A program made the translations under genes and the position numbers. A DNA stretch of 64,000 bases from Comamonas testosteroni TK102 (GTDB lineage: Bacteria > Pseudomonadota > Gammaproteobacteria > Burkholderiales > Burkholderiaceae_C): assembly GCF_000739375.1 (NCBI RefSeq), contig NZ_CP006704.1, positions 2,542,001 through 2,606,000 on the forward strand, in the 5' to 3' direction. The first letter of the stretch is position 1. Each line of letters starts with the position of its first letter. A model generated the notes under the pieces. That model saw only the letters and a list, made by a program, of their open reading frames with translations. It did no database searches and was not told where the DNA came from. This document shows positions 1-64,000 of this stretch, piece by piece.

Positions 1-162
1 GCCGAGGCGGTGCTGGCGGGTATGCTGTGGAGTTTCCCCGTGTATCTGCTGGCCGTGATCTGGGCCTTCTCGCCGGTGTCGCCGGGCCGCGTCTGGCTGG
101 GTCTGCTGCTGCCCAGCGTCGTGCTGGCAGGCGCCTCGGCCTGGCTGGCTGGAGGAGCTTGA
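1..162 (+). CDS. DUF3649-like membrane protein, C-terminal part
   Basis: Only the last 53 residues lie in the window; the start is upstream. The visible part is two hydrophobic stretches joined by a short loop (SPVSPGR) and ends in AWLAGGA, so it is an inner-membrane protein. The stop is two bases before the ATG of the PepSY gene. A small protein of this kind followed by a PepSY membrane protein and a DUF3325 protein is a familiar gene trio beside siderophore receptors in Pseudomonas and Comamonadaceae, and I rely on that context for the DUF3649 name. Precise function is unknown; a role in reduction or handling of imported ferric siderophore is inferred from the trio. The family call is tentative because the N-terminal half is missing. 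Confidence 0.55.
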   Translation, partial: AEAVLAGMLWSFPVYLLAVIWAFSPVSPGRVWLGLLLPSVVLAGASAWLAGGA

Positions 163-164
163 GC

Positions 165-1852
165 ATGGCCGAGCGTAGAAATGCGGGCGGAGCAGGCCAG
201 GGCGGTTTTCGCCAGGCCCAGGCCTGGCTGCACACCTGGTGCGGCCTGTGGTTTTCCTGGTTGCTGTTCGCAGTCTTTTTCACGGGGACGCTGGCGGTCT
301 TCGAGGAGCCCATCTCCCACTGGATGACACCCGAGCATCACGCCCAGGAGCAGGCGCAGGCGGCCGCCCGTGCTTCCGGCCAGCGCGGGGGTGATCTGGG
401 CCAGCGCCTGGCCTGGGGCCTGGCCTATATGGAAAAACACCATCCGGGGGCCGAGATGTGGGAGCTGTGGCCCTCGGATGCCGAGGGTGCTGGCGACCTG
501 CGTGTCTACTGGTTCGATGAAAAGCGCCAGTACGCTGCGGCCGAACTGGATTCCGCCACCGGGCAGCCGCTGGGCAAGGACCAGGCTCACGGCGCCGTGC
601 GAGCCACCAAGGGGGGGGCCACCATTTCGTGGATTTCCACTACCGGCTGCATGCAGGGCAGGCAGGCCTCTGGGTGGTCGGCATTGCGGGCATGGCCATG
701 CTGGTGGCGCTGCTCAGCGGGGTCATCACGCACAGGCGCATCTTCAAGGACTTCTTCACCTTTCGTGCCCGCAAGGGGCAGCGCAGCTGGCTGGATGCCC
801 ACAATGCGGTGGCGGTGCTGACGCTGCCATTCCAGATCATGATTGCCTATACGGGGATTGCCATCTCCGCCTCGACCTTGATGCCGGCCGGCATTGCGGT
901 CTATTTCGGCACGGGCAGCCAGGGACTGCGCGACTATGTGGTGGCGCTCAACGAGTCGGACAGGCCGGCACCGTCGGGCCGGTCCATGGCGGTTCCGCAG
1001 CTGGAGCCGTTTGTGCAACGCGCCCAGGCGCTGATGGGCCAGCCCGTGCGGGCCGTGGTCGTGGACAACCCAGGCGATGCGGCGGCACGCATCGGCGTCT
1101 ACGGCTGGAACAGCGAGGAGGAAATGCAGCAGCGTCTGAACCCGACGACCGGCATGGTGATGTTCTCGGCGGCGACAGCCGAGGTGCTGAGGCTGCGCCA
1201 GCCTGGCGAGGTGGACGGTGGTGACGCCTCCATGGCCAAGTCGGTGATAGGCAGTCTGCACCAGGTGGAGTTCGGCGGCCAGGCGCTCAAGTGGCTGTAT
1301 TTCCTCTGCGGGCTGGCGGGCAGCGCCATGATGGCCAGCGGCGCCATCCTGTTCATGGTCAAGCGCCGCGGCAAGCACCTGGGCCGGCAGGCCGGCGAGT
1401 TCGGCAGCGCCACGGCGCGCGTGTACCGGCTCGTCGAAGGACTCAATGTTGCGGCCATCGCCGGTCTGGGCCTGGCTTGCATTGGCTATCTGTGGGCCAA
1501 CCGCCTGGTTCCTGTCGGGCTGTCCCATAGAGCGAGTTGGGAGCTGGCGGTGTTTTTCGGGCTCTGGAGTCTGGCGCTGCTGCATGCTCTGGTGCGTGCG
1601 CCCGCAGCGGCATGGCGGGAGCAACTGGGCCTGCTGGCCGCTTTGTGCCTGCTGCTGCCGCTGCTGAACTGGATCACGGTCGGTGACAGTCTGCCTGCGC
1701 AGATCGCTCGCGGCGATTGGGAGAGCGCAGGGGTGGAGCTGAGCGCCATGGCCATGGGATTGCTTGCAGCCTGGGCCTGGCGTTATCTGCGGCGCCGCAG
1801 CGCCCGTTCGCAAAGCCCGGTTTCAGCGGGCAAGATGGAGGTGGGAGCATGA
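165..1852 (+). pseudogene. PepSY-associated TM helix protein, reading frame broken at a G8 tract
   Basis: The ATG at 165 opens a frame encoding an N-terminal membrane helix (residues about 22-45, WLHTWCGLWFSW) and a periplasmic PepSY-like part. It continues in frame to about 617, then runs into unrelated sequence ending at 821. The natural continuation (GGHHFVDFHYRLHAGQ) is in another frame from about 614 and runs to the stop at 1852 with at least five further membrane helices. The switch falls exactly at eight consecutive G (611-618). Together the parts give about 560 residues, a normal length for iron-uptake PepSY proteins thought to help reduce ferric siderophores at the inner membrane. 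The stop overlaps the ATG of the next gene (ATGA), so the operon is otherwise intact. It may be a true frameshift, a slipping tract or a sequencing error. Confidence 0.8.
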
Positions 1853-2199
1853 ATGTCTTGCAAGCATCGTGGCTGGCGTTGGCGCTGAGCTTTGCGGGCA
1901 TGGCGGCGCTGGCGTTTGCCATGGAACGCCACCACGAGCAGCTCACAGCTGCCATGGAGATCTCTGCGGCGCGAGCGCGGCTGCTGCGCGCAGTGGGTGC
2001 GGGGCTGCTGGCTGCGGCGGTCATGCCCTGCGTACAGGCCTGGGGCTGGTCCGTAGGCATCGTGGCCTGGCTGGGATGGCTATCGGCAGGCGCATTGCTC
2101 GTCGTTGCCCTGATCAGCATCGCTGCCCGCGGGGCCGCTGCGGCTGCCTGCATTCTGGCTGCGGCTGCAGCGATCATGGCCGCTGTCTGGAGCGCCTGA
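1849..2199 (+). CDS. DUF3325 family membrane protein
   Basis: Predicted 116-residue inner-membrane protein with three to four hydrophobic helices (ASWLALALSFAGMAALAF, LLAAAVMPCVQAWGW, VAWLGWLSAGALLVVALI and the alanine-rich C-terminal helix). The start ATG overlaps the stop of the PepSY gene by four bases (ATGA), pointing to translational coupling. Size, hydrophobic pattern and position after a PepSY protein fit the DUF3325 family, which is found in siderophore-uptake operons. No catalytic motif is visible. It is the last gene of the operon; a bidirectional hairpin lies about 150 bases downstream. Confidence 0.65.
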   Translation: MNVLQASWLALALSFAGMAALAFAMERHHEQLTAAMEISAARARLLRAVGAGLLAAAVMPCVQAWGWSVGIVAWLGWLSAGALLVVALISIAARGAAAAACILAAAAAIMAAVWSA

Positions 2200-2350
2200 G
2201 ATCGCGGTGGAGGCCGGCACCAACGGCTACGACCCACTCATGGTTCATGGCCGCGTCCGTGCATCTGGCGTGTGGCGGGCAGATGCTTTTCCGGGTGCTG
2301 TGCTGCCGGGGAGCACAAAATCATGCAGAGCGTGATGAAAAAAAGGATGC

Positions 2351-2381
2351 AAAAAAGGGATGCAGGTGCATCCCTTTTTTT
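2351..2381. terminator. bidirectional intrinsic terminator
   Basis: A perfect 8-bp stem (GGGATGCA / TGCATCCC, two-base gap) is flanked by six A on the left and seven T on the right. It can therefore stop transcription from both sides. It sits between the convergent DUF3325 gene and the exported alanine-rich protein gene. Confidence 0.85.
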
Positions 2382-2428
2382 GACAGTGGCCGCAGGCCCG
2401 GCGTGCCGGGCTGCAACAAGCCTGTTGA

Positions 2429-2875
2429 TTACTTGACAGCTGCGCGAGCGGCTTCTGCCTTGGCCTTGGCCTCGTCCAGCTGCTTTTGCAGGGCTGCAGC
2501 CTCGGCTTCGGCCTTCTTGGCTTCGGCTTCCTTGTCGCCACCGCCCATGGCGCCGGCAATGGCGTTGCCCGCCATGGTGCCGGCCACGGCACCGACGGCA
2601 GCGCCGGCCATGGTGCCCATCATCCCGGAGCCACGAGCGGCAGGTGCCGCTGCAGCTGCGGGTGCAGCAGCAGGGGCCGCTGCAGGAGCAGCAGCCTTGG
2701 GCGCGGCAGCGGCAGGAGCCACGGGTGCGGGCTGAGCCGGCGCCTTGTTGCCGATGCTGGCAGGGCGAACGGACTTGCTGCTGCCCATGCGCTTGGCCTG
2801 AGCCAGGGAAGGCACGGTCAGCGATGCGATGGCGATGGCAATCACGGAGGCAGCAGCACGGTACGAAGTCTTCAC
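2429..2875 (-). CDS. exported Ala-rich protein with glycine-zipper segment and charged C-terminal helix
   Basis: The product is 148 residues from a GTG start. It has a clear Sec signal peptide (MKTSYRAAASVIAIAIAS, cleavage after LAQA), then a low-complexity Ala/Pro linker, a glycine-zipper-like stretch (GTMAGAAVGAVAGTMAGNAI) and a C-terminal Ala/Glu/Lys helix likely to form a coiled coil. I chose GTG at 2875 because GGAA lies eight bases upstream and the signal peptide then begins normally; in-frame ATGs at 2893 and 2902 are alternatives but would put extra residues before the signal. Glycine-zipper segments of this type are found in small envelope proteins that associate with membranes. No defined function; the protein is probably periplasmic or envelope-attached. 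It is a single gene with a terminator downstream. Confidence 0.65.
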   Translation of the reverse strand: MKTSYRAAASVIAIAIASLTVPSLAQAKRMGSSKSVRPASIGNKAPAQPAPVAPAAAAPKAAAPAAAPAAAPAAAAAPAARGSGMMGTMAGAAVGAVAGTMAGNAIAGAMGGGDKEAEAKKAEAEAAALQKQLDEAKAKAEAARAAVK

Positions 2876-3217
2876 GAAATGGTTTCCAGTCATGGTTGTC
2901 ATAGACGGCCGCCTGCACTCTGACGAGCGAAGGCAACCAGCATGCCCTGCAACGGTTGTCGCAAAAGGCTTGCTTGCTATGGTATTTAAAATCGAGAGGT
3001 GGATTTTCAAGGTGCCGAGCTGAAACTGTCCGTAAAAGGACAGGGCTCGGCGCCTGGCGGCCGGGTGTTGTGTGATGTATGAGGCCGCACGCTATTGTAG
3101 GAACAGTCTGCATGCGCAAAAGTTCCAGCAGTCTTCAAAGCAGGGAAATAGTCATGAAGTGCCCCGCAGCGCCTGGTGCGTGAGCGGGGCATGCTATCGA
3201 ATCGGAGGAAGATTGCC
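2876..3217. other. 342-base intergenic region
   Basis: This separates the exported-protein gene from the FMN reductase gene, both on the minus strand. It holds an 8-bp inverted repeat, TGCCCCGC (3160-3167) and GCGGGGCA (3184-3191), just downstream of the reductase stop, without a T-tract. It could be a weak terminator. An AT-rich stretch around 2975-2995 may hold the promoter of the exported protein. No credible gene was found. Confidence 0.5.
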
Positions 3218-3775
3218 TTAGCGCTTCTGGTGCAGCTGCACCCAGTCCAGAAAGCGTGTCATGTACTTGACGAGGAAGTCATGGCTGCCCTGGCTGATCT
3301 TGCCGTCGGCGTCGAGCAGCGTGTCGGACCAGCGCACAAAGCCCTCGGGCTGGGGCAGGGTGGGCATGTCCAGCGACACCAGCACATTGCGCAGGTGTTG
3401 CTGGGCCATGGCCGTGGCGGCCGCGCCGGGCGAGCTGCCGATCACGGCGGCCGGCAGTCCCGCCCAGACGGATTGGCCATAGGGACGGCTCAGGCCGTCG
3501 AGCACGTTCTTGAGCGATGCGGGGATGGAGCGGTTGTATTCGGGTGTCACAAACAGAACGCCGTTGCAGCCGCGAATCTGGGGCTTGAGGTCGTCAAAGG
3601 GCTTGAAATCGGGGGTGTTGTCGAAGTCGCGGTTGTAGACCGGCAGGTGGCTGATATCGATGAATTCGAAATCTGCCTTGTCCTGCATGAGTGCAGCCAG
3701 GCCCTGGCCGAGCTGGCGGTTGATGGACTGCTTGCTGAGGCTGCCGACGATGACGGCGATTCTGAGTTGGCTCAT
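3218..3775 (-). CDS. NADPH-dependent FMN reductase family protein
   Basis: Flavodoxin-like fold protein of 185 residues. The N-terminal phosphate-binding loop is GSLSKQSINR (residues 11-20), and the flavin-contact motif TPEYNRSIPASLKN (77-90) is followed by GLSRPYG, the family signature of ChrR/SsuE-like reductases. These enzymes use NAD(P)H to reduce FMN, quinones or other oxidants in the cytoplasm. Length is normal. The ATG at 3775 is chosen because the flavodoxin strand begins at residue 4 and AAAGG lies upstream; longer in-frame starts add non-homologous sequence. It is transcribed in the same direction as serB, but the serB terminator separates them, so it is probably its own unit. Substrate is not predictable. 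Confidence 0.88.
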   Translation of the reverse strand: MSQLRIAVIVGSLSKQSINRQLGQGLAALMQDKADFEFIDISHLPVYNRDFDNTPDFKPFDDLKPQIRGCNGVLFVTPEYNRSIPASLKNVLDGLSRPYGQSVWAGLPAAVIGSSPGAAATAMAQQHLRNVLVSLDMPTLPQPEGFVRWSDTLLDADGKISQGSHDFLVKYMTRFLDWVQLHQKR

Positions 3776-3856
3776 GCTCTGACCTTTCGACTGGGTTGAG
3801 GGAGATGCATGGCACTGTAGCAAAGCTGCCGGGGATGGCTGCGCCGCAGCGGACGC

Positions 3857-3893
3857 AAAAAAGCCGCTGACCCTGGACGACAGGGCAGCGGCT
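3857..3893 (-). terminator. intrinsic terminator of serB
   Basis: On the minus strand a stem AGCCGCTG / CAGCGGCT (with an inner CCCTG/CAGGG extension) is followed by six T. It begins about 25 bases after the serB stop. Confidence 0.85.
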
Positions 3894-3918
3894 GATGAGG
3901 GCAGGTGCTTGTTCCAGC

Positions 3919-4632
3919 CTATCGGAGCACTTCCAGCAGGCGATCCAGGCCGCCCTCGTTGATGGCGACCTTGGCCTCGTTGCGCACGCGTGGCTTGGCA
4001 TGGTAGGCCACGGACAGGCCGGCTGCCTGCATCATGGGAATGTCGTTGCTGCCGTCGCCCACGGCAATGCACTGGCTTGCATCGATACCGATCAGCGAGG
4101 CCACTTCCAGCAGGGTGCGGCGCTTTTCCGCACCGTCGCAGATATCGCCCCAGGCCTGCTCGACCAGGCCGCCGGTCAGTGCTCCGCCCTTGATCTCCAG
4201 CACATTGGCGCGCACGAAGTCGATATCCAGCAGGCCGCGCACATGCTCGGCAAAATAGGTGAAACCACCCGAGACCAGCAGCACCTTCAGGCCGGCGGCC
4301 TTGGCGGCCTTGACCAGGGTTTCAGCGCCCGGCGAGAGTTTCAGGCGTTCGGCCAGAACGCGGGCCATGTCGGCCTCGGTCACTCCGACCAGCTTGCCTA
4401 CGCGCTGGCGCAGGCTGTCCTTGAAGTCGGTGATTTCGCCGCGCATGGTGGCTTCGGTAATCGCCGCCACTTCGGCCTTCTTGCCCGTGGCGTCGGCGAT
4501 CTCGTCGATGCACTCGATGGTGATCAGCGTCGAGTCCATATCAAAGGCGATGAGCTTGTAGTCCGCCAGCTTCTGGGGGGCAGTAAAGCCGCGGATCATC
4601 AGGCCGGGAGCGAATTCGGTGGCGTCGGTCAT
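3919..4632 (-). CDS. serB: phosphoserine phosphatase
   Basis: HAD-superfamily enzyme catalysing the last step of L-serine biosynthesis, phosphoserine to serine. In the 237-residue product, motif I is DMDST with nucleophile D31 and acid D33; motif II is the serine at 121 (VSGGFTYFAEH); motif III is K170; motif IV is GDGSND at 192-197, a magnesium site. The cap-domain region between residues 36 and 100 carries the EVAAITEATMRGE signature of SerB. The length matches the short betaproteobacterial form without the N-terminal ACT-like domain of E. coli SerB. The ATG at 4632 is preferred over an upstream ATG because the conserved sequence begins there. An intrinsic terminator follows the gene. Confidence 0.95.
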   Translation of the reverse strand: MTDATEFAPGLMIRGFTAPQKLADYKLIAFDMDSTLITIECIDEIADATGKKAEVAAITEATMRGEITDFKDSLRQRVGKLVGVTEADMARVLAERLKLSPGAETLVKAAKAAGLKVLLVSGGFTYFAEHVRGLLDIDFVRANVLEIKGGALTGGLVEQAWGDICDGAEKRRTLLEVASLIGIDASQCIAVGDGSNDIPMMQAAGLSVAYHAKPRVRNEAKVAINEGGLDRLLEVLR

Positions 4633-4790
4633 TGCGAATCGTGCGAATGAGGGGGTAGCAGAAAGTGGAATGGCGGAGATCAGGCCCGCGCCATTCCTCA
4701 AGATGGCCGCCATTATCCGCTGTTGTTGCGGGCTTCGACTTGCCATTCACCCCTGAGTCTGCCCTTGGTGCTGTTCCGGGCGGTGCCTGC

Positions 4791-5813
4791 TTACTGCGGT
4801 TGAATGCCCGCAGCCTTGACCAGCTCGGCATGCAGCCTGATGTCCTGGGCCATGGTCTGCCTGAGCTGCTCGGGCGTCGACGGCGCGACTTCCATGCCGT
4901 TTTCACCCAGTTTGGTCTTGATCTCGCTGTCCAGTGCAACGCGCACGGCGCGGTTGAGCTTGTCGATCACGGGCTGCGGCGTCTTGGCCGGTGCGAACAG
5001 GCCGACCCAGGCCGATAGGTTGAGGTCGGCAAAACCGCCTTCCGCCATGGTGGGGGTGTTGGGCAGCATGGCCGCGCGCCTGGGCGCCATCAGCGCAAGG
5101 GCATGCAGCTTGCCGGCCTGGATATGGGGCAGGGCTTCGGGCAGCACGGCAAACAGCATGTCCACATTGCCGGCCAGTGTGTCGTTGACGGCCGGCGCAC
5201 CGCCCTTGTAGGGCACGTGCAGCATCTTGGCCTGGGTGCGCGTCTCGAACATCAGCGCGGCCAGGTGCTGCGGGCTGCCGTCGCCGGATGAGGCAAAGGT
5301 CAGCTTGCCTGGTGCGGCTTTGGCGGCCGCCACCACGGCAGCCACGCTGGGGAATTTCTGTCTGTCCTTGACCACCAGTACCATGGGCTGATTCACCAGC
5401 TTGCTGATGGGCGCGAAGTCGGCCTCGGGGTCATAGGGCAGGGATTTGAAGATGCTCTTGTTGGTGGTCAGGAATGAGGCCGGCGAGACCATCAGCGTGT
5501 AGCCGTCCGGGACGGAACGCGCCACGGCCGGCGTGCCGATCTGACCCGAGGCACCGGCGCGGTTGTCCACCACAAAAGGCTGCTTGAGTTCGCTGGCCAG
5601 CTTTTGACCCACGACTCGGGCAATCATGTCGGCGCTGCCTCCTGCGGGCAGGGCGACTATGACCTTGACCGCGCGCTCGGGATAGGCGTCCTGTGCCTGG
5701 GCCGTGGCGGCAAGGCCTGCCACCAGCGCGCAGGCCAGTGCGGGGCGGGCCATGGCATGAACGGCATGGCGAATTTTGCGGTGAGCGATATTGCGCACGG
5801 GTTGGAGCAGCAT
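4791..5813 (-). CDS. Bug-type (tripartite tricarboxylate) periplasmic solute receptor
   Basis: 340-residue exported binding protein of the Bug/TctC family. A signal peptide (ending ATAQAQDAYPER) precedes the typical first strand KVIVALPAGGSADMIARVV. It is followed by VVDNRAGASGQIG, the DGYTLM loop and HVPYKGGAPAVNDTLAG, all family hallmarks of the carboxylate-binding pocket. Start at ATG 5813, with GAGAGGG just upstream. Bug proteins bind small carboxylates or amides in the periplasm, sometimes for the TctAB transporter and sometimes as sensors. No tctA or tctB is in this window, so it is an orphan receptor with unknown ligand. It stands alone between serB and a membrane-protein gene. Confidence 0.92.
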   Translation of the reverse strand: MLLQPVRNIAHRKIRHAVHAMARPALACALVAGLAATAQAQDAYPERAVKVIVALPAGGSADMIARVVGQKLASELKQPFVVDNRAGASGQIGTPAVARSVPDGYTLMVSPASFLTTNKSIFKSLPYDPEADFAPISKLVNQPMVLVVKDRQKFPSVAAVVAAAKAAPGKLTFASSGDGSPQHLAALMFETRTQAKMLHVPYKGGAPAVNDTLAGNVDMLFAVLPEALPHIQAGKLHALALMAPRRAAMLPNTPTMAEGGFADLNLSAWVGLFAPAKTPQPVIDKLNRAVRVALDSEIKTKLGENGMEVAPSTPEQLRQTMAQDIRLHAELVKAAGIQPQ

Positions 5814-5981
5814 GCGATCCCTCTCTTTCTCAAGATATGCACCAGCTTGGTGATTGCGGCGGTGCGATAGCCCGATGATGAGCAAGCCTTGTGCCAACTG
5901 CCTTGGCGTTTTGCCTGATGGGAAAGATGCGGTTTGCGCAGTGGCCGGGAAAGTGGCAGAGCTCAGCGCACCTCGACGGCC

Positions 5982-6653
5982 TCAGCTTTCGGGATTGCCA
6001 GGCGGCTGCAGATATATGGCATCGGACCAGGTGGCCACCCAGTGCGGGCGAAACACCACGAATACCGCTGTCAGCATGCCGGTTGTCACGCCATCGCTCC
6101 AGGCCATGAGCCAGCGCGCCATGTGCGAGAGCTCGTCGTTGACATTGGGCAGCACATGCCCGGCCCATTGGCCGAGCAAGGACGCAATGAATACGCACAC
6201 AACCGTGCCCAGGAAGCCGCGCAAGAAAATAAAGACAAAGATGTTGTGCCAGCACCAGCGGCGCACTGCTGCCCCCCAGAGCATGGCCAGCGTGGCCGGC
6301 ACCAGCCCCTGCCAGACCGCCAGGCCCAGAGCGTCCTGCAGTCCGAGTGCGGGAGCCAGTGCAAAGGCAATAGCGCTTGTCGCAATCAGCACCGGCACTG
6401 CAAGCGGCCAGCCGATCAGAAGCAGCACCAGCGGTGCACCAGACCAGTGCAGTTGCAAAGGCATTTTGTGCAGCTCTGGCAGCGCCCAGACCCAGGGTAG
6501 CAGCACCAGAATGGCCAGCAGCGGCGTGATCAGCGGCGACAGCACCGGGTCATGCATGCCGCCGGGGCCGGCCCGGCTGCCCAGCATGCGCCAGGGACGG
6601 CAGAGCAGGGCCAGAAACAAGGCCAGCAGGGCAATGGCGGCTTCAAGAAACAT
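5982..6653 (-). CDS. integral membrane protein, putative ECF/CbiM-like permease family
   Basis: 223-residue protein with about six predicted helices. These include LITPLLAILVLLPWVWAL, APLVLLLIGWPLAVPVLI, NIFVFIFLRGFLGTVVCVF and VTTGMLTAVFVVFRPHWVA. The C-terminal pattern, a helix followed by FRPHWVATW, resembles betaproteobacterial proteins annotated as energy-coupling-factor permease-like (CbiM-related). I recognise it only by pattern. No ATPase or T-component gene is adjacent; mfd lies upstream on the same strand with a 90-base gap, and it may be transcribed from there. Transport of a metal or cofactor is a guess from the family. Confidence 0.6.
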   Translation of the reverse strand: MFLEAAIALLALFLALLCRPWRMLGSRAGPGGMHDPVLSPLITPLLAILVLLPWVWALPELHKMPLQLHWSGAPLVLLLIGWPLAVPVLIATSAIAFALAPALGLQDALGLAVWQGLVPATLAMLWGAAVRRWCWHNIFVFIFLRGFLGTVVCVFIASLLGQWAGHVLPNVNDELSHMARWLMAWSDGVTTGMLTAVFVVFRPHWVATWSDAIYLQPPGNPES

Positions 6654-6743
6654 GGCGGCTCGGAAAATCAGGTTCCGCCGCCATCTTGCACCGTCTGCAT
6701 CGGACCGGGCTCAATAGCCCTGCTGGCTTTGTCAGCAGCCTTG

Positions 6744-9700
6744 TCAGGCATGAACAGCTGTTTCGCTCTTGAGCGGCTGACCCAGGCTGCGCAGCACATC
6801 GCGCACCATCTGGGCTCGGTCCTTGGGGTTCTCCAGCTCTTTTTCGATGCGCAGCTTCTCGTTGCCCGCCAGCTTGATGTGCTTGTTCTTCTGGATCAGG
6901 TGAATGATGTTCATGGGATCGATCGGCGGCTGGGGTTTGAAGCTGATGTTGATCACGCCGGGAGCGGCATCGACCTTGACCACTCCATAGGGCTGGCTCA
7001 GCACGCGCAGGCGGTGCACGTCGATCAGGGTCTGCGCCTGGGGCGGCAGCTTGCCGAAGCGGTCCACGATTTCCTCGAGCAGGGTATCGATCTGATCGGC
7101 CGTCTTGGCCGTGGCCAGCTTCTTGTAGAACGACAGGCGCAGATGCACGTCGCCGCAGTAGTCGTTGGGCAACAGGGCTGGGGCGTGCAGATTGATGTCG
7201 GTGGAGGCCGACAGCGGCGAGAGCAGATCGGGTTCCTTGCCGGCCTTGAGGCTGCGCACGGCCTCGGACAGCATCTCGTTATAGAGCTGAAAGCCCACCT
7301 CCAGCATATTGCCGCTCTGGTTTTCGCCCAGCACCTCCCCGGCGCCACGAATTTCCAGGTCGTGCATGGCCAGATAGAAGCCCGAGCCCAGCTCCTCCAT
7401 CTGCTGTATGGCCTCCAGTCGCTGCTGGGCCTGCTTGGTCAGGCCGTCCAGGTCCGGCACCATCAGATAGGCATAGGCCTGATGGTGGCTGCGTCCCACG
7501 CGGCCGCGCAGCTGGTGCAACTGGGCCAGACCGAACTTGTCGGCACGGCTGATGAGAATGGTGTTGGCCGATGGCACGTCGATGCCGGTCTCGATGATGG
7601 TCGAGCACAGCAATATGTTGTAGCGCTGGGCCACGAAATCGCGCATCACGCGTTCCAGCTCGCGCTCGGGCATCTGGCCGTGGGCCACGGCGATGCGTGC
7701 TTCGGGCAGTATTTCCTCCAGCTTCTGCTTGCGGTTCTCTATGGTCTCGACCTCGTTGTGCAGGAAGTAGATCTGTCCGCCGCGCTTGAGCTCGCGCAGC
7801 ACGGCTTCGCGAATCACGCCCGTGCCCTCGTTGCGCACAAAGGTCTTGATGGCCAGGCGCCGCTGCGGCGCCGTGGCGATCACCGACAGGTCGCGCAGAC
7901 CCTCCAGCGCCATGCCCATGGTGCGCGGGATCGGGGTGGCCGTCAGCGTCAGCACATCGACCTCGGCGCGCATGGCCTTCATGGCCTCCTTGTGGCGCAC
8001 GCCAAAGCGGTGTTCCTCGTCGATGATGAGCAGGCCCAGGTTCTTGAACTGCGTGGACTCGGACAGCAGCTTGTGCGTGCCGACCACGATATCCACCGTA
8101 CCGTCCGAGATGCCCTTGATGGCCGCCGTGATCTCCTTGCCCGAGCGAAAGCGCGACACCTCGGCAACCTTGATCGGCCATTTGGAGAAGCGGTCCACCA
8201 GGGTCTGGTAATGCTGCTCGGCCAGCAGCGTGGTGGGGGCCAGGAAGGCGACCTGCTTGCCGCCCATGGCCGCCACAAAGGCCGCGCGCAGTGCGACCTC
8301 GGTCTTGCCGAAGCCCACATCGCCACAGACCAGGCGGTCCATGGGCTGGGGGCTGATCATGTCCTGCACCACGGCGTGGATGGCGGCGCGCTGGTCGGCC
8401 GTTTCCTCGAAGCCGAAGTCGGCCACGAACTGCTCGTAGTCGGCCGTGGGGAAGCGGAAGGCATGGCCCTGGCGCGCGGCACGGCGGGCGTAGATATTGA
8501 GCAGTTCGGCGGCCGAGTCGCGCACCTGTTCGGCGGCCTTGCGCTTGGCTTTCTCCCATTGCGTGCCGCCCAGCTTGTGCAGCGGCGCATCGTCGGGCGA
8601 GACGCCGGTGTAGCGGCTGATCAGGTGCAACTGGCTGACGGGCACATAGAGCACGGCATCGGCCGCATATTCCAGGTGCAGAAATTCCTGCAGCGCGGGC
8701 GTGCCGTCCGGGTTCTTCTGGCCCATGTCCATATTGATCAGCCCGCGATAGCGGCCTATTCCGTGGTCGGCATGGACGATGGGGTCTCCTACCTTGAGCT
8801 CGGACAGGTCCTTGATCAGTGCCTCCACATCGCTGACCTGCTCCTGGCGGCGGCGACGGCGGCCCGTGGGGCTGCTGGCAAACAGCTCGGTTTCGGTGAC
8901 GAAGTCCAGGCCTTCCTCGACCCAGGCAAAGCCCGTCATCAGGCTGGAGGTGGCGATGCCGACCTTTTCCGTGGCATCGGCCTGGAACTCGGCCAGAGAA
9001 TCGAACACGGGCGGGTTGACGCCCGAAGCGCGGAAAAAGTCGAGCAGGCTCTCGCGCCTGCCGTCGGATTCGGCCAGAAGCAAGACCCGGCTTGTGCCGG
9101 CTGCTATATGTTTTTGCAGTTTGGCCAGCGGGTCATCGGCTCCGCGCAGCACGGAAAGGTCTTCGAGCTTCTGGAAGATGGCGCTGTCGGCCACATCTTC
9201 GGTGCCCGGCCGCAATGCCAGCTGGGCATGCTCCTTGCTGCGGGTATAGAACTGGTCGGCGCTGAGAAACAGCGTCTCGGGCGGCAGCGCCGGGTGGTCG
9301 GGATCGCCTTGCACCAGGCGGTAGCGGTCCTTGGTGTCCTGCCAGAAGCGCTGGAAGGCCGGCTCCAGATCGCCGTGCAGCACCACGGTGGCCTCGTCGC
9401 CCAGATAGTCAAAGACAGTGGCTGTTTCGTCGAAGAACAGCGGCAGGTAGTACTCGATGCCGGCCGTGGCAATGCCGGCACCCATATCCTTGTAGATGCG
9501 GCTGCGTGTCGGGTCGCCCTCGAGCAGCTCGCGCCAGCGGCTGCGGAACTTGGCGCGCGCTTCCTCGTCCATCGGGAATTCGCGGCCGGGCAGCAGACGC
9601 ACCTCGGGCACGGGGTAGAGGCTGCGTTGCGTGTCGGGGTCGAAGGTGCGGATGGAGTCGATCTCGTCGTCGAACAGGTCCACGCGGTAGGGCTGGAGCG

Positions 9701-10235
9701 AACCCATGGGGAACAGGTCAATCAGGCCGCCGCGTACCGCGTATTCGCCATGGCTGACCACCTGGGACACATGCTGGTAGCCCGCCAGCGTGAGCTGGGC
9801 CTTGAGCTTTGCCTCGTCGAGCTTCTGGCCCTGCTTGAATTCAAAGGTATAGCCAGCCAGAAACGAGGGGGGGGCCAGGCGATAGAGGGCCGTGGTGGCG
9901 GGCACGATGACCACGTCGGCGCCATGCTGCCTGTCGCGCTGGTTGATGCGCCACAGCGTGGCCAGGCGCTCGCTGATCAGATCCTGGTGCGGCGAGAAGC
10001 TGTCGTAGGGCAGGGTTTCCCAGTCGGGGAACAATGCGCAGCGCAGCTCGGGGGCGAAGAAGGCCATCTCCTCCATGAGACGATGGGCGTCGGCGGCATC
10101 GGCCGTGACGATGGCCGTGACCCGGCCGTCTTGCTTTTCACGCTCGCCCAGCCTGGCCAGCAGCAGCGCGTCGGCGCTGCCAACAGGGCGGGGCAGGTGA
10201 AAGCGTTTACCGGGGGTGAGCTTGGGCAGTTGCAT
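6744..10235 (-). CDS. mfd: transcription-repair coupling factor
   Basis: 1163-residue SF2 translocase that removes RNA polymerase stalled at DNA damage and recruits UvrA. The order is typical. The UvrB-like N-terminal module includes FPDWETLPYDSFSPH near residue 70. The RNAP-interaction (CarD-like) domain follows at about 480-540 (VGDPIVHADHGIGRYRGL). The helicase motor has Walker A GDVGFGKTE at about 637, the DEEH box (IIDEEHRFGV) at about 737 and the TATPIPRT motif. The second motor domain carries GRVGRSHHQAYAYL, and the C-terminal autoinhibitory domain ends near LRSLGQPLKSE. Length matches E. coli Mfd (1148). No missing motif was seen. The long open frames on the opposite strand here are antisense artefacts of GC-rich codons. 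Confidence 0.97.
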   Translation of the reverse strand: MQLPKLTPGKRFHLPRPVGSADALLLARLGEREKQDGRVTAIVTADAADAHRLMEEMAFFAPELRCALFPDWETLPYDSFSPHQDLISERLATLWRINQRDRQHGADVVIVPATTALYRLAPPSFLAGYTFEFKQGQKLDEAKLKAQLTLAGYQHVSQVVSHGEYAVRGGLIDLFPMGSLQPYRVDLFDDEIDSIRTFDPDTQRSLYPVPEVRLLPGREFPMDEEARAKFRSRWRELLEGDPTRSRIYKDMGAGIATAGIEYYLPLFFDETATVFDYLGDEATVVLHGDLEPAFQRFWQDTKDRYRLVQGDPDHPALPPETLFLSADQFYTRSKEHAQLALRPGTEDVADSAIFQKLEDLSVLRGADDPLAKLQKHIAAGTSRVLLLAESDGRRESLLDFFRASGVNPPVFDSLAEFQADATEKVGIATSSLMTGFAWVEEGLDFVTETELFASSPTGRRRRRQEQVSDVEALIKDLSELKVGDPIVHADHGIGRYRGLINMDMGQKNPDGTPALQEFLHLEYAADAVLYVPVSQLHLISRYTGVSPDDAPLHKLGGTQWEKAKRKAAEQVRDSAAELLNIYARRAARQGHAFRFPTADYEQFVADFGFEETADQRAAIHAVVQDMISPQPMDRLVCGDVGFGKTEVALRAAFVAAMGGKQVAFLAPTTLLAEQHYQTLVDRFSKWPIKVAEVSRFRSGKEITAAIKGISDGTVDIVVGTHKLLSESTQFKNLGLLIIDEEHRFGVRHKEAMKAMRAEVDVLTLTATPIPRTMGMALEGLRDLSVIATAPQRRLAIKTFVRNEGTGVIREAVLRELKRGGQIYFLHNEVETIENRKQKLEEILPEARIAVAHGQMPERELERVMRDFVAQRYNILLCSTIIETGIDVPSANTILISRADKFGLAQLHQLRGRVGRSHHQAYAYLMVPDLDGLTKQAQQRLEAIQQMEELGSGFYLAMHDLEIRGAGEVLGENQSGNMLEVGFQLYNEMLSEAVRSLKAGKEPDLLSPLSASTDINLHAPALLPNDYCGDVHLRLSFYKKLATAKTADQIDTLLEEIVDRFGKLPPQAQTLIDVHRLRVLSQPYGVVKVDAAPGVINISFKPQPPIDPMNIIHLIQKNKHIKLAGNEKLRIEKELENPKDRAQMVRDVLRSLGQPLKSETAVHA

Positions 10236-10481
10236 GGTTTTTCACAGACGAGCGCAGGCAGCGGCACACAGGTGCGGGCTGGATGCAAAAAAACGGGGAC
10301 AGATTGAATGCGGGCGAGTCCGGCCATCAAGGGCTGGGCTCACGGCCCAATCAGCGCGGAGCTGATGGTTGGCGGCGCATTCACTCAAAATGGGGACACC
10401 TCAAGGCGATGCAAGTCGAAAGCAGGTCTTCGATGGATCTCAGGGGCTTTCGGACGAAATGCTGATTTTAAAATACTGTGC

Positions 10482-11279
10482 ATGACAGATCGGTTTTTCT
10501 CGCCTGAGTCCATGACGGACGACAAGGCAAACGCTGCAGCGGCGTCGTCGCCGGCACCTGCGCCCCGCTGCTGGGGGCTGATTCCCTGCGCGGGTGTCGG
10601 TCTGCGCGCCATCGCCGCAGATTCACCGGCCCCCGAGCTGCCCAAGCAATACCAGAACGTTGCGGGCCAGCCCATGGTCATGCACACGCTGGCCGCCATG
10701 TTGGCGGTGGAGCGCATGCACCGGGTGCTGCTGGTGGTCTCTGCTGCCGATGGTTTCTGGCAGGGCCGCGCCACGGACGCTCGGCTCGGCATTGCTGCCT
10801 GTGGCGGAGCCACCCGTGCCGAGACTGTGAGCAACGGCCTGCAGGAGTTGCTGCGCATGGGGGCCAGCGGCGAGGACTGGGTGCTGGTGCATGATGCGGC
10901 GCGCTGTCTGGTCGCATCGGCGCAGGTCAATGCCTTGATCGATGCCTGCCTGCCGGATGCGGTGGGTGGGTTGCTGGCGCTGAAGCTGCCCGACACGCTC
11001 AAGCAGCAGGCCGCTGGTGCAGGCCCGGCGCGTGTGGCGCAGACGGTGGAGCGCAGCGACAAATGGCTGGCTCAGACGCCGCAGATGTTCCGTATCGCAG
11101 CCTTGCTGGCGGCGCTGCAGGCGGCGGGTGCTGCGGTAACCGACGAAGCCAGCGCCATGGAACTGGCCGGTCACTCACCCAGGCTGGTTTCGGGTGGTGC
11201 GCAGAACTTCAAGGTGACCTATCCCGACGACTTCGCGCTGGCCGAGGCCGTGCTGCTGCAGCGCAAGGCGCATGCCTAG
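10482..11279 (+). CDS. ispD: 2-C-methyl-D-erythritol 4-phosphate cytidylyltransferase
   Basis: 265-residue enzyme of the MEP isoprenoid pathway, forming CDP-methylerythritol from MEP and CTP. The CTP-binding loop reads IPCAGVGLRAIA followed by PKQYQ. Compared with the usual short spacing in IspD, the loop carries roughly eight extra residues (around ADSPAPEL) before PKQY. Other family motifs are VLVHDAARCLV, the DTLK segment, TPQMFR, TDEASAME and FKVTYPDD. Start at ATG 10482; a second in-frame ATG at 10512 would remove ten residues of non-conserved leader and is also possible. It sits just upstream of ispF, the usual pairing, with a 122-base spacer that contains a repeat. Confidence 0.94.
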   Translation: MTDRFFSPESMTDDKANAAAASSPAPAPRCWGLIPCAGVGLRAIAADSPAPELPKQYQNVAGQPMVMHTLAAMLAVERMHRVLLVVSAADGFWQGRATDARLGIAACGGATRAETVSNGLQELLRMGASGEDWVLVHDAARCLVASAQVNALIDACLPDAVGGLLALKLPDTLKQQAAGAGPARVAQTVERSDKWLAQTPQMFRIAALLAALQAAGAAVTDEASAMELAGHSPRLVSGGAQNFKVTYPDDFALAEAVLLQRKAHA

Positions 11280-11352
11280 ACGGATTCGCCATCGACAGGG
11301 CTCGGCGGCTGGCAGCACCGTGTCCGAGCCGGGTTGGCATAGATAGTATTTA

Positions 11353-11392
11353 ATTTGATAGCTGCTTGCGCTTTATGAGCAAGAGTTTGACA
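11353..11392 (+). repeat. short Comamonadaceae-type intergenic repeat
   Basis: Between ispD and ispF lies TTTGATAGCTGCTTGCGC followed by a reverse-complement arm GAGCAAG. The CTTGC/GCAAG arms can form a small hairpin. Diverged or partial copies of the TGATAGCT core occur at 53897-53920 and, on the minus strand, 54700-54716. This motif is one I recognise as widely scattered between genes in Comamonas, Acidovorax and Delftia genomes; its function is not known. Confidence 0.5.
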
Positions 11393-11401
11393 AGGATTTT
11401 T

Positions 11402-11884
11402 ATGAATTTTCGTATTGGTGAAGGCTGGGATGTACATGCCCTGGTTCCTGGGCGCAAGCTGATTCTCGGCGGTGTCGAGGTGCCTCACAGCCTGGGCTTG
11501 CTCGGCCATTCGGATGCCGACGTGCTGCTGCATGCAATCACCGATGCCTTGTTCGGTGCAGCGGCCTTGGGCGATATCGGCCGCCATTTCTCGGATACCG
11601 ACGCGCAGTTCAAGGGGGCGGACTCCGCCGTGCTACTGGCCGAAGCTGCCAGGCGCGTGCGCGCCAAGGGCTTCGAGATCGGCAATATCGACAGCACCAT
11701 CGTGGCCCAGGCACCCAAGCTGGCACCCCATATCGAGAAGATGCGCGAGCGTATTGCCCAGGTGCTGGAGCTGGATGTTGAGCAGGTCAACGTCAAGGCC
11801 AAGACGGCCGAGAAGCTCGGGCCTGTGGGTCAGCTGCAGGCCATGGAGGCCCGTGCAGTGGCCTTGCTGGTAAGGGCTGCCTGA
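11402..11884 (+). CDS. ispF: 2-C-methyl-D-erythritol 2,4-cyclodiphosphate synthase
   Basis: 160-residue MEP-pathway enzyme that cyclises CDP-ME 2-phosphate to MEcPP with release of CMP. Zinc ligands are D10 and H12 (GWDVHAL) and H44 ([10 protein letters not shown]). The [12 protein letters not shown] loop and the C-terminal [13 protein letters not shown] motif, which contributes to the CMP site, are complete. Length is normal. The ATG at 11402 is used because conserved sequence starts at residue 2. It follows ispD in the same direction. Confidence 0.97.
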
Positions 11885-11918
11885 CCCTGCTTGACGCCAT
11901 GGCCGCGGCGAAAGCCGG

Positions 11919-12314
11919 TCATGAATCCCCGTAGAGGGCTTGCACCTCGGCCCCGGTCAGGGTCGGGGTGTCATTGGCCAGCGCGTAATAGTCGGGCTTT
12001 TCGTCGATATAGATCTGCTGTGCCAGTGTCAGCCCCCGGGCATCCTGAAACAGCCCGGCAGACAGAAAATGCTCGTTGCTGGCCAGCAGGCGATAGAAGA
12101 GGTGGGTGCCGCAGCTGCTGCAGAAGGCACGCTCGGCCCAAGGCGAGGATGCATAGCGCGTGACCGGGCCGCTGGTCTGCACTGCCGTGCCGCCATGCAG
12201 GGTGAAGGCGGGGCCTTCTCCCCAGCGCCGGCACATGCTGCAGTGGCAGACATGAACTTCGTGGGTGTCGGGTGTGGTGACGAGAACGGCTTCGCACAGG
12301 CATCGGGCTTGCAT
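11919..12314 (-). CDS. GFA-family (glutathione-dependent formaldehyde-activating enzyme-like) zinc protein
   Basis: 131-residue protein with the GFA zinc-ligand pattern: C-x-C near residues 5-7 (CLCEAV), CHCSMCRRW near 30, and FCSSCGTHLFYR near 75. The fold binds one structural and one catalytic zinc. Members have been linked to glutathione adducts and other small thiols, but most are uncharacterised. Start ATG 12314 has GGAGAG upstream. It lies just downstream of the sensor-kinase gene on the same strand with a 60-base gap, so it may be in the same transcript. The specific reaction cannot be predicted. Confidence 0.85.
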   Translation of the reverse strand: MQARCLCEAVLVTTPDTHEVHVCHCSMCRRWGEGPAFTLHGGTAVQTSGPVTRYASSPWAERAFCSSCGTHLFYRLLASNEHFLSAGLFQDARGLTLAQQIYIDEKPDYYALANDTPTLTGAEVQALYGDS

Positions 12315-12375
12315 GGTGAACTCTCCAGCAAATGGTTGAAAAGGCGATGCCGATTGTGCATGGAGGCGGACCGAT

Positions 12376-13878
12376 TCAGTCTTCCCCTGCCTCGTCGTCT
12401 TTCTTGTCGCGCGGCAGATTGCGCTTGACCTGGGGGCGCTGCAGACGCTGTTCGGGCGCCGCACCGGCTGTCACGCCCATGGCGCGCTGCAGCTGCAGAT
12501 GGGCGACCAGGCCGCCCGTCGATGAGTTGGAAAGGGCAAACATGCCGCCCATACGCTGCACCGTCTTGTCCACAATGGACAGACCCAGGCCTGCGCCTGC
12601 GGCTGCCGTGCGCGCCGTGTCGCCGCGGAAGAAGGGCTGGGTCAGGTTGGCCAGTTGCTCGGCAGGCACTCCCTTGCCATGGTCGCGGATGCGGATGACC
12701 ACCCATTTCTCGCTTTCCTTGGCAACCACGTCCACCTCGGTGGTGTCGGTGGACGGGGTCTTGCCGTAGCGGCGTGCGTTCTCGAAGAGATTGGAGATCA
12801 CGCGTGCCAGCTCCACCTCGTCGGCCATGACATAGAGGTCCTCCGGCACGTTCATGGTGATCTGCAGTTCGCGGTGGTCCTGCACGGCATAGACGCAGGA
12901 GGCAACCACGGCATGCAGGTCCACGGGGCTGAGCATGACGCGATGATCAGGGCGGGCGTAGTCCAGGAACTTGTCGATGGTGGCGTCCAGCTGCACGATG
13001 TCGGCCACCATATGCTCGCGCGCCACATCGTCATAGACGCTCATCTCGGTCTCCAGGCGCAGCCGTGCCAGCGGCGTGCGCAGGTCGTGGGAGATGCCGG
13101 CCAGCATCACGGCGCGGTCCTGTTCCAGCTTGGCCAGCTTCTGCGCCATGCGGTTGAAGCCGATATTGACCTCGCGGATTTCGCTGGTCACGGCTTCCTC
13201 GTCAAGCTGGCTGGCGTCGAAGTCGCCCTCGCGCACGCGGTTGGCCGCATAAGACAACTGCTTGAGCGGCCGGTTGATCAGACGGGCAATGGCGGCCGCG
13301 CCGATGAGCGAGAGCAGGGCGGCCGTGATCAGCCAGATCAGCCAGGTCTGGCCGCTGGCGGGAGTGAAGCGCGACTGGTCCATCAGCATCCAGTTGCGGT
13401 CGCCATTGATGGTGAAGCCCACCCACAGGCCAGGCTCCCCGTTGACGCTGCGCGCCACCACGGTGCCGTAGCCCAGGCGGGTGGTCAGCTCCTCGGTCAG
13501 CTTCTGGCCCAGAGCGTTCTGTTCCAGCAGCTCGAATGAGTCGCCGGGCTCGCGGGGCAGAATGCGCACGCCTTCCTGGTCGGCCATGGTCTTGATCAGG
13601 GAGACGCGGTTGATCGCATCCGAATGCTCGAGTGCGGCGCGGCTCAGGTTGACCAGTGAGGCCACCTGTTTGGCCGTCTGCAGTGTGCGCGGCTCGAAAT
13701 CCAGTGCCCGCAATGTCTGCAGCCAGGCCAGGATGCTGCCCACCAGCAGCAGTGCCAGCAGGCAGAAGGTGCGCCAGAACAGGTTCAGCCCCACAGGGGA
13801 GCGCGCTGTACTGCGCCGCTCGTACTCCAGGGGTACGGGGCTGGTGGCGTCGGGCGGCGGATGGTGGAAAGCGCTCAT
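12376..13878 (-). CDS. EnvZ-like sensor histidine kinase
   Basis: 500-residue inner-membrane kinase. An N-terminal cytoplasmic tail precedes TM1 (LFWRTFCLLALLLVGSILAW), a periplasmic domain of about 140 residues, TM2 (WLIWLITAALLSLIGAAAIA) and a HAMP linker (RPLKQLSYAANRVREGD). The HisKA box is ISHDLRTPLARLRLE, with the phospho-accepting His at about 264. The HATPase domain has N-box ELARVISNLFENARRYG, G1 IRDHGKG and G2 GAGLGLSIV. It pairs with the OmpR-like regulator immediately upstream (188-base gap, same strand). The pair resembles EnvZ/OmpR, which responds to osmotic or envelope signals, but the signal here is not known. A charged tail (DKKDDEAGED) extends beyond the catalytic domain. 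Confidence 0.9.
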   Translation of the reverse strand: MSAFHHPPPDATSPVPLEYERRSTARSPVGLNLFWRTFCLLALLLVGSILAWLQTLRALDFEPRTLQTAKQVASLVNLSRAALEHSDAINRVSLIKTMADQEGVRILPREPGDSFELLEQNALGQKLTEELTTRLGYGTVVARSVNGEPGLWVGFTINGDRNWMLMDQSRFTPASGQTWLIWLITAALLSLIGAAAIARLINRPLKQLSYAANRVREGDFDASQLDEEAVTSEIREVNIGFNRMAQKLAKLEQDRAVMLAGISHDLRTPLARLRLETEMSVYDDVAREHMVADIVQLDATIDKFLDYARPDHRVMLSPVDLHAVVASCVYAVQDHRELQITMNVPEDLYVMADEVELARVISNLFENARRYGKTPSTDTTEVDVVAKESEKWVVIRIRDHGKGVPAEQLANLTQPFFRGDTARTAAAGAGLGLSIVDKTVQRMGGMFALSNSSTGGLVAHLQLQRAMGVTAGAAPEQRLQRPQVKRNLPRDKKDDEAGED

Positions 13879-14066
13879 GAACAGCAATGCGGAAATAACT
13901 GGACCCGAGGGTACGCCCAATATGGGCAACACGGGTTACGGTTTGTCCAAAAAGTGTCTATCTACTGGTGGTTGTTGAAAGAGCTTGACTTATGGTCCTT
14001 ATGGACCGGCACCCAAGCACAGCAAGCCGCGCAGCGGGCGGCTTGTTGCAATGCAGGCGGGCAGAA

Positions 14067-14798
14067 TCAGTTCATGCCATCGGGTACGAACACATAGCCC
14101 ACGCCCCAGACGGTCTGGATATAGCGTGGTGCAGCTGCGTCTTCCTCGATCAGTTTGCGCAGGCGCGAGACCTGCACGTCCAGGCTGCGGTCGAACGGCT
14201 CGAATTCGCGGCCACGGGCCAGCAGGGCCAGTTTTTCGCGCGACAGCGGCTGGCGCGGGTGGCGCACCAGGGCCTTGAGCATGGCGAATTCGCCGGTGGT
14301 CAGCGGCAGCTCTTCGCCATTCTTTTGCAGCACGCGGGTACCCAGGTCGAAGGTGAAGGGGCCAAAGGTCACCACCTCGTTGTCGCCCGAAGGCGCGCCC
14401 GGTGCTTCCTGAGGAGGGCGGCGGCGCAGCACGGCATGGATGCGGGCCAGCAACTCGCGCGGGTTGAAGGGCTTGCCCAGATAGTCGTCGGCGCCGACTT
14501 CCAGACCCACGATGCGGTCCACGTCCTCGCCCTTGGCGGTCAGCATGATGATGGGGGTGCGGTCGTTGGCCGAGCGCAGGCGGCGGCAGATGGACAGACC
14601 GTCTTCGCCGGGCATCATCAGATCAAGCACGATCAGATCGACAGTCTCGCGCAGCAGGATGCGGTTGAGCGCCTTGCCGTCCTCGGCAATCATGATCTCG
14701 AAGCCTTCCTGCGTCAGATAGCGGCGCAGCAGGTCGCGGATGCGTGCATCGTCATCCACCACGAGGATCTTGTCAGTACGGTTGTTCGTCGTTGCCAT
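14067..14798 (-). CDS. ompR: OmpR-family response regulator
   Basis: 243-residue regulator. The receiver domain (residues 9-125) has the acidic pair in VVDDDARIRD, the phosphorylation site D59 (VLDLMMPGEDG) and the conserved Lys in KPFNPRELLARI. A winged-helix Trans_reg_C DNA-binding domain follows (TTGEFAMLKALVRHP, RSLDVQVSRLRKLIE, IQTVWGVGYVF). The strong likeness to OmpR through the receiver helix 4 region supports the symbol. It precedes its cognate EnvZ-like kinase, as in ompR-envZ operons. Targets in this organism cannot be deduced; porin control is the precedent. Confidence 0.9.
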   Translation of the reverse strand: MATTNNRTDKILVVDDDARIRDLLRRYLTQEGFEIMIAEDGKALNRILLRETVDLIVLDLMMPGEDGLSICRRLRSANDRTPIIMLTAKGEDVDRIVGLEVGADDYLGKPFNPRELLARIHAVLRRRPPQEAPGAPSGDNEVVTFGPFTFDLGTRVLQKNGEELPLTTGEFAMLKALVRHPRQPLSREKLALLARGREFEPFDRSLDVQVSRLRKLIEEDAAAPRYIQTVWGVGYVFVPDGMN

Positions 14799-15110
14799 GA
14801 TCGTCCTTATCGATTTATTTGTAACTGGCCCATTGTTATCGCTAGATCCAAAAAATCCAGCGAAACAAGCCCAAGTCTTGCCACTTGTTACGATTGTTGC
14901 GTTTGTAAATAGAACAATAAATGTTTCTTGAGGAACTTTTCACCAGTATTTTGCCCTATTGTTTCAATGGTTGTTCTGGTGGTGTGTCTAATGTCGGCTG
15001 TTCGTACATAAAGTCACACTCTGGGCTGACATGCTGCACAGCAGCGACTTTGCGCAATGGTGAAATGCATGTGTATCTGCATGGCCTGATTTACTTACAA
15101 GGTGAACCGC
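14799..15110. other. divergent intergenic region between ompR and the SIMPL gene
   Basis: 312 bases, noticeably more AT-rich than the coding sequence around it, presumably carrying both promoters. An inverted repeat ATTGTT (about 14892-14897) / AACAAT (about 14912-14917) lies about 100 bases upstream of ompR. No gene, tRNA or terminator was seen. Confidence 0.5.
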
Positions 15111-15860
15111 ATGAATCAATTTTCCAAGTCTTCCTCTTCTTCTCGCGCAGCGGCTGCCGCCCTTGCGCTGGCTGCGGCCTGTGCCGGTGGCAATGTCTGG
15201 GCGCAGGCCGCAGCGCGTGACGCGCAAAGACCCACCAATGTGGTGCAGCTGTCGGCCCAGGGCACGGTGGAGGTCAAGCAGGACTGGATGACGGCGACGC
15301 TGTCGGCCAGCAAGGACGGCCGCGATGCCGCTTCGGTGCAGTCCCAGTTGCAGAAGATCGTGGAGTCCGCCATGACCACGCTGCGTAACGATGCGCAAAG
15401 TCGGCAGATGGAGTTGAGCACCGGCAATTTCTCCATCTCGCCGCGTTATGGCAACAACGGCAAGATCGAAGGCTGGCAGGGCCAGGCCGAGATCGTGCTG
15501 CAGGGGCGTGACTTCGTGCGCATCACCCAGGCGGCGGCCAAGGTGCAGGACATGACATTGGCCAGCATGAGTTTCGGCCTCTCTCGTGAGGCACGGGAAA
15601 AGGTGGAGGGCGAAGCCCAGGCCAAGGCGATCGAGAACTTCCGCCAGCGTGCTGCGGCCATCTCCAAGAGCTTCGGCTTTGCAGGCTACAGCCTGCGCGA
15701 GGTCAATGTGAGCAGCAGCGGCGGTGGCGGGCATCCCATGCCGCGCCCGCGCATGATGAGCATGGCCAAGGCCAGCTATGCGGATGCCGCGCCCGTGCCG
15801 GTGGAGGCGGACCGCGCCGAGGTGACGGTCACCGTCGGCGGCTCGATTCAGATGCAGTGA
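15111..15860 (+). CDS. SIMPL (DUF541) domain periplasmic protein
   Basis: 249-residue exported protein. A serine/alanine-rich signal peptide ends near GGNVWAQA. The SIMPL/DUF541 domain begins at VVQLSAQGTVEVKQDWMTATLSA-like sequence and contains VQSQLQKIVESAM, a central hydrophobic strand (FVRITQAAAKVQD) and the C-terminal VEADRAEVTVTVGGSIQ. The fold is found in oxidative-stress and envelope-stress proteins of unknown mechanism (E. coli YggE). Start at ATG 15111; a GTG nine bases upstream is a possible alternative. Monocistronic, closed by a strong terminator. Divergent from the ompR-envZ pair, which could regulate it; that is inference from position only. Confidence 0.85.
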   Translation: MNQFSKSSSSSRAAAAALALAAACAGGNVWAQAAARDAQRPTNVVQLSAQGTVEVKQDWMTATLSASKDGRDAASVQSQLQKIVESAMTTLRNDAQSRQMELSTGNFSISPRYGNNGKIEGWQGQAEIVLQGRDFVRITQAAAKVQDMTLASMSFGLSREAREKVEGEAQAKAIENFRQRAAAISKSFGFAGYSLREVNVSSSGGGGHPMPRPRMMSMAKASYADAAPVPVEADRAEVTVTVGGSIQMQ

Positions 15861-15884
15861 TCGAATCTGCGTCAGGTTCATATG

Positions 15885-15915
15885 AAAAAAGGAGCAGCTT
15901 GCGCTGCTCCTTTTT
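15885..15915 (+). terminator. intrinsic terminator after the SIMPL gene
   Basis: Perfect 8-bp stem GGAGCAGC / GCTGCTCC with TTGC loop, preceded by six A and followed by five T. It can work in both directions. Confidence 0.9.
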
Positions 15916-16007
15916 GATTTTCATCATGATTTGATGCTGAATATGGCTTCTGGCATGCGCTAGATGCTATCTAATTGATAGACGCTTTTGCGCAAGCCCG
16001 GCGGTGG

Positions 16008-16796
<789 letters not shown>

Positions 16797-16865
16797 ACAA
16801 GGTCTCCGAATGAATTACGATGCGACACAGCCATTATCGGCCCCGGTCCTGAAAACACGTTCTCC

Positions 16866-17882
16866 ATGAATCAACCTACGCTGAATTACGTATCGTGTCC
16901 CGGAGCCTCTGCAATGGCTCCCACCTGGGCCAGCGCTCAGCGCCGGGAGCAGCTTGGGGCTCAACCCGAGGGCACCCACCGCATGGCGTACTGGGAGTGG
17001 AACCGTACCGGCAATCCAAGACATCCTCATGTCATCGTCTGCGTGCATGGCCTTTCGCGCCAGGGGCGGGACTTTGATGTGCTGGCCGCCGAGCTCAGCC
17101 GCTTTGCCCGCGTGATCTGCCCCGATGTGGTGGGACGCGGCGAAAGCGACTGGCTGGCCGACCCCATGGGTTATCAGCTGCCGCTGTACGCGGCCGATAT
17201 GTTGGCGTTGCTGGCCCAGCTGCATGCTCAGGCGCCGATTGAAACCCTGGACTGGGTCGGCACCAGCATGGGCGGCCTGATCGGCATGGGCATCGTGGGC
17301 CAGCCCGGTCTGCCGCTGCCGGTGCCGGTGCGACGGCTGGTGCTCAACGACGTCGGCCCGACCATTGAGTGGGAGTCGCTGGAGCGCATCGGTTCCTATG
17401 TCGGCAAAAGCTTGCAGTTTCCCAACTTCGAGAGCGCTGCCGCCGCCATGCGCTTGATTTCCGAAGGATTCGGCCCACATAGCGATGAGCAGTGGAGCCG
17501 GCTCTCGCAGGCCATGATCAAGCCAGATCCCCAAGGGGGCGTGGTGCTGCATTACGACCCCCGTATTGCAGTGCCCATGGCCCAGATGACGCGCGAGACC
17601 GCCCAGGCTGGTGAGGCCTTGCTCTGGCAGCTTTACGACCAGATCACGGCACAGGTCTTGCTTATCAGAGGGGCCGAGTCCGATCTGCTTTCTGGCCGTA
17701 CTGCCCAAGCCATGTCCGAGCGTGGCCCCAGAGTGCATTGCACGGAACTGGAAGGCGTGGGACATGCTCCAACGCTGATAGTGCCGGGGCAAGTGGCGTT
17801 GATACAAAAGTTTTTACAAGGGGATAAGGGTCTGCCTGCGAGCATCAGTCTTGCGCAGCAGGCCCAAGAGGAAGCTGCATGA
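16866..17882 (+). CDS. alpha/beta fold hydrolase
   Basis: 338-residue hydrolase. The oxyanion region is VHGLSRQGRDFD (about 60-71), the nucleophile elbow is GTSMGG with Ser134, the acid is probably in the LLIRGAESDLLSG strand, and the catalytic His is in EGVGHAPTL. No signal peptide, so cytoplasmic. The stop overlaps the ATG of relA by four bases, so the two are translated together. It faces the 3-hydroxybutyrate dehydrogenase gene. A role in hydroxyalkanoate or ester breakdown is possible from that neighbour, but no lipase-box variant specific to PHB depolymerases is evident. Substrate unknown. Confidence 0.85.
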   Translation: MNQPTLNYVSCPGASAMAPTWASAQRREQLGAQPEGTHRMAYWEWNRTGNPRHPHVIVCVHGLSRQGRDFDVLAAELSRFARVICPDVVGRGESDWLADPMGYQLPLYAADMLALLAQLHAQAPIETLDWVGTSMGGLIGMGIVGQPGLPLPVPVRRLVLNDVGPTIEWESLERIGSYVGKSLQFPNFESAAAAMRLISEGFGPHSDEQWSRLSQAMIKPDPQGGVVLHYDPRIAVPMAQMTRETAQAGEALLWQLYDQITAQVLLIRGAESDLLSGRTAQAMSERGPRVHCTELEGVGHAPTLIVPGQVALIQKFLQGDKGLPASISLAQQAQEEAA

Positions 17883-20110
17883 AGACCAGCGATACCGTAA
17901 CCACCGTCTCTGACGCCGCACCCAAGCTCACGGAGCCAACGCCGCATCTGATTACCGCCACTTCCGAGGTTTTGCCCGATCAAGTCAATGCGCTGGCGCG
18001 CGCCCGCGCCTTTGCCGAACCGCTGATTGCCGGCGAAGTTATGGAGACCGGTGAAAACACCCTGATCCACGCCGACGCCGTTGCCGCCATCCTCAAGAAA
18101 ATCGGTGGCTCGGAAACCATGCAGGCGGCCATTTATCTGGTGCACGCCAGCGTGCACCTGAACAAGCCGCAGGAAGTGATTGCCAAGGCGTTTGGCGATA
18201 ATTTTGCGACCCTGGCGGTCGAAACCATCAAGCTCATCCGCGTGCAACAGCAGGCGCGAGACGCCGAGTTGAGCAGCCAGCATGTCGATGGCGTGGCCAC
18301 GCAGACCGAGAACGTGCGCAAGATGCTGCTGGGCTTCTCGCGCGATCTGCGCGTGGTGCTGCTGCGCCTGGCGTCGCGCCTGCAGACGCTGCGCTACTAC
18401 GCGGCCGAGAAGAGTCCGGTCTCGCCCAGCATCGCGCGCGAAGCGCTGTATGTCTTTGCGCCGCTGGCCAACCGTCTGGGCATCTGGCAGATCAAATGGG
18501 AGCTCGAAGATCTGGCCTTCCGATTTCTGGAGCCCGATACCTACCGCCAGATAGCGCGTCTGCTCGACGAGAAGCGCGTCGAGCGCGAAGCCTATATGGA
18601 GCAGATGCGTGCGCGCCTCGAGGCCGACTTGCGCGCCCACAGCATCAGCGCCTCGGTGCAGGGGCGCCCCAAGCATATCTATAGCATCGTCAAGAAGATG
18701 CGCGGCAAGTCGCTGAGCTTCGACCAGCTGTTCGATATCCGTGCCATGCGCGTTATCGTGCCTACGGTCAAGGACTGCTATGCAGCCCTGTCCTGGGTGC
18801 ATGAGCAGTTCACGCCGCTGGAAAAGGAGTTTGACGACTACATCGCCAAACCCAAGCCCAATGGCTATCAGTCGCTGCACACGGTGGTGCGCGATGAAAC
18901 CGGCCGCACCATAGAGATCCAGATCCGTACCCAGGCCATGCACGACCATGCCGAACATGGCGTGGCTGCGCACTGGGCCTACAAGGAAGCCGGCACCAAG
19001 GGCTATGCGGGCGTGTCGGCGTCCAGCGAATATGACGCCAAGATTGCCGTGCTGCGCCAGTTGCTGGCCTGGGGCAGCGATCTGACGGGCTCGGCCCAGC
19101 GTGGCCTGTTCGAAGATCGCATCTATGTGCTGACTCCCGATGCGGCCGTGATCGAGCTGCCGCAAGGAGCCACGCCGGTGGACTTTGCCTACTCGGTGCA
19201 CACCAGCCTTGGTCATCGCTGCCGCGGCGCGCGTGTGGACGGAGCCATGGTGCCGCTGAACACCGCTCTGGAAAGCGGTCAGACCGTGGAGATCAACACC
19301 GCCAAGGAAGACCGGCCCTCGCGCGACTGGCTCAATGCCGACCTGGGATATCTGGTCAGCAACCGGGCCAAGGCCAAGGTGCGCGCCTGGTTCAATGCCC
19401 AGGCCACGCACGAAACCGTGTCGCGCGGCCGGGAGGCGGTTGAGAAACTGCTGCAGCGCGAGGGCAAGACGGCGATCAAGCTCGAAGAGCTGGCGGCGCA
19501 ACTGGGCTTCAAGTCTGCCGATGCACTCTTTGAAGTGGTGGGCAAGGACGAGTATTCGCTGCGCAATATCGAAGTAGTGCTGCGTCCCAGTGAAGAAACG
19601 CCAGAGGAAGACGCATTCACGCCGGTGCGCAAGGCGCGCGGCCATGACTCTTCGCGAGGCGGGGTGCTGGTGGTGGGCGTCGATTCGCTCATGACGCAGC
19701 TGGCCAAATGCTGCAAGCCAGCTCCTCCGGACGAGATCGGCGGCTTTGTGACCCGCGGCAAAGGCGTGAGCGTGCACCGCTGCGATTGCTCGAATTTCCG
19801 CGAGATGATGGCCAAGAGCCCCGAGCGGGTCATCGAGGTTGACTGGGGCACCCCCAAGAATGTGGACAAGGGCGGGCCGGTTTATCCCGTGGACGTCGCA
19901 GTCGAGGCAGCCGACCGTCAAGGCCTGCTGCGCGACATCTCGGACGTGTTTGCACGCGAGAAGACCAATGTCATCGGCGTACAGACCCAGTCCGTCAAGG
20001 GGACGGCGTGGATGACTTTCACCGTGGAAGTGGCCGACTCGGGCCGCCTCAACAAGGTGCTCGGCATCGTGGCCAGTGTCTCCGGCGTTCGCTCGGCCAG
20101 AAGGCGCTGA
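17879..20110 (+). CDS. relA: (p)ppGpp synthetase, RelA type
   Basis: 743-residue RSH-family alarmone synthetase. The N-terminal hydrolase domain is degenerate: the metal-binding HD motif is replaced (YLVHASVHL around residue 87), as in monofunctional RelA. The synthetase domain has the ATP-binding GRPKHIYSIVKKM and the acidic EFDDYIAKPKPNGYQS loop at about 316. That acidic EFDD form is typical of RelA rather than bifunctional SpoT. TGS (about 415-475), a conserved-cysteine region (QLAKCCKPAPPDEIGGFVT and a later C-D-C) and a C-terminal ACT domain follow. The ATG overlaps the upstream hydrolase stop. It is expected to act on ribosomes with uncharged tRNA. Confidence 0.95.
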   Translation: MKTSDTVTTVSDAAPKLTEPTPHLITATSEVLPDQVNALARARAFAEPLIAGEVMETGENTLIHADAVAAILKKIGGSETMQAAIYLVHASVHLNKPQEVIAKAFGDNFATLAVETIKLIRVQQQARDAELSSQHVDGVATQTENVRKMLLGFSRDLRVVLLRLASRLQTLRYYAAEKSPVSPSIAREALYVFAPLANRLGIWQIKWELEDLAFRFLEPDTYRQIARLLDEKRVEREAYMEQMRARLEADLRAHSISASVQGRPKHIYSIVKKMRGKSLSFDQLFDIRAMRVIVPTVKDCYAALSWVHEQFTPLEKEFDDYIAKPKPNGYQSLHTVVRDETGRTIEIQIRTQAMHDHAEHGVAAHWAYKEAGTKGYAGVSASSEYDAKIAVLRQLLAWGSDLTGSAQRGLFEDRIYVLTPDAAVIELPQGATPVDFAYSVHTSLGHRCRGARVDGAMVPLNTALESGQTVEINTAKEDRPSRDWLNADLGYLVSNRAKAKVRAWFNAQATHETVSRGREAVEKLLQREGKTAIKLEELAAQLGFKSADALFEVVGKDEYSLRNIEVVLRPSEETPEEDAFTPVRKARGHDSSRGGVLVVGVDSLMTQLAKCCKPAPPDEIGGFVTRGKGVSVHRCDCSNFREMMAKSPERVIEVDWGTPKNVDKGGPVYPVDVAVEAADRQGLLRDISDVFAREKTNVIGVQTQSVKGTAWMTFTVEVADSGRLNKVLGIVASVSGVRSARRR

Positions 20111-20215
20111 TGTAAGTCCCAATTGCAGCTGGCTGCGCTCGATGACAAGAAAATGTTAGCTCTCAAAAAATGAGTGAAAAACCCGTGCTACAATTGCTTC
20201 ATCGAACAGAACAAC

Positions 20216-20292
20216 AGGCGCGTAGCTCAGCTGGTTAGAGCACCACCTTGACATGGTGGGGGTCGTTGGTTCGAGTCCAATCGCGCCTACCA
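20216..20292 (+). tRNA. tRNA-Val (anticodon GAC)
   Basis: A 77-base cloverleaf with encoded CCA. Acceptor stem AGGCGCG pairs with CGCGCCT, the D-arm has AGCTGGTTAGA, and the anticodon loop TTGACAT on a CCACC/GGTGG stem gives anticodon GAC. The T-arm is GTTGG-TTCGAGT-CCAAT. The gene stands alone about 105 bases after relA and is followed by a terminator. Confidence 0.96.
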
Positions 20293-20321
20293 AATGTGCA
20301 GATAAAACCAGAGTCTGCAGC

Positions 20322-20352
20322 AAAAAATGCCCGCTGAAAAGCGGGCATTTTT
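20322..20352 (+). terminator. intrinsic terminator after tRNA-Val
   Basis: Perfect stem ATGCCCGCT / AGCGGGCAT with a short GAAA-type loop, flanked by A-run and T-run. About 30 bases after the tRNA CCA end. Confidence 0.9.
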
Positions 20353-20633
20353 GTTTCCGGGATTCGGCTGGGTACGGAGCAGGTGCGCAATGCCTCCGGA
20401 CATCGGCCTCGAACGTCAACATCCCGAACGGCATCCAAGACACAGGGCCGTCTGTCGCATCCCGTTTATTGAAGCGCGCGGTGGAGCAGTGAAGCAGGCC
20501 TTGCCTGGGCTGTTGCGCGGCGCTGGCTTTTGGTGAAAGACATTGCCGTCATGCAGCTGCTCCTGACTGCAAAGCAGGCGGGTCAGGGTAAAGCCAGCTT
20601 ATCCCGACAAGTGCCTTCGAATATGATTTTTGA

Positions 20634-21566
20634 ATGCGCTACGAGCTGACCGATCTCCGCCTGTTTCTTGAAATTGCCCAGGCAGGCAGCCTGACCGCGG
20701 GGGCATCGGCGGTGTTCATCACCCCGTCTGCTGCAAGTTACCGGCTCAAGAATCTGGAGCAGGCAATGGGCACGATTCTGTTCGAGCGCACTCCCAGGGG
20801 AATGGAGCTGTCACCTGCCGGCGACGCTGTGCTGACGCATGTGCGAGAGATCTTTGAAGGTATAGAGCGCATGCAGGGCGATGTGAGCCGCTTTATCTCC
20901 GGTATCAAGGGACATGTGCGCCTGGTGGCCAACAGCAGCTCTCTCAACGGCTTTATCACCCATACCCTGGGACGCTTTCTTGTGGCCTACCCAGGTATCG
21001 ATGCCGAAGTGGACGAACGTCAGAGCGAGACGATTCCATCGGCGGTGCTGGCGCGCGAGGCCGACATCGGTATTTTCGCGGGTGAAACGGATGTCGAGGG
21101 CTTGAACATCTATCCGTACGCGGTGGACCGCCTGGTGATAGTCACGCCGAGAGATCATCTGCTCGCGTCGCAGCACAGCATTCGTCTGGCTGCAGCCTTG
21201 GACTTCGATTTTGTCTGCACGAGCAGAGCCAGCAGCAACTACCTGTTCTTGCGGGACACGGCCACCAAATACGGGCGGTCGGTGAGAGCCAGATTGCATA
21301 CCCATGGTTTTGAGTCAGTGCTGTCTCTGGTGGCTTCCGGAGTGGGTGTGGCCATGGTTCCGACCAGCGTGCTGGCGAATCGGCAGCAGGCCAAGCTTCT
21401 GGCCGTCATCGAGCTGGACGAACCCTGGGCTTTGCGCAGGCTGAATCTGGCGATTCGCAAAGATGCTCGTTTTCCCAACTTCATCACCGCCTGCATGAAT
21501 TTCCTTCTGGAAGATCCCCTGGTCGCCGCGACACGAGTGCAGTTGCCGATCCCTGCCATGGAATAG
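20634..21566 (+). CDS. LysR-type transcriptional regulator of the CoA-ester cluster
   Basis: 310 residues. The N-terminal winged helix-turn-helix reads LRLFLEIAQAGSLTAGAS followed by ITPSAASYRLKNLEQAMG, then LFERTPRGMELSPAG, the standard LysR layout. An effector domain with a periplasmic-binding fold follows (from about residue 90). It is the first gene of a rightward series and lies about 165 bases before a Bug receptor gene, in the same direction rather than divergent. It probably controls the downstream catabolic genes in response to their substrate or a CoA-ester intermediate, by analogy with other LysR-led clusters. Effector unknown. Confidence 0.9.
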   Translation: MRYELTDLRLFLEIAQAGSLTAGASAVFITPSAASYRLKNLEQAMGTILFERTPRGMELSPAGDAVLTHVREIFEGIERMQGDVSRFISGIKGHVRLVANSSSLNGFITHTLGRFLVAYPGIDAEVDERQSETIPSAVLAREADIGIFAGETDVEGLNIYPYAVDRLVIVTPRDHLLASQHSIRLAAALDFDFVCTSRASSNYLFLRDTATKYGRSVRARLHTHGFESVLSLVASGVGVAMVPTSVLANRQQAKLLAVIELDEPWALRRLNLAIRKDARFPNFITACMNFLLEDPLVAATRVQLPIPAME

Positions 21567-21731
21567 TCGCCTTCACGGCTCTGGGGGCGTGAACAATCCA
21601 TTTGCCCCGAGTCTCCTATCAAATTCTCAAACAGGGCGTTCGAATCTTTCTGATTGAGCTGTCAGGTAGCGATTCATACACTGAATCAGCGCTGAAAAGC
21701 GTTGCTAACTACAGATTGGAAGGAGACACGG

Positions 21732-22733
21732 ATGGCGATTTCACCCCTGGGCAAGGGCTGCCCAATTGCTTATGCCCTGGTGTTGGGATGGGCGGCTGTT
21801 TCGGCTTCGACAGGTGTTGCATTGGCGCAATCTCGCACCTATCCGAGCAAGCCTGTCACGATCGTCGTTGCATTTCCTCCGGGTGGAATGACAGATATCG
21901 TCAGCCGTGCGTTGGCCAAAGAACTGTCGGAGAACCTCAAACAGCCTTTTGTGATCGAGAACCGCGCTGGCGTGGCTGGTCAAGTGGGAACCGAATATGT
22001 CGCCAAGCAAGCGCCAGACGGCTACACCTTGCTGGTGGGCGCTACGGGCTATGTGATTGCTCCAGCCATGAAAAAGGTGGGATATGACCCCCTCAAGAGT
22101 CTGGAGCCGGTGGCCGTCCTGGCCAGGTCGCCCAATCTGATCGTGGTGAATCCGAAGGTTCCGGCCAAGACACTTCCCGAGTTTCTGGACTGGGCCAAGA
22201 CGCAGGGCTCGATTCCCTATGGAACGGCAGGCGCGGCAGGCTCCACGCATCTGGGCGGAGAGTGGCTGGGCAAGGTCACCGGATATCCATTCGTGCATGT
22301 CCCCTACAAAGGGGCTGCGCCTGCGACCAATGACGCCGTCGCAGGGCAGATTCCCATGGCCGTCCAGGACTCGATGAGCGTTTCAGCGTTCATCACATCC
22401 GGGCGTCTGCGTCCCATCGCCAATATGGCGTCCGAACGCAGCAAGCTGTTCCCTGAGTTGCCGACGATGCAGGAGAGTGGGTTCAAGGGCTTTGATGTGT
22501 ACACATGGCTGGGCTTGTATGCCCCGGCCGGAACGCCTGCTTCCGTCGTGACGATGCTGAACAAGGAGATCGGCACCATCATGAATTCTCCTGAAATGGT
22601 CGAGCGTCTGCGTTTGCAGTACAGCGAACCTCTGGGCGTGATGGATGTCGCCCGAACCCGCAGGTTCGTCGAAGCCGAGGTGAACAAGTGGAAGCGTGTG
22701 GTGCAGGAAACCGGTGTGAAGTCCGATGACTGA
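21732..22733 (+). CDS. Bug-type (tripartite tricarboxylate) periplasmic solute receptor
   Basis: 333-residue exported binding protein. Signal peptide ends near GVALAQSRTYP. Hallmarks are TIVVAFPPGGMTDIVSRAL, VIENRAGVAGQVG, DGYTLLVG and HVPYKGAAPATNDAVAGQ. The start ATG at 21732 has AAGGAGA upstream. It leads the acyl-CoA catabolic genes; its stop overlaps the start of the DUF35 gene by eight bases, so it belongs to the same operon. It likely recognises the acid that the cluster degrades. No TctAB membrane subunits are encoded nearby. Confidence 0.93.
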   Translation: MAISPLGKGCPIAYALVLGWAAVSASTGVALAQSRTYPSKPVTIVVAFPPGGMTDIVSRALAKELSENLKQPFVIENRAGVAGQVGTEYVAKQAPDGYTLLVGATGYVIAPAMKKVGYDPLKSLEPVAVLARSPNLIVVNPKVPAKTLPEFLDWAKTQGSIPYGTAGAAGSTHLGGEWLGKVTGYPFVHVPYKGAAPATNDAVAGQIPMAVQDSMSVSAFITSGRLRPIANMASERSKLFPELPTMQESGFKGFDVYTWLGLYAPAGTPASVVTMLNKEIGTIMNSPEMVERLRLQYSEPLGVMDVARTRRFVEAEVNKWKRVVQETGVKSDD

Positions 22734-23145
22734 GGTCGATGCAAGCAAGATGGGCGGGCGTCAGTCTGCTTCGGTGGCTGCCTGCGACAAGCGGTATTTC
22801 GATGCCTTGGCCGATGGCCGCTTCGAGGTTCCTCAATGTCGCGAATGTGGACGGTTCCACTTCTTTCCCCGCGTTTGCTGTCCCCACTGCGGCTCGCAGG
22901 CCATCGACTGGGTGAGGGCTTCGGGAAGGGCAGTCGTGTATTCGGTGACGATTGTCCGCGCGCGCGAAGGAGCGGATTACACCGTGGTGCTGGTGACTCT
23001 CGAAGAAGGTCCCAGGCTCATGAGCCGTGTGGTCGACATCCCCGTCGATGAGGTGCGTATCGGTATGCCTGTTCGGGCCCGCATCGACATGGTGGAAGAA
23101 AGCCCTTTGCTGGTATTCGTCGCGGCACCGGGAGGGCAGGAATGA
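22726..23145 (+). CDS. DUF35 OB-fold/zinc-ribbon protein, partner of the thiolase-like protein
   Basis: 139 residues. An N-terminal helix (DKRYFDALADGRFEVPQC) leads to a rubredoxin-like zinc ribbon with CRECG and CPHCG (near residues 38-58), followed by an OB-fold (GRAVVYSVTIVRA ... LMSRVVDIPVDEVRIGMPV). DUF35 proteins bind thiolase-superfamily partners and channel or anchor CoA substrates. The best known case is the steroid side-chain aldolase Ltp2, which needs its DUF35 partner. Gene overlaps on both sides (eight bases with the receptor gene, four with the thiolase-like gene) support a physical complex with the next product. Confidence 0.9.
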   Translation: MTEVDASKMGGRQSASVAACDKRYFDALADGRFEVPQCRECGRFHFFPRVCCPHCGSQAIDWVRASGRAVVYSVTIVRAREGADYTVVLVTLEEGPRLMSRVVDIPVDEVRIGMPVRARIDMVEESPLLVFVAAPGGQE

Positions 23146-24305
23146 ATACAGCATCTCCTAGAGGCTCCATCGCCATCCTCGGTACCGGCCTGGCCGGCAT
23201 GGGGCATGCGGGTGGTGCCACGGAGCAGGAAATCATCGCACAGGCATCCTGCATGGCGATCGAGCGCAGCGGCCTGCGCAAATCCGATATCGACGGCATC
23301 ATCACTTCCAGTCTCACCTCGCCCTGGTGGGTGATGCGCATGGCGGAGTACATGGGCATTCGTCCTCGGTTTTCCGACAGCACCATGTTTGGTGGCTCGG
23401 CCTTTATCGCAGACCTGAAGATCGCACAAATGGCGATCGATGCGGGGGAGTGCGAGAACGTGCTGATCTGCTACGGAAGCACGCCCCGCAGCGCGCCCAG
23501 TAGCTCTCGCGTCAATCAGATGCGCGCCGAGCTGGACCCCCAGCCCTACGAGCATCCCTACAAGGCCTTCAATCCGGTGTCCAGCTACTCGCTGGCGGCG
23601 GCTCGCCATATGTATGAGTACGGCACGACACGCAAGCAACTGGCAGCAGTGGCTGTGGCTGCGCGCAAATGGGCACAACTCAATCCGGATGCGTTTTCCA
23701 GGAAAACCTTGACGGTCGATGAGGTGATCAACTCCAGGATGATCTCGGACCCGTTGACCGTGCTCGATTGTTGCCTGGTTACGGACGGTGCGGGCGCGAT
23801 CGTTGTCAGCTCCTCCCAGCGAGCCAGGAGTCTGCATGACAAGCCCATCTATGTACTGGGGAGCGGCTATGCCCACTGGCATCGTCAGATCTCGTGCATG
23901 GAAGACCTGACTGCGACACCTGCAGTGGAGTCGGGTCGCAAGGCGTTTGCCCAAGCCGGGCTTGCACCGGCCGACGTGGATGTGGTGCAGCTATACGACG
24001 CCTTCACCATCAACCCCATTCTGTTTCTCGAAGACCTGGGCTTTTGCAGCAAGGGCGAGGGCGGAGCTTTCATCGAGGGAGGGCGGATCGAGCCGGGCGG
24101 TGCCTTTCCCATGAACACCAATGGCGGAGGTCTGTCGTGCGTGCATCCGGGCATGTACAGCATTTTCCTGGTCATCGAGGCCGTGACGCAACTGCGTGCA
24201 GAAGCAGATCTGCGTCAGGTGCAGGGTGCAGAAATTGCGCTGGTGCATGGCAACGGAGGCGTGCTCTCCAGTCAGGCCACAGCCATCCTGTCGTCGGTGC
24301 TGTAG
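23142..24305 (+). CDS. thiolase-superfamily protein lacking the nucleophilic cysteine (thiolase or aldolase-like)
   Basis: 387 residues with the SCP2/nondecarboxylating thiolase fold: ILGTGLAGMGHAGG at the N-terminus, DGIITSSLTS, and the C-terminal QLYDAFTINPILFLEDLGFC and ALVHGNGGVLSSQA. At the position where thiolases have Cys in C-x-S/T-G, this protein reads TMFGGSAF, with Met82 in place of the nucleophile. The C-terminal HGNGG provides a conserved His. Loss of the Cys together with a DUF35 partner resembles Ltp2-type retro-aldolases more than true thiolases, so the reaction may be carbon-carbon cleavage of a beta-hydroxyacyl-CoA or a different acyl-CoA step. It is in the operon between DUF35 and CoA-transferase genes. 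Confidence 0.8.
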   Translation: MNTASPRGSIAILGTGLAGMGHAGGATEQEIIAQASCMAIERSGLRKSDIDGIITSSLTSPWWVMRMAEYMGIRPRFSDSTMFGGSAFIADLKIAQMAIDAGECENVLICYGSTPRSAPSSSRVNQMRAELDPQPYEHPYKAFNPVSSYSLAAARHMYEYGTTRKQLAAVAVAARKWAQLNPDAFSRKTLTVDEVINSRMISDPLTVLDCCLVTDGAGAIVVSSSQRARSLHDKPIYVLGSGYAHWHRQISCMEDLTATPAVESGRKAFAQAGLAPADVDVVQLYDAFTINPILFLEDLGFCSKGEGGAFIEGGRIEPGGAFPMNTNGGGLSCVHPGMYSIFLVIEAVTQLRAEADLRQVQGAEIALVHGNGGVLSSQATAILSSVL

Positions 24306-24318
24306 AAGGGAGAAGAAA

Positions 24319-25005
24319 ATGATCAACAAGATTCTCGATTCGGCTGCAGAGGCGGTGGCCGACATCGCAGACGGATCCTGCATTCTGGTCAGCGGGTTTG
24401 GACTGGCCGGCCAGCCCGGTGAGCTGCTGGATGCTCTTTATGCACAGGGCGCGAGTGAGCTGACGGTGGTCTGCAACAACAGCGGCAGCCGGGATATCGG
24501 TCCTGCTCGGCTGATTCGCGCCGGCAGAGTACGCAAGCTGCTTGCCTCCTATCCACGTGGTGCCGAATCAGATGCCTTCGAGAGCGCTTATGCCCAGGGG
24601 CGCATCGAGTATGAATGCATCCCCCAGGGGACGCTGGCTGAGCGTCTGCGCGCCGCAGGTGCCGGATTGGGCGGATTTCTGACACCCACAGGATACGGAA
24701 CAGAGCTGGCTGCGGGCAAGGAGACGCGTGTCATCGACGGCGTCGGCTATGTTTTCGAGCAACCTTTGCATGGCGACTATGCGTTGGTGCAGGCGCATGT
24801 GGCCGACCGTTGGGGCAATCTGCTTTATCGCAAGGCGGCTCGCAATTTCGGTCCGATCATGTGCATGGCGGCGAAGGTTTCGATTGTGCAGGTAGCAGAG
24901 GTTGCGACGCTTGGAGAGCTGAATCCAGAGAGCATTGTCACTCCCGGAATTTTCGTGCAGCGCGTGGTCGTGAATGCCGCCGCTGCTCAGGAGCGGCGCG
25001 CATGA
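24319..25005 (+). CDS. 3-oxoacid CoA-transferase, subunit A
   Basis: 228 residues. The family glycine motif is VSGFGLAGQPGELLDAL, followed by VVCNNSG, the PQGTLAERLRAAGAG loop and FLTPTGYGT, all typical of alpha subunits of class I CoA-transferases (ScoA, PcaI). Together with subunit B it should move CoA from succinyl-CoA or acetyl-CoA to a 3-oxoacid or similar acid. The ATG at 24319 has AAGGGAGAAG upstream. Its stop overlaps the start of the B subunit (ATGA), as expected for a heteromer. Which acid is activated is not predictable; 3-oxoadipate-like and acetoacetate transferases both look like this. Confidence 0.93.
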   Translation: MINKILDSAAEAVADIADGSCILVSGFGLAGQPGELLDALYAQGASELTVVCNNSGSRDIGPARLIRAGRVRKLLASYPRGAESDAFESAYAQGRIEYECIPQGTLAERLRAAGAGLGGFLTPTGYGTELAAGKETRVIDGVGYVFEQPLHGDYALVQAHVADRWGNLLYRKAARNFGPIMCMAAKVSIVQVAEVATLGELNPESIVTPGIFVQRVVVNAAAAQERRA

Positions 25006-25661
25006 AGCAAGGAATGACACGCCGGCAGATGGCACAGCGTGTGGCCAGGGATATTCCTGCTGGTGCCTACGTCAATCTTGGAATTGGTCTGCCTGTCACC
25101 GTACTCGATCACTTCAAGCCGGAAGACGAAATCGTGGTGCACAGCGAGAACGGCATTCTTGGCATGCGTGCGCTGCTCGAAGGCGAGGCGGCAGATCCGG
25201 ACATGTCTAACGCCGCCAAACTGCCTGTGAATATTCGCGCTGGTGGCAGCTTTTTCCATCATGCAGATTCCTTTGCCATGATGCGTGGCGGGCATCTGGA
25301 CTTCTGCATTCTGGGTGGCTACGAGGTCTCGGAACACGGTGATCTCGCCAACTGGTCTTTGGGGCAGAAGAACGTGGCGACCGCAGTGGGCGGTGCAATG
25401 GATCTGGCGGTGGGGGCCAAGGCCGTCTACGTGCTCATGGAGCATGTCACGCGAGAGGGCAGGCCGCGCATTGTGAGCCAATGCAGCTTGCCCCTGACGG
25501 GGCGGCGTGTCGTCAAGCGTGTCTACACCGATCTGGCTGTCATCGATGTTCGGCCCCAGGGACTTGTTGTCATCGACATGCTGGAGGGGGTGGACGAACA
25601 GACCCTCGAAGCATGCACAGGGGCCGATTTGCGGTTCGAGCTGAAAAGGGCGCTGCCATGA
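25002..25661 (+). CDS. 3-oxoacid CoA-transferase, subunit B
   Basis: 219 residues. The N-terminus has YVNLGIGLPVTVLDHF, and the active-site motif HSENGILGM contains the catalytic glutamate that forms the enzyme-CoA thioester. GGHLDFCILGGYEVSEHGDLANW and the DLAVGAKAVYVLMEH strand complete the family pattern. Length is typical (ScoB/PcaJ about 215). It overlaps the A subunit gene and is followed by an 81-base gap before the bifunctional hydratase/dehydrogenase gene. Confidence 0.94.
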   Translation: MKQGMTRRQMAQRVARDIPAGAYVNLGIGLPVTVLDHFKPEDEIVVHSENGILGMRALLEGEAADPDMSNAAKLPVNIRAGGSFFHHADSFAMMRGGHLDFCILGGYEVSEHGDLANWSLGQKNVATAVGGAMDLAVGAKAVYVLMEHVTREGRPRIVSQCSLPLTGRRVVKRVYTDLAVIDVRPQGLVVIDMLEGVDEQTLEACTGADLRFELKRALP

Positions 25662-25742
25662 TCGACTCCTCCGACAGCTTCGCACCGCTGAACCAATACC
25701 CGTCCGCGATCCGTCCGCTCGTGCAGCACTGAAACAAGATCC

Positions 25743-27859
<2,117 letters not shown>

Positions 27860-27863
<4 letters not shown>

Positions 27864-28273
27864 GCACCTCCGCTTTCGTACTTCCGCAGGGATTTGAGGA
27901 GCATGTGTCACCCAGCAGCTTCGTGCTTGCGCAAGGCCCCATGTACAAGAGGCAGCGAGAAGACGGATCGCGCATCCTAGGCGTGAGGGTGCGCGAGCAG
28001 CACCTCAATCTGCACGGCATCGCACATGGTGGCTTTGTGGCGACGGTGGTCGACAACGCCATTGGCTATAACGTGGCGACGGCACTTTCCGGCTCGATAG
28101 TGACGGCTCAAATGAACATCGACTACCTGTCTTGTGCACGCCTGGGAGACTGGATCGAGGCCGAGGTACTGATCACCCGCAGGGGCCGGCGTATGTGCTT
28201 TGCCGAGTGCACTTTGCGCAATGGCAACGCGTTGATGGCGCGAGCCAGCTGCATTCTCGTGCCCATCTCCTGA
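27860..28273 (+). CDS. PaaI-like hotdog-fold acyl-CoA thioesterase
   Basis: 137 residues with a single hotdog domain. The helix signature is HLNLHGIAHGGFVATVVDNAIGY, in which HGG-x-x-x-x-x-x-D is the PaaI-type active site. The strand TAQMNIDYLSCARLGDWIEAE follows. Such enzymes hydrolyse aromatic or branched acyl-CoAs and relieve CoA trapping in catabolic pathways. The ATG overlaps the upstream dehydrogenase stop. It is the fifth enzyme gene of the operon, and its presence suggests that an intermediate may stall as a CoA ester. Confidence 0.88.
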
Positions 28274-28410
28274 GGCGCTGGGGCCACGCCCATTTCAGGC
28301 ATGTCGTCAGTCCGGAAGAGCGTCCTAATTCCGCGAACTCCGAATGCAAAAATGGCCAATTGACCCTGGGCAAGCCCGCTCCAAGAATACAGAAAAATTT
28401 TGGAGATGTG

Positions 28411-29583
28411 ATGCTTGCAAATGCACTCGATGGAGTCCGTGTCGTGGACTTGTCAAGAATTCTGGCTGGGCCATGGTGCACCCAGAATCTGGCTGATCTT
28501 GGCGCGAATGTCCTCAAGATCGAACGCCCTGAGACAGGGGACGATACCCGCAGCTGGGGGCCTCCTTTCGTGAGCACTCAAAGCGGTGAACAAGTGGCCG
28601 CATACTTCCTCTCATGCAATCGCGGCAAGCAATCCGTCACGCTGGATTTTTCGCGAGAGCCTGAGAAAGCCTGGCTGCTGCGCCAGATCCAGGATGCCGA
28701 CGTAGTGGTCGAAAACTACAAGGTCGGAACGCTGGCTCGCTATGGTCTTGACTACGACAGTTTAGTGCGTATCAACCCGGGACTGGTCTACCTGTCAGTC
28801 ACGGGGTTTGGACAGACCGGCCCGTTTGCGCAAAAGCCCGGATATGACTACATCTTCCAGGGCATGGGTGGTTTGATGAGCTACACAGGCATTGCCGATG
28901 GTGAAGCGGGGGCAGGCCCCTTGCGCACCGGCGTGGCCGTGGTGGATCTGATGACGGGAATGTATGCCACCAGCGCGGTGCTCGCGGCCTTGGTGCAGCG
29001 TGGACGCTCCGGGCTGGGTCAGCACCTTGATATCGCACTGCTGGATGTAGCGGTGGCGATGAATGCCAATCAGGGAGCCAACTTTCTGGTTTCCGGTGAG
29101 ACGCCGGCGCGCATCGGCAATATGCACCCCAATCTCGCGCCCTATGAAGTCTTTGAATGCAGCGATGGCCACATCATCTTGGCAATAGGCAACGACACTC
29201 AGTTTTCGGCCTTTTGCAAGCTCATTAAGAGTGAATGGCATTTACAGCCCGAATTTGCGACAAATGCGGACCGGCTGATGAATCTGGCGCAACTCAGGCC
29301 TCTGCTGCGTGCGGTACTGAAGTGCTGGCAAGCCTCCGCCCTGGGGCGCGCGCTTGACGCCAGCGGCATCTCCTGGGGGAACATCAACAGCCTCGAGCAG
29401 GTGTTTCAGCACCCTCAGGTGATTCATCGCCAGATGCTCCAGACCGTCGAGCACCCCGAACTGGGCTCGCTTCAGCTCGTGCGCAACCCCATGCTCCCAC
29501 CGAGCGCCGGCAAAGCAGTATCTCCGCCGCCCACCTTGGGACTGCCCGTCATCACAGCGGCCACTGCTTCCTTTTCAGCCTGA
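28411..29583 (+). CDS. family III CoA-transferase (CaiB/BaiF)
   Basis: 390 residues. The N-terminal signature is ANALDGVRVVDLSRILAGPW with CTQNLADLGANVLKIERP. The catalytic aspartate is expected in GYDYIFQGMGGLMSYTG, followed by GPLRTGVAVVDLMTGMYAT. This family transfers CoA between carboxylic acids (formyl-CoA, carnitine, succinyl-benzylsuccinate types). I chose ATG 28411, with TGGAG about seven bases upstream, since the conserved domain starts at once. A 137-base gap precedes it. It would activate the starting acid, probably at the expense of succinyl-CoA or another CoA ester of the pathway, giving the cluster a second, independent CoA-transfer step. Confidence 0.93.
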   Translation: MLANALDGVRVVDLSRILAGPWCTQNLADLGANVLKIERPETGDDTRSWGPPFVSTQSGEQVAAYFLSCNRGKQSVTLDFSREPEKAWLLRQIQDADVVVENYKVGTLARYGLDYDSLVRINPGLVYLSVTGFGQTGPFAQKPGYDYIFQGMGGLMSYTGIADGEAGAGPLRTGVAVVDLMTGMYATSAVLAALVQRGRSGLGQHLDIALLDVAVAMNANQGANFLVSGETPARIGNMHPNLAPYEVFECSDGHIILAIGNDTQFSAFCKLIKSEWHLQPEFATNADRLMNLAQLRPLLRAVLKCWQASALGRALDASGISWGNINSLEQVFQHPQVIHRQMLQTVEHPELGSLQLVRNPMLPPSAGKAVSPPPTLGLPVITAATASFSA

Positions 29584-29654
29584 ATTCCGGCCGACAACTG
29601 ATGCCGATACTGACCAAAGCATCTGATCTTGCATTTGTACAACAGGAGACGTGA

Positions 29655-30632
29655 ATGAAGCCTTTGAAGTCCCTGCTCGCCCTGGCCCTGGGTCTTGGCG
29701 CCATGTCCATGGCTCAGGCTGCCGGCGCCACTTCCTATCCGGATCGCACCATACGGCTGCTCGTCCCCTACGCCGTGGGCGGCGCGACCGATGTCATCGG
29801 GCGCGTGATGGCGCGCTATCTTGGTGAGGCGCTCGGACAATCCATCGTCGTGGAAAACAAGCCTGGAGCCGGGGGAAGCACGGGGTCGCAGTACGCTTCC
29901 AAGCAGCCTGCCGACGGCTACACATTGGTCATGATGGTGGAGAGCTCACATGCAGTGAATCCCAATGTCTATGCCAAGCCTGCCTACGATGCGGTGAAAG
30001 ACTTCACGCCTATCACCAATATTGCCAATGTGCCAGGCGTGATGGTGGTAAATGTTTCGTCGCCGTACAAGACGGCTCAGGATGTGATCGATGAAGCCAG
30101 AAAGGCGCCCGCCAGCCTGAACTATGGCTCGTCGGGCAATGGCGGGCTGAGTCATCTGAGCGGCGCCTTGTTCGGCCATACCACCAGGACCCAGATCACC
30201 CATGTTCCCTACAAGGGCCTGGGCCCCGCACTCAACGATCTGATCGCCGGCCAGATTGACGTGGTATTTGACAACATGCCCTCATCGGGTGGCCTGATCG
30301 CAGGCAATCAGCTGCGCGCCCTGGCGGTCTCCAGTCCCAAGCGTCTGGCCAATCTGCCCAACGTACCTACCTATGCTGAAGTTGGACTGCAGCCCATGAA
30401 CGATATGTCCTGGTACGGGCTGGGTGCACCTGCCGGGCTGGATGCAGCGGTGTTGAACAAGCTGAGCGTTGCTGCCAGGACCGCGTTACAGAATCCTGAA
30501 CTGATCAAGACGATAGAACAGCAAGGCGCGGTGGTCGATTACCAATCGCCACAGCAGTTTCGCGACACGGTAGAACGGGCCAACAAGGCATGGGCCAAGC
30601 TCATCAAGGACATCGGCTTCAAGAAACTCTGA
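29655..30632 (+). CDS. Bug-type (tripartite tricarboxylate) periplasmic solute receptor
   Basis: 325 residues with signal peptide (MKPLKSLLALALGLGAMSMA, cleavage after AQA). Family motifs are RLLVPYAVGGATDVIGRVM, VVENKPGAGGSTG, DGYTLVMM and HVPYKGLGPALNDLIAG. It has a good AGGAG before the ATG. It is the second Bug receptor of the cluster, between the CaiB-type CoA-transferase and the crotonase genes. Two different binding proteins suggest that more than one related acid is sensed or imported. Transporter subunits must be elsewhere. Confidence 0.93.
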   Translation: MKPLKSLLALALGLGAMSMAQAAGATSYPDRTIRLLVPYAVGGATDVIGRVMARYLGEALGQSIVVENKPGAGGSTGSQYASKQPADGYTLVMMVESSHAVNPNVYAKPAYDAVKDFTPITNIANVPGVMVVNVSSPYKTAQDVIDEARKAPASLNYGSSGNGGLSHLSGALFGHTTRTQITHVPYKGLGPALNDLIAGQIDVVFDNMPSSGGLIAGNQLRALAVSSPKRLANLPNVPTYAEVGLQPMNDMSWYGLGAPAGLDAAVLNKLSVAARTALQNPELIKTIEQQGAVVDYQSPQQFRDTVERANKAWAKLIKDIGFKKL

Positions 30633-30642
30633 CAGGACAACC

Positions 30643-31416
30643 ATGTATTCGCAAGTCACCTATCTCACCTCGACCACCGCAGTGCTGTCCATCACGGACG
30701 CCGGCGTTCTCAACGTGTTGAGCACTCCCGTCATCCAGGGCCTGATCCAGAGGCTCAGCGAACTGGCGGAAAACAAAGAGCTGCATTGTCTTGTGCTGAG
30801 AGGCTCGGGCTCGCGGGCTTTCGTCGCGGGAGCCGACATCAAGGAGCTGGCTAGCCTGAATGCCGGTACCGGGCGCGCCTTCATCAGCGGTCTGCGCGAT
30901 CTCTGCAATGCCGTACGGCACTTCCCGGTGCCCGTCATCGTACGCCTGGAGGGACATACTCTTGGTGGAGGCTTGGAGCTGGCGATGGCTGGCGATTTGC
31001 GAATCGCCGCCGATAACGCCGTTGTTGGCATGCCCGAGGTGAAGGTTGGAATCCCATCGGTGATCCATGCCGCTATGTTGCCGGCCCAGATCGGCACAAC
31101 GCGCGCTGCCTGGCTATTGCTGACCGGAGAGAACATTCCGGCGGCTCAAGCGCGGGAGTGGGGCCTGATCAACGAATGCGTCCCTCAGGAGAAGCTGGAT
31201 GAGCGCATTCTGGAGGTGGCCGCCGGACTGTCGGAAATCGGCCCGATGGTACTCAGGCAGCAAAAGAAACTGCTGCGCCGCTGGGAGCGCATGGCACTGG
31301 ATGCAGCGGTTGATGACAGCATTGCCGAGTTCGGCGCGGCTTTCCAGACCGGCGAGCCACAGCAGCATATGAATGCTTTCTTGCGAAGAAAGGCCGAAAA
31401 GCAGGAATCCCGTTAG
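30643..31416 (+). CDS. enoyl-CoA hydratase/isomerase family protein
   Basis: 257-residue crotonase. The CoA and oxyanion-hole motifs are RAFVAGADIKELASL and LEGHTLGGGLELAMAGDLRIA. At the first catalytic Glu position family members read G-x-PE; here it is VGMPEVKVGIPS, so one Glu is retained. The second hydratase Glu position is not clearly present, leaving isomerase, hydratase or retro-Claisen activity open. Start is ten bases after the upstream receptor stop with AGGACA before the ATG. It is the last gene of the rightward CoA-ester cluster. Confidence 0.9.
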   Translation: MYSQVTYLTSTTAVLSITDAGVLNVLSTPVIQGLIQRLSELAENKELHCLVLRGSGSRAFVAGADIKELASLNAGTGRAFISGLRDLCNAVRHFPVPVIVRLEGHTLGGGLELAMAGDLRIAADNAVVGMPEVKVGIPSVIHAAMLPAQIGTTRAAWLLLTGENIPAAQAREWGLINECVPQEKLDERILEVAAGLSEIGPMVLRQQKKLLRRWERMALDAAVDDSIAEFGAAFQTGEPQQHMNAFLRRKAEKQESR

Positions 31417-31595
31417 GTCTTCGCCATTCAGCTGCTGAGTCATGCCTGACTCGCAAAGGCTGAAGCCTGCCGGCAGCGGCCTGTTGGCTGAAATATTGGC
31501 TGAATCTCAGCGGCACAAGCCTGTGCCCGACTCTGCGGCAGTGGCTTCAGATCAGGCACTGTGGCTGCAGGCCGCTCGGGCTGAATCTGGCACTG

Positions 31596-34145
31596 CTACC
31601 AGGTATGCGCATAGCTGATTCGAACGACGGTGCCAGCTACCGGAAGGCGGCTGGTGTTGTTGTTGCTTCGAAGCAGCTGGCTGTACAGCGGGAAGTAGTT
31701 GCGGTTGAACAAATTCTCCACGCCCAGTGAGACGCGGTTCTTCGGGTCGATTTTCCACTGGCTGATCAAATCTACTGTGGTGTAGCCCTTGGTGTCGTAG
31801 CGGCCGAAGCTTGTCTTGCCGTCCAGGCGATAGTCTCTGGAGGCATAGGAGGTGGCCTGGACTCGATGGCTCCAACTGGCACTGGGGCGATATTCCACGT
31901 ATGCGGTCAGTTTGAGGGGCGGAATGCGGTAGCCCGTCATGCTTTGATAGGAGCTTGCACCCTGTGGGAGCTCGCGCCCTTTCATCCAGGTGAGACTGCC
32001 GCCGCTGGTCCAGCGGTCATCGTCGCTGAAATAGTCCAGGCTGGCTTCGAGTCCATGGATTTTTTCCTTGGTTCGCAGGAGTGTGAGGCCGTTGTTGAAG
32101 CTTTGCACGGCACCGAGGTCGGACTGCGATTGAAAGGCTCCCAGGTTGGCGATGACATTCGAGAACTTCCCGCGCCAGCCAATCTCTACGGTGTCGGTTT
32201 TGACGGCCTGCAGATTGGAGTTGCCGATGTTGAAGCCTGCCGTGGCATTGCGCACCACGACCCCGATGTCCGGCAGCTCGAAACCCTGGCTGTATGAGGC
32301 ATAGAGTTCATGTTCCTTGGCCGGTGTGAAAACCGTGCCCAGGTTATAGGTCCACGAGCCATATTTCACGGTACCGCCTGCCACGGTTTGGGGGCTCGGC
32401 AGCTTTGATTGCGACAAAGGGCTGAAGTCGCTGAAGCTGGCTTGGGCGCGGTCGTAGCGGGCACCGCCTTCCACGGACCACTTGTCGCTGAATTTGTGCT
32501 GCAGCTGGGCAAAGGTGCCAATGCTGCGCGTGGTGACCGGCGGCATATAGATCAGGCGGCCGATCTTGTTGAACACCAGTCCTTTGCTGGCGTCATAGGC
32601 TTTGGGATCAAAGATATCGATCGGCATGTCGGTGCGCTCGTGATTGAAGTCCGCGCCCCAGATCAGCAAGGAATTTTTCTCCTGTCCCAGCGGCGTCTTG
32701 ATGGTCAGGCGTCCACCGAAGACATCGGAGTTCTGCATCGATTGATCGACGTTGGCACCCCGAACCGCGACGGCTCGGGCGTCGAAGGGCGCAAAGCGCG
32801 TGTAGAAATCCCGGTAGTAGAGCTGAGCCGCGAGGGTGCTGCCTGCGAGATCGCGATTCTCGTAGTCAAGTCCCAGCATGGTGTTCTTGATCTGGTTCTG
32901 GTCTGCAAGCACCAGACCTTTGATCGGCCTGGCGGCAGCCGTGCCGGCAGGCAGGCGCGCCACCGAGGGGTCGGATGCATAGTCGGTGTCCTGGCTGGCG
33001 TTGTAGTGGCTCGCCGAGAACTGCAGCCGTTGATTTGCATCCAGCTTGAAGCCAATCTTGGCCGATGCGTTATAGATGTTGGAGTCGAACAAGTCTCCCT
33101 GGCTAGGCTCCGGGGCGATGCGGTTTCCCTTGGCATCGAATGAGCCGCCTGCCTGTTTGGCGCCCAGGCTGACCGAATAGTCGACGACGTCGCCGCCGCC
33201 CGACAGGTAATGCTGGACTTCGGCTCCAAGCCCTGCTGCCTTGGGCCTGAACAGCGGTGACGATCCGGTCACCACTGTCTCGGCCTTGGTCTCACCGGGG
33301 GGGCGCTTGGTGCGCACGGAGACGATGCCGCCTGCGGCACCACTTCCATAGATGGCGCTGCTGCCGCGCAGCACCTCGATCTGCTCGATGTCGGCAGGAT
33401 TGATGTTGGCGAGGTTTCGGGAGGAGTCTCGGTTGGTGTTCAGTGGAACACCGTCGACCAGAATCAGCATATTCCGCCCGCGCAGTGTCTGACCATAGTC
33501 CGTGATGGTGTGGCTGGAGTCGGCCATGCCCGGAACCACCTTGCTGAGCATGGTGGCCAGGCTGTCGGAGCCTTGCCGAAGCTGTTGAACTTCTTCGCCT
33601 TCGAGCAGGCTGATCTGACGTGCCGGGGCCACGAGATTATTCTGGGTACGAGCTGTCACCGTAACGGCGGCAAGCTCCGGTGCGCCTGACTGGTCTGCGG
33701 ATGCGGAGGCGTCGCTCCGAGGTGTGGAGGACGCCGTAGCCGCCTTGGCAGCCGGTGCAGCTTCCAGTGCGTAGTTGCCCGCGCCCAGCCGGCGGACATG
33801 CAGCCCCGAGCTTTCCAGCAAGCGCGCAAAGCCGCTATCGATGGTTTGGGGGCCCGACAGACCGGGGGTGCGCAGATTCTTGAGCAGGTCCGGGTCCATG
33901 CTGAGGTTGATGCCTGCCTGAGCGGCAAACTCCATCAGTGCGGGACCGAGCAGGCCGGCGGAGATCTGATAGGTCTGCTGCGCGGGACGGGCAATGGGCT
34001 CTGCCGCGTACGTCGCAGGCGCGTACAGGCCCAGGGTCGCGGTGCCAAGGGCAGCGACCAGAGCGCCTTTGACGGCAAGGGTGACCGGATGCAGCGGCAC
34101 CGCAAGAGAATTTGTGTGGGAGTGCGGCGAGCGCAGTGCAGGCAT
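31596..34145 (-). CDS. TonB-dependent siderophore receptor with FecA-type signalling domain
   Basis: 849-residue outer-membrane receptor. A signal peptide is followed by an STN domain (YQISAGLLGPALMEFAAQAG to about residue 115), which passes the iron signal to FecR. A short linker contains the likely TonB box (AAVTVTA). The plug domain has QLRQGSDSLATMLSKVVPG and EQIEVLRGSSAIYGSGAAGG. The barrel ends in the aromatic-terminal VVRISYAHTW. With fecI and fecR directly upstream this is a complete surface-signalling iron uptake set. The siderophore cannot be named from sequence. GAGGA precedes the ATG. Confidence 0.93.
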   Translation of the reverse strand: MPALRSPHSHTNSLAVPLHPVTLAVKGALVAALGTATLGLYAPATYAAEPIARPAQQTYQISAGLLGPALMEFAAQAGINLSMDPDLLKNLRTPGLSGPQTIDSGFARLLESSGLHVRRLGAGNYALEAAPAAKAATASSTPRSDASASADQSGAPELAAVTVTARTQNNLVAPARQISLLEGEEVQQLRQGSDSLATMLSKVVPGMADSSHTITDYGQTLRGRNMLILVDGVPLNTNRDSSRNLANINPADIEQIEVLRGSSAIYGSGAAGGIVSVRTKRPPGETKAETVVTGSSPLFRPKAAGLGAEVQHYLSGGGDVVDYSVSLGAKQAGGSFDAKGNRIAPEPSQGDLFDSNIYNASAKIGFKLDANQRLQFSASHYNASQDTDYASDPSVARLPAGTAAARPIKGLVLADQNQIKNTMLGLDYENRDLAGSTLAAQLYYRDFYTRFAPFDARAVAVRGANVDQSMQNSDVFGGRLTIKTPLGQEKNSLLIWGADFNHERTDMPIDIFDPKAYDASKGLVFNKIGRLIYMPPVTTRSIGTFAQLQHKFSDKWSVEGGARYDRAQASFSDFSPLSQSKLPSPQTVAGGTVKYGSWTYNLGTVFTPAKEHELYASYSQGFELPDIGVVVRNATAGFNIGNSNLQAVKTDTVEIGWRGKFSNVIANLGAFQSQSDLGAVQSFNNGLTLLRTKEKIHGLEASLDYFSDDDRWTSGGSLTWMKGRELPQGASSYQSMTGYRIPPLKLTAYVEYRPSASWSHRVQATSYASRDYRLDGKTSFGRYDTKGYTTVDLISQWKIDPKNRVSLGVENLFNRNYFPLYSQLLRSNNNTSRLPVAGTVVRISYAHTW

Positions 34146-34285
34146 GTTTTCAGTCCTCGTTGGCTGTCAATGAATGGGTCTTGATGTGCTTGACAGGCGA
34201 GCTGGAAAAACCGGACAGTGATGAGATAAAAAATTTGCGCTCCTGTCCGGGAACCATCGATACCGGACGGTGCAGCAGAGCCGCC

Positions 34286-35239
34286 TCAGGAGGATGTGAC
34301 CGTCACCCAGTAAGCGGTGCGCTCTTGGGTGCGTATGGGGAGGGCCTGCGTCAGCAGCTCCAGAATGCGGTCCGTGTCGCGTAGCTGGAATACGCCGGAG
34401 ACGCGTAGTTCGGCGACGCCGGGGTCGCATTGCAGGACCCCCAGGCGGTAGCGTTGCAACTCCGCCAGGAATTCGACCAGGCGCATGCTGTGCGCATGCA
34501 GGACGCCTCGGGTCCAGGCGTCTGCATGGGATGGCAGCGGGGTGACGGTGCCTGGATTGCGGACATCGAAGCTCACTTGCTGGCCAGCTTGCACGACCAG
34601 AGTCTGCGTGGAGTGGCTGGGCATCACCTGGACCGCTCCTTGCAGAACGGACAGCGTCGTGCTTTGCGCATGCTTGCGCACGATGAATCTGGTGCCCAGC
34701 GCCTTTAGTTCACCATCGCTTGTTTGGACGATGAACGGCAGGGCCTGGTAGGCGCTCGTGTGCGAGGTCTCCACCAGAATTTCACCTGCGTAGTGATGAA
34801 GCCGACGTGCTTCGCTGTCGAACCGTGCGCTGATGGCAGAGGCGGTGTTCAGCAGTACATGGCTGTTGTCTGCCAGTGTCACCTCGCGTGTCTCGCCCGT
34901 GGCTGTCCTGAAGTCCGCATGCCATATCTGCCATGGCAGATAGCGGTATGAGAACCAGCCCAGCATGGGAGTCGCCAAGGCAAGTGCCGTCGCGCGTAGC
35001 ATATGCCGGCGATTTCCGGCTGAGCGTGGACGATCGAGTACGGCCATGCCAACTGCCGGGGGGACGCTGTCCATGCGAAATTGCAGCTGCTCGATGCGCT
35101 GCCAGATTTGCTCGTGCCTCGCACTTAGCTTGCGCCAGCGGGCAAGCTCGGCATTCTCCGTTTCGCTGAAGTCCGAGGCATGTCGGCGAGCCAGCCATTG
35201 GGCTGCTTCATCCAGTAGGCGGGTATCTGTTGCAGGCAT
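34286..35239 (-). CDS. fecR: FecR-family anti-sigma / sigma regulator
   Basis: 317 residues. The N-terminal cytoplasmic domain has EAAQWLARRHASDFSETE followed by LARWRKLSARHEQIWQ, the standard FecR start that binds the ECF sigma factor. One membrane helix lies near residues 83-100 (LRATALALATPMLGWFSY). The periplasmic FecR domain follows (TATGETREVTLADNSHVLLN, LKALGTRFIVR, QGAVQVMPSH) and a C-terminal STN-like segment contacts the receptor. It begins one base after the fecI stop, so it is co-translated. An imperfect GTCCGG/CCGGAC hairpin lies between it and the receptor gene. Confidence 0.93.
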   Translation of the reverse strand: MPATDTRLLDEAAQWLARRHASDFSETENAELARWRKLSARHEQIWQRIEQLQFRMDSVPPAVGMAVLDRPRSAGNRRHMLRATALALATPMLGWFSYRYLPWQIWHADFRTATGETREVTLADNSHVLLNTASAISARFDSEARRLHHYAGEILVETSHTSAYQALPFIVQTSDGELKALGTRFIVRKHAQSTTLSVLQGAVQVMPSHSTQTLVVQAGQQVSFDVRNPGTVTPLPSHADAWTRGVLHAHSMRLVEFLAELQRYRLGVLQCDPGVAELRVSGVFQLRDTDRILELLTQALPIRTQERTAYWVTVTSS

Positions 35240-35240
35240 T

Positions 35241-35765
35241 TCAGCTATCCAGCATTACACGCAGGCATTGCCGGAAGCCCTGCGCCATATAGCGGGTGAC
35301 CGTGCGCACACTCAATTGCATATGCGATGCAATCTCTTCGTAAGAGAGCCCTTCCAGCTGGGAAAGCAGAAATGTGGTGCGAACTTTGGCCGGCAGCTCG
35401 CCGAGCAACTGATCCAGCTCCTCCAGAGTCTCCAGCAGGATGGCGCGAGCCTCGGCAGACAGTGCTGTTTCTTCGGGCAGCAGATGCAGGGATGCCAGAT
35501 AGGCCTGCTCAAGCGACCTGCGTTCCAGGTGATTGATCATCAAGCGCCTGGCGACTGTGGTCAGATAGGCTTTGGGCTCGCGGATGTCCTCGATGGCTTG
35601 CGATTTTGCAGTCGCCCAGATGCGCGTGAATGTGTCCTGAGCGATGTCTGCTGCATCGTGACGATTGCCCAGCTTGCGCTGCAGCCAGGCGGTCAGCCAG
35701 CGGTTGTGCAGTGTGTAAATGCTGCCAAGTGCGTCACTGGCGATGCTGTTGGCAGGGGATGACAC
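35241..35765 (-). CDS. fecI: FecI-like ECF sigma factor
   Basis: 174 residues. Region 2 includes YTLHNRWLTAWLQRKLGN and ADIAQDTFTRIWA; region 4 includes LPAKVRTTFLLSQLEGLSYEEIA and HMQLSVRTVTRYMAQG. It directs RNA polymerase to the receptor gene when the siderophore is bound. I take GTG at 35765 as start. The ATG at 35822 is in frame but lies inside the Fur-box-like site, and the extra 19 residues are not like FecI proteins. Expected to be repressed by Fur with iron and coupled to fecR by a one-base gap. Confidence 0.88.
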   Translation of the reverse strand: MSSPANSIASDALGSIYTLHNRWLTAWLQRKLGNRHDAADIAQDTFTRIWATAKSQAIEDIREPKAYLTTVARRLMINHLERRSLEQAYLASLHLLPEETALSAEARAILLETLEELDQLLGELPAKVRTTFLLSQLEGLSYEEIASHMQLSVRTVTRYMAQGFRQCLRVMLDS

Positions 35766-35806
35766 AGGAATCTCTCGGGATTGGAAATCCGCTGATTCTA
35801 CACAAA

Positions 35807-35821
35807 TGATACCCATTCTCA
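35807..35821. promoter_or_regulatory. Fur-box-like operator upstream of fecI
   Basis: TGATACCCATTCTCA matches the 7-1-7 Fur consensus (TGATAAT-N-ATTATCA) at 11 of 14 positions. It lies about 42 bases upstream of the fecI GTG start. This position and the iron-uptake genes downstream support iron-dependent repression. Confidence 0.65.
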
Positions 35822-35919
35822 TTCATTGGGGCTTGCCAGGCTAACAGAGGCTGGTGTTTGAGTGTGCAGACAAGCGGTGGCGACGAATGGGCTCAGCGCA
35901 TGAAGCAGTGGGCGCAGCG

Positions 35920-36849
35920 TCAAGCCAGATCATCCGACGTGGCTATATGCGCTCTCAAGGCTTCTAGGAACTGGGTCTCGGCAAGCTGTCGATCTGCGCC
36001 CCTGCGTAGCGCGACGTACATATTGAGGTGAACGGCTGGTTCGGTCAGCATCGCAATGTTCAAGCCGTGCTGCTGGCATTCCTCCCTCATGAAAGAGGGG
36101 ATGACCGCGTTGCCCAGACCCGCTTTCACCATGGCAATCATGGTGCCCAGAAAATTCATTTCTGCCCGCTCATCCTGGCTGGCCTTGGCGCTGGGAAGGT
36201 GCTTGTCAATCAAGGCCTGAATCGGGTTGGAGATCGGCAGAGCGATCATGGGCAGGCCATCCAGAGATTTCCAGCTGCGGCTCTGGATCGGTTTGCTGCG
36301 CCGCCTCTCGCCCGGGCTGATGCTCATGAGCCGGAACCGGCACACCGACTCTCTGAGCAGGCCTGCGGCTGGTTTCACAAAAAAGGCCATACCCATATTG
36401 GCATGTCCTTCCAGAACGGCTTGCCGAACGGTATCGAGGCTGCCATCCATGACCTGGATTCGTACTTCGGGATGCTTGCGTGCAAATTCGGCAACAACCT
36501 TCGGTAATAGGCAGGTGGCGATCACAGGCGTCGCAGCAATCGTCAGGGTCGACCGAGAGGCCGAGGAGCTGCCCTGCAAGGCCAGACCCAGTTGCCGCAG
36601 TTCCGTCACTACCCTCTCGGCATAGGGCTGCAGCAGCCGGCCTGCGTCGGTCAATGTCACTGCGCGTGTGGTTCGCTCGAACAGCCTGACTCCCAACTGG
36701 CGCTCCAGTTCCTTGACCAGCATGCTCACTCCCGACGGAGACAGGTGGATGCGCTCTGCCGCCGCAGCAAAGCTGCCGCACTTGCATATCTCGAGAAACG
36801 CCTGCAGTTGACGGCTCCCGACATTAATCAGCTTTACTGATGAATTCAC
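35920..36849 (-). CDS. LysR-type regulator, divergent from the Bug/FAD monooxygenase pair
   Basis: 309 residues. Helix-turn-helix LQAFLEICKCGSFAAAAERIHLSPSGVSM-type sequence (residues about 15-45), then LVKELERQLGVRLFERTTRAV. Effector-binding domain from about 90. Start is taken as GTG 36849, with GGGA seven bases upstream; no ATG is available before the conserved helix. It is transcribed away from the Bug receptor gene, with only 68 bases between the two starts. That region contains a 14-bp inverted repeat suited to LysR binding. It is therefore the likely activator of the monooxygenase operon. Confidence 0.9.
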   Translation of the reverse strand: MNSSVKLINVGSRQLQAFLEICKCGSFAAAAERIHLSPSGVSMLVKELERQLGVRLFERTTRAVTLTDAGRLLQPYAERVVTELRQLGLALQGSSSASRSTLTIAATPVIATCLLPKVVAEFARKHPEVRIQVMDGSLDTVRQAVLEGHANMGMAFFVKPAAGLLRESVCRFRLMSISPGERRRSKPIQSRSWKSLDGLPMIALPISNPIQALIDKHLPSAKASQDERAEMNFLGTMIAMVKAGLGNAVIPSFMREECQQHGLNIAMLTEPAVHLNMYVALRRGADRQLAETQFLEALRAHIATSDDLA

Positions 36850-36862
36850 CAAAAATTCCCGT

Positions 36863-36876
36863 TTGATTCAAATCAA
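36863..36876. promoter_or_regulatory. candidate LysR operator
   Basis: TTGATT-CA-AATCAA is a perfect inverted repeat in the 68-base gap between divergent lysR and Bug genes. It contains the T-N11-A spacing typical of LysR-type binding sites. Assigned from position and form only. Confidence 0.5.
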
Positions 36877-36917
36877 TGGACGCGGTGCAATTGCAGCACA
36901 AAACACAAGGAGACACC

Positions 36918-37919
36918 ATGCTTGCACCTTCTTCAGCAGGAGGCTTGCCCCTCAGCCGCCGCAAGGCTCTACTCACCGTGGCTGTCGCAGCAGCTGCGGG
37001 CTCCTGCGGGCTTTCGGCATTCGCGAATACGCAAGCTCCCGTGCGGCTGGTTGTGCCGTTCACGCCAGGCACAGGCATCGATCTGATTGCCCGGGTCATC
37101 GGTCCCAAGCTCTCGGAGCGCTTTCAGCGCCCCTTCATCGTGGACAACAAGCCTGGGGCCTCGGGCAATATCGGTACCCTGGAGGTAGTCCGGTCCACTC
37201 CCGACGGCGCGACTTTGCTTGTTACCGTGAATACGTTGGTGATGAATACCGAGCTCTACCCCAAGATGGGCTATAGCCCGGTTCGCGATCTCAGCGCCAT
37301 CAGCCAGACCAGCGTAGGTCAATTGGTGCTTGTCACGGGCTCTCAATCCAGGATCACGGATCTGAAGGAACTCATCGGCTATGCACAGAAAAATCCTGGC
37401 GTTCTGAACTATGGCTCGCCCGGTGCCGGAACCCCCCACCACCTGGCAACAGAGCTGCTCAAGAGCAAAGCCAGGATATCGCTCACACATGTCAGCTATC
37501 GCGGCACGGCCCCGGCCTTGACGGACTTGCTGGGCGGGCAGATTGATCTGATGTTTCTCCCTATCCACGTTGCTTTGCAGCACATCAAGGCAGGCAGGCT
37601 CCGTGCGCTTGCGATCAGTTCAGACACGACATCCCCGCTTCTGCCTCAGGTGCCCTCGCTGAGGAGTCTGAACCTGGGCGATATGAATGTGGACATGTGG
37701 TATGGCTTGCTGGGCCCCAAGGGACTGCCTCCCGAGTTTGTACGCAGCATCAACGAAGCCCTGAAGAGCATTCTTGCTCAGCCTGAAGTTGCCAAAGCAT
37801 TCGAGTCCCAGGGCATGACGCCCCAGCACAGCACTCCCCAAGCCTTCCAGGCCTTGATCGACGCCGATGCCAGGCGCTGGGGCAATCTCATCAAGACCCA
37901 GGGCATTACTGCCGAATAA
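36918..37919 (+). CDS. Bug-type solute receptor with possible Tat signal
   Basis: 333 residues. The leader contains LSRRKALLTVAVAAAAG, in which S-R-R-x-x-L resembles a twin-arginine motif, so export folded by Tat is possible. The mature part has RLVVPFTPGTGIDLIARVI, VDNKPGASGNIG and HVSYRGTAPALTDLLGGQ, typical of Bug/TctC. ATG 36918 with AAGGAG upstream is chosen; an earlier in-frame ATG lacks a ribosome site. It is followed after 23 bases by an FAD monooxygenase gene, so it probably binds the aromatic or related acid which that enzyme attacks. Confidence 0.92.
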   Translation: MLAPSSAGGLPLSRRKALLTVAVAAAAGSCGLSAFANTQAPVRLVVPFTPGTGIDLIARVIGPKLSERFQRPFIVDNKPGASGNIGTLEVVRSTPDGATLLVTVNTLVMNTELYPKMGYSPVRDLSAISQTSVGQLVLVTGSQSRITDLKELIGYAQKNPGVLNYGSPGAGTPHHLATELLKSKARISLTHVSYRGTAPALTDLLGGQIDLMFLPIHVALQHIKAGRLRALAISSDTTSPLLPQVPSLRSLNLGDMNVDMWYGLLGPKGLPPEFVRSINEALKSILAQPEVAKAFESQGMTPQHSTPQAFQALIDADARRWGNLIKTQGITAE

Positions 37920-37942
37920 GCCAGCCATAACAAGAAGATCAA

Positions 37943-39574
37943 ATGAACATGAATATGCAAGTCAATCAGGCACCAGCGCCAGGCAAGGATGCAGATGTAA
38001 TCATCGTGGGCGGCGGCCCCGTGGGTATGGGGCTGGCGATAGAGCTGGGTCAGCGCGGCGTTCGCTGTATCGTCGTGGAACGCTACGCCAAGCCGCAACC
38101 GATTCCCAAGGGGCAGAACCTGACCCAGCGCACCATGGAGCATTTCCACGTCTGGGGTGCGGAAAAGCAGCTTCGCGCAGCTCGTACCATTCCGCCCGAA
38201 TACGGCATAGGAGGCCTGACGGCCTACAACACATTGCTGGGGTCTTATTCTTACGACTGGCTCCAGCGCGATCTCGTCAAGCCTTACTATTTCACGGCGA
38301 ACGAGCGCCTGCCTCAGTACGCCACAGAAGCGGTTCTGCGGGATAGAGCCGCCGAGCTGCCATCTGTTGAGACCTTTTACGGCTGGAACTTCGATACCTT
38401 GCAGCAGGACGACGAGGGCGTCTGCGTCACGGTATCCGAAAAGAACGGATCGGATCGCAGGATGCTGCGCGCAAGCTATGTCGTCGGCTGTGATGGAGCC
38501 CGATCGGGCGTGCGTCAGCAGGCAGGCATCACCCAGACCAAGACCGACCATGATCGCCTCATGGTACTGCTCGTGTTCCGCTCACAGGGACTGCACAAGT
38601 TGCTCGAGCGCTTTCCTGGCAAGTCCTACTACAACGTGCTTCAGCCTGAGCTCAAGGGCTACTGGAAATTCTTCGGTCGCGTCGATCTGGGCAATACCTG
38701 GTTCTTCCATGCGCCAGTGCCACCGGGAACCACGGCAGACAACTTCGACTTCCAGGCCTATCTGGAAGATGCTGTCGGAGCGCCTTTCGATGTCGAGTTC
38801 GAGCATATAGGCTTCTGGGATCTGCGCTTCATGCTTGCCGACAGTTACCGCTCAGGCCGGGTCTTCATTGCTGGCGATGCAGCGCACAGCCATCCTCCCT
38901 ATGGCGGCTATGGCGTGAATTCGGGACTGGAAGATGCACGCAATCTCGGGTGGAAGCTGGCAGCCGTGCTGAAAGGCTGGGGCAGCGAAACATTGCTGGA
39001 CTCCTATGACCAGGAACGCCGCCCGGTATTCAGATCCACCATTGACGACTTTATTGCCAAGTCCATAGAGACCGATCACCAGTTTCTGGACAGCTTTGAT
39101 CCAGAAAAGGATAGAAGTGCTTTTGAAGCCGCCTGGAGTCAGAGGGCCAATGGGGCAGCAGGCGAGGTGCATGCTTTCGAGCCCAACTATGAGGGCTCTC
39201 CCATTGTGCGCAGCACTCGGGCGTCGGCCGTCGGCGATTGCAGCGCCAAGGGCTCACATATATTCACCGCACGTGCCGGTCACCACCTGGCTCCGGCCGC
39301 GCTCGGCGATGGCCGGAATATATTCGAGCATCTGGGGCAGGGCTATACGCTGCTGGCCGCCGATACGCCCGCGCAAACGCTTGAGACATTCCGCTATATT
39401 GCCGACACCAATCGGCTGCCCCTGAGCATTGTCGAAACTACCAAAACGGATGAGTTTGCGCGCTATGAATCTGACCTGATACTGATTCGACCGGATGCAT
39501 TTGTGGCCTGGACGAGTGGCGAGAAATTCCTGTCGAACGAGGAGGTGGAAAGTCTGCTCAAGGCTGTCGCCTGA
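37943..39574 (+). CDS. FAD-dependent aromatic-type monooxygenase
   Basis: 543-residue class A flavoprotein hydroxylase. The FAD dinucleotide fold is ADVIIVGGGPVGMGLAIEL (17-35), the DG motif is VVGCDGARSGVRQ, and the second FAD motif is FIAGDAAHSHPPYGGYGVN. The C-terminal thioredoxin-like domain carries LILIRPDAFVAWTSG, as in PheA/MhpA/TfdB-type hydroxylases. It would use NAD(P)H and O2 to hydroxylate an aromatic or enolic ring in the cytoplasm. It is in an operon with a Bug receptor and under a divergent LysR. No ring-cleavage dioxygenase is adjacent, so the downstream route lies elsewhere. Substrate unknown. Confidence 0.92.
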   Translation: MNMNMQVNQAPAPGKDADVIIVGGGPVGMGLAIELGQRGVRCIVVERYAKPQPIPKGQNLTQRTMEHFHVWGAEKQLRAARTIPPEYGIGGLTAYNTLLGSYSYDWLQRDLVKPYYFTANERLPQYATEAVLRDRAAELPSVETFYGWNFDTLQQDDEGVCVTVSEKNGSDRRMLRASYVVGCDGARSGVRQQAGITQTKTDHDRLMVLLVFRSQGLHKLLERFPGKSYYNVLQPELKGYWKFFGRVDLGNTWFFHAPVPPGTTADNFDFQAYLEDAVGAPFDVEFEHIGFWDLRFMLADSYRSGRVFIAGDAAHSHPPYGGYGVNSGLEDARNLGWKLAAVLKGWGSETLLDSYDQERRPVFRSTIDDFIAKSIETDHQFLDSFDPEKDRSAFEAAWSQRANGAAGEVHAFEPNYEGSPIVRSTRASAVGDCSAKGSHIFTARAGHHLAPAALGDGRNIFEHLGQGYTLLAADTPAQTLETFRYIADTNRLPLSIVETTKTDEFARYESDLILIRPDAFVAWTSGEKFLSNEEVESLLKAVA

Positions 39575-39734
39575 AGGATCGAGGGCCGCTCGATGCCCTT
39601 CGCCCGAGTCGCTCCCGGGCCTGTGCGAGGGGCCGCCTAGCTGCCAGGACTGGCGTCCCGGCAGCAGGCGGCAGCGCACAAAGGACTGCCGGCCTGCAAG
39701 GCGCCTGGAAGTGCCCGGCCAGAGCGGGCAGGGT

Positions 39735-40991
39735 TCAGGCAATCAGCGCGCGGGTCAGCAGATCGACTCCTGCCAGGAAATCGTCTATGTCCATGGCCTC
39801 ATGCGGATTGTGAGAGCCATTTTCGTTGCGGATAAAGACCATGGCCGAGGGTACGCCGGCATTCGCAAACACTGCCGCATCATGGCCGGCTCCGCTGGCC
39901 ATGCGCTCCGGTTTCATGTCCTGTCCGGCGGCTGCCTCCAGACGGTTCAGCCAATCGGCATCCATGGTGGCGGGCTCCGTGAACAGGCGCTCGTCGAACT
40001 CGAAACGCACGCCGCGGGCGCGCTCTATGGCCTGGCACTCTTCGCGCATCAGGGTATAGAAGCGCTCCAGCGTCTGGGTGTCCTGGCTGCGTACCTCGAA
40101 GCTGAAGGCCACTTCGCCGGGAATCACGGAAACTGCATGCGATTGCGCCGAGGTGGAACAGATGCCCGTGGTCATCACCATGTCCATGCCCATCTGCAGC
40201 AGCACGCGCCAGTGTTCGTCCATGCGCGACAGCAACTCGGCAACCGCCAGCAATGCATCCTTGCGCAACCAGCGCGGCACGGCGCCCGAGTGGCCGGTTT
40301 CACCGATGCAGCGGATCAGGTTGTGGCGGACGTTGCCTCGGATGCCGGTGACCAGGGCCACCGGCCAGCCCCGATTGACCATGACCGGACCCTGCTCGAT
40401 ATGCAGTTCCAGATAGGCTGAGACATTGGCGAGATCCAGCAGCGGCTCGGCGCGCTCAATGGCATCGACATCGGCTCCGCAGCGCGACATGGCTTCGCTC
40501 AGGATGCCGAGGCCATCGCGGTGAGGCCTCTTCAATGTGGCGGCAGGCAACTTGCCCAGCAGGGACAGAGAGCCCAGATAGGCCTTGCCGTACCAGGCGC
40601 TTTCCTCGCCACGCAGGGCCAGCACGCGCAGCGGGGGCGCCTGTTCGTGGCGGCCGCGCAGCTGAAGCAGCATCAGCATACCGGCGACAATGCCTGCCAG
40701 TCCGTCGAAGTTGCCGCCCTGCGGCACGGAGTCGGCATGCGAGCCAACCGCGACAAAGGGCTCGGCACGGCTTTCTTCTGGCAGGCTCAGCCACAGGTTG
40801 CCGGCTCTATCCCATTCATGGCTCAGGCCCAGATCTTCGGCCCGGTCCTCAAGTATGCGCAGCGCAGCAGTCTCGCCTTCGCCATAGCTTTCGCGGGTTA
40901 CGCCCAGGCCGTCACGGGTGGCTTCGCGAATTTCCGAGAGCAGGGCTTGCGCCAGTGCGCTGATATCCGTCAGGGTGTTGCAGGCCATCAT
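39735..40991 (-). CDS. M20-family Zn-dependent amidohydrolase (carbamoylase/allantoate hydrolase type)
   Basis: 418 residues. Metal ligands are visible in order: VGSHADSVPQGGNFDG (His, Asp), LRGEESAWYG (Glu pair), LELHIEQGPVM (His) and GSHNPHEAMD (His near the C-terminus). ASGAGHDAAVFAN is the carbamoylase/allantoate amidohydrolase signature. Such enzymes cleave N-carbamoyl amino acids, N-carbamoyl-beta-alanine or allantoate in purine and pyrimidine breakdown. Its ATG overlaps the stop of a PyrE-like gene (ATGA). That link to pyrimidine chemistry favours a ureidopropionase- or carbamoyl-aspartate-like role, but this is inference. Confidence 0.88.
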   Translation of the reverse strand: MMACNTLTDISALAQALLSEIREATRDGLGVTRESYGEGETAALRILEDRAEDLGLSHEWDRAGNLWLSLPEESRAEPFVAVGSHADSVPQGGNFDGLAGIVAGMLMLLQLRGRHEQAPPLRVLALRGEESAWYGKAYLGSLSLLGKLPAATLKRPHRDGLGILSEAMSRCGADVDAIERAEPLLDLANVSAYLELHIEQGPVMVNRGWPVALVTGIRGNVRHNLIRCIGETGHSGAVPRWLRKDALLAVAELLSRMDEHWRVLLQMGMDMVMTTGICSTSAQSHAVSVIPGEVAFSFEVRSQDTQTLERFYTLMREECQAIERARGVRFEFDERLFTEPATMDADWLNRLEAAAGQDMKPERMASGAGHDAAVFANAGVPSAMVFIRNENGSHNPHEAMDIDDFLAGVDLLTRALIA

Positions 40992-41686
40992 GCTCCGCTA
41001 CCTCCGTGGCGGATGGACCAGTCCACAGGCGAGGCCGAGAAGTCCGCCAGCGTGGCTTTTTGCTCCGCATTGAGCTGTCCGCTTGCCAGCAGTGCTTCGT
41101 GCAGCTGATTCCAGGTTGCCAGGGCGTGCAGGGACAATGCGTGGTCGGCCAGCGTGCCGGCCTGGGGGGCATAGAGCGCATAGTCGAGCAGAACCAGTAC
41201 ATCCTCGATCACGGGGCCTGCGCGGCGCAAGGCGGCAACCGTACCGGCCTTGGAGCGGCCGTCGGTGGTGACGTCATCCACCAGCAGGACCTTGGCGTTG
41301 TCGGGCAGGCGACCTTCGAGCTGGGCCGTGATGTCCCAGCCGACGGGGCGTTTGCGCAGATAGAGCATGGGCAGCTCCAGGCGCTCGGCCAGCCATGCGG
41401 CAAAAGCAATGCCCGAGCTTTCGGTTCCCACGATGGCATTGATGCCGCGTGCAGCAATCAGAGGGCGCATGCAGCGGGCCGCGATGTCCATGATTTCACC
41501 GCGCAGTGCGACATCGGACATCAGGACTTGCGCATCCACATAGACCGGGCTGGCCCAGCCCGAGGTATAGATAAACGGTTGATGCGAAGCAATGCGTACA
41601 GCGCCGAGGCCGACCAGGGCCTGGGCAACGCGTGGCGCGTCGGAAGCGGAAAGAAGCATGTGAGTGTGTGTTTGCAAAGCGGGCAT
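40988..41686 (-). CDS. orotate phosphoribosyltransferase family protein
   Basis: 232 residues from ATG 41686 (ATG 41659 is an alternative; neither has a strong ribosome site). The type I phosphoribosyltransferase motif is VLLVDDVTTDGRSKAG, which binds PRPP. Substrate-side motifs FIYTSGWASPVYVDAQVLMS and AIVGTESSGIAFAAWLAE match PyrE. It would join orotate to PRPP to give OMP. The C-terminal part after residue 180 is longer than the minimal PyrE. Co-translated with an M20 carbamoylase and divergent from a LysR gene, so it may be a second, catabolic or salvage copy rather than the biosynthetic pyrE. Confidence 0.85.
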   Translation of the reverse strand: MPALQTHTHMLLSASDAPRVAQALVGLGAVRIASHQPFIYTSGWASPVYVDAQVLMSDVALRGEIMDIAARCMRPLIAARGINAIVGTESSGIAFAAWLAERLELPMLYLRKRPVGWDITAQLEGRLPDNAKVLLVDDVTTDGRSKAGTVAALRRAGPVIEDVLVLLDYALYAPQAGTLADHALSLHALATWNQLHEALLASGQLNAEQKATLADFSASPVDWSIRHGGSGA

Positions 41687-41834
41687 GTTAAGTAGCCAGG
41701 CCTGCGGCAAGAAGTGGCTAAAATTCCTCGAGCCGTTCCAAAACGAGATGGCTCGTGCTTTGTGCCTGGGCGTGACCGGGTACCTTTTGCCGAAATCCCC
41801 GGCTGCGCCTTCAAATGCCCGCCGGCCATTGACC

Positions 41835-42755
41835 ATGTCCGACTTCACTTCGCCGCGCAGCTTTCTGCGTCAGATCGACCTGTCATCACTGGATCTGTTC
41901 GTGCTGATCTGCGAATGCGGCAGCATTGCGCGTGCGGCCGAACAGGGCGGCATGGTCGCGTCGGCCGTGAGCAAGCGTGTTGCCGAACTGGAATCCCTGG
42001 CGCGCACTCCCTTGCTGTTGCGCCATGCCCGCGGAGTGCGTCCGACTCCTGCCGGAGAGTTGCTGCTGGCGCACGCCCGCACGATTCTTCTTGGGGTCGA
42101 GCATCTGCGCGACGACCTGGGCGAATATGCGCGCGGCATACGCGGGCTGGTGCGTCTCAGTGCCAATGCCTCCGCCGTGGAGCAGTTTCTGCCCGAGGAT
42201 ATTGCGATCTTCGTGAAACATCATCCCGACATCCGCATCGATCTGCGCCAGGCGACCAGCCGCTCGGTGGCACGCGCCGTGCGTGATCACATGGCTGATC
42301 TTGGCGTCTGCAGCCCCAGTGACGAAGTCGAGGGGCTGGAGTCCATGCCGTATCGGCGCGAGCGCATGGTGCTGATCATGCCCAGTGATCACGCTCTGGC
42401 CCGGCATCCGGAACTGGCCTATGAAGAAGCGCTGGACTACGCCCAGATCGGCTTGCGCGACAGCAGCATCGTTCAGGAGATGCTCAATCGGCAAGCCCGC
42501 GCCGGCAGACGCATGCTGCGACAGCGCATCGAGGTTGACAGCCTGAGTGCCATGTGCCGAATGATTGAGTGCGGACTGGGCGTGGGCGTCATGCCCGAAG
42601 GTGCCTACCAGCGGCTGGGCGAGGCACGCGCTCTGCATGCCGTGCCGCTGACCGATGCCTGGGCGGAGCGCAGCCTCAAGCTGTATGCCAGCAGCTTTGC
42701 CGACCTGCCTGCGCCGGCCAGACATTTTGCCCAGGCCCTGATGCCCAAGGACTGA
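41835..42755 (+). CDS. LysR-type regulator, divergent from the pyrE-like/M20 operon
   Basis: 306 residues. Helix-turn-helix LDLFVLICECGSIARAAEQGG followed by VASAVSKRVAELE, then PLLLRHARGVRPTPAG, a normal LysR DNA-binding domain, and a 200-residue effector domain. The ATG at 41835 puts the HTH at residue 19, as in family members. It is 148 bases from the divergent pyrE-like gene, the usual LysR arrangement for the target operon. Confidence 0.9.
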   Translation: MSDFTSPRSFLRQIDLSSLDLFVLICECGSIARAAEQGGMVASAVSKRVAELESLARTPLLLRHARGVRPTPAGELLLAHARTILLGVEHLRDDLGEYARGIRGLVRLSANASAVEQFLPEDIAIFVKHHPDIRIDLRQATSRSVARAVRDHMADLGVCSPSDEVEGLESMPYRRERMVLIMPSDHALARHPELAYEEALDYAQIGLRDSSIVQEMLNRQARAGRRMLRQRIEVDSLSAMCRMIECGLGVGVMPEGAYQRLGEARALHAVPLTDAWAERSLKLYASSFADLPAPARHFAQALMPKD

Positions 42756-42829
42756 GGCCGGGCTGACATGGTCAGACGGCGCAGGCAGCCCGGTAGGTGG
42801 AGGACTGCCTAGCGTGTGACAGCCAGGTC

Positions 42830-43249
42830 TCAGCTTGTCCTTGTCGTCCACTGCTGCTGCGCCCACATGCCGACCAGCATGGCGGAGACAAACAGCCAGA
42901 CCTGTGGTGTGAGCGTCGCGAGATTCATCAACGCGGGGCCGGGGCAAAAGCCCGCCAGTCCCCAGCCTATGCCGAACAGGGCAGAGCCCGTCAGCAGCTT
43001 GCGATCAATGACGGTGCTGGCGGGCAGCTGCATGGGTTCGCCCAGCAAAGCCGTGCTGCGGCGCTTGGCCCAGGTGAAGGCAATCAGGCCGACTGCGATG
43101 GCGCCGCCCATGACGAAGCCCAGAGAGGGATCCCAGCGACCGAAAAAATCGAGGAAGTTCTGTACCTTGGCCGGGTTGCCCATGCCCGAAAGAATCAGGC
43201 CCAGACCGAACAAAAGCCCGCAAGGCAGGGCTGCAATACTGGGGATCAT
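42830..43249 (-). CDS. YeeE/YedE (DUF6691) membrane protein, second half
   Basis: 139 residues with four predicted membrane helices: ALPCGLLFGLGLILSGM, GFVMGGAIAVGLIAFTW, GSALFGIGWGLAGFCPGPAL and VWLFVSAMLVGMW. The motif GIGWGLAGFCPGPAL with its cysteine is the hallmark of the YeeE/YedE thiosulfate- or sulfide-related transporter family split into two small proteins. It lies 19 bases after its partner and in one operon with the BigR-like repressor. It likely moves a reduced sulfur species across the inner membrane. Confidence 0.88.
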   Translation of the reverse strand: MIPSIAALPCGLLFGLGLILSGMGNPAKVQNFLDFFGRWDPSLGFVMGGAIAVGLIAFTWAKRRSTALLGEPMQLPASTVIDRKLLTGSALFGIGWGLAGFCPGPALMNLATLTPQVWLFVSAMLVGMWAQQQWTTRTS

Positions 43250-43268
43250 GATGGTCCTTTGTGGCGAC

Positions 43269-43712
43269 TCAAGCGATGACATGGCGCATCACGAACACGG
43301 TGATGGCGCCCGTGGCGATAAAGCACAGCGTGGCGGCCAGCGAGCGCACTGACAGGCGCGATAGCCCGCACACCCCGTGACCGCTGGTGCAGCCCGAGCC
43401 CATGCGCGTGCCAAAGCCCACCAGCAGTCCTGCGGCGATGATGATCGCCGGGCTGGATGGCAACTCCATGGCTGGCAGTGGGGCAAACAGCGACCAGAGC
43501 AGCGGAGCGGCGACCATGCCCAGGATGAAGGCCAGGCGCCAGCCCCAGTGCTTGACTGACGACCAGGTCGGCAACTGCAGCAAGGCTGCGGCGATGCCGC
43601 TGACGCCGGCCACCCGGCCCAGCAAGGCAATGAGCAGGGCGGCAGAAAGGCCGATCAGCAGGCCGCCGGCCAGCGATGCCCAGGGCGTGAACTCGCTCCA
43701 AAAGATATTCAT
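43269..43712 (-). CDS. YeeE/YedE membrane protein, first half
   Basis: 147 residues with four helices. The signature GFGTRMGSGCTSGHGVCGLSR contains the conserved cysteines of the YeeE/YedE (sulfur transport) family. Start ATG 43712 overlaps the repressor stop (ATGA) and has GGGAGAG upstream. The two half proteins presumably assemble as one transporter, as in Xylella and Agrobacterium BigR operons. Confidence 0.88.
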   Translation of the reverse strand: MNIFWSEFTPWASLAGGLLIGLSAALLIALLGRVAGVSGIAAALLQLPTWSSVKHWGWRLAFILGMVAAPLLWSLFAPLPAMELPSSPAIIIAAGLLVGFGTRMGSGCTSGHGVCGLSRLSVRSLAATLCFIATGAITVFVMRHVIA

Positions 43713-44053
43713 GTGGTCTCTCCCGGTTGGCAAAACAGTTGGTACAGGGCTTGCATCAGTTGCAGGGCGCGGGCATCGGTCAGCTGATACCAGATGAACT
43801 TGCCTTCGCGGCGCGTGCTGACCAGGCCCTCGCGGCGCAGAATGCCCAGTTGCTGGGACAAGGTGGGCTGGGACACGCCGGTCAGCTGCTCCAGCTCACT
43901 GACCGTGCGCTCCTGCTGGGCGAGCTGGCACAGCAGCAGCAGCCGGTCTTCGTTGCCGAGCAGCTTGAGCATGGCCACGGCCTCGCCCGCATGGGCGCGC
44001 ATGGCCTGCAGATCCAGCGCGGCTGGTGCTTCGTCAAAGCTTGATGAGGACAT
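43709..44053 (-). CDS. bigR: BigR/SqrR-type ArsR-family persulfide-sensing repressor
   Basis: 114-residue winged helix-turn-helix repressor with LLGNEDRLLLLCQLAQQE and the recognition helix VSQPTLSQQLGILRREG, then TRREGKFIWYQL for the wing. Cysteines fall at positions 42 and 108, the two positions known to form the disulfide or polysulfide bridge in Xylella BigR. That match, with the adjacent YeeE/YedE genes and the divergent Blh-like gene, makes BigR function very likely: repression until persulfide oxidises the Cys pair. ATG 44053 is chosen; an upstream TTG is less likely. The operator candidate is at 44073-44093. Confidence 0.9.
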   Translation of the reverse strand: MSSSSFDEAPAALDLQAMRAHAGEAVAMLKLLGNEDRLLLLCQLAQQERTVSELEQLTGVSQPTLSQQLGILRREGLVSTRREGKFIWYQLTDARALQLMQALYQLFCQPGETT

Positions 44054-44072
44054 GACTTCTTTCGTCAAAATA

Positions 44073-44093
44073 TTTTCATATATTATATAAAAA
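44073..44093. promoter_or_regulatory. candidate BigR operator
   Basis: Dyad TTTTCATATA-T-TATATAAAAA, a 21-base inverted repeat with a single mismatch, in the AT-rich gap between bigR and the divergent Blh-like gene. AT-rich dyads of this kind are the known targets of BigR-type regulators; the exact assignment is inference. Confidence 0.6.
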
Positions 44094-44147
44094 AGTATAT
44101 TGATTGCCGAGTTTCAGAATTTCAGTTGTGCCGTTCAAGGAGTTGCC

Positions 44148-45053
44148 ATGTCAGTCAGCGTGATGCATATCGAGCCGTTTTTTGATACCGCTACCGGCAC
44201 CCTGAGCTATGTCCTGGCCGACACGGTCAACGCTCAGGCTGCCGTGATTGACCCGGTGCTGGATTTTGAACCGAAGTCGGGCACCCTGAGCAGCCGTTCA
44301 GCGGATGCACTGATCGACTATGTGCGCGGCAGAGGCTGGCAGCTGCAGTGGATACTGGAAACCCATGCGCATGCGGACCATCTCTCGGCGGCCCAGCATA
44401 TTCGCCACCACCTGGGCGGCAAGGTGGCGATCGGTGCCCATATCTGCGATGTACAGGCCGTGTTTCGCAAGATCTATCACTTCGAGCGCAGCTTTCTGCC
44501 CGACGGCAGCCAGTTCGACCATCTGGTGCAGCATGGCGAGCGTCTGCCGCTGGGTCAGCTGGAGCTGCTGGCCATGCATGTGCCCGGCCATACCCCGGCC
44601 GATATGGCTTATCTGGTGGAAGATGCCGTGTTTGTTGGCGATACCCTGTTCATGCCCGACGTGGGCACGGCCCGTGCCGACTTTCCCGGCGGCGATGCGT
44701 CGACGCTCTATCGTTCGATCCGGCACATTCTGGCCCTGCCTGAGCAGACTCGCATCTTTGTCTGTCACGATTACCCTCCGGCGGGGCGCAAGCCGCAATG
44801 GCAGACCACGGTGCAGGCCCAGCGCAGCGGCAATATCCATGTGCATGATGGCGTCAGCGAGGCGGAGTTCGTACAGATGCGCACTGCACGCGACGCCACG
44901 CTGGAGATGCCCACGCTGATTCTCCCTTCGGTGCAGGTCAATGTGCGGGCGGGCAAGTTGCCGCCCGCACAGGATGATGGCCGTACCTATATTCAGCTAC
45001 CCATCAATGCCTTTGCCAAGAATGGGCAGCTGCCGCAGGGTCTACAACAGTGA
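44148..45053 (+). CDS. blh: Blh-like persulfide dioxygenase (metallo-beta-lactamase fold)
   Basis: 301-residue MBL-fold protein. The iron-binding motif is ETHAHADHLS (H73, H75, D77, H78), followed by MHVPGHTPADMAYLV (His) and FVGDTLFMPDVGTARADFPGG (Asp), then FVCHDYPPAGRKP (His). This GTARADFPGG pattern is typical of ETHE1/Blh persulfide dioxygenases. They oxidise glutathione persulfide to sulfite and are co-regulated by BigR. AAGGAG lies before the ATG. It is divergent from bigR and the YeeE/YedE pair, completing a sulfide detoxification module. Confidence 0.92.
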   Translation: MSVSVMHIEPFFDTATGTLSYVLADTVNAQAAVIDPVLDFEPKSGTLSSRSADALIDYVRGRGWQLQWILETHAHADHLSAAQHIRHHLGGKVAIGAHICDVQAVFRKIYHFERSFLPDGSQFDHLVQHGERLPLGQLELLAMHVPGHTPADMAYLVEDAVFVGDTLFMPDVGTARADFPGGDASTLYRSIRHILALPEQTRIFVCHDYPPAGRKPQWQTTVQAQRSGNIHVHDGVSEAEFVQMRTARDATLEMPTLILPSVQVNVRAGKLPPAQDDGRTYIQLPINAFAKNGQLPQGLQQ

Positions 45054-46562
45054 TTAATGCGCTGTGCTGCTCTGACTGGCGTTGGCCACGCGTTTGCTGT
45101 TCAGCTCATTGAGTCTGAGCTGCAGGCGCACCATGTGCTCGGCATAGACCAGCACTTCCTGCGTGGGCAGAGGCTTGGCGACACGGCGGGCATAGACATT
45201 CAGCGCCCCTTGGGCCACCTCGGGGTCATCGCTGTCCGCATACCAGGCCCAGTCGGCCAGATGAGAGGCCAGCTCCGGATTGCTGTCTGCCAGCGCCACT
45301 GCACGCTGGATCACCTGCCTGGCACCGCCTGCCAGCTGCACCAGCTCCCTGGCTTCATGGTCCAGAGGCGCCGGGCGCCAGTGCGATGGAATATCGTCCC
45401 ACCAGCCGCTGTATTCGCTGACCACCATGCGGCCGATGTCCTTGGCCGAGACATAGAGCTCGCGTGCATCGCTGCGCTTGGCCAGCTGCGGCGGTAGCGC
45501 CACTTTTTCAATGACCTGATCGCGGCGCGCTCCGCTGTTCAGGCCGGCCACCACCTGGCTGGAGATGCTGTCCAGCATCTGGGCTTGCGCCGGCAAGCGA
45601 TCCTGGATTTCTTCAGGCCTGGTCATGGCTGGGCCATGAGCGGGCAGCAGCAGCCGGGGCTTGAGCGCGGCCATGTCGCGCAGGGCCTGAGCCCACTCCT
45701 CGGGGTAGCGCTGGCGGCGCTTGCCATTTCCCGCATTGGGCAAAAACCCCTGGAAGTAGTCGGCACTGGCCACAATGCCGCGACCGGGTACAGCGACCCA
45801 GATCTGGTCTTCGGTCTCGCCGCGCGCATGGGTCAGCACAAAGTCTTCGCCGCCTATGGTGAGCGTGGTCTTGTCCTGGAAGGTCTGTGTGGGGCGCACT
45901 GCATCGGCCCAGGTGCGCGGCACGTCGGCCACGCTTTGCTGGTTGTTGCGCGCGATCAGACCGTTGCTGCGCATGTCCAGCTCCATCTGGGCGATGAAGC
46001 GCTGCTCGGTCACCACACGCGGCTTCTGGTCCATCAATGCCCAGGCACCAAAGGCATGGTCGGCATGAAAGTGCGTCAGGATGACGGTGTGCAGCGGCTT
46101 GTGGCTGAGCTGCTTCAGCGTCTCGGCCAAGGCCGGGCCTGCGGGGGCGTAGCCGCTATCGACCAAGACCAGGCCTTCGTCGGTCTCGAAGACCACCACA
46201 TTGACGATGGGAAAGCGCAACAGCCAGGTACGCGGAGCCACGGCCTCGACCTTGAGTCTGGCTCGGGCCTCTGCAATGGCTGTCTGGTCGGTTCGGCTGT
46301 ACATGCTGTTGGCCACTGCATACGACAGCTCGGTGCCAAAGCCACCGCCTTCCATGATGGATTTGACCATCTGCGGATTGGCCTTGAACACCTGGGCGCG
46401 GGCAGCAAGCACGGCGGGGCTTTTCGCTCCCGAGCCGCCGCGGTCATCCTGATCGTGGGCGTTGGCCGTGCCCGTACCGAGCTGGCCCAGCGCCAGGGCC
46501 GTGACAAAGGCGTATCGGTAGAGACGAGATATTTTTTTCATGTTTGCCATCACTGCATTCAT
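45054..46562 (-). CDS. exported MBL-fold hydrolase with alkylsulfatase-type dimerisation region
   Basis: 502 residues from ATG 46562, which overlaps the stop of the DUF1254 gene (ATGA). Signal peptide (MKKISRLYRYAFVTALALG, cleavage after TANA). The zinc motif ILTHFHADHAFGAW is followed by THARGETEDQ, SADYFQG and LLPAHGP, as in SdsA1-like alkylsulfatases. The C-terminal part (YSGWWDDIPSHW ... LASHLADWAWYADSDD) matches the alkylsulfatase dimerisation domain. It acts in the periplasm on an unknown, perhaps sulfated or lactone, substrate. Further in-frame ATGs at 46550 and 46541 are possible starts. Confidence 0.85.
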   Translation of the reverse strand: MNAVMANMKKISRLYRYAFVTALALGQLGTGTANAHDQDDRGGSGAKSPAVLAARAQVFKANPQMVKSIMEGGGFGTELSYAVANSMYSRTDQTAIAEARARLKVEAVAPRTWLLRFPIVNVVVFETDEGLVLVDSGYAPAGPALAETLKQLSHKPLHTVILTHFHADHAFGAWALMDQKPRVVTEQRFIAQMELDMRSNGLIARNNQQSVADVPRTWADAVRPTQTFQDKTTLTIGGEDFVLTHARGETEDQIWVAVPGRGIVASADYFQGFLPNAGNGKRRQRYPEEWAQALRDMAALKPRLLLPAHGPAMTRPEEIQDRLPAQAQMLDSISSQVVAGLNSGARRDQVIEKVALPPQLAKRSDARELYVSAKDIGRMVVSEYSGWWDDIPSHWRPAPLDHEARELVQLAGGARQVIQRAVALADSNPELASHLADWAWYADSDDPEVAQGALNVYARRVAKPLPTQEVLVYAEHMVRLQLRLNELNSKRVANASQSSTAH

Positions 46563-47956
46563 TGGGCGTTGATCCGTTGCACCGGCTCCAGAATCCACGA
46601 AGGATCCAGCACCTCTGGCCAGGGCTGGTAGGCGCGGGCCATCAGATAGAACAGGTTCTTCTCGGGCGTGGGCAGCCAGTTGGCACGCTTTTCAGGGCCC
46701 GGGTCCGCGGGTTGCAACCAGATGTCCAGGCTGCCGTCGGCGTTGAACTTCATGCCCTTGGTGCGGTCGCCAATGGAGTAGCGGTTGATGGGGTTGTCCA
46801 CCATGTATTGGCCTCCGGTCACGAATTCATAGAGAGAGATGGACCAGAATGCATCGGCAGGCAGACGACCCTGGGGCAAATGCAGGCGATAGGCCCGGCC
46901 CTCGCCCAGTGCCTGGTGGTTGCCGTCGACGCTGGCGGCAAAGTAGGTGGCTTCCGCAGCCGCCAGGCCAAGGATGCCGCCCGACATGGCTGCCGACTGG
47001 GCACGCATGGCGTAGTTGTTGCCAAAGCCATCCGGCAGGCGATAAGGGGTCCAGCCGTTTCTGCGCCTGGGGTCAGCCGTCTTGCGATCGGCATTCAGGC
47101 GATTCTTGAGTTCGTTTTTCTCGATCTCGGGCGCCAGGTTCAGCCAGCGCTGCTGCACGGCCTCGGGCAGCTTGTCCCAGCTGCAGGCCTTGCCACAGAT
47201 GCCCACGCTGGCAAAGCGCTGCAGCAGCGCGTGTTCCGTGCCGGGAGGCGGGTTGCGGGCCAGGGCCTCATTGCTCACATCGACAAAGCGCCCCCAGTCC
47301 TGGGCTTGCGGCTTGATCTGCGGACGGTCTGCGCCGGTCCTGAGCACAGGTTCCATGCGAAAGCCGTCCTGCACGGCATGAGCGCTCTTGAGGTCATCTT
47401 CACCGGTGACCAGCACGCGCAGATTCAGATAGACATCCCGCGTGGGTGCGCGCACGATCTGGTCGACCTGAGGGATCTTGCCGCTCCAGCGCGGGCCGAC
47501 CAGGGCTACCTTGCGTGCCTTGGTGCCGCCAATGCGCCGGCCCACGTAGGTGAAGGTGTTGAGATCTGCACCAATCATGGCGATCACGTAGTAGCGGCCA
47601 TGGGTTTCGGGCAGGGACAGCACCAGGGGAGATTCCTCGAGATCCAGCCAGGCGGTGGAGTAGAAGGTGTCGCGAATAGGGCCGTTGGCCCAGCGGTCCT
47701 TGGGCGTGGCCAGGTGGCGCGAGTGGCGGAAGTGGTTGAGCGTGGTGGCGGTGGGGGAGCCCTTGACCTCCAGTGCTTCATGCCGCATTTTCATGAATTC
47801 CTGATAGGGGTAGGCGTAGAGCATGGCCTCGCGGATCAGGCTGTCCAGAGCCTGCTCTTCGGTGGCGGCGGGCGTCTGGGCATAGGCCATGCCCAGGCAA
47901 AGGCCCAATGCCGCAGCCGCCATGGCGCGCAGCCCGGCGCGGTTCAACTTTGACAT
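46559..47956 (-). CDS. exported DUF1254/DUF1214 protein
   Basis: 465 residues. Signal peptide ends LGMAYAQT. The DUF1254 part (about 35-180) contains LIREAMLYAYPYQEFMKM and LSLPETHGRYYVIAMIGAD; the C-terminal DUF1214 part has GNHQALGEGRAYRLHLPQG, AFWSISLYEF and ANWLPTPEKNLFYLMARAY. Such periplasmic proteins occur widely but have no assigned reaction. It shares an operon with an MBL-fold hydrolase and lies 124 bases after a DUF1329 gene. Confidence 0.88.
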   Translation of the reverse strand: MSKLNRAGLRAMAAAALGLCLGMAYAQTPAATEEQALDSLIREAMLYAYPYQEFMKMRHEALEVKGSPTATTLNHFRHSRHLATPKDRWANGPIRDTFYSTAWLDLEESPLVLSLPETHGRYYVIAMIGADLNTFTYVGRRIGGTKARKVALVGPRWSGKIPQVDQIVRAPTRDVYLNLRVLVTGEDDLKSAHAVQDGFRMEPVLRTGADRPQIKPQAQDWGRFVDVSNEALARNPPPGTEHALLQRFASVGICGKACSWDKLPEAVQQRWLNLAPEIEKNELKNRLNADRKTADPRRRNGWTPYRLPDGFGNNYAMRAQSAAMSGGILGLAAAEATYFAASVDGNHQALGEGRAYRLHLPQGRLPADAFWSISLYEFVTGGQYMVDNPINRYSIGDRTKGMKFNADGSLDIWLQPADPGPEKRANWLPTPEKNLFYLMARAYQPWPEVLDPSWILEPVQRINAQ

Positions 47957-48080
47957 GAGATTGAAATGGTGTGGTGGTGTTGATGACCGGGGCCGGTGCT
48001 TTCTTCATCCCGGCCCAGGCCTTTTTTGCGGCGAGCACCGCGTGCCGCGTGTGTCAGCGGCTCATGGAGGCGGCAGCTGC

Positions 48081-49466
48081 TCAGGTGCCGGCGTTGCGCG
48101 TGGCTTCAGGGGTGAACATGGAGGGATTCATATCTCCCTTGTTGAGCACGGGCCCCTTGGGGCGTTCCTGGAACAAGTTGTAGGCCACATAGCCGCCGCC
48201 GATCAGGTCGTGGTAGAAGGCCGTGCCTGCATGCCAGGCGTTGGAGTCGAACGCGTAGTAGTAATTGATGAGGCCTTGCTGCCACAGGTTGCCGCGTGCA
48301 TCGTAGAAGTCGCTCATCACGGCGTGGCCGGTGTCTTCGTCAAGGAAAAGCACACGCTTGCCATAGAGATGGCGATAGCCTTCCTTGAGCGTGGCTTCCA
48401 GCACCCAGACGCGGCGCAGTTCATAGCGCATGTAGTCGGGGTTGGCATGGCCGGGCTTGAGCAGATCGGCGTACTTCACGGTATTGGCGTGAATCCTGTA
48501 CGCGTTGGCGGGAATGTAGATCTCGTTCTTGCCCAGATTCTTCCAGTTGTAGCGCTCGGGCGAGCCATTGAAGAGACGGTCGGAGTCAATCGTCATCTTG
48601 GCGCCCACGCCGCCGCCCATGGGCTGGTCAAAGCCGTACTCGGGGATCTGGCGCACCCGGCGTGTACCCGGGTCATAGCTCCAGCCCAGACGCTTGTCCT
48701 TGCCGAAGTTGACCGGCTCACGGCTGACGCTGACCCCGCCTTTTTCGCGCTCGGGCAGCTTGACCGCATTCATGCCCTGGGCCATGGTGCCTTCCAGCGG
48801 CTTGCCGGCCTGCTCGGGGGAGTTCAGCAAGCTCATGCTGCGGTTGTCGGCGCGGCCGAAGACGGTGGAGCCATCCTGCATCACGTAGGCGTTGTCACGC
48901 AGTGTGTGTTCGGTGAACGAGCGCAGCGGAAACAGGTTGTTGAAGGCCAGCTCCATGCCGGTCTTGGGGAAGGGGAACGGTATGGCCCCCTTGACCGCGT
49001 TGTCGGCGCCCATTCCGTCGGCGCTGATCACGGCGTTCTGCGCATTGGCTTTGGCCGAGGCACAGGCAAAGTCCGGATAGCGGAAGTCGCGGTGACCCGG
49101 ATAGACGGGAATGCTGAAAGTCTTGGGGTAGCGCGCAAACATGGCCTTCTGGCCTTCGGTCAGATTGGCGGCGTACTTGGCAACATTCTCGGCCGTGATG
49201 GAGAACAGGGGCTTTTCATTGGCATAGGGGTCCACCGGGTGCTGGCCTGCATGCGGCGTGTACTGAATTCCAGGCGGCGTTCCCAGCCACTTGCCCGTGT
49301 ATTCGGGTACGCCGCTGGCGGTGCCGGCCTTTTCGGCACCGATACAGGTCAGGGACTTGCCCAGCTTTTCAATTTCTTCGGGGCTGCCTTTGGCGGCGGC
49401 TGCACCAGCCATGACGCTGGTCACGGTCAGCGCGATCAGGGCGCGGTAGCTCAGGTTGCTTTCCAT
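48081..49466 (-). CDS. exported DUF1329 protein
   Basis: 461 residues with a signal peptide (ALIALTVTSVMAGAAAAKG). The DUF1329 body includes TEGQKAMFARYPKTFSIPVYPGHRD, NAVKGAIPFPFP, GWSYDPGTRRVRQ, RRVWVLEATLKEGYRHLYGKR and the C-terminal AYNLFQERP. The family has a LolA/LolB-like outline and usually accompanies DUF1302 outer-membrane proteins in Pseudomonas and Comamonas; no DUF1302 gene is present here. ATG 49466 with GAGGA upstream. First gene of the minus-strand group with DUF1254 and MBL genes. Possible role in moving a hydrophobic substrate in the periplasm. Confidence 0.87.
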   Translation of the reverse strand: MESNLSYRALIALTVTSVMAGAAAAKGSPEEIEKLGKSLTCIGAEKAGTASGVPEYTGKWLGTPPGIQYTPHAGQHPVDPYANEKPLFSITAENVAKYAANLTEGQKAMFARYPKTFSIPVYPGHRDFRYPDFACASAKANAQNAVISADGMGADNAVKGAIPFPFPKTGMELAFNNLFPLRSFTEHTLRDNAYVMQDGSTVFGRADNRSMSLLNSPEQAGKPLEGTMAQGMNAVKLPEREKGGVSVSREPVNFGKDKRLGWSYDPGTRRVRQIPEYGFDQPMGGGVGAKMTIDSDRLFNGSPERYNWKNLGKNEIYIPANAYRIHANTVKYADLLKPGHANPDYMRYELRRVWVLEATLKEGYRHLYGKRVLFLDEDTGHAVMSDFYDARGNLWQQGLINYYYAFDSNAWHAGTAFYHDLIGGGYVAYNLFQERPKGPVLNKGDMNPSMFTPEATRNAGT

Positions 49467-49886
49467 CACGAATCCTCAAAGATGTATGTGTGCAGCATTT
49501 GCACTATCGATCTGCCCGCGAATCAGGCCAAGGTCTAGTCCAGGTCAGCTAGTCGCTGACTTGACGCCTGTCGATGAATTCAATGTTCAAGCGAGCTTTG
49601 CGGCTCACCATCGCTCGTTTGGACTAGCCCCTAAGGCCTAGCGAAGTCACCTCAGAGACAGACTGCCACTCCAGCCCTGCGTTGACCCGCTCGGGTAAGG
49701 GAAAACCTATGGCATCAGACCTCGGGAAAACCAAGATGAAGATGCGCTCGAGGGATATCGGGCGTACTGCTTTTGAAAGCGAAAGGCCGCCATGGGCCGG
49801 GCGACGTAGGCCGCAAGGACTAGCGTTGTCTGAAGACCCAGGTGGCGAAGTGCCTGCTTTGTTGTCAGGCCTTGTCCGTGCTGGAA
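49467..49886. promoter_or_regulatory. 420-base regulatory region upstream of the DUF1329 operon
   Basis: No credible gene. It contains an inverted repeat GTCAGC-N5-GCTGAC (49544-49560) about 80 bases upstream of the DUF1329 start. Five CTAG tetranucleotides occur (49535, 49549, 49624, 49638, 49820), notable because CTAG is generally scarce in bacterial DNA. Short open frames on the plus strand here have no ribosome site and no recognisable product. Confidence 0.55.
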
Positions 49887-50297
49887 TCAGCTGCCGGGCA
49901 TGCCAAACAGGTCATGCGCATCCAGCAGGGCCCAGGCAATCTCGGGCTTGCGCTCGAGCCCCTTGCGGATCGCGGCGGGAATGCTCTGACGTGTTTTGCG
50001 GCATAGACCCGGCAGGTCGCCGAGCTCGATCTGGATGCCGCGCATGGTGCGGACCTCGTTGTTGCCGGGGGTGATACGTATCTCCAGGCCCAGGAGCGCG
50101 TGAATGCGCTGCTGCATATGCTCGAGATCGACCAGGCTGCTGATGCTCTCCAGGCGCTGCAGCAGCTTTTTCTCTTCCTCGCGCGTGAGCTGCAGAATGC
50201 GCAGATCCGCATCCGGCGTGCTCAGCAGCTGCTCGCGCCGGCAGTCGCAGGCGCCGGGAGGGCATTCAACGCGGATGGGCAGAGGGGGCGGCTGCAT
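49887..50297 (-). CDS. conserved hypothetical protein with N-terminal cysteine cluster
   Basis: 136 residues, unrecognised. The N-terminus has VECPPGACDCRREQLL, in which C-x4-C-x-C could bind a metal, then a charged helix (LTREEEKKLLQRLESI) and a C-terminal part that looks globular (EIRITPGNNEVRTMRGIQIE). No signal peptide or membrane segment, so cytoplasmic. ATG 50297 is chosen; an upstream in-frame ATG would add about 12 residues (start FLCRP). Coding character is good (GC-rich third positions, no close rival frame). It is divergent from the metN gene 330 bases away. Confidence 0.65.
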   Translation of the reverse strand: MQPPPLPIRVECPPGACDCRREQLLSTPDADLRILQLTREEEKKLLQRLESISSLVDLEHMQQRIHALLGLEIRITPGNNEVRTMRGIQIELGDLPGLCRKTRQSIPAAIRKGLERKPEIAWALLDAHDLFGMPGS

Positions 50298-50625
50298 AGG
50301 GCGGCAGAGGAAACCAGGGGCAGATGCAAGCATGCTAAGGCCTGCGATGCCGTGCCGCCAGTGGGGGCAGGCCCGGGCAAGACCGGCATTTGCTGGCTTG
50401 CTGGCGGCGCCATAAGTGAATTCACTTGTCCCAGTTGCTCTCAGGTTTGCCTAGACTCAGGCATTATTGAGGGTTACTACTAAAAGTAGGCTGGCTTGAT
50501 CTGCCGGCATCTACCAGAACGAAAGCCTGCATTGCCCGCTGCCCGGCAGCGCTGCAGCTGGGATGGGAATAATCACTTTTTATAGCGTCAAACGCATTGC
50601 TCATGCGTGATTTGCGATATTTTTC
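50298..50625. other. 328-base divergent region upstream of metN
   Basis: Contains a perfect 14-bp palindrome AAGTGAATTCACTT (50414-50427) and AT-rich sequence near 50560-50620 suited to the metN promoter. No gene was seen. No SAM- or SAH-riboswitch pattern was recognised. Confidence 0.5.
50414..50427. promoter_or_regulatory. perfect 14-bp palindrome upstream of metN
   Basis: AAGTGAATTCACTT, about 200 bases before the metN ATG. Its TGAATTCA core recalls MetR half sites (TGAA/TTCA) without the usual spacer. Function as an operator is only suggested by the symmetry. Confidence 0.35.
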
Positions 50626-51672
50626 ATGATAGAAATTCGGGATTTATCCCTGACATACCAAGGCCCCAAGGGCCCGGTGCACGCCTTGCGTGGCATCAAT
50701 CTGGAAATCGCCTCGGGCGAGGTGTTCGGCATCATCGGCCGCTCCGGCGCGGGCAAAAGCTCGCTGGTGCGTTGCCTGAATCTGCTCAACCGCCCCACGG
50801 AAGGCAAGGTCATCGTCAACGGACGTGACCTCATGCAGCTGTCCGATGGCGAGCTGCGCGCCGCGCGCCGCGACATCGGCATGGTGTTCCAGCACTTCAA
50901 TCTGCTGTCCTCGCGTACCGTGTATGACAACGTGGCCCTGCCGCTGGAGCTGGCCGGTGTTTCCAAGGACGAGATTTACCAGCGTGTGACGCCGCTGCTG
51001 GAGCTGGTGGGCCTGGACCATCTGGCCGACCGCTATCCGGCCCAGATTTCCGGCGGCCAGAAACAGCGCGTGGGCATTGCCCGGGCACTGGCCAGCAATC
51101 CCAAGGTGCTGCTGAGCGACGAAGCCACTTCGGCGCTGGATCCCGAAACCACGCGCTCCATTCTGGATCTGCTGCGCAAGGTCAACCGCGAGCTGGGCGT
51201 GACCGTGGTGCTCATTACCCACCAGATGCTGGTGATCAAGCAGATCGCCGACCGCGTGGCCGTGATCGACGGCGGCGAGATTGCCGAGCTGGGGCCCGTG
51301 ATCGACGTTTTCACCCGCCCTCAGCAGACGATCACCAAGAGCCTGATCGACGAAATCGTGCCCCAGCAACTGCCCGAGTCGGTGATGAAGCGCGTGAACC
51401 AGCTGGCCGCCCAGCTGCAGCCCGGCCAGCAAGGCCAGCTGCTGCGCCTGTCCTATGCGGGCGAGAGCGCCTATCAGCCCATTTTGTCGCACCTGATTCG
51501 CGAGCTGGGTCTGGATCTGTCGATTCTGCACGGCCAGATCGACGAGATCCAGGAGCAGACCTTTGGCTCGCTGGCGGTCTACGCCAGCGGCGAGGCCGCC
51601 AAGATTGACGCGGCCGTGGAGCACCTGCGTGCCAGCGGTGTGCAAGTGCAGATCGTGTCCAGCAAGGATTGA
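50626..51672 (+). CDS. metN: D-methionine ABC importer, ATP-binding protein
   Basis: 348 residues. Walker [10 protein letters not shown] at 38-46, Q-loop [14 protein letters not shown], signature [15 protein letters not shown] at about 143 and Walker [15 protein letters not shown] at about 160. The C-terminal NIL domain (from about 260; [19 protein letters not shown]) binds methionine for trans-inhibition. Full length. The ATG at 50626 has no clear Shine-Dalgarno sequence upstream, only an AT-rich stretch. Works with MetI and MetQ encoded downstream to import L- and D-methionine. Confidence 0.96.
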
Positions 51673-51677
51673 GAGCG

Positions 51678-52343
51678 ATGTTTGAGAATTTTTCGGAAAT
51701 GATGCTCCAGCTGCTGCTGGATTCCTTCTGGGAGACGCTGATCATGGTCGGCATCTCGGGCCTGATCGGCGGTCTGATCGGTATTCCGCTGGGCGTCTTC
51801 CTGCGCCTGACCGACCATGGCGGCATCTTGCAGAACGGTCCGGCCAACAAGGTCGTGGGCTGGATCGTGAATGCGCTGCGCTCTACCCCCTTCATCATCT
51901 TGCTGGTGGCCATCATTCCGCTGACGCGCCTGATCACGGGCTCCTCCATCGGCACCTGGGCGGCCGTGGTGCCGCTGACGATTGCGGCGGCGCCGTTTGT
52001 GGCCCGTCTGGTGGAAACCGCCTTGCGCGAGGTCGATGGCGGCCTGATCGAGGCGGCCCAGTCCATGGGCGCAACCACCGGCCAGATCGTCTGGAAGGTG
52101 CTGCTGCCCGAGGCGCTGCCCGGCATCGTCGCGGGCCTGACCATCAGCTTCGTCAGCCTGACCGGCTACTCGGCCATGGCGGGCGCCATTGGCGGCGGCG
52201 GCCTGGGCGATCTGGGTATCCGCTACGGCTACCAGCGCTTCTTGCCCGACGTGATGCTGGTCGTGGTGATCATTCTGATCTTCTTTGTGCAGGCCATTCA
52301 AAGCCTGGGCGATTGGGCCGTGCGACGCCTGAGCCATCGCTGA
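51678..52343 (+). CDS. metI: D-methionine ABC importer, permease
   Basis: 221-residue inner-membrane protein with five helices and the EAA loop LIEAAQSMGATTGQIVWKVLLPEALP. Hydrophobic segments include LIMVGISGLIGGLIGIPLGV and VLLPEALPGIVAGLTISFV. ATG 51678 is five bases after the metN stop; an earlier TTG overlap is unlikely. Length matches MetI. Confidence 0.95.
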   Translation: MFENFSEMMLQLLLDSFWETLIMVGISGLIGGLIGIPLGVFLRLTDHGGILQNGPANKVVGWIVNALRSTPFIILLVAIIPLTRLITGSSIGTWAAVVPLTIAAAPFVARLVETALREVDGGLIEAAQSMGATTGQIVWKVLLPEALPGIVAGLTISFVSLTGYSAMAGAIGGGGLGDLGIRYGYQRFLPDVMLVVVIILIFFVQAIQSLGDWAVRRLSHR

Positions 52344-52486
52344 GCCGCGGTGCACATTACCAAAAATTAAGAAAAGGGGGGCGGCCCGGAAACAGGCTGC
52401 CCCCTCTAAAATGCAGGTTCAAGATTTTTTGAAAGGCCGCTCTTGATCAAGGGTGGCCATGATTTTTTCTGGGTAGATAACAGCAA

Positions 52487-52795
52487 ATGATGGATGGTTT
52501 GATAACCGGCCGACTCACCGGCGTTCCCGAGAGTCGCGTAGACCGCAACCGCCGCCCCTATATGGTGGCTCGCATGCGGGCCAACGCAGGCGACGGCTCC
52601 TCGATTCCCGTGAATATCGTCGCTTTCGACAACGCACCTTGCGCCGTGCTGCGCAGCCTCTGCGAAGGCGATGCGATTGCCCTGCGCGGCAGCTTCACGC
52701 CCAAGGTCTGGATCGACAGGCAGGACGAGTCCCATGCCGTGCTCGACGTGGTGGCACAGCAGGTGCTGGCTGCGCCCTCGATGTCCGACCTCTGA
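52487..52795 (+). CDS. small SSB-like OB-fold protein
   Basis: 102 residues resembling the OB-fold of single-stranded-DNA-binding proteins: GLITGRLTGVPESRVDRNR, MVARMRAN, IPVNIVAFDNAPCAVLRSL, EGDAIALRGSFTPKVWIDRQ. It lacks the acidic C-terminal tail of true SSB (it ends in SMSDL) and is shorter. It may bind ssDNA or RNA, or be a PriB/SSB-related accessory factor. Curiously it lies between metI and metQ, about 140 bases after metI, and has its own strong terminator. It may be expressed separately from the importer. Confidence 0.75.
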   Translation: MMDGLITGRLTGVPESRVDRNRRPYMVARMRANAGDGSSIPVNIVAFDNAPCAVLRSLCEGDAIALRGSFTPKVWIDRQDESHAVLDVVAQQVLAAPSMSDL

Positions 52796-52816
52796 TGGCC
52801 TGCACCGCGCCACACA

Positions 52817-52847
52817 AGCCCGCTACCGTGAAGGAGCGGGCTTTTTT
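52817..52847 (+). terminator. intrinsic terminator after the SSB-like gene
   Basis: Perfect stem AGCCCGCT / AGCGGGCT with a ten-base loop and six T. About 20 bases after the stop. Confidence 0.9.
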
Positions 52848-53000
52848 GTGGGCGCTCAGCCCGCGGCATTCAACGCATCCGGGCTTGCATGGCCAATCCG
52901 TAGTTTGCATCTGAGCAATCTGTCTAAGAAACAGCGCTCGGGCAGCTGAAACTGGCGCTACAGTCTTAGCCACTCTCAATCTTCCGTACAAGGAATCTGC

Positions 53001-53801
53001 ATGTTGAACAAGCGCTCGCTTTTGCGCACCACATTGGCCGTGGCTGCTGCGGCCACGCTGGGCTTTGCCGCCCAGGCCCAGGACAAGACCATCAAGATCG
53101 GCGTGACCGCCGGTCCTCACGCGCAGATCATGGAAGTGGTGAAGAAGGTCGCCGCCAGGAACGGCCTGAACCTCAAGGTCATCGAGTTCGGCGACTATGT
53201 CCAGCCCAATGCGGCACTGGCCGCCGGCGATCTGGATGCCAACAGCTACCAGCACCGTCCCTATCTGGATGCCCAGATCAAGGATCGCGGCTACAAGATC
53301 GGCTGGGTGGCCGACACGGTGAATTTCCCCATCGGCATCTATTCCAAGAAGATCAAGGCCTTGTCCGAGCTGTCCACGGGCGCCAAGTTCGGCATTCCCA
53401 ACGATCCCACCAATGGCGGCCGCGCGCTGCTGCTGCTGCAGACCCAGGGTCTGATCAAGCTCAAGGAGGGCGCGGGCCTGAAGGCCACACCGCTGGATGT
53501 GGTCTCCAACCCCAAGAAGCTCAGGTTTGTCGAGCTGGATGCGGCCCAGCTGCCACGTTCGCTGGACGACCTGGAGGCCTCCACCGTCAACACCAATTTC
53601 GCGATCTCTGCCGGTCTGAATCCCAAGAAGGATGCGATTGCGCTGGAGTCGGCCAAGAACCCCTATGTGAACATCATGGTGGTGCGCGATGCCGACAAGA
53701 ACCAGCCCTGGGTCGCCCAGCTGATCAAGTCCTATCACTCCGACGAGGTGCGCCAGTTCATCGACAAGGAGTTCAAGGGCTCGGTCTTCCCGGCGTTCTG
53801 A
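53001..53801 (+). CDS. metQ: D-methionine ABC importer, substrate-binding protein
   Basis: 266 residues of the NlpA/MetQ family. Signal peptide ends GFAAQAQDK; no lipobox cysteine is present, so it looks like a soluble periplasmic protein rather than the lipoprotein form of E. coli. Body motifs are IKIGVTAGPHAQIMEVVKK, GDYVQPNAALAAGDLDANSYQH, FGIPNDPTNGGRALLLLQ and VNIMVVRDADKNQPW. AAGGAAT lies upstream of the ATG. Separated from metNI by the SSB-like gene and a terminator, so it has its own promoter. Confidence 0.94.
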   Translation: MLNKRSLLRTTLAVAAAATLGFAAQAQDKTIKIGVTAGPHAQIMEVVKKVAARNGLNLKVIEFGDYVQPNAALAAGDLDANSYQHRPYLDAQIKDRGYKIGWVADTVNFPIGIYSKKIKALSELSTGAKFGIPNDPTNGGRALLLLQTQGLIKLKEGAGLKATPLDVVSNPKKLRFVELDAAQLPRSLDDLEASTVNTNFAISAGLNPKKDAIALESAKNPYVNIMVVRDADKNQPWVAQLIKSYHSDEVRQFIDKEFKGSVFPAF

Positions 53802-53861
53802 TGACCTCCTGAGGCGCTTGCAGGCTGTCTCCTTGATGGGGCGGTCGGGCATCGAACCAGG

Positions 53862-53884
53862 CGCTGCACTTGCAGCGTTTTTTT
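53862..53884 (+). terminator. intrinsic terminator of metQ
   Basis: Stem CGCTGC / GCAGCG with ACTT loop followed by seven T, about 60 bases after the metQ stop. Confidence 0.85.
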
Positions 53885-53980
53885 ACTGCTCTTCATTGCA
53901 TAGCTGCTAACGCATGTTGTTATTGGGTTTCAGGTAGAAAACAACCTGAAATCCTTTACTGGATTGCGTTGGCTGCTCAT

Positions 53981-54694
53981 TTATTCAAGAGTCTGAAACC
54001 ACTCGGCGATAGGGGCACGGGTCGTGCGCGTCTGGTTGACGGGGGCGGACTCGTCGGCCCAGCCCAGGGCCAGGCCGCAGACGATGTGCTTGCTGTCGGC
54101 CAGGCCCAGCACGCGGCGCACGGTGGCCGGGTACGAGGCCAGGGCGCCGATGGCGCAGCTGCCCAGGCCCATGGCGGCGGCGGCCAGTTGCAGGCCGTAG
54201 AGGGTCATGCCCAGGTCCATATAGCCGCCGGGGCCGTAATGGGCGTCGATGGTGACGACCAGCGCCACGGGCGCATCGAAGAAACGGTAGTTGCGCGCAA
54301 ATTGCGCTTCGCGTCCGGCGCGGTCGTCGCGCGCCACGCCCAGGGCGCCGTAAAGCGCCTGGGCCGAAGCCACCTGGCGCTTGCGCAGCTGCATGGGCAT
54401 GGGGCGCGGAAAGTAGGCGTAGTCCTCGCATTCGGGCACCTGGCTTTCAACGTCCTGCAGCAGGGCGGCAGTGAGTTGCTCGCGCAGCTTGCCACGCACC
54501 GCGATCAGCTGGCCTGGCTGCAGATTGCCGCCGCTGGGCGCCTGGCGCGCCGTCAGCAGCAACTGATGCAGCAGCGCATCTGGCACGGCATCGGGCAGGA
54601 AAGCACGTGTCGAGCGGCGCTGCTGCATCAGCGCCATGCCTGCCGGCAAGTCGAAGTCTTCAGATGTTTTTGCGACTGAACCGTTGCTGGACAT
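53981..54694 (-). CDS. nitroreductase-family flavoprotein (last gene of the bio-linked operon)
   Basis: 237 residues. FMN-binding motifs are QQRRSTRAFLPDAVPDAL (21-39), TARQAPSGGNLQPGQ and the C-terminal LAAAAMGLGSCAIGAL and CGLALGWAD. This matches oxygen-insensitive nitroreductases and related NAD(P)H:FMN oxidoreductases. It starts 26 bases downstream of the thiolase stop on the same strand and appears to belong to the bioMNY-ligase-thiolase operon. In that setting it might reduce an enoyl or other unsaturated intermediate, but this is inference. Confidence 0.87.
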   Translation of the reverse strand: MSSNGSVAKTSEDFDLPAGMALMQQRRSTRAFLPDAVPDALLHQLLLTARQAPSGGNLQPGQLIAVRGKLREQLTAALLQDVESQVPECEDYAYFPRPMPMQLRKRQVASAQALYGALGVARDDRAGREAQFARNYRFFDAPVALVVTIDAHYGPGGYMDLGMTLYGLQLAAAAMGLGSCAIGALASYPATVRRVLGLADSKHIVCGLALGWADESAPVNQTRTTRAPIAEWFQTLE

Positions 54695-54719
54695 GAGGTA
54701 ATAGCTATCAAAAATGAAT

Positions 54720-55934
54720 TCAGGAAGAGGCTTGCAGCCATTGCACCAGGGTTGCCGCGCCAATGCCGCCGGCTCCGGCAATGGCCGCCAGGCCGAGTGT
54801 GGCCTTGGGTGTCGATGACTGGGCCTGATACTCAAGCTGGGCCAGGCAGCGCACCAGAGCAATCGCGCCTGACGCGCCGATCGGGTGGCCGCGCGCCAAG
54901 CCGCCGCCCGCGCTGTTGATCTGCTCGGGCGCAATGCCCATGGCGGCGCAAAAAGCCAGGCCTTGCACGGCAAAGGCGTCATGCAGTTCGATGGCCGACA
55001 GATCCTGTGCCTTCAGCTGTGGGCTTGCCAATGCCTGGCTGCCCCTGGCCAGCACCATCTGGGCTGCTGCAATGGCGACCAGCAGTGGAGTTTCCGGCGC
55101 GGCGCCCACGCTGGCGCTGGCCAGCCATTGTGCGCGGGGCTGCAGATTCCAGCGGGCGCAGGCCTCGGGCGTGGCCAGCAGGACCAGGGCCGCACCATCG
55201 GCCTTTGCAGAGACGGTCAGGGGGCTGAGGGCGTGGGCGGTGATTTCGTCGACACTCGCACCCTCATAGCTGCCCCGGGCCAGCACCGGCATGCGCGCGG
55301 CACGAGCGGGCTGCAGCGCACGCGGATAGGCGTCGGCCGCAAGCCCTGCCACAGGCACGATTTCCTGGGCGAGCTGCGCCCGGGCCGCCAGGGCCCGGTT
55401 GTGGCTCAGCAGCGCATACTGCTCCTGCTGGCTGCGGCTGAAGCCATGCGTGAGCGCATAGTCGGCCGCCGATTGCAGCATATCGGGATCGCGCTCGGGA
55501 TCGGGGGCAAAGGGTGGGCGCTCGTAGCCCTGGGGGTGCTCGCCGGGGTGCAGCGGGCGGGTCTGGCGAATAGGGGCGCGGCTCCAGGCCTCGATGCCAC
55601 CGGCAATCATCACCTCCGCCTGACCCGATTGCAGCAGACCCACAGCCATGGCCACCGCATCCAGGCCCGAGCAGCACTGGGTATCGATGGTGTGCGCGGC
55701 GCAGCCGTCGGGCAGGCCGGCGGCCAGTGCCAGCATGCGCGCCGGGTTGCCGCCAGCGCCCAGAGCGTTTCCGATCACGACCGCGTCGACGGCGTGGGCC
55801 GGCAAGCCGCTTTGCTGCAGCAGTGACAGCAGCAGCGGCCGGCCCAGTTCATGGGGGCTGAGCCGAGCCAGGGCCGAGCCGATCGGAGCCACCGGGCTGC
55901 GGGCCCAGGCAATGATGGGGGTCTTGCTTGGCAT
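54720..55934 (-). CDS. thiolase-family acyl-CoA acetyltransferase
   Basis: 404 residues. Nucleophile C87 lies in TQCCSGLDAVAMAV, the catalytic His in GGGLARGHPIGASGA, and LHDAFAVQGLAFCAAMG fits the family. The usual second cysteine of the C-x-GGG-x-G motif is not seen: the C-terminal strand reads AIAGAGGIGAAT, with Ala where the proton-donating Cys is expected. Activity may therefore lean to one direction or substrate. It lies six bases after the AMP-ligase gene. BioY beside an acyl-CoA ligase and a thiolase also occurs in Bacillus (yhfU-yhfT-yhfS). Possible role in shaping an acyl-CoA precursor for biotin. Confidence 0.88.
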   Translation of the reverse strand: MPSKTPIIAWARSPVAPIGSALARLSPHELGRPLLLSLLQQSGLPAHAVDAVVIGNALGAGGNPARMLALAAGLPDGCAAHTIDTQCCSGLDAVAMAVGLLQSGQAEVMIAGGIEAWSRAPIRQTRPLHPGEHPQGYERPPFAPDPERDPDMLQSAADYALTHGFSRSQQEQYALLSHNRALAARAQLAQEIVPVAGLAADAYPRALQPARAARMPVLARGSYEGASVDEITAHALSPLTVSAKADGAALVLLATPEACARWNLQPRAQWLASASVGAAPETPLLVAIAAAQMVLARGSQALASPQLKAQDLSAIELHDAFAVQGLAFCAAMGIAPEQINSAGGGLARGHPIGASGAIALVRCLAQLEYQAQSSTPKATLGLAAIAGAGGIGAATLVQWLQASS

Positions 55935-55939
55935 GGGCC

Positions 55940-57451
55940 TCAACTCTGCCACGGCCGCAATGCGGGGAGCCGGGCAGGGGATATGCCCGCATCGGCAGGC
56001 GCTGTCATCCGGGCGCGCAGGGCCTGGGCCAGCTGGCCGTGGTCGGTCTTGCCGCTGGCTGTCTGTGGCCAGTGCTCGCAGATCCACCACTGGCGCGGCA
56101 CCTTGAAGGCTTCGGTGCGCTCGCGCAGCCACTGGTTCAGCTCCAGGGCCGAAGGCGCCTCGGTCTGGGGTCTCCATTGCAGCACCGCGTGTACCTGCAG
56201 ACCGCGCAGCGCATCGGCCTGGCCGTGCAGCGAGACCTGGGCAATCGCCGGGTGGCTGGCCAGCAGGTTCTCCACTTCCTCGGGAAACAGGTTCTTGCCC
56301 TGGGTGACGATCATGCGGCTCTGGCGTCCTGCCAGGCACAGCATGCCGCGTTCGTCGATATGGCCCATGTCGCGCACGGACAGCCAGTCACCGTCGCGCA
56401 GCACGGCCGTGGCGTCATGGGCATCGCCCACATAGTCCATGAACAGCATGGGGCTGCGGATATAGATCAGGCCGTCGCTGGCGTGGCTGGTGCCATGCTC
56501 GGCCAGCGCATTCTCGGCGGCATCGCTGCCGGTGGGGCGAATGGATAGCTCCACATTGCTGAATGGCCTGCCCACGGCCTGCGGGCCGCTGGCTTCGTCG
56601 GCATCCATCCAGGCCACAAAACTGGCCTCGGAGGCTCCGTAGAACTCGATGATGCGGGCCTGGGGGAACAGGGCGCGCAGCGCCGGCGTGTGGGCGCGCA
56701 TCCAGCGCGCGCCGCTGATGGTGATCAGTTCGACCTCGGGAATGGGTGCGAGCTGGCGATGCTCCGCCCATTGCAGCATCAGCAGCAACTGGCTGGGCAC
56801 GGCGACAAGGCAGGGCGTATCCCCGCCCGCCAGGGTCGCGAGACAGCGCGAGGCAGAGAACTTTTCCTGCATGACGGCGCCGCAGCCATACCAGATGCCT
56901 TGCATGGCCCCGAACAGAAACAGCGAGTGCGAGATGCGCCCTGGTGCCAGCGTGCGCTGGGCGACGACGGGGCCGAAATCCTGCAGGCCGACGCGAAAGC
57001 TTTCCGTCCACGACAGATGGTGGCGCTTGAAGCCCTTGGGCAGGCCGGTGCTGCCCGAGGTAAAGCCGGTATAGAAGGCGGCTGTCGGTGCTGCCGATTC
57101 CAGCTCGCAGGGCTGCCCGGGCAGCCAGCCTTCAATGCGCTGGCGCACGGCCGGCTGCCAGTCGGGGTCGGCGACCGCCGCGCAGCGGCCGCTGCGGATC
57201 ACGGCCAGAAAGTCCACCAGTCGCTCCAGGGTGGAGCGGCTGGCATCCAGCAGCAGCATCTGCGGCGCGCGTTGCGCCACCAGGCGTGCCGAGCGCAGCT
57301 CGACCTCCGCGTGCAGCCGGTCAAAGGTCCAGGAGTCGGCCTCGCTCTGCAAGGCCACCAGATCGGGTCGGTGCTGCGCCCAATAGGCCAGCGGGCCATG
57401 CACCAGTTGCCAGAAGCCTTGCAGCGGCGCGGCAGCGGACAGTGCCTTCAT
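55940..57451 (-). CDS. AMP-binding acyl-CoA synthetase-like ligase
   Basis: 503 residues of the ANL superfamily. The P-loop is TGFTSGSTGLPKGFKRHH (about residue 130), the A5 motif is EFYGASEASFVAW, A7 is VRDMGHIDERGM and A8 is GRQSRMIVTQGKNLFPEEVE. The C-terminal lysine motif PRQWWICEHWPQTASGKTD is present. It would activate a carboxylic acid as acyl-AMP and then acyl-CoA. Its ATG overlaps the bioY stop by four bases, tightly linking it to biotin uptake. Slightly shorter than long-chain acyl-CoA synthetases; substrate unknown (pimelate-like or fatty acids are guesses). Confidence 0.88.
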   Translation of the reverse strand: MKALSAAAPLQGFWQLVHGPLAYWAQHRPDLVALQSEADSWTFDRLHAEVELRSARLVAQRAPQMLLLDASRSTLERLVDFLAVIRSGRCAAVADPDWQPAVRQRIEGWLPGQPCELESAAPTAAFYTGFTSGSTGLPKGFKRHHLSWTESFRVGLQDFGPVVAQRTLAPGRISHSLFLFGAMQGIWYGCGAVMQEKFSASRCLATLAGGDTPCLVAVPSQLLLMLQWAEHRQLAPIPEVELITISGARWMRAHTPALRALFPQARIIEFYGASEASFVAWMDADEASGPQAVGRPFSNVELSIRPTGSDAAENALAEHGTSHASDGLIYIRSPMLFMDYVGDAHDATAVLRDGDWLSVRDMGHIDERGMLCLAGRQSRMIVTQGKNLFPEEVENLLASHPAIAQVSLHGQADALRGLQVHAVLQWRPQTEAPSALELNQWLRERTEAFKVPRQWWICEHWPQTASGKTDHGQLAQALRARMTAPADAGISPARLPALRPWQS

Positions 57452-58041
57452 CGGCGACCGCCAAAGCGCCAGTCCGGCAGACCGCGTGCCACTGTGTGAA
57501 CAATCAGTGCGCAGAGAATGCATTTGATGAAGTCGCCGGGCACAAAGGCCAGCGTCACGGCAAAAGCCTGGTTCAGGCTCATCTTGGCGATCAGCATCAG
57601 GCCCAGCACGCCAAAGGCATGCAGACACAGCAAGCCACCGAGCACGGAGGCGATGAAGGCGCTCAGTGCCGTGCGGCGCGGCGTGCTTTGCGGCAGGGCG
57701 GCCATGATGGCGCCTGTCACGGCGGCGGCCAGCGCATAGCCGATCAGATAGCCGGCAGAAGGTGCCATGAAAACGCCGATGCCGCCGCGGCCGCCCGACA
57801 GCAGGGGCAGGCCCACGGCTACGGCCGCGAGAAACAGCACCATGGATTGCATGCCGCGCCAGGGTCCGAGCATGACGCCTGCCAGCATCACGCCCAGCGA
57901 CTGGATGGTGATGGGCACGCCGAACGGCAGGTCGATCTTGGGAATCAGGCCCATCACGGCCATCAGCGCCGCAAACAGCGATACCTGGGCCATGGAGCGT
58001 GCGCCGCCGCGCGATACGGTGTGAGAGGGAGTGGTGGTCAT
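57448..58041 (-). CDS. bioY: biotin transporter S component
   Basis: 197-residue membrane protein with six helices. The BioY signature is ITIQSLGVMLAGVMLGPWRG, then VGLPLLSGGRGGIGVFMAPSAGYLIGY; AFVPGDFIKCILCALIV completes the family pattern. The S component captures biotin and works with BioM and BioN. ATG 58041 is used. The stop overlaps the acyl-ligase gene, and bioN lies ten bases upstream. Confidence 0.93.
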   Translation of the reverse strand: MTTTPSHTVSRGGARSMAQVSLFAALMAVMGLIPKIDLPFGVPITIQSLGVMLAGVMLGPWRGMQSMVLFLAAVAVGLPLLSGGRGGIGVFMAPSAGYLIGYALAAAVTGAIMAALPQSTPRRTALSAFIASVLGGLLCLHAFGVLGLMLIAKMSLNQAFAVTLAFVPGDFIKCILCALIVHTVARGLPDWRFGGRR

Positions 58042-58051
58042 CAACAGTCTC

Positions 58052-58645
58052 CTAGAAACCCAGTCTTGCCCAGAGGGCGTCGGCTACACGGCGCGTGGCC
58101 TGCAGCATATGAATCGTCAGCGGTGCAATCAGACGCAGGCCGCCGCTTTTGCCGGTGCGCAGCCGGTATGCTTCGTCCAGCTTCTTCCATTGCACAAAGA
58201 AATGCTCGGTAAAGCGCAGCATCAGCGCAAGCTGCATGGCCACGCGCTCGGTGGGGATGCCCAGGCGGGCCAGCGGGGCCAGCAGCCATTCCAGCACCTC
58301 GACCAGATCGCTGGGGCGAGTGGTCACGGTCAGCACAATGCCCAGAGTCGAGGCGCAGACCAGCCGCAGACTGCTGAGGGCTGCCAGCACCGGGTTGCCC
58401 ATGAAGACATGAAAGCCCGCCACCAGCAGCGCCGCGACGATGACCGAGTGCATCAGCCGGCGTGCCACCTGGGTGGCCTGGCCCAGCGATATCCATAGCA
58501 GCAAGCAGGCTGCGCCGCAGCCCGCCAGCACCCAGGGGCTGGCTATCAGGAACAGCAGCGTGCCAAAAACCGCCAGCAGCAGGAGCTTGAGGCCGGCCGA
58601 CCAGCGATGCAGCCAGGTCGCCACTTCGCTGTAGAGACTACCCAT
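58052..58645 (-). CDS. bioN: ECF transporter T component for biotin
   Basis: 197-residue CbiQ-family membrane protein with about five helices (LLLLAVFGTLLFLIASPWVL, VIVAALLVAGFHVFMG). The coupling helices include RPSDLVEVLEWLLAPLARLG and the region near TRRVADALWARLGF; the Ala-Arg-Gly type motifs of CbiQ are diverged. It overlaps the bioM gene by eight bases and completes the BioMNY complex. Symbol rests on family and context. Confidence 0.9.
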   Translation of the reverse strand: MGSLYSEVATWLHRWSAGLKLLLLAVFGTLLFLIASPWVLAGCGAACLLLWISLGQATQVARRLMHSVIVAALLVAGFHVFMGNPVLAALSSLRLVCASTLGIVLTVTTRPSDLVEVLEWLLAPLARLGIPTERVAMQLALMLRFTEHFFVQWKKLDEAYRLRTGKSGGLRLIAPLTIHMLQATRRVADALWARLGF

Positions 58646-59387
58646 GCAGGTCTCCGTGGGAGATTTTCTGCATCAGCTGCTCCCGCACGGAGGTCTCGTA
58701 GGCCCCGCAGATGTCGCGGCCCGGACCATCGCCGCGCAGCCGGCCCTGCTCCAGCCAGATCACGCGTTCGAAGTCGCGCACATGATCGAGCACATGGGTG
58801 GAGACCAGCACCTGTTGCGGTGCGGCAGCGATATCCTGGGCCAGAAGGGCCTGCCCGGGCAGGTCCAGGCTGGCAAAGGGCTCGTCCAGCAGCAGCAGCT
58901 GGGGCGCGGCAATCAGCAGCGAGAGCCAGCACACCTGCTGGCGCTGGCCCTGGCTCAGGCTGCTGACGGCCCGCTCGGCCCAGTGGGCCATGCCGCGTGC
59001 GGCCAGCAGCTCGCGCGCCCTGGCTCTGGCCTGCTGCTTGTTCAGACCCTGGGGGCGCAGGCCCAGGGCCAGCTCTTCCTCCACCGTGGGGAAGATGATC
59101 TGGTCGTCCGGGTTCTGGAACATCAGGCCGATCAGGCCCGGCCGGTTCTGGCGGGCCTGCAGCAAGGGCATGCCATCCACCAGTACCTGTCCGGCCTGGG
59201 GCTGCTCAAGTCCGCAAAGCAGGCGGAACAGGCTCGATTTGCCTGCGCCGTTGTTGCCGATCACGCCGATGCGCTTTTGCGCCAGGCTCAGGTTCAGGCC
59301 GTCGAACACCTGGGTCTGGCCGCGCTGCAACCGTATGTCGACCAGCTGCACGCCCTGTTGGGTGGGGCTTTGCAAGCCGTCGCTCAT
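58638..59387 (-). CDS. bioM: ECF transporter ATPase for biotin
   Basis: 249 residues. Walker A GNNGAGKSS at 44-52, Q-loop LMFQNPDDQIIFPTVEEELAL (the CbiO-like NPDDQ), signature SLSQGQRQQV and Walker B LLLLDEPFASLD. The NPDDQ-x-x-F-P-T pattern is characteristic of ECF ATPases. ATG 59387 starts the conserved domain. First gene of the six-gene minus-strand operon bioM-bioN-bioY-ligase-thiolase-nitroreductase. A perfect 15-bp palindrome lies about 210 bases upstream. Confidence 0.93.
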   Translation of the reverse strand: MSDGLQSPTQQGVQLVDIRLQRGQTQVFDGLNLSLAQKRIGVIGNNGAGKSSLFRLLCGLEQPQAGQVLVDGMPLLQARQNRPGLIGLMFQNPDDQIIFPTVEEELALGLRPQGLNKQQARARARELLAARGMAHWAERAVSSLSQGQRQQVCWLSLLIAAPQLLLLDEPFASLDLPGQALLAQDIAAAPQQVLVSTHVLDHVRDFERVIWLEQGRLRGDGPGRDICGAYETSVREQLMQKISHGDLHG

Positions 59388-59595
59388 GCGCCAGCTCCTG
59401 CTGCAGCAAGGGCAGGGCTGAAAGACGCCGGGCTGGAATGTGGATGGCAAGGAGCGAAAAGGGCTGACATACGGGGAGAGTCTGAAACTGTGCCCCGGCT
59501 TCAAACATGCGAGGCAGCGTTGGTGGCGGATTCTAGCGCTGTGAATTTGCTTTCAAAAGACTGCCATCTGAGCTCTTTTTATGTGAATTTCCTAT

Positions 59596-59610
59596 AAGAA
59601 ATGATTTCTT
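59596..59610. promoter_or_regulatory. perfect palindrome upstream of bioM
   Basis: AAGAAATGATTTCTT (7-1-7, no mismatch). It is unlike the E. coli BirA operator, so if it is a biotin operator the regulator would be of another type. Evidence is symmetry and position only. Confidence 0.4.
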
Positions 59611-59951
59611 TACCTGCGGCGGCTGTCTGTTTTCATTGGGGCCGCATTTCGTCGCAGTTGTGCGCCTGATGACAGCGTGTTGCAGAGTGAAGAGTTTCTG
59701 TGTGCCGTTCTTGCCTGCTTCAGGGGCTAACTTCGCTCAAGCTGCGCGAGCGCTGGCGAGAAGATTCATGAGGTTGGGCGTGGATAGCCATGTTTTGGCG
59801 TGGTTTGCACTGCTGATGAGCGCAAGCTGCAGTGGGCCGCTGCCGTGAGGCAATCAAGCCGGCGCGAGATTGGCGGTTTTCGGACTCAGACAGGCAGATT
59901 GCCAGTACCCAAATTTTTCTAAAAAAAATCGCTTTTGAGCCGCCCGGATAT

Positions 59952-59976
59952 AAAAAAGCGGGCACCGGGCCCGCTT
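59952..59976 (-). terminator. intrinsic terminator of the TonB receptor gene
   Basis: On the minus strand AAGCGGGC - CCGGT - GCCCGCTT stem followed by T-run. About 30 bases after the stop. Confidence 0.88.
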
Positions 59977-60005
59977 GTTGCTGTCCGGCAATGCGGATGA
60001 CCTGC

Positions 60006-62150
60006 CTAGAACTGGTAGCTGAGGCTGGTCCCGGCCATCCATTGACGTCCCGGGGCAGGTTCGTAGTAGCGGCCCTCGGGCTTGGTCGCTTCGTTGACGA
60101 TGACCGAGCCCACATAGTTCTTGTCCGCCAGATTGTCGACGCGGGCAAAAGCACTGAGTTTCCAGGCGCCCAGGCGCCGGGTGTAGCCAACGCTCAGGCT
60201 GGCCACGTTGTAGCTGGGGGCGTAGACCTGGTTCTTGTCGTCAGCGGCAATACGGCCCACATGACGCCAGTCCAGGCCCACACGCCAGTCGGTGGCGGGA
60301 AGCCATTCCAGTCCCAGGTAGCCCAGATGCCTGGCCGTGCCGGCAATGCGGTTGCCGGCGGGAATGCAGTCCTGGCCCTTGCTGTCGCAATAGCCGCTGC
60401 GCAGGCTGGCGTCGAGCAAGGTCAGCGCGCCGTTCAGGCGCAACTGGGGCATCAGCCAGGTGCTGGTGCTCAGCTCCATGCCGCGGCGGCGGGTTTTGCC
60501 TGCGTTCTGATAGGAGGCGCGGCCACTGTCGTTGCTGGCCACCACGATTTCATTGTCGGTCTGGGTCTGGAACAGCGCGGCAGACCAATCGCCGCGCAGG
60601 CCGGCCACATTGAAGCGTTGCTTGATGCCCAGCTCGGCACTGGTCGATACCGCAGGCTTGAGGCCGAAGTTCAGGCCGCCCACCAGATCGGGGCGGTACG
60701 AGATCTCGTTGAAGGTCGGTGTCTCCATGCCGCGACCCAGCGAGGCATAGATATTGGTGTCCTGATTGAGCTCGTGCTGCAGTGAAACAACCGGCAGCAA
60801 CTTATGGAATCCAGCATTGCCGCTATCGTCCTTGTCAGCCAGGAAATGGTCGCGCGATTGGAACTGCACATTGCTCCAGCGCAGGCCGGCATCGAGCTTC
60901 CAGCGCGGGGCAAAGGCCCAGGAGGCTTGTAGATAGGGGTCGATGCTGGTGAGGGTATTGCGCTCGTCGCGCACCAGCTCGCCGACCACGCCCAGCTGGT
61001 TGCCGACAAAGTTCTTGTAGCCCTGGCGATCTTCCCTGACGGTATTGGCAGCCAGGCCGGCAATCAGGCCCAGGCTGCCGCTGCCCAGCTCGTACTTGCC
61101 GCTCCAGCGTGCATCGATGCCGCCATAGTCGCGCTTTAGGCCGATCACCCCGCCTTTGTACTTGTCCTCAAGTTTGCTGCTGGGAGGGATAGACTGAAAC
61201 TGCATCATTTCACGCTGACCGGCATAGGCCATGAGGCGCAGCGCCTGGCCTGCACCAAGCTCGCGCTCATAGGTCAGGCCGGCCTGGGTCTGCTTCACGC
61301 TTTTGCGCGAGTTCATTTTGATCGCATTGGCGTTGACGTCCTTTGGATTGAGGGCCCATTCGCTGGGTTTGATGCCGCCGGGGTCCTTGGCATCGATGTC
61401 CACATGGTTGGCGACCAGGGTCAGCCGGCTGTATTCGTCGGGCCTGACATCGATACGGGCGTTGAACAGGTTTTTGTCCGCTGCGCTCTGGGCTCGGTAG
61501 CCGTCGGTGAGAAAACGGCTGGCGCTGAGCACATAGCCAATCCCGTTGGCTTCGCCCTTGGCCTTGAGCCCCAGTCGCTTCTGGCCGTCGCTGCCCAGCG
61601 CAAAGCTGCTTTCCACCGAGGGCGCACCCTCGCCGCGTTCGGTATAGGCGTTGATCACGCCGCCAGAGGCGTTGCCGTAGAGCGCGGAGTAGGGGCCGCG
61701 CAGCACCTCCACTCGCTCCAGCGAGGCGATATCGATATTGTTGGTCTGGCCCTGGCCATCGGGCATGGTGGAGGGGATGCCGTCCACATAGATCTGTATG
61801 CCGCGCACGCCGAAGGTGGAGCGCGCGCCAAAGCCGCGAATCGACAGCTGCAGGTCTTGCGCGTAGTTCTGGCGGTTCTGCAGTTGCAGGCCCGGAGCTG
61901 CGCCCAGGGACTCCGAGAGATTGACCTGCAGATTGCGCTCGCGCATGCGCTCGCCATCGAGCACGGTGACGGAGGCTGGGGTCTGCTCCAGTGCAGACTG
62001 CTGCAAGGTGCTGCGCACGGTGACTTCGGACAGCTGGGGCAGGTCCGGCTGGGCGGCGGCTTGCTGGGCCAGTGCGGACTGTGCCGTCAGCAGCAGTCCG
62101 GCGGCGGCCACAGGCCAGCCTGCCAGATGGCAAAGACGCGAAAAATGCAT
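60006..62150 (-). CDS. TonB-dependent outer-membrane receptor
   Basis: 714 residues. Signal peptide (VAAAGLLLTAQSALAQ), TonB-box-like SEVTVRST and plug with LSIRGFGARSTFGVRGIQI and RVEVLRGPYSALYGNASGG. The 22-strand barrel ends in WMAGTSLSYQF. The NLADKNYVGSVIVNEA segment near the C-terminus resembles receptors for iron chelates and cofactors. No STN domain, so no surface signalling. ATG 62150 is used. It is divergent from the TPP-riboswitch operon, sharing about 310 bases of upstream DNA with an 18-bp palindrome. The ligand is unknown; thiamin or a related compound is conceivable from the neighbour only. Confidence 0.9.
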   Translation of the reverse strand: MHFSRLCHLAGWPVAAAGLLLTAQSALAQQAAAQPDLPQLSEVTVRSTLQQSALEQTPASVTVLDGERMRERNLQVNLSESLGAAPGLQLQNRQNYAQDLQLSIRGFGARSTFGVRGIQIYVDGIPSTMPDGQGQTNNIDIASLERVEVLRGPYSALYGNASGGVINAYTERGEGAPSVESSFALGSDGQKRLGLKAKGEANGIGYVLSASRFLTDGYRAQSAADKNLFNARIDVRPDEYSRLTLVANHVDIDAKDPGGIKPSEWALNPKDVNANAIKMNSRKSVKQTQAGLTYERELGAGQALRLMAYAGQREMMQFQSIPPSSKLEDKYKGGVIGLKRDYGGIDARWSGKYELGSGSLGLIAGLAANTVREDRQGYKNFVGNQLGVVGELVRDERNTLTSIDPYLQASWAFAPRWKLDAGLRWSNVQFQSRDHFLADKDDSGNAGFHKLLPVVSLQHELNQDTNIYASLGRGMETPTFNEISYRPDLVGGLNFGLKPAVSTSAELGIKQRFNVAGLRGDWSAALFQTQTDNEIVVASNDSGRASYQNAGKTRRRGMELSTSTWLMPQLRLNGALTLLDASLRSGYCDSKGQDCIPAGNRIAGTARHLGYLGLEWLPATDWRVGLDWRHVGRIAADDKNQVYAPSYNVASLSVGYTRRLGAWKLSAFARVDNLADKNYVGSVIVNEATKPEGRYYEPAPGRQWMAGTSLSYQF

Positions 62151-62465
62151 GTGAATATCTCTGGGGCTTGAGGGGGCGTTGGCTGCCCTGGATGATTTGC
62201 AAGCGTCTGCTGACACAGTCCATTACCGCGACACGCCGCGCTTTCAGGCATGGCGCATATGCGCCATTGCCGGCGCCGTGGCAGGTTGCGTCTCAGGCAG
62301 CTTGCGGTGCTGGGGCGATTGTATTTGGGCAGCAGTGTTTTGATGTTTTTGCCCTGGATGTCCTTCTTGCCCGTGCTGGAGCCTTACCCCAGGTTACAAG
62401 TGACGCGACTTTCATGCACCGGCTCCGGGCCCTTGAAGCGATGCCGTTGGGGTAAGATGGCGCCG
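62151..62465. other. upstream region shared by the TonB receptor and the riboswitch operon
   Basis: 315 bases without a gene. It contains the 18-bp palindrome at 62250-62267. No cobalamin-riboswitch pattern was seen on the receptor side. Confidence 0.55.
62250..62267. promoter_or_regulatory. perfect 18-bp palindrome
   Basis: ATGGCGCATATGCGCCAT, about 100 bases upstream of the receptor ATG and about 200 bases upstream of the riboswitch. It could be an operator for the receptor promoter. Regulator unknown. Confidence 0.45.
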
Positions 62466-62540
62466 CGCTCCGGGGTGCACGCCAGTGCTGAGATCTACAC
62501 CCGCGAACTTGACCCGGTTCATACCGGCGGAAGAAGAGCT
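62466..62540 (+). promoter_or_regulatory. TPP riboswitch (THI element)
   Basis: The conserved parts occur in order. GGGGTGC (62473-62479) is followed by a very short P3 (GCAC-GCCA-GTGC) and GCTGAGA (62488-62494). ACACCC then pairs with GGGGTG to close P2. GAACTTGACC and CCGGTTCATACCGGCGG form the P4/P5 arm, and GAGC at 62537-62540 pairs with GCTC at 62468-62471 for P1. The two TPP-contacting signatures (CTGAGA and the GCGG end of P5) are intact. It precedes a LuxE-like gene, an unusual target. Confidence 0.9.
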
Positions 62541-62584
62541 TGCAAGCTGACCTCAGGGCAGTGCGTTCTCGCATGGTCAGCAAG

Positions 62585-62616
62585 CCTTCGGAGCATGATG
62601 TCCCCGCTCTCGAAGG
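62585..62616 (+). promoter_or_regulatory. Shine-Dalgarno-sequestering hairpin of the TPP riboswitch
   Basis: CCTTCG-GAGC (62585-62594) pairs with GCTC-(T)-CGAAGG (62606-62616), giving a ten-base-pair stem with one bulged T. The AAGG of the ribosome site for the LuxE-like gene is in its 3' arm. GCTGACC (62547-62553) can pair with GGTCAGC (62575-62581) just before it. This fits translational control: TPP-bound aptamer allows the hairpin to hide the ribosome site. Confidence 0.75.
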
Positions 62617-62622
62617 AATTTC

Positions 62623-63717
62623 ATGGACAAGGCCGCTTCGATGGTCGCCGATCTGCTTGCTTTCATCGCAATGGATGACTGCACCGACGACCAGTTCAAT
62701 CAACTCGCCCTGCGCCTTTTCGCCTACCAGTACGAATGCAATGCGCCGTTTCGCAGCTTTTGCCAGCGACGCGGTGCCACGCTGCGCAATGTCAGGAGCT
62801 GGCGCGATGTTCCGGCCGTGCCCATCGATGCCTTCAAGGCCATGGAGCTGCGCAGCGAGCCGCCATCGCCCGCCGAGCGTGTGTTCATGACCAGCGGCAC
62901 CACAGGCCGCGCCGCACGCGGACGTCATTTCCATCCGCAGCTCGATGTCTACGACCTGTCCATGAAGCGCTATTTCGCCAGACGTTTCATGCAGGGTATG
63001 GAGCGCATGCCCATGGGCATTCTGTTTCCCGATGAGCAGGCCATGCCCAATTCCTCGCTGGCCCACTATCTGGCCCTGGCGCGGTCCGAATTCGGCTCGG
63101 CCGGCAGCCGCTACTATCTGAACTCGGAAGGGCTGGACATGCCGGCCCTGTGTGCCGCGCTGGAGGCGTCCGAGCGCAGCGGCCAGCCGTTTGCGCTGCT
63201 GGGCGCGAGCTTCAGCCTGGTCCATGTCATGGATGCCCTGCGTGAACAGGGCCGCAGCTTTCGCCTGCCTGCAGGCAGCCGGGTGCTGGATACGGGCGGC
63301 TACAAGGGGCAGTCGCGCGAGCTGCCGCTCGAGCAGTTCTATGCCGGGCTTTCACAGCTGCTGGGCGTGCCGCGCAGTCTGTGCATCAATATGTATGGCA
63401 TGACGGAGCTGAGCACCCAGTTCTATGACGATGGCAATGCGGTACTGCCTTCGGTCAAGTCTGGTCCGCACTGGATTCGCTCGCGTCTGGTCGAGCCGAT
63501 CACCGGCCGTGACGTGGCAGCTGGTGAGCGCGGCATTCTGGTGCATTGCGATCTGGCCAACTACAACGCGGTGACCACCATCCTGACCGAGGATGTGGGC
63601 CTGTGGGCCGGCACGCAGGAAAAAGACGGCTTTTTGCTGCTGGGGCGCGCCGAGGGCGCCGCCGCCAAGGGCTGCTCGCTGGCGGTTGAAGAGTTTGTGA
63701 AAGCTGCCGGCGCATGA
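62623..63717 (+). CDS. LuxE-like acyl-protein synthetase
   Basis: 364 residues, the length of LuxE. Adenylate-forming motifs are FMTSGTTGRAARGRHFH (about residues 88-104), LDTGGYKGQSRELPLEQFY and INMYGMTELSTQFYDD. The C-terminal KGCSLAVEEF places a cysteine at 351, near the end, where LuxE enzymes carry the acyl group. It would activate a carboxylic acid with ATP, hold it as a thioester and hand it to a LuxC-type reductase. AAGGAA precedes the ATG inside the riboswitch hairpin. Its stop overlaps the next gene (ATGA). No luciferase genes are in view, so light production is not implied. Confidence 0.88.
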   Translation: MDKAASMVADLLAFIAMDDCTDDQFNQLALRLFAYQYECNAPFRSFCQRRGATLRNVRSWRDVPAVPIDAFKAMELRSEPPSPAERVFMTSGTTGRAARGRHFHPQLDVYDLSMKRYFARRFMQGMERMPMGILFPDEQAMPNSSLAHYLALARSEFGSAGSRYYLNSEGLDMPALCAALEASERSGQPFALLGASFSLVHVMDALREQGRSFRLPAGSRVLDTGGYKGQSRELPLEQFYAGLSQLLGVPRSLCINMYGMTELSTQFYDDGNAVLPSVKSGPHWIRSRLVEPITGRDVAAGERGILVHCDLANYNAVTTILTEDVGLWAGTQEKDGFLLLGRAEGAAAKGCSLAVEEFVKAAGA

Positions 63718-64000
63718 GCGAGCAGCGCAAGCTACAGCGTATCAAGGCAGGCTATCTGCCCGGCCTCGCCGACGATGAAGTGCAGTGGCAGACGCTGGGC
63801 TTCGAGTCCCGCGACGGCCAGAGGCTGGAAGTCAGCGTGCCCGTGCTGACGGCGCCGCAGATGCGGGCTCTGGCTGCTCGCGTGCGCGCGGCTGCGTGTG
63901 TCCATCTGCGCTCCATGCCGGTGGCCGAGATCATCGATGCCGTCGATCGTGCGATGGCCCGCCTGCTGAATCGCAACGACATCTACCGTCAGCAGGCCGA
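63714..64000 (+). CDS. LuxC-like acyl-CoA/acyl-protein reductase, N-terminal part
   Basis: The first 95 residues are in the window. Sequence such as LTAPQMRALAARVRAAACVHLRSM-like helices followed by IIDAVDRAMARLLNRNDIYRQQA matches the start of acyl-CoA reductase (LuxC) proteins, in which the D-x-x-x-x-x-YR segment precedes the NADPH-binding core. The ATG overlaps the stop of the LuxE-like gene, so the products are made together, as in the lux fatty-acid reductase. It would reduce the bound acyl group to an aldehyde. The catalytic cysteine lies beyond the window. Confidence 0.8.
   Translation, partial: MSEQRKLQRIKAGYLPGLADDEVQWQTLGFESRDGQRLEVSVPVLTAPQMRALAARVRAAACVHLRSMPVAEIIDAVDRAMARLLNRNDIYRQQA

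Follow-up and report, generated by a model that had tools for sequence, protein, structure and literature searches.

Why should a TPP riboswitch stand in front of genes of the kind that luminous bacteria use to reduce fatty acids? The question arises at the end of the window, i.e. the stretch of 64,000 nucleotides of Comamonas testosteroni TK102 that was analysed, where the original prediction had placed a THI element upstream of overlapping genes for a LuxE-like and a LuxC-like protein, had seen no luciferase gene, and had proposed the salvage of an oxidised thiamin fragment: thiamin acetic acid, thiazole acetic acid or a carboxy-pyrimidine. The features concerned are as follows.

62461..62552, plus strand: TPP riboswitch aptamer (THI element, RF00059); cmscan 51.4 bits, E 3.6e-9, model positions 1-105
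62585..62616, plus strand: predicted hairpin CCUUCGGAGC / GCUC-CGAAGG (minimum-energy fold)
62623..63717, plus strand: luxE-like acyl-protein synthetase, 364 aa; PF04443, 72.3 bits against a cut-off of 24.9
63714..64000, plus strand: luxC-like acyl reductase, first 95 aa; PF05893, 266.7 bits against a cut-off of 21

Judged by its sequence, the TPP aptamer upstream of luxE is real. When a 601-base query was compared with all Rfam families, positions 62461-62552 gave a full-length and significant match to RF00059, though one that misses the curated gathering score of 54.3 by about 3 bits; for this reason the aptamer is not listed in a default Rfam scan of the window, and it was found by lowering the score threshold on the 601-base stretch. 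The start first assigned to the element, 62466, lies inside this match, which however begins five bases earlier. Aligned with 10 relatives, the aptamer shows 11 of 19 base pairs in which both sides have changed and the pair is kept in at least one row, a covariation that comes mostly from one divergent row. A search of the TK102 genome with RF00059 returned four matches, the luxE aptamer among them (E 8.6e-9); the other three precede thiC, precede a cytX-like permease gene and stand at the start of a thiO-type/thiG stretch.

How the aptamer might act on luxE is suggested by the leader. In the minimum-energy fold, the hairpin listed above hides most of the Shine-Dalgarno stretch (62613-62617), and it is the probable off-state of the expression platform: when TPP is abundant, the aptamer would fold and the ribosome-binding site of luxE would be closed. 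The element CTTCGGAG is present in most of the 27 leaders compared, its hairpin partner being found in Comamonas-type leaders and absent from Bordetella/Achromobacter-type ones. It is position and partial conservation that argue for the hairpin, since the whole luxE leader is no more stable than shuffled sequences (z 0.42).

The two genes, which overlap by four bases, belong to the families originally named. As the end of the window falls inside the operon, luxC was completed from the genome (a single 6.06 Mb contig): it encodes 488 aa and ends at L005:5181. Among PDB sequences, the sole relative of the LuxE-like protein is the LuxE chain of 7xc6 (7xc6_E, E 8.1e-28), and the LuxC-like protein matches the LuxC chain of the same entry (7xc6_A, E 1.3e-13). 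The C-terminal Cys351 of LuxE (63673-63675) aligns with the GCSL motif of 7xc6_E and is invariant in two alignments (12/12 and 19/19 rows); the cysteine at this position is presumably the acyl acceptor. Similarly, Cys302 of LuxC lies in a YDQQxC motif aligned with 7xc6_A and is invariant in 26/26 rows, and we take the cysteine of this motif to be catalytic. The structure model of LuxE is mediocre (mean pLDDT 71.0): its fold comes closest to PaaK-type acyl-CoA ligases and to structures from phenazine biosynthesis (3hgu, 3hgv and 3l2k, which we assume to be EhpF), and the 50 fold matches listed do not include 7xc6, so that the assignment to LuxE relies on sequence.

Do these enzymes then make a fatty or other aldehyde that has nothing to do with thiamin, the link with the riboswitch being indirect? 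The names that databases give to their relatives, long-chain fatty acid--CoA ligase and acyl-CoA reductase with a bioluminescence tag, speak for it. However, both proteins remain far below the NCBIfam cut-offs of the curated equivalogs, with 76.9 against 550 for the fatty-acid LuxE (NF052244) and 74 against 750 for the fatty-acyl LuxC (NF052251), and the operons described below hold thi genes and vitamin-type transporters behind an aptamer that is kept across phyla. We regard this reading as highly improbable. As first noted, no luciferase family was found among the window and operon neighbours scanned with Pfam, nor do luxA or luxB adjoin among the neighbours scanned or annotated at the operon loci.

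Beyond the window, luxC is followed by genes for an ABC ATPase, a permease, an NMT1/THI5-type binding protein and an SDR. The binding protein has both an NMT1/THI5 domain and a ThiY fold: its best fold match is the FAMP-binding ThiY (3ix1, 17% identity), and its fold also matches the thiamin-bound protein 4nmy. By sequence, its nearest PDB relative is 3qsl, for which no ligand is named, and 3ix1 ranks fourth; a second PDB sequence search gave seven matches, 3ix1 not being among them. In NCBIfam, SsuA-type families score best, all of them under cut-off. Note that a fold common with ThiY does not establish a pyrimidine ligand. The SDR gene of TK102 itself (L005:7901-8705) has a frame broken at a run of G, either through an error in sequencing or because the gene is truly damaged; intact copies were found in relatives.

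If the riboswitch serves these genes, it should accompany them elsewhere. In a sample of 120 genomes of the same family (TK102 included), 12 have a LuxE relative, and the aptamer lies upstream of luxE in 11 of these 12 loci (TK102 included), with 6 of the 11 aptamers passing the gathering score. The remaining locus is a real exception: the luxE of G093 (L019/L030), a genome bin that is 55% complete, is 44% identical to that of TK102 and has no aptamer in the approximately 227 bases available upstream and no luxC or SDR gene in 1.9 kb downstream. This lone luxE perhaps has a different role, is a remnant or lies on a mis-binned contig. A custom covariance model was built from the 11 same-family aptamers and applied to the best 80 of 419 confirmed luxE stretches of a wider genome-collection scan. 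It detected the aptamer before luxE or thiD-luxE in 79 of these 80 loci, some of which match by construction as their genomes supplied the model, and in the last one (L120) the contig begins within thiD. The aptamer was also present in 7/7 further loci from the order and phylum scans. In all examined loci that hold the upstream stretch, the aptamer is kept with the luxE-luxC pair of this subfamily.

The genes after the riboswitch were compared as well. Our gene-order set comprises 99 loci, 92 of them with distinct luxE DNA and 8 in which the contig stops short of the last gene. The order luxE, luxC, ATPase, permease, binding protein, SDR was found in 89 of the 91 uncut loci (83 of 85 when duplicates are removed), the exceptions being G093 and L127. 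The latter, like Pantoea dispersa, has just luxE-luxC-SDR.

Outside the subfamily, the situation differs. In the order and phylum scans, other LuxE proteins score 67-88 bits versus at least 547 bits within the subfamily, and the three loci with such proteins gave no match to the custom aptamer model. L128 is a true lux operon, whose luxC and luxE are separated by two luciferase-type genes (read by eye), and no TPP aptamer was found there. The original prediction would have been contradicted by relatives in which the same luxE-luxC genes lack a THI element and adjoin lux-type or wax-ester genes; among the loci examined, the sole aptamer-less relative is the lone luxE of G093, which has no luxC beside it, and the LuxE of L128 is far more distant.

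The cassette is also present on plasmids. The subfamily LuxE occurs in 27 plasmid records, and among the eight loci examined, two of which have an identical LuxE, each has a match to RF00059 upstream of its operon; seven of these exceed the gathering score and one, on a Priestia plasmid, remains under it (49 bits). The full six-gene operon is found on the Priestia megaterium plasmid, whose LuxE does not belong to the supported clade formed by Bacillota and Bifidobacterium in a 27-row tree in which many forks lack support, a position that would be expected for horizontal transfer. Plasmids of Lactiplantibacillus plantarum and Levilactobacillus brevis show a shorter arrangement: aptamer, NCS2 permease, luxE, luxC, SDR. 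Since the LuxE and the permease encoded on a 10 kb plasmid of the former (L134) and a 21 kb plasmid of the latter (L135) are 100% identical, the sequences point to a recent transfer of the cassette among food lactobacilli. In Niallia taxi, two tandem TPP aptamers (L136:5778-6074; 85 and 72.9 bits) precede thiW, NCS2 permease, luxE, luxC and SDR genes, ThiW being a family of thiazole transporters. For the NCS2 permeases, the xanthine permease family scores highest while remaining under its cut-off, and the cut-off of the general purine/pyrimidine family is passed. Outside the operons, the relative closest to the lactobacillar NCS2 in the plasmid collection belongs to Paracoccus and adjoins an 8-oxoguanine deaminase; the NCS2 family in itself is therefore no proof of a thiamin-pyrimidine substrate. 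In many Bacillota and one Bifidobacterium, relatives of the lactobacillar LuxE bear the database name CoF or coenzyme F390 synthetase, which is probably a misnaming.

From the aptamer match, the gene order and its conservation, the protein families, the conserved cysteines and the thi-gene context, all of which are observed, we infer a substrate, a direction, an off-state and a series of catalytic steps. In our view, it is quite probable that this is a TPP-riboswitch-controlled operon that salvages oxidised thiamin pyrimidine to HMP. The ABC transporter and the binding protein with the ThiY/THI5 fold would import 4-amino-2-methylpyrimidine-5-carboxylate or a close relative; LuxE would adenylate the carboxylate and move the acyl group onto its own C-terminal cysteine; LuxC would use NADPH to reduce this thioester to the aldehyde; the SDR would convert the aldehyde to the alcohol HMP; and ThiD would phosphorylate HMP for thiamin synthesis. 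The salvage of an oxidised thiamin fragment, as put forward at the outset, thus appears to fit the context best, and of its three acids we favour the carboxy-pyrimidine because thiD occurs in some of the operons, ThiC is missing from most genomes with such an operon, thiazole and thiamin kinases are few, and the binding protein has the fold of ThiY.

The first two of these points come from the following comparison. The thiD gene lies between aptamer and luxE in 11 of the best 80 loci, as well as in L027 and L125, its identity being confirmed with NCBIfam in three loci. Past the SDR gene, 8 of these 11 operons continue with thiE or thiO/thiG, and the contigs of the other three end earlier. We searched for ThiC in 50 of the 80 genomes, namely all 11 with thiD in the operon and 39 others: it is missing from 8/11 of the former versus 2/39 of the latter (Fisher test, 1.2e-5). 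As 7 of the 8 ThiC-less genomes with a thiD operon are Ramlibacter and 6 are metagenome bins whose completeness is not given, these cases are neither independent nor all sure, and the absences may reflect one loss or gaps. The isolates among them are R. montanisoli and R. monticola. In G355, which is 98% complete and ThiC-less, thiD, luxE, luxC, the ABC genes, the SDR gene, thiE, thiO, thiS (read by eye) and thiG form one run. By contrast, the link between ThiC and luxE in the family sample of 120 genomes is not significant (9/12 versus 58/108; Fisher test, 0.22). Given that most genomes with luxE have ThiC (40/50 here and 15/19 in the panel below), the salvage route would usually be a supplement.

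The kinases were assessed in a panel of 19 luxE-positive genomes, G093 included. ThiD and ThiG are each found in 18, ThiC in 15 and ThiM in 3; a thiamin pyrophosphokinase was found in 0/19, and ThiK over cut-off in 0/19, with sub-threshold matches in 5/19, one of them strong (G761, 232.7 bits). Hence 18/19 could use HMP, with the counterpoint that ThiD is needed for de novo thiamin synthesis too, and HET or thiamin would be unusable as a product for most of these genomes via known kinases. This bears on the other two acids of the original prediction, in which the same salvage would yield HET from thiazole acetic acid, or thiamin from thiamin acetic acid. The chemistry would be identical, the Niallia operon holds ThiW, and the binding protein fold matches the thiamin-bound 4nmy. 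However, HET calls for ThiM and thiamin for a kinase, and the kinase families searched are absent from most of these genomes; moreover, ThiG is kept in 18/19, and it is ThiC that genomes with thiD in the operon tend to lack. On balance, we find these two acids unlikely.

The ThiC-less genomes that retain ThiD and ThiG (G110 and G355), along with the ThiC-less Ramlibacter, could also be read differently: the acid might be made inside the cell, the operon being a ThiC-independent route to HMP instead of a salvage of thiamin waste. Such a route would agree with Pantoea and G761, in which no transporter adjoins. Yet the importer is present in 89/91 uncut loci, and a different importer takes its place in lactobacilli and Niallia, which makes an internal source decidedly improbable. 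As to a pathway running the other way, in which the enzymes would oxidise or detoxify a pyrimidine antivitamin, the LuxC and SDR reactions are, as a matter of general knowledge, reversible in principle, but LuxE spends ATP towards acid activation, according to the established chemistry of its family, and the other TPP aptamers of the genome precede thiC, thiO/thiG-type and cytX-like genes. There is very little likelihood that the operon works in this direction.

Returning to the reduction of a carboxy-pyrimidine to HMP, we hold it reasonably likely that the LuxE-LuxC-SDR relay is a salvage of carboxypyrimidine to HMP which plasmids have carried between Pseudomonadota and Bacillota, that it replaces ThiC as the source of HMP in ThiC-less bacteria and that the oxidised thiamin pyrimidine is a vitamer traded in nature.

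Several known systems resemble parts of this operon. The LuxC-LuxE fatty acid reductase of luminous bacteria (7xc6) has the same two families, aligned catalytic cysteines and the same acid-to-aldehyde logic, but the present operon is very divergent, lacks adjoining luxA, luxB and luxD, and has a TPP aptamer, an SDR and a vitamin-type transporter. ThiXYZ transporters are under TPP control, and the ThiY/ThiXYZ system with TenA/YlmB has in common with our proposal the NMT1/THI5-like binding protein and HMP as the endpoint; whereas the TenA/YlmB route hydrolyses an aminomethyl group, the present operon would reduce a carboxylate, and neither TenA nor YlmB was seen among the annotated operon neighbours. 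CytX, a thiamin-regulated HMP permease, would import ready-made HMP, so that no reduction would be needed. The cytX-like permease gene of TK102 (L007:5453-6957; 230.7 bits, CytX cut-off 309.85) is likewise under a TPP aptamer of its own. EhpF and EhpG reduce a phenazine ring carboxylate, and the EhpF-EhpG-EhpK operon for griseoluteic acid has a like trio of AMP-binding, aldehyde-dehydrogenase-family and SDR proteins, though it serves antibiotic synthesis and is not known to be under TPP control. That the AMP-binding EhpF, EhpG of the aldehyde dehydrogenase family and an SDR stand in one phenazine operon is stated in passages of PMC11278526, and a passage of PMC3175449 gives griseoluteic acid a hydroxymethyl group on its ring.

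No description of a carboxylate-reducing route of thiamin salvage was found: among the open-access papers listed, titles and abstract openings gave no account joining LuxE/LuxC with thiamin salvage, and LuxC has no occurrence in the main text of PMC3766115. If our proposal is true, a class of proteins that databases call fatty-acid ligases and bioluminescence reductases, present in many bacteria of soil, plants and food, would serve B1 salvage, and LuxE/LuxC chemistry would gain a role in cofactor metabolism. It would also explain the source of pyrimidine in ThiC-less isolates with an intact thiazole branch, and carboxy-pyrimidine would be one more B1-related compound that merits measurement in soil, plants, urine and food.

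Two other loci of the window lie near the operon. At 60006-62216, divergent from it, is a gene for a TonB-dependent receptor whose best NCBIfam match is PqqU (826 bits, missing the cut-off of 1200). Further upstream, on the minus strand (57448-59504), genes for BioY, a CbiQ/EcfT-type protein and an ATPase make up a biotin ECF transporter, and they adjoin genes for an AMP-binding enzyme and a thiolase at 54720-57628.
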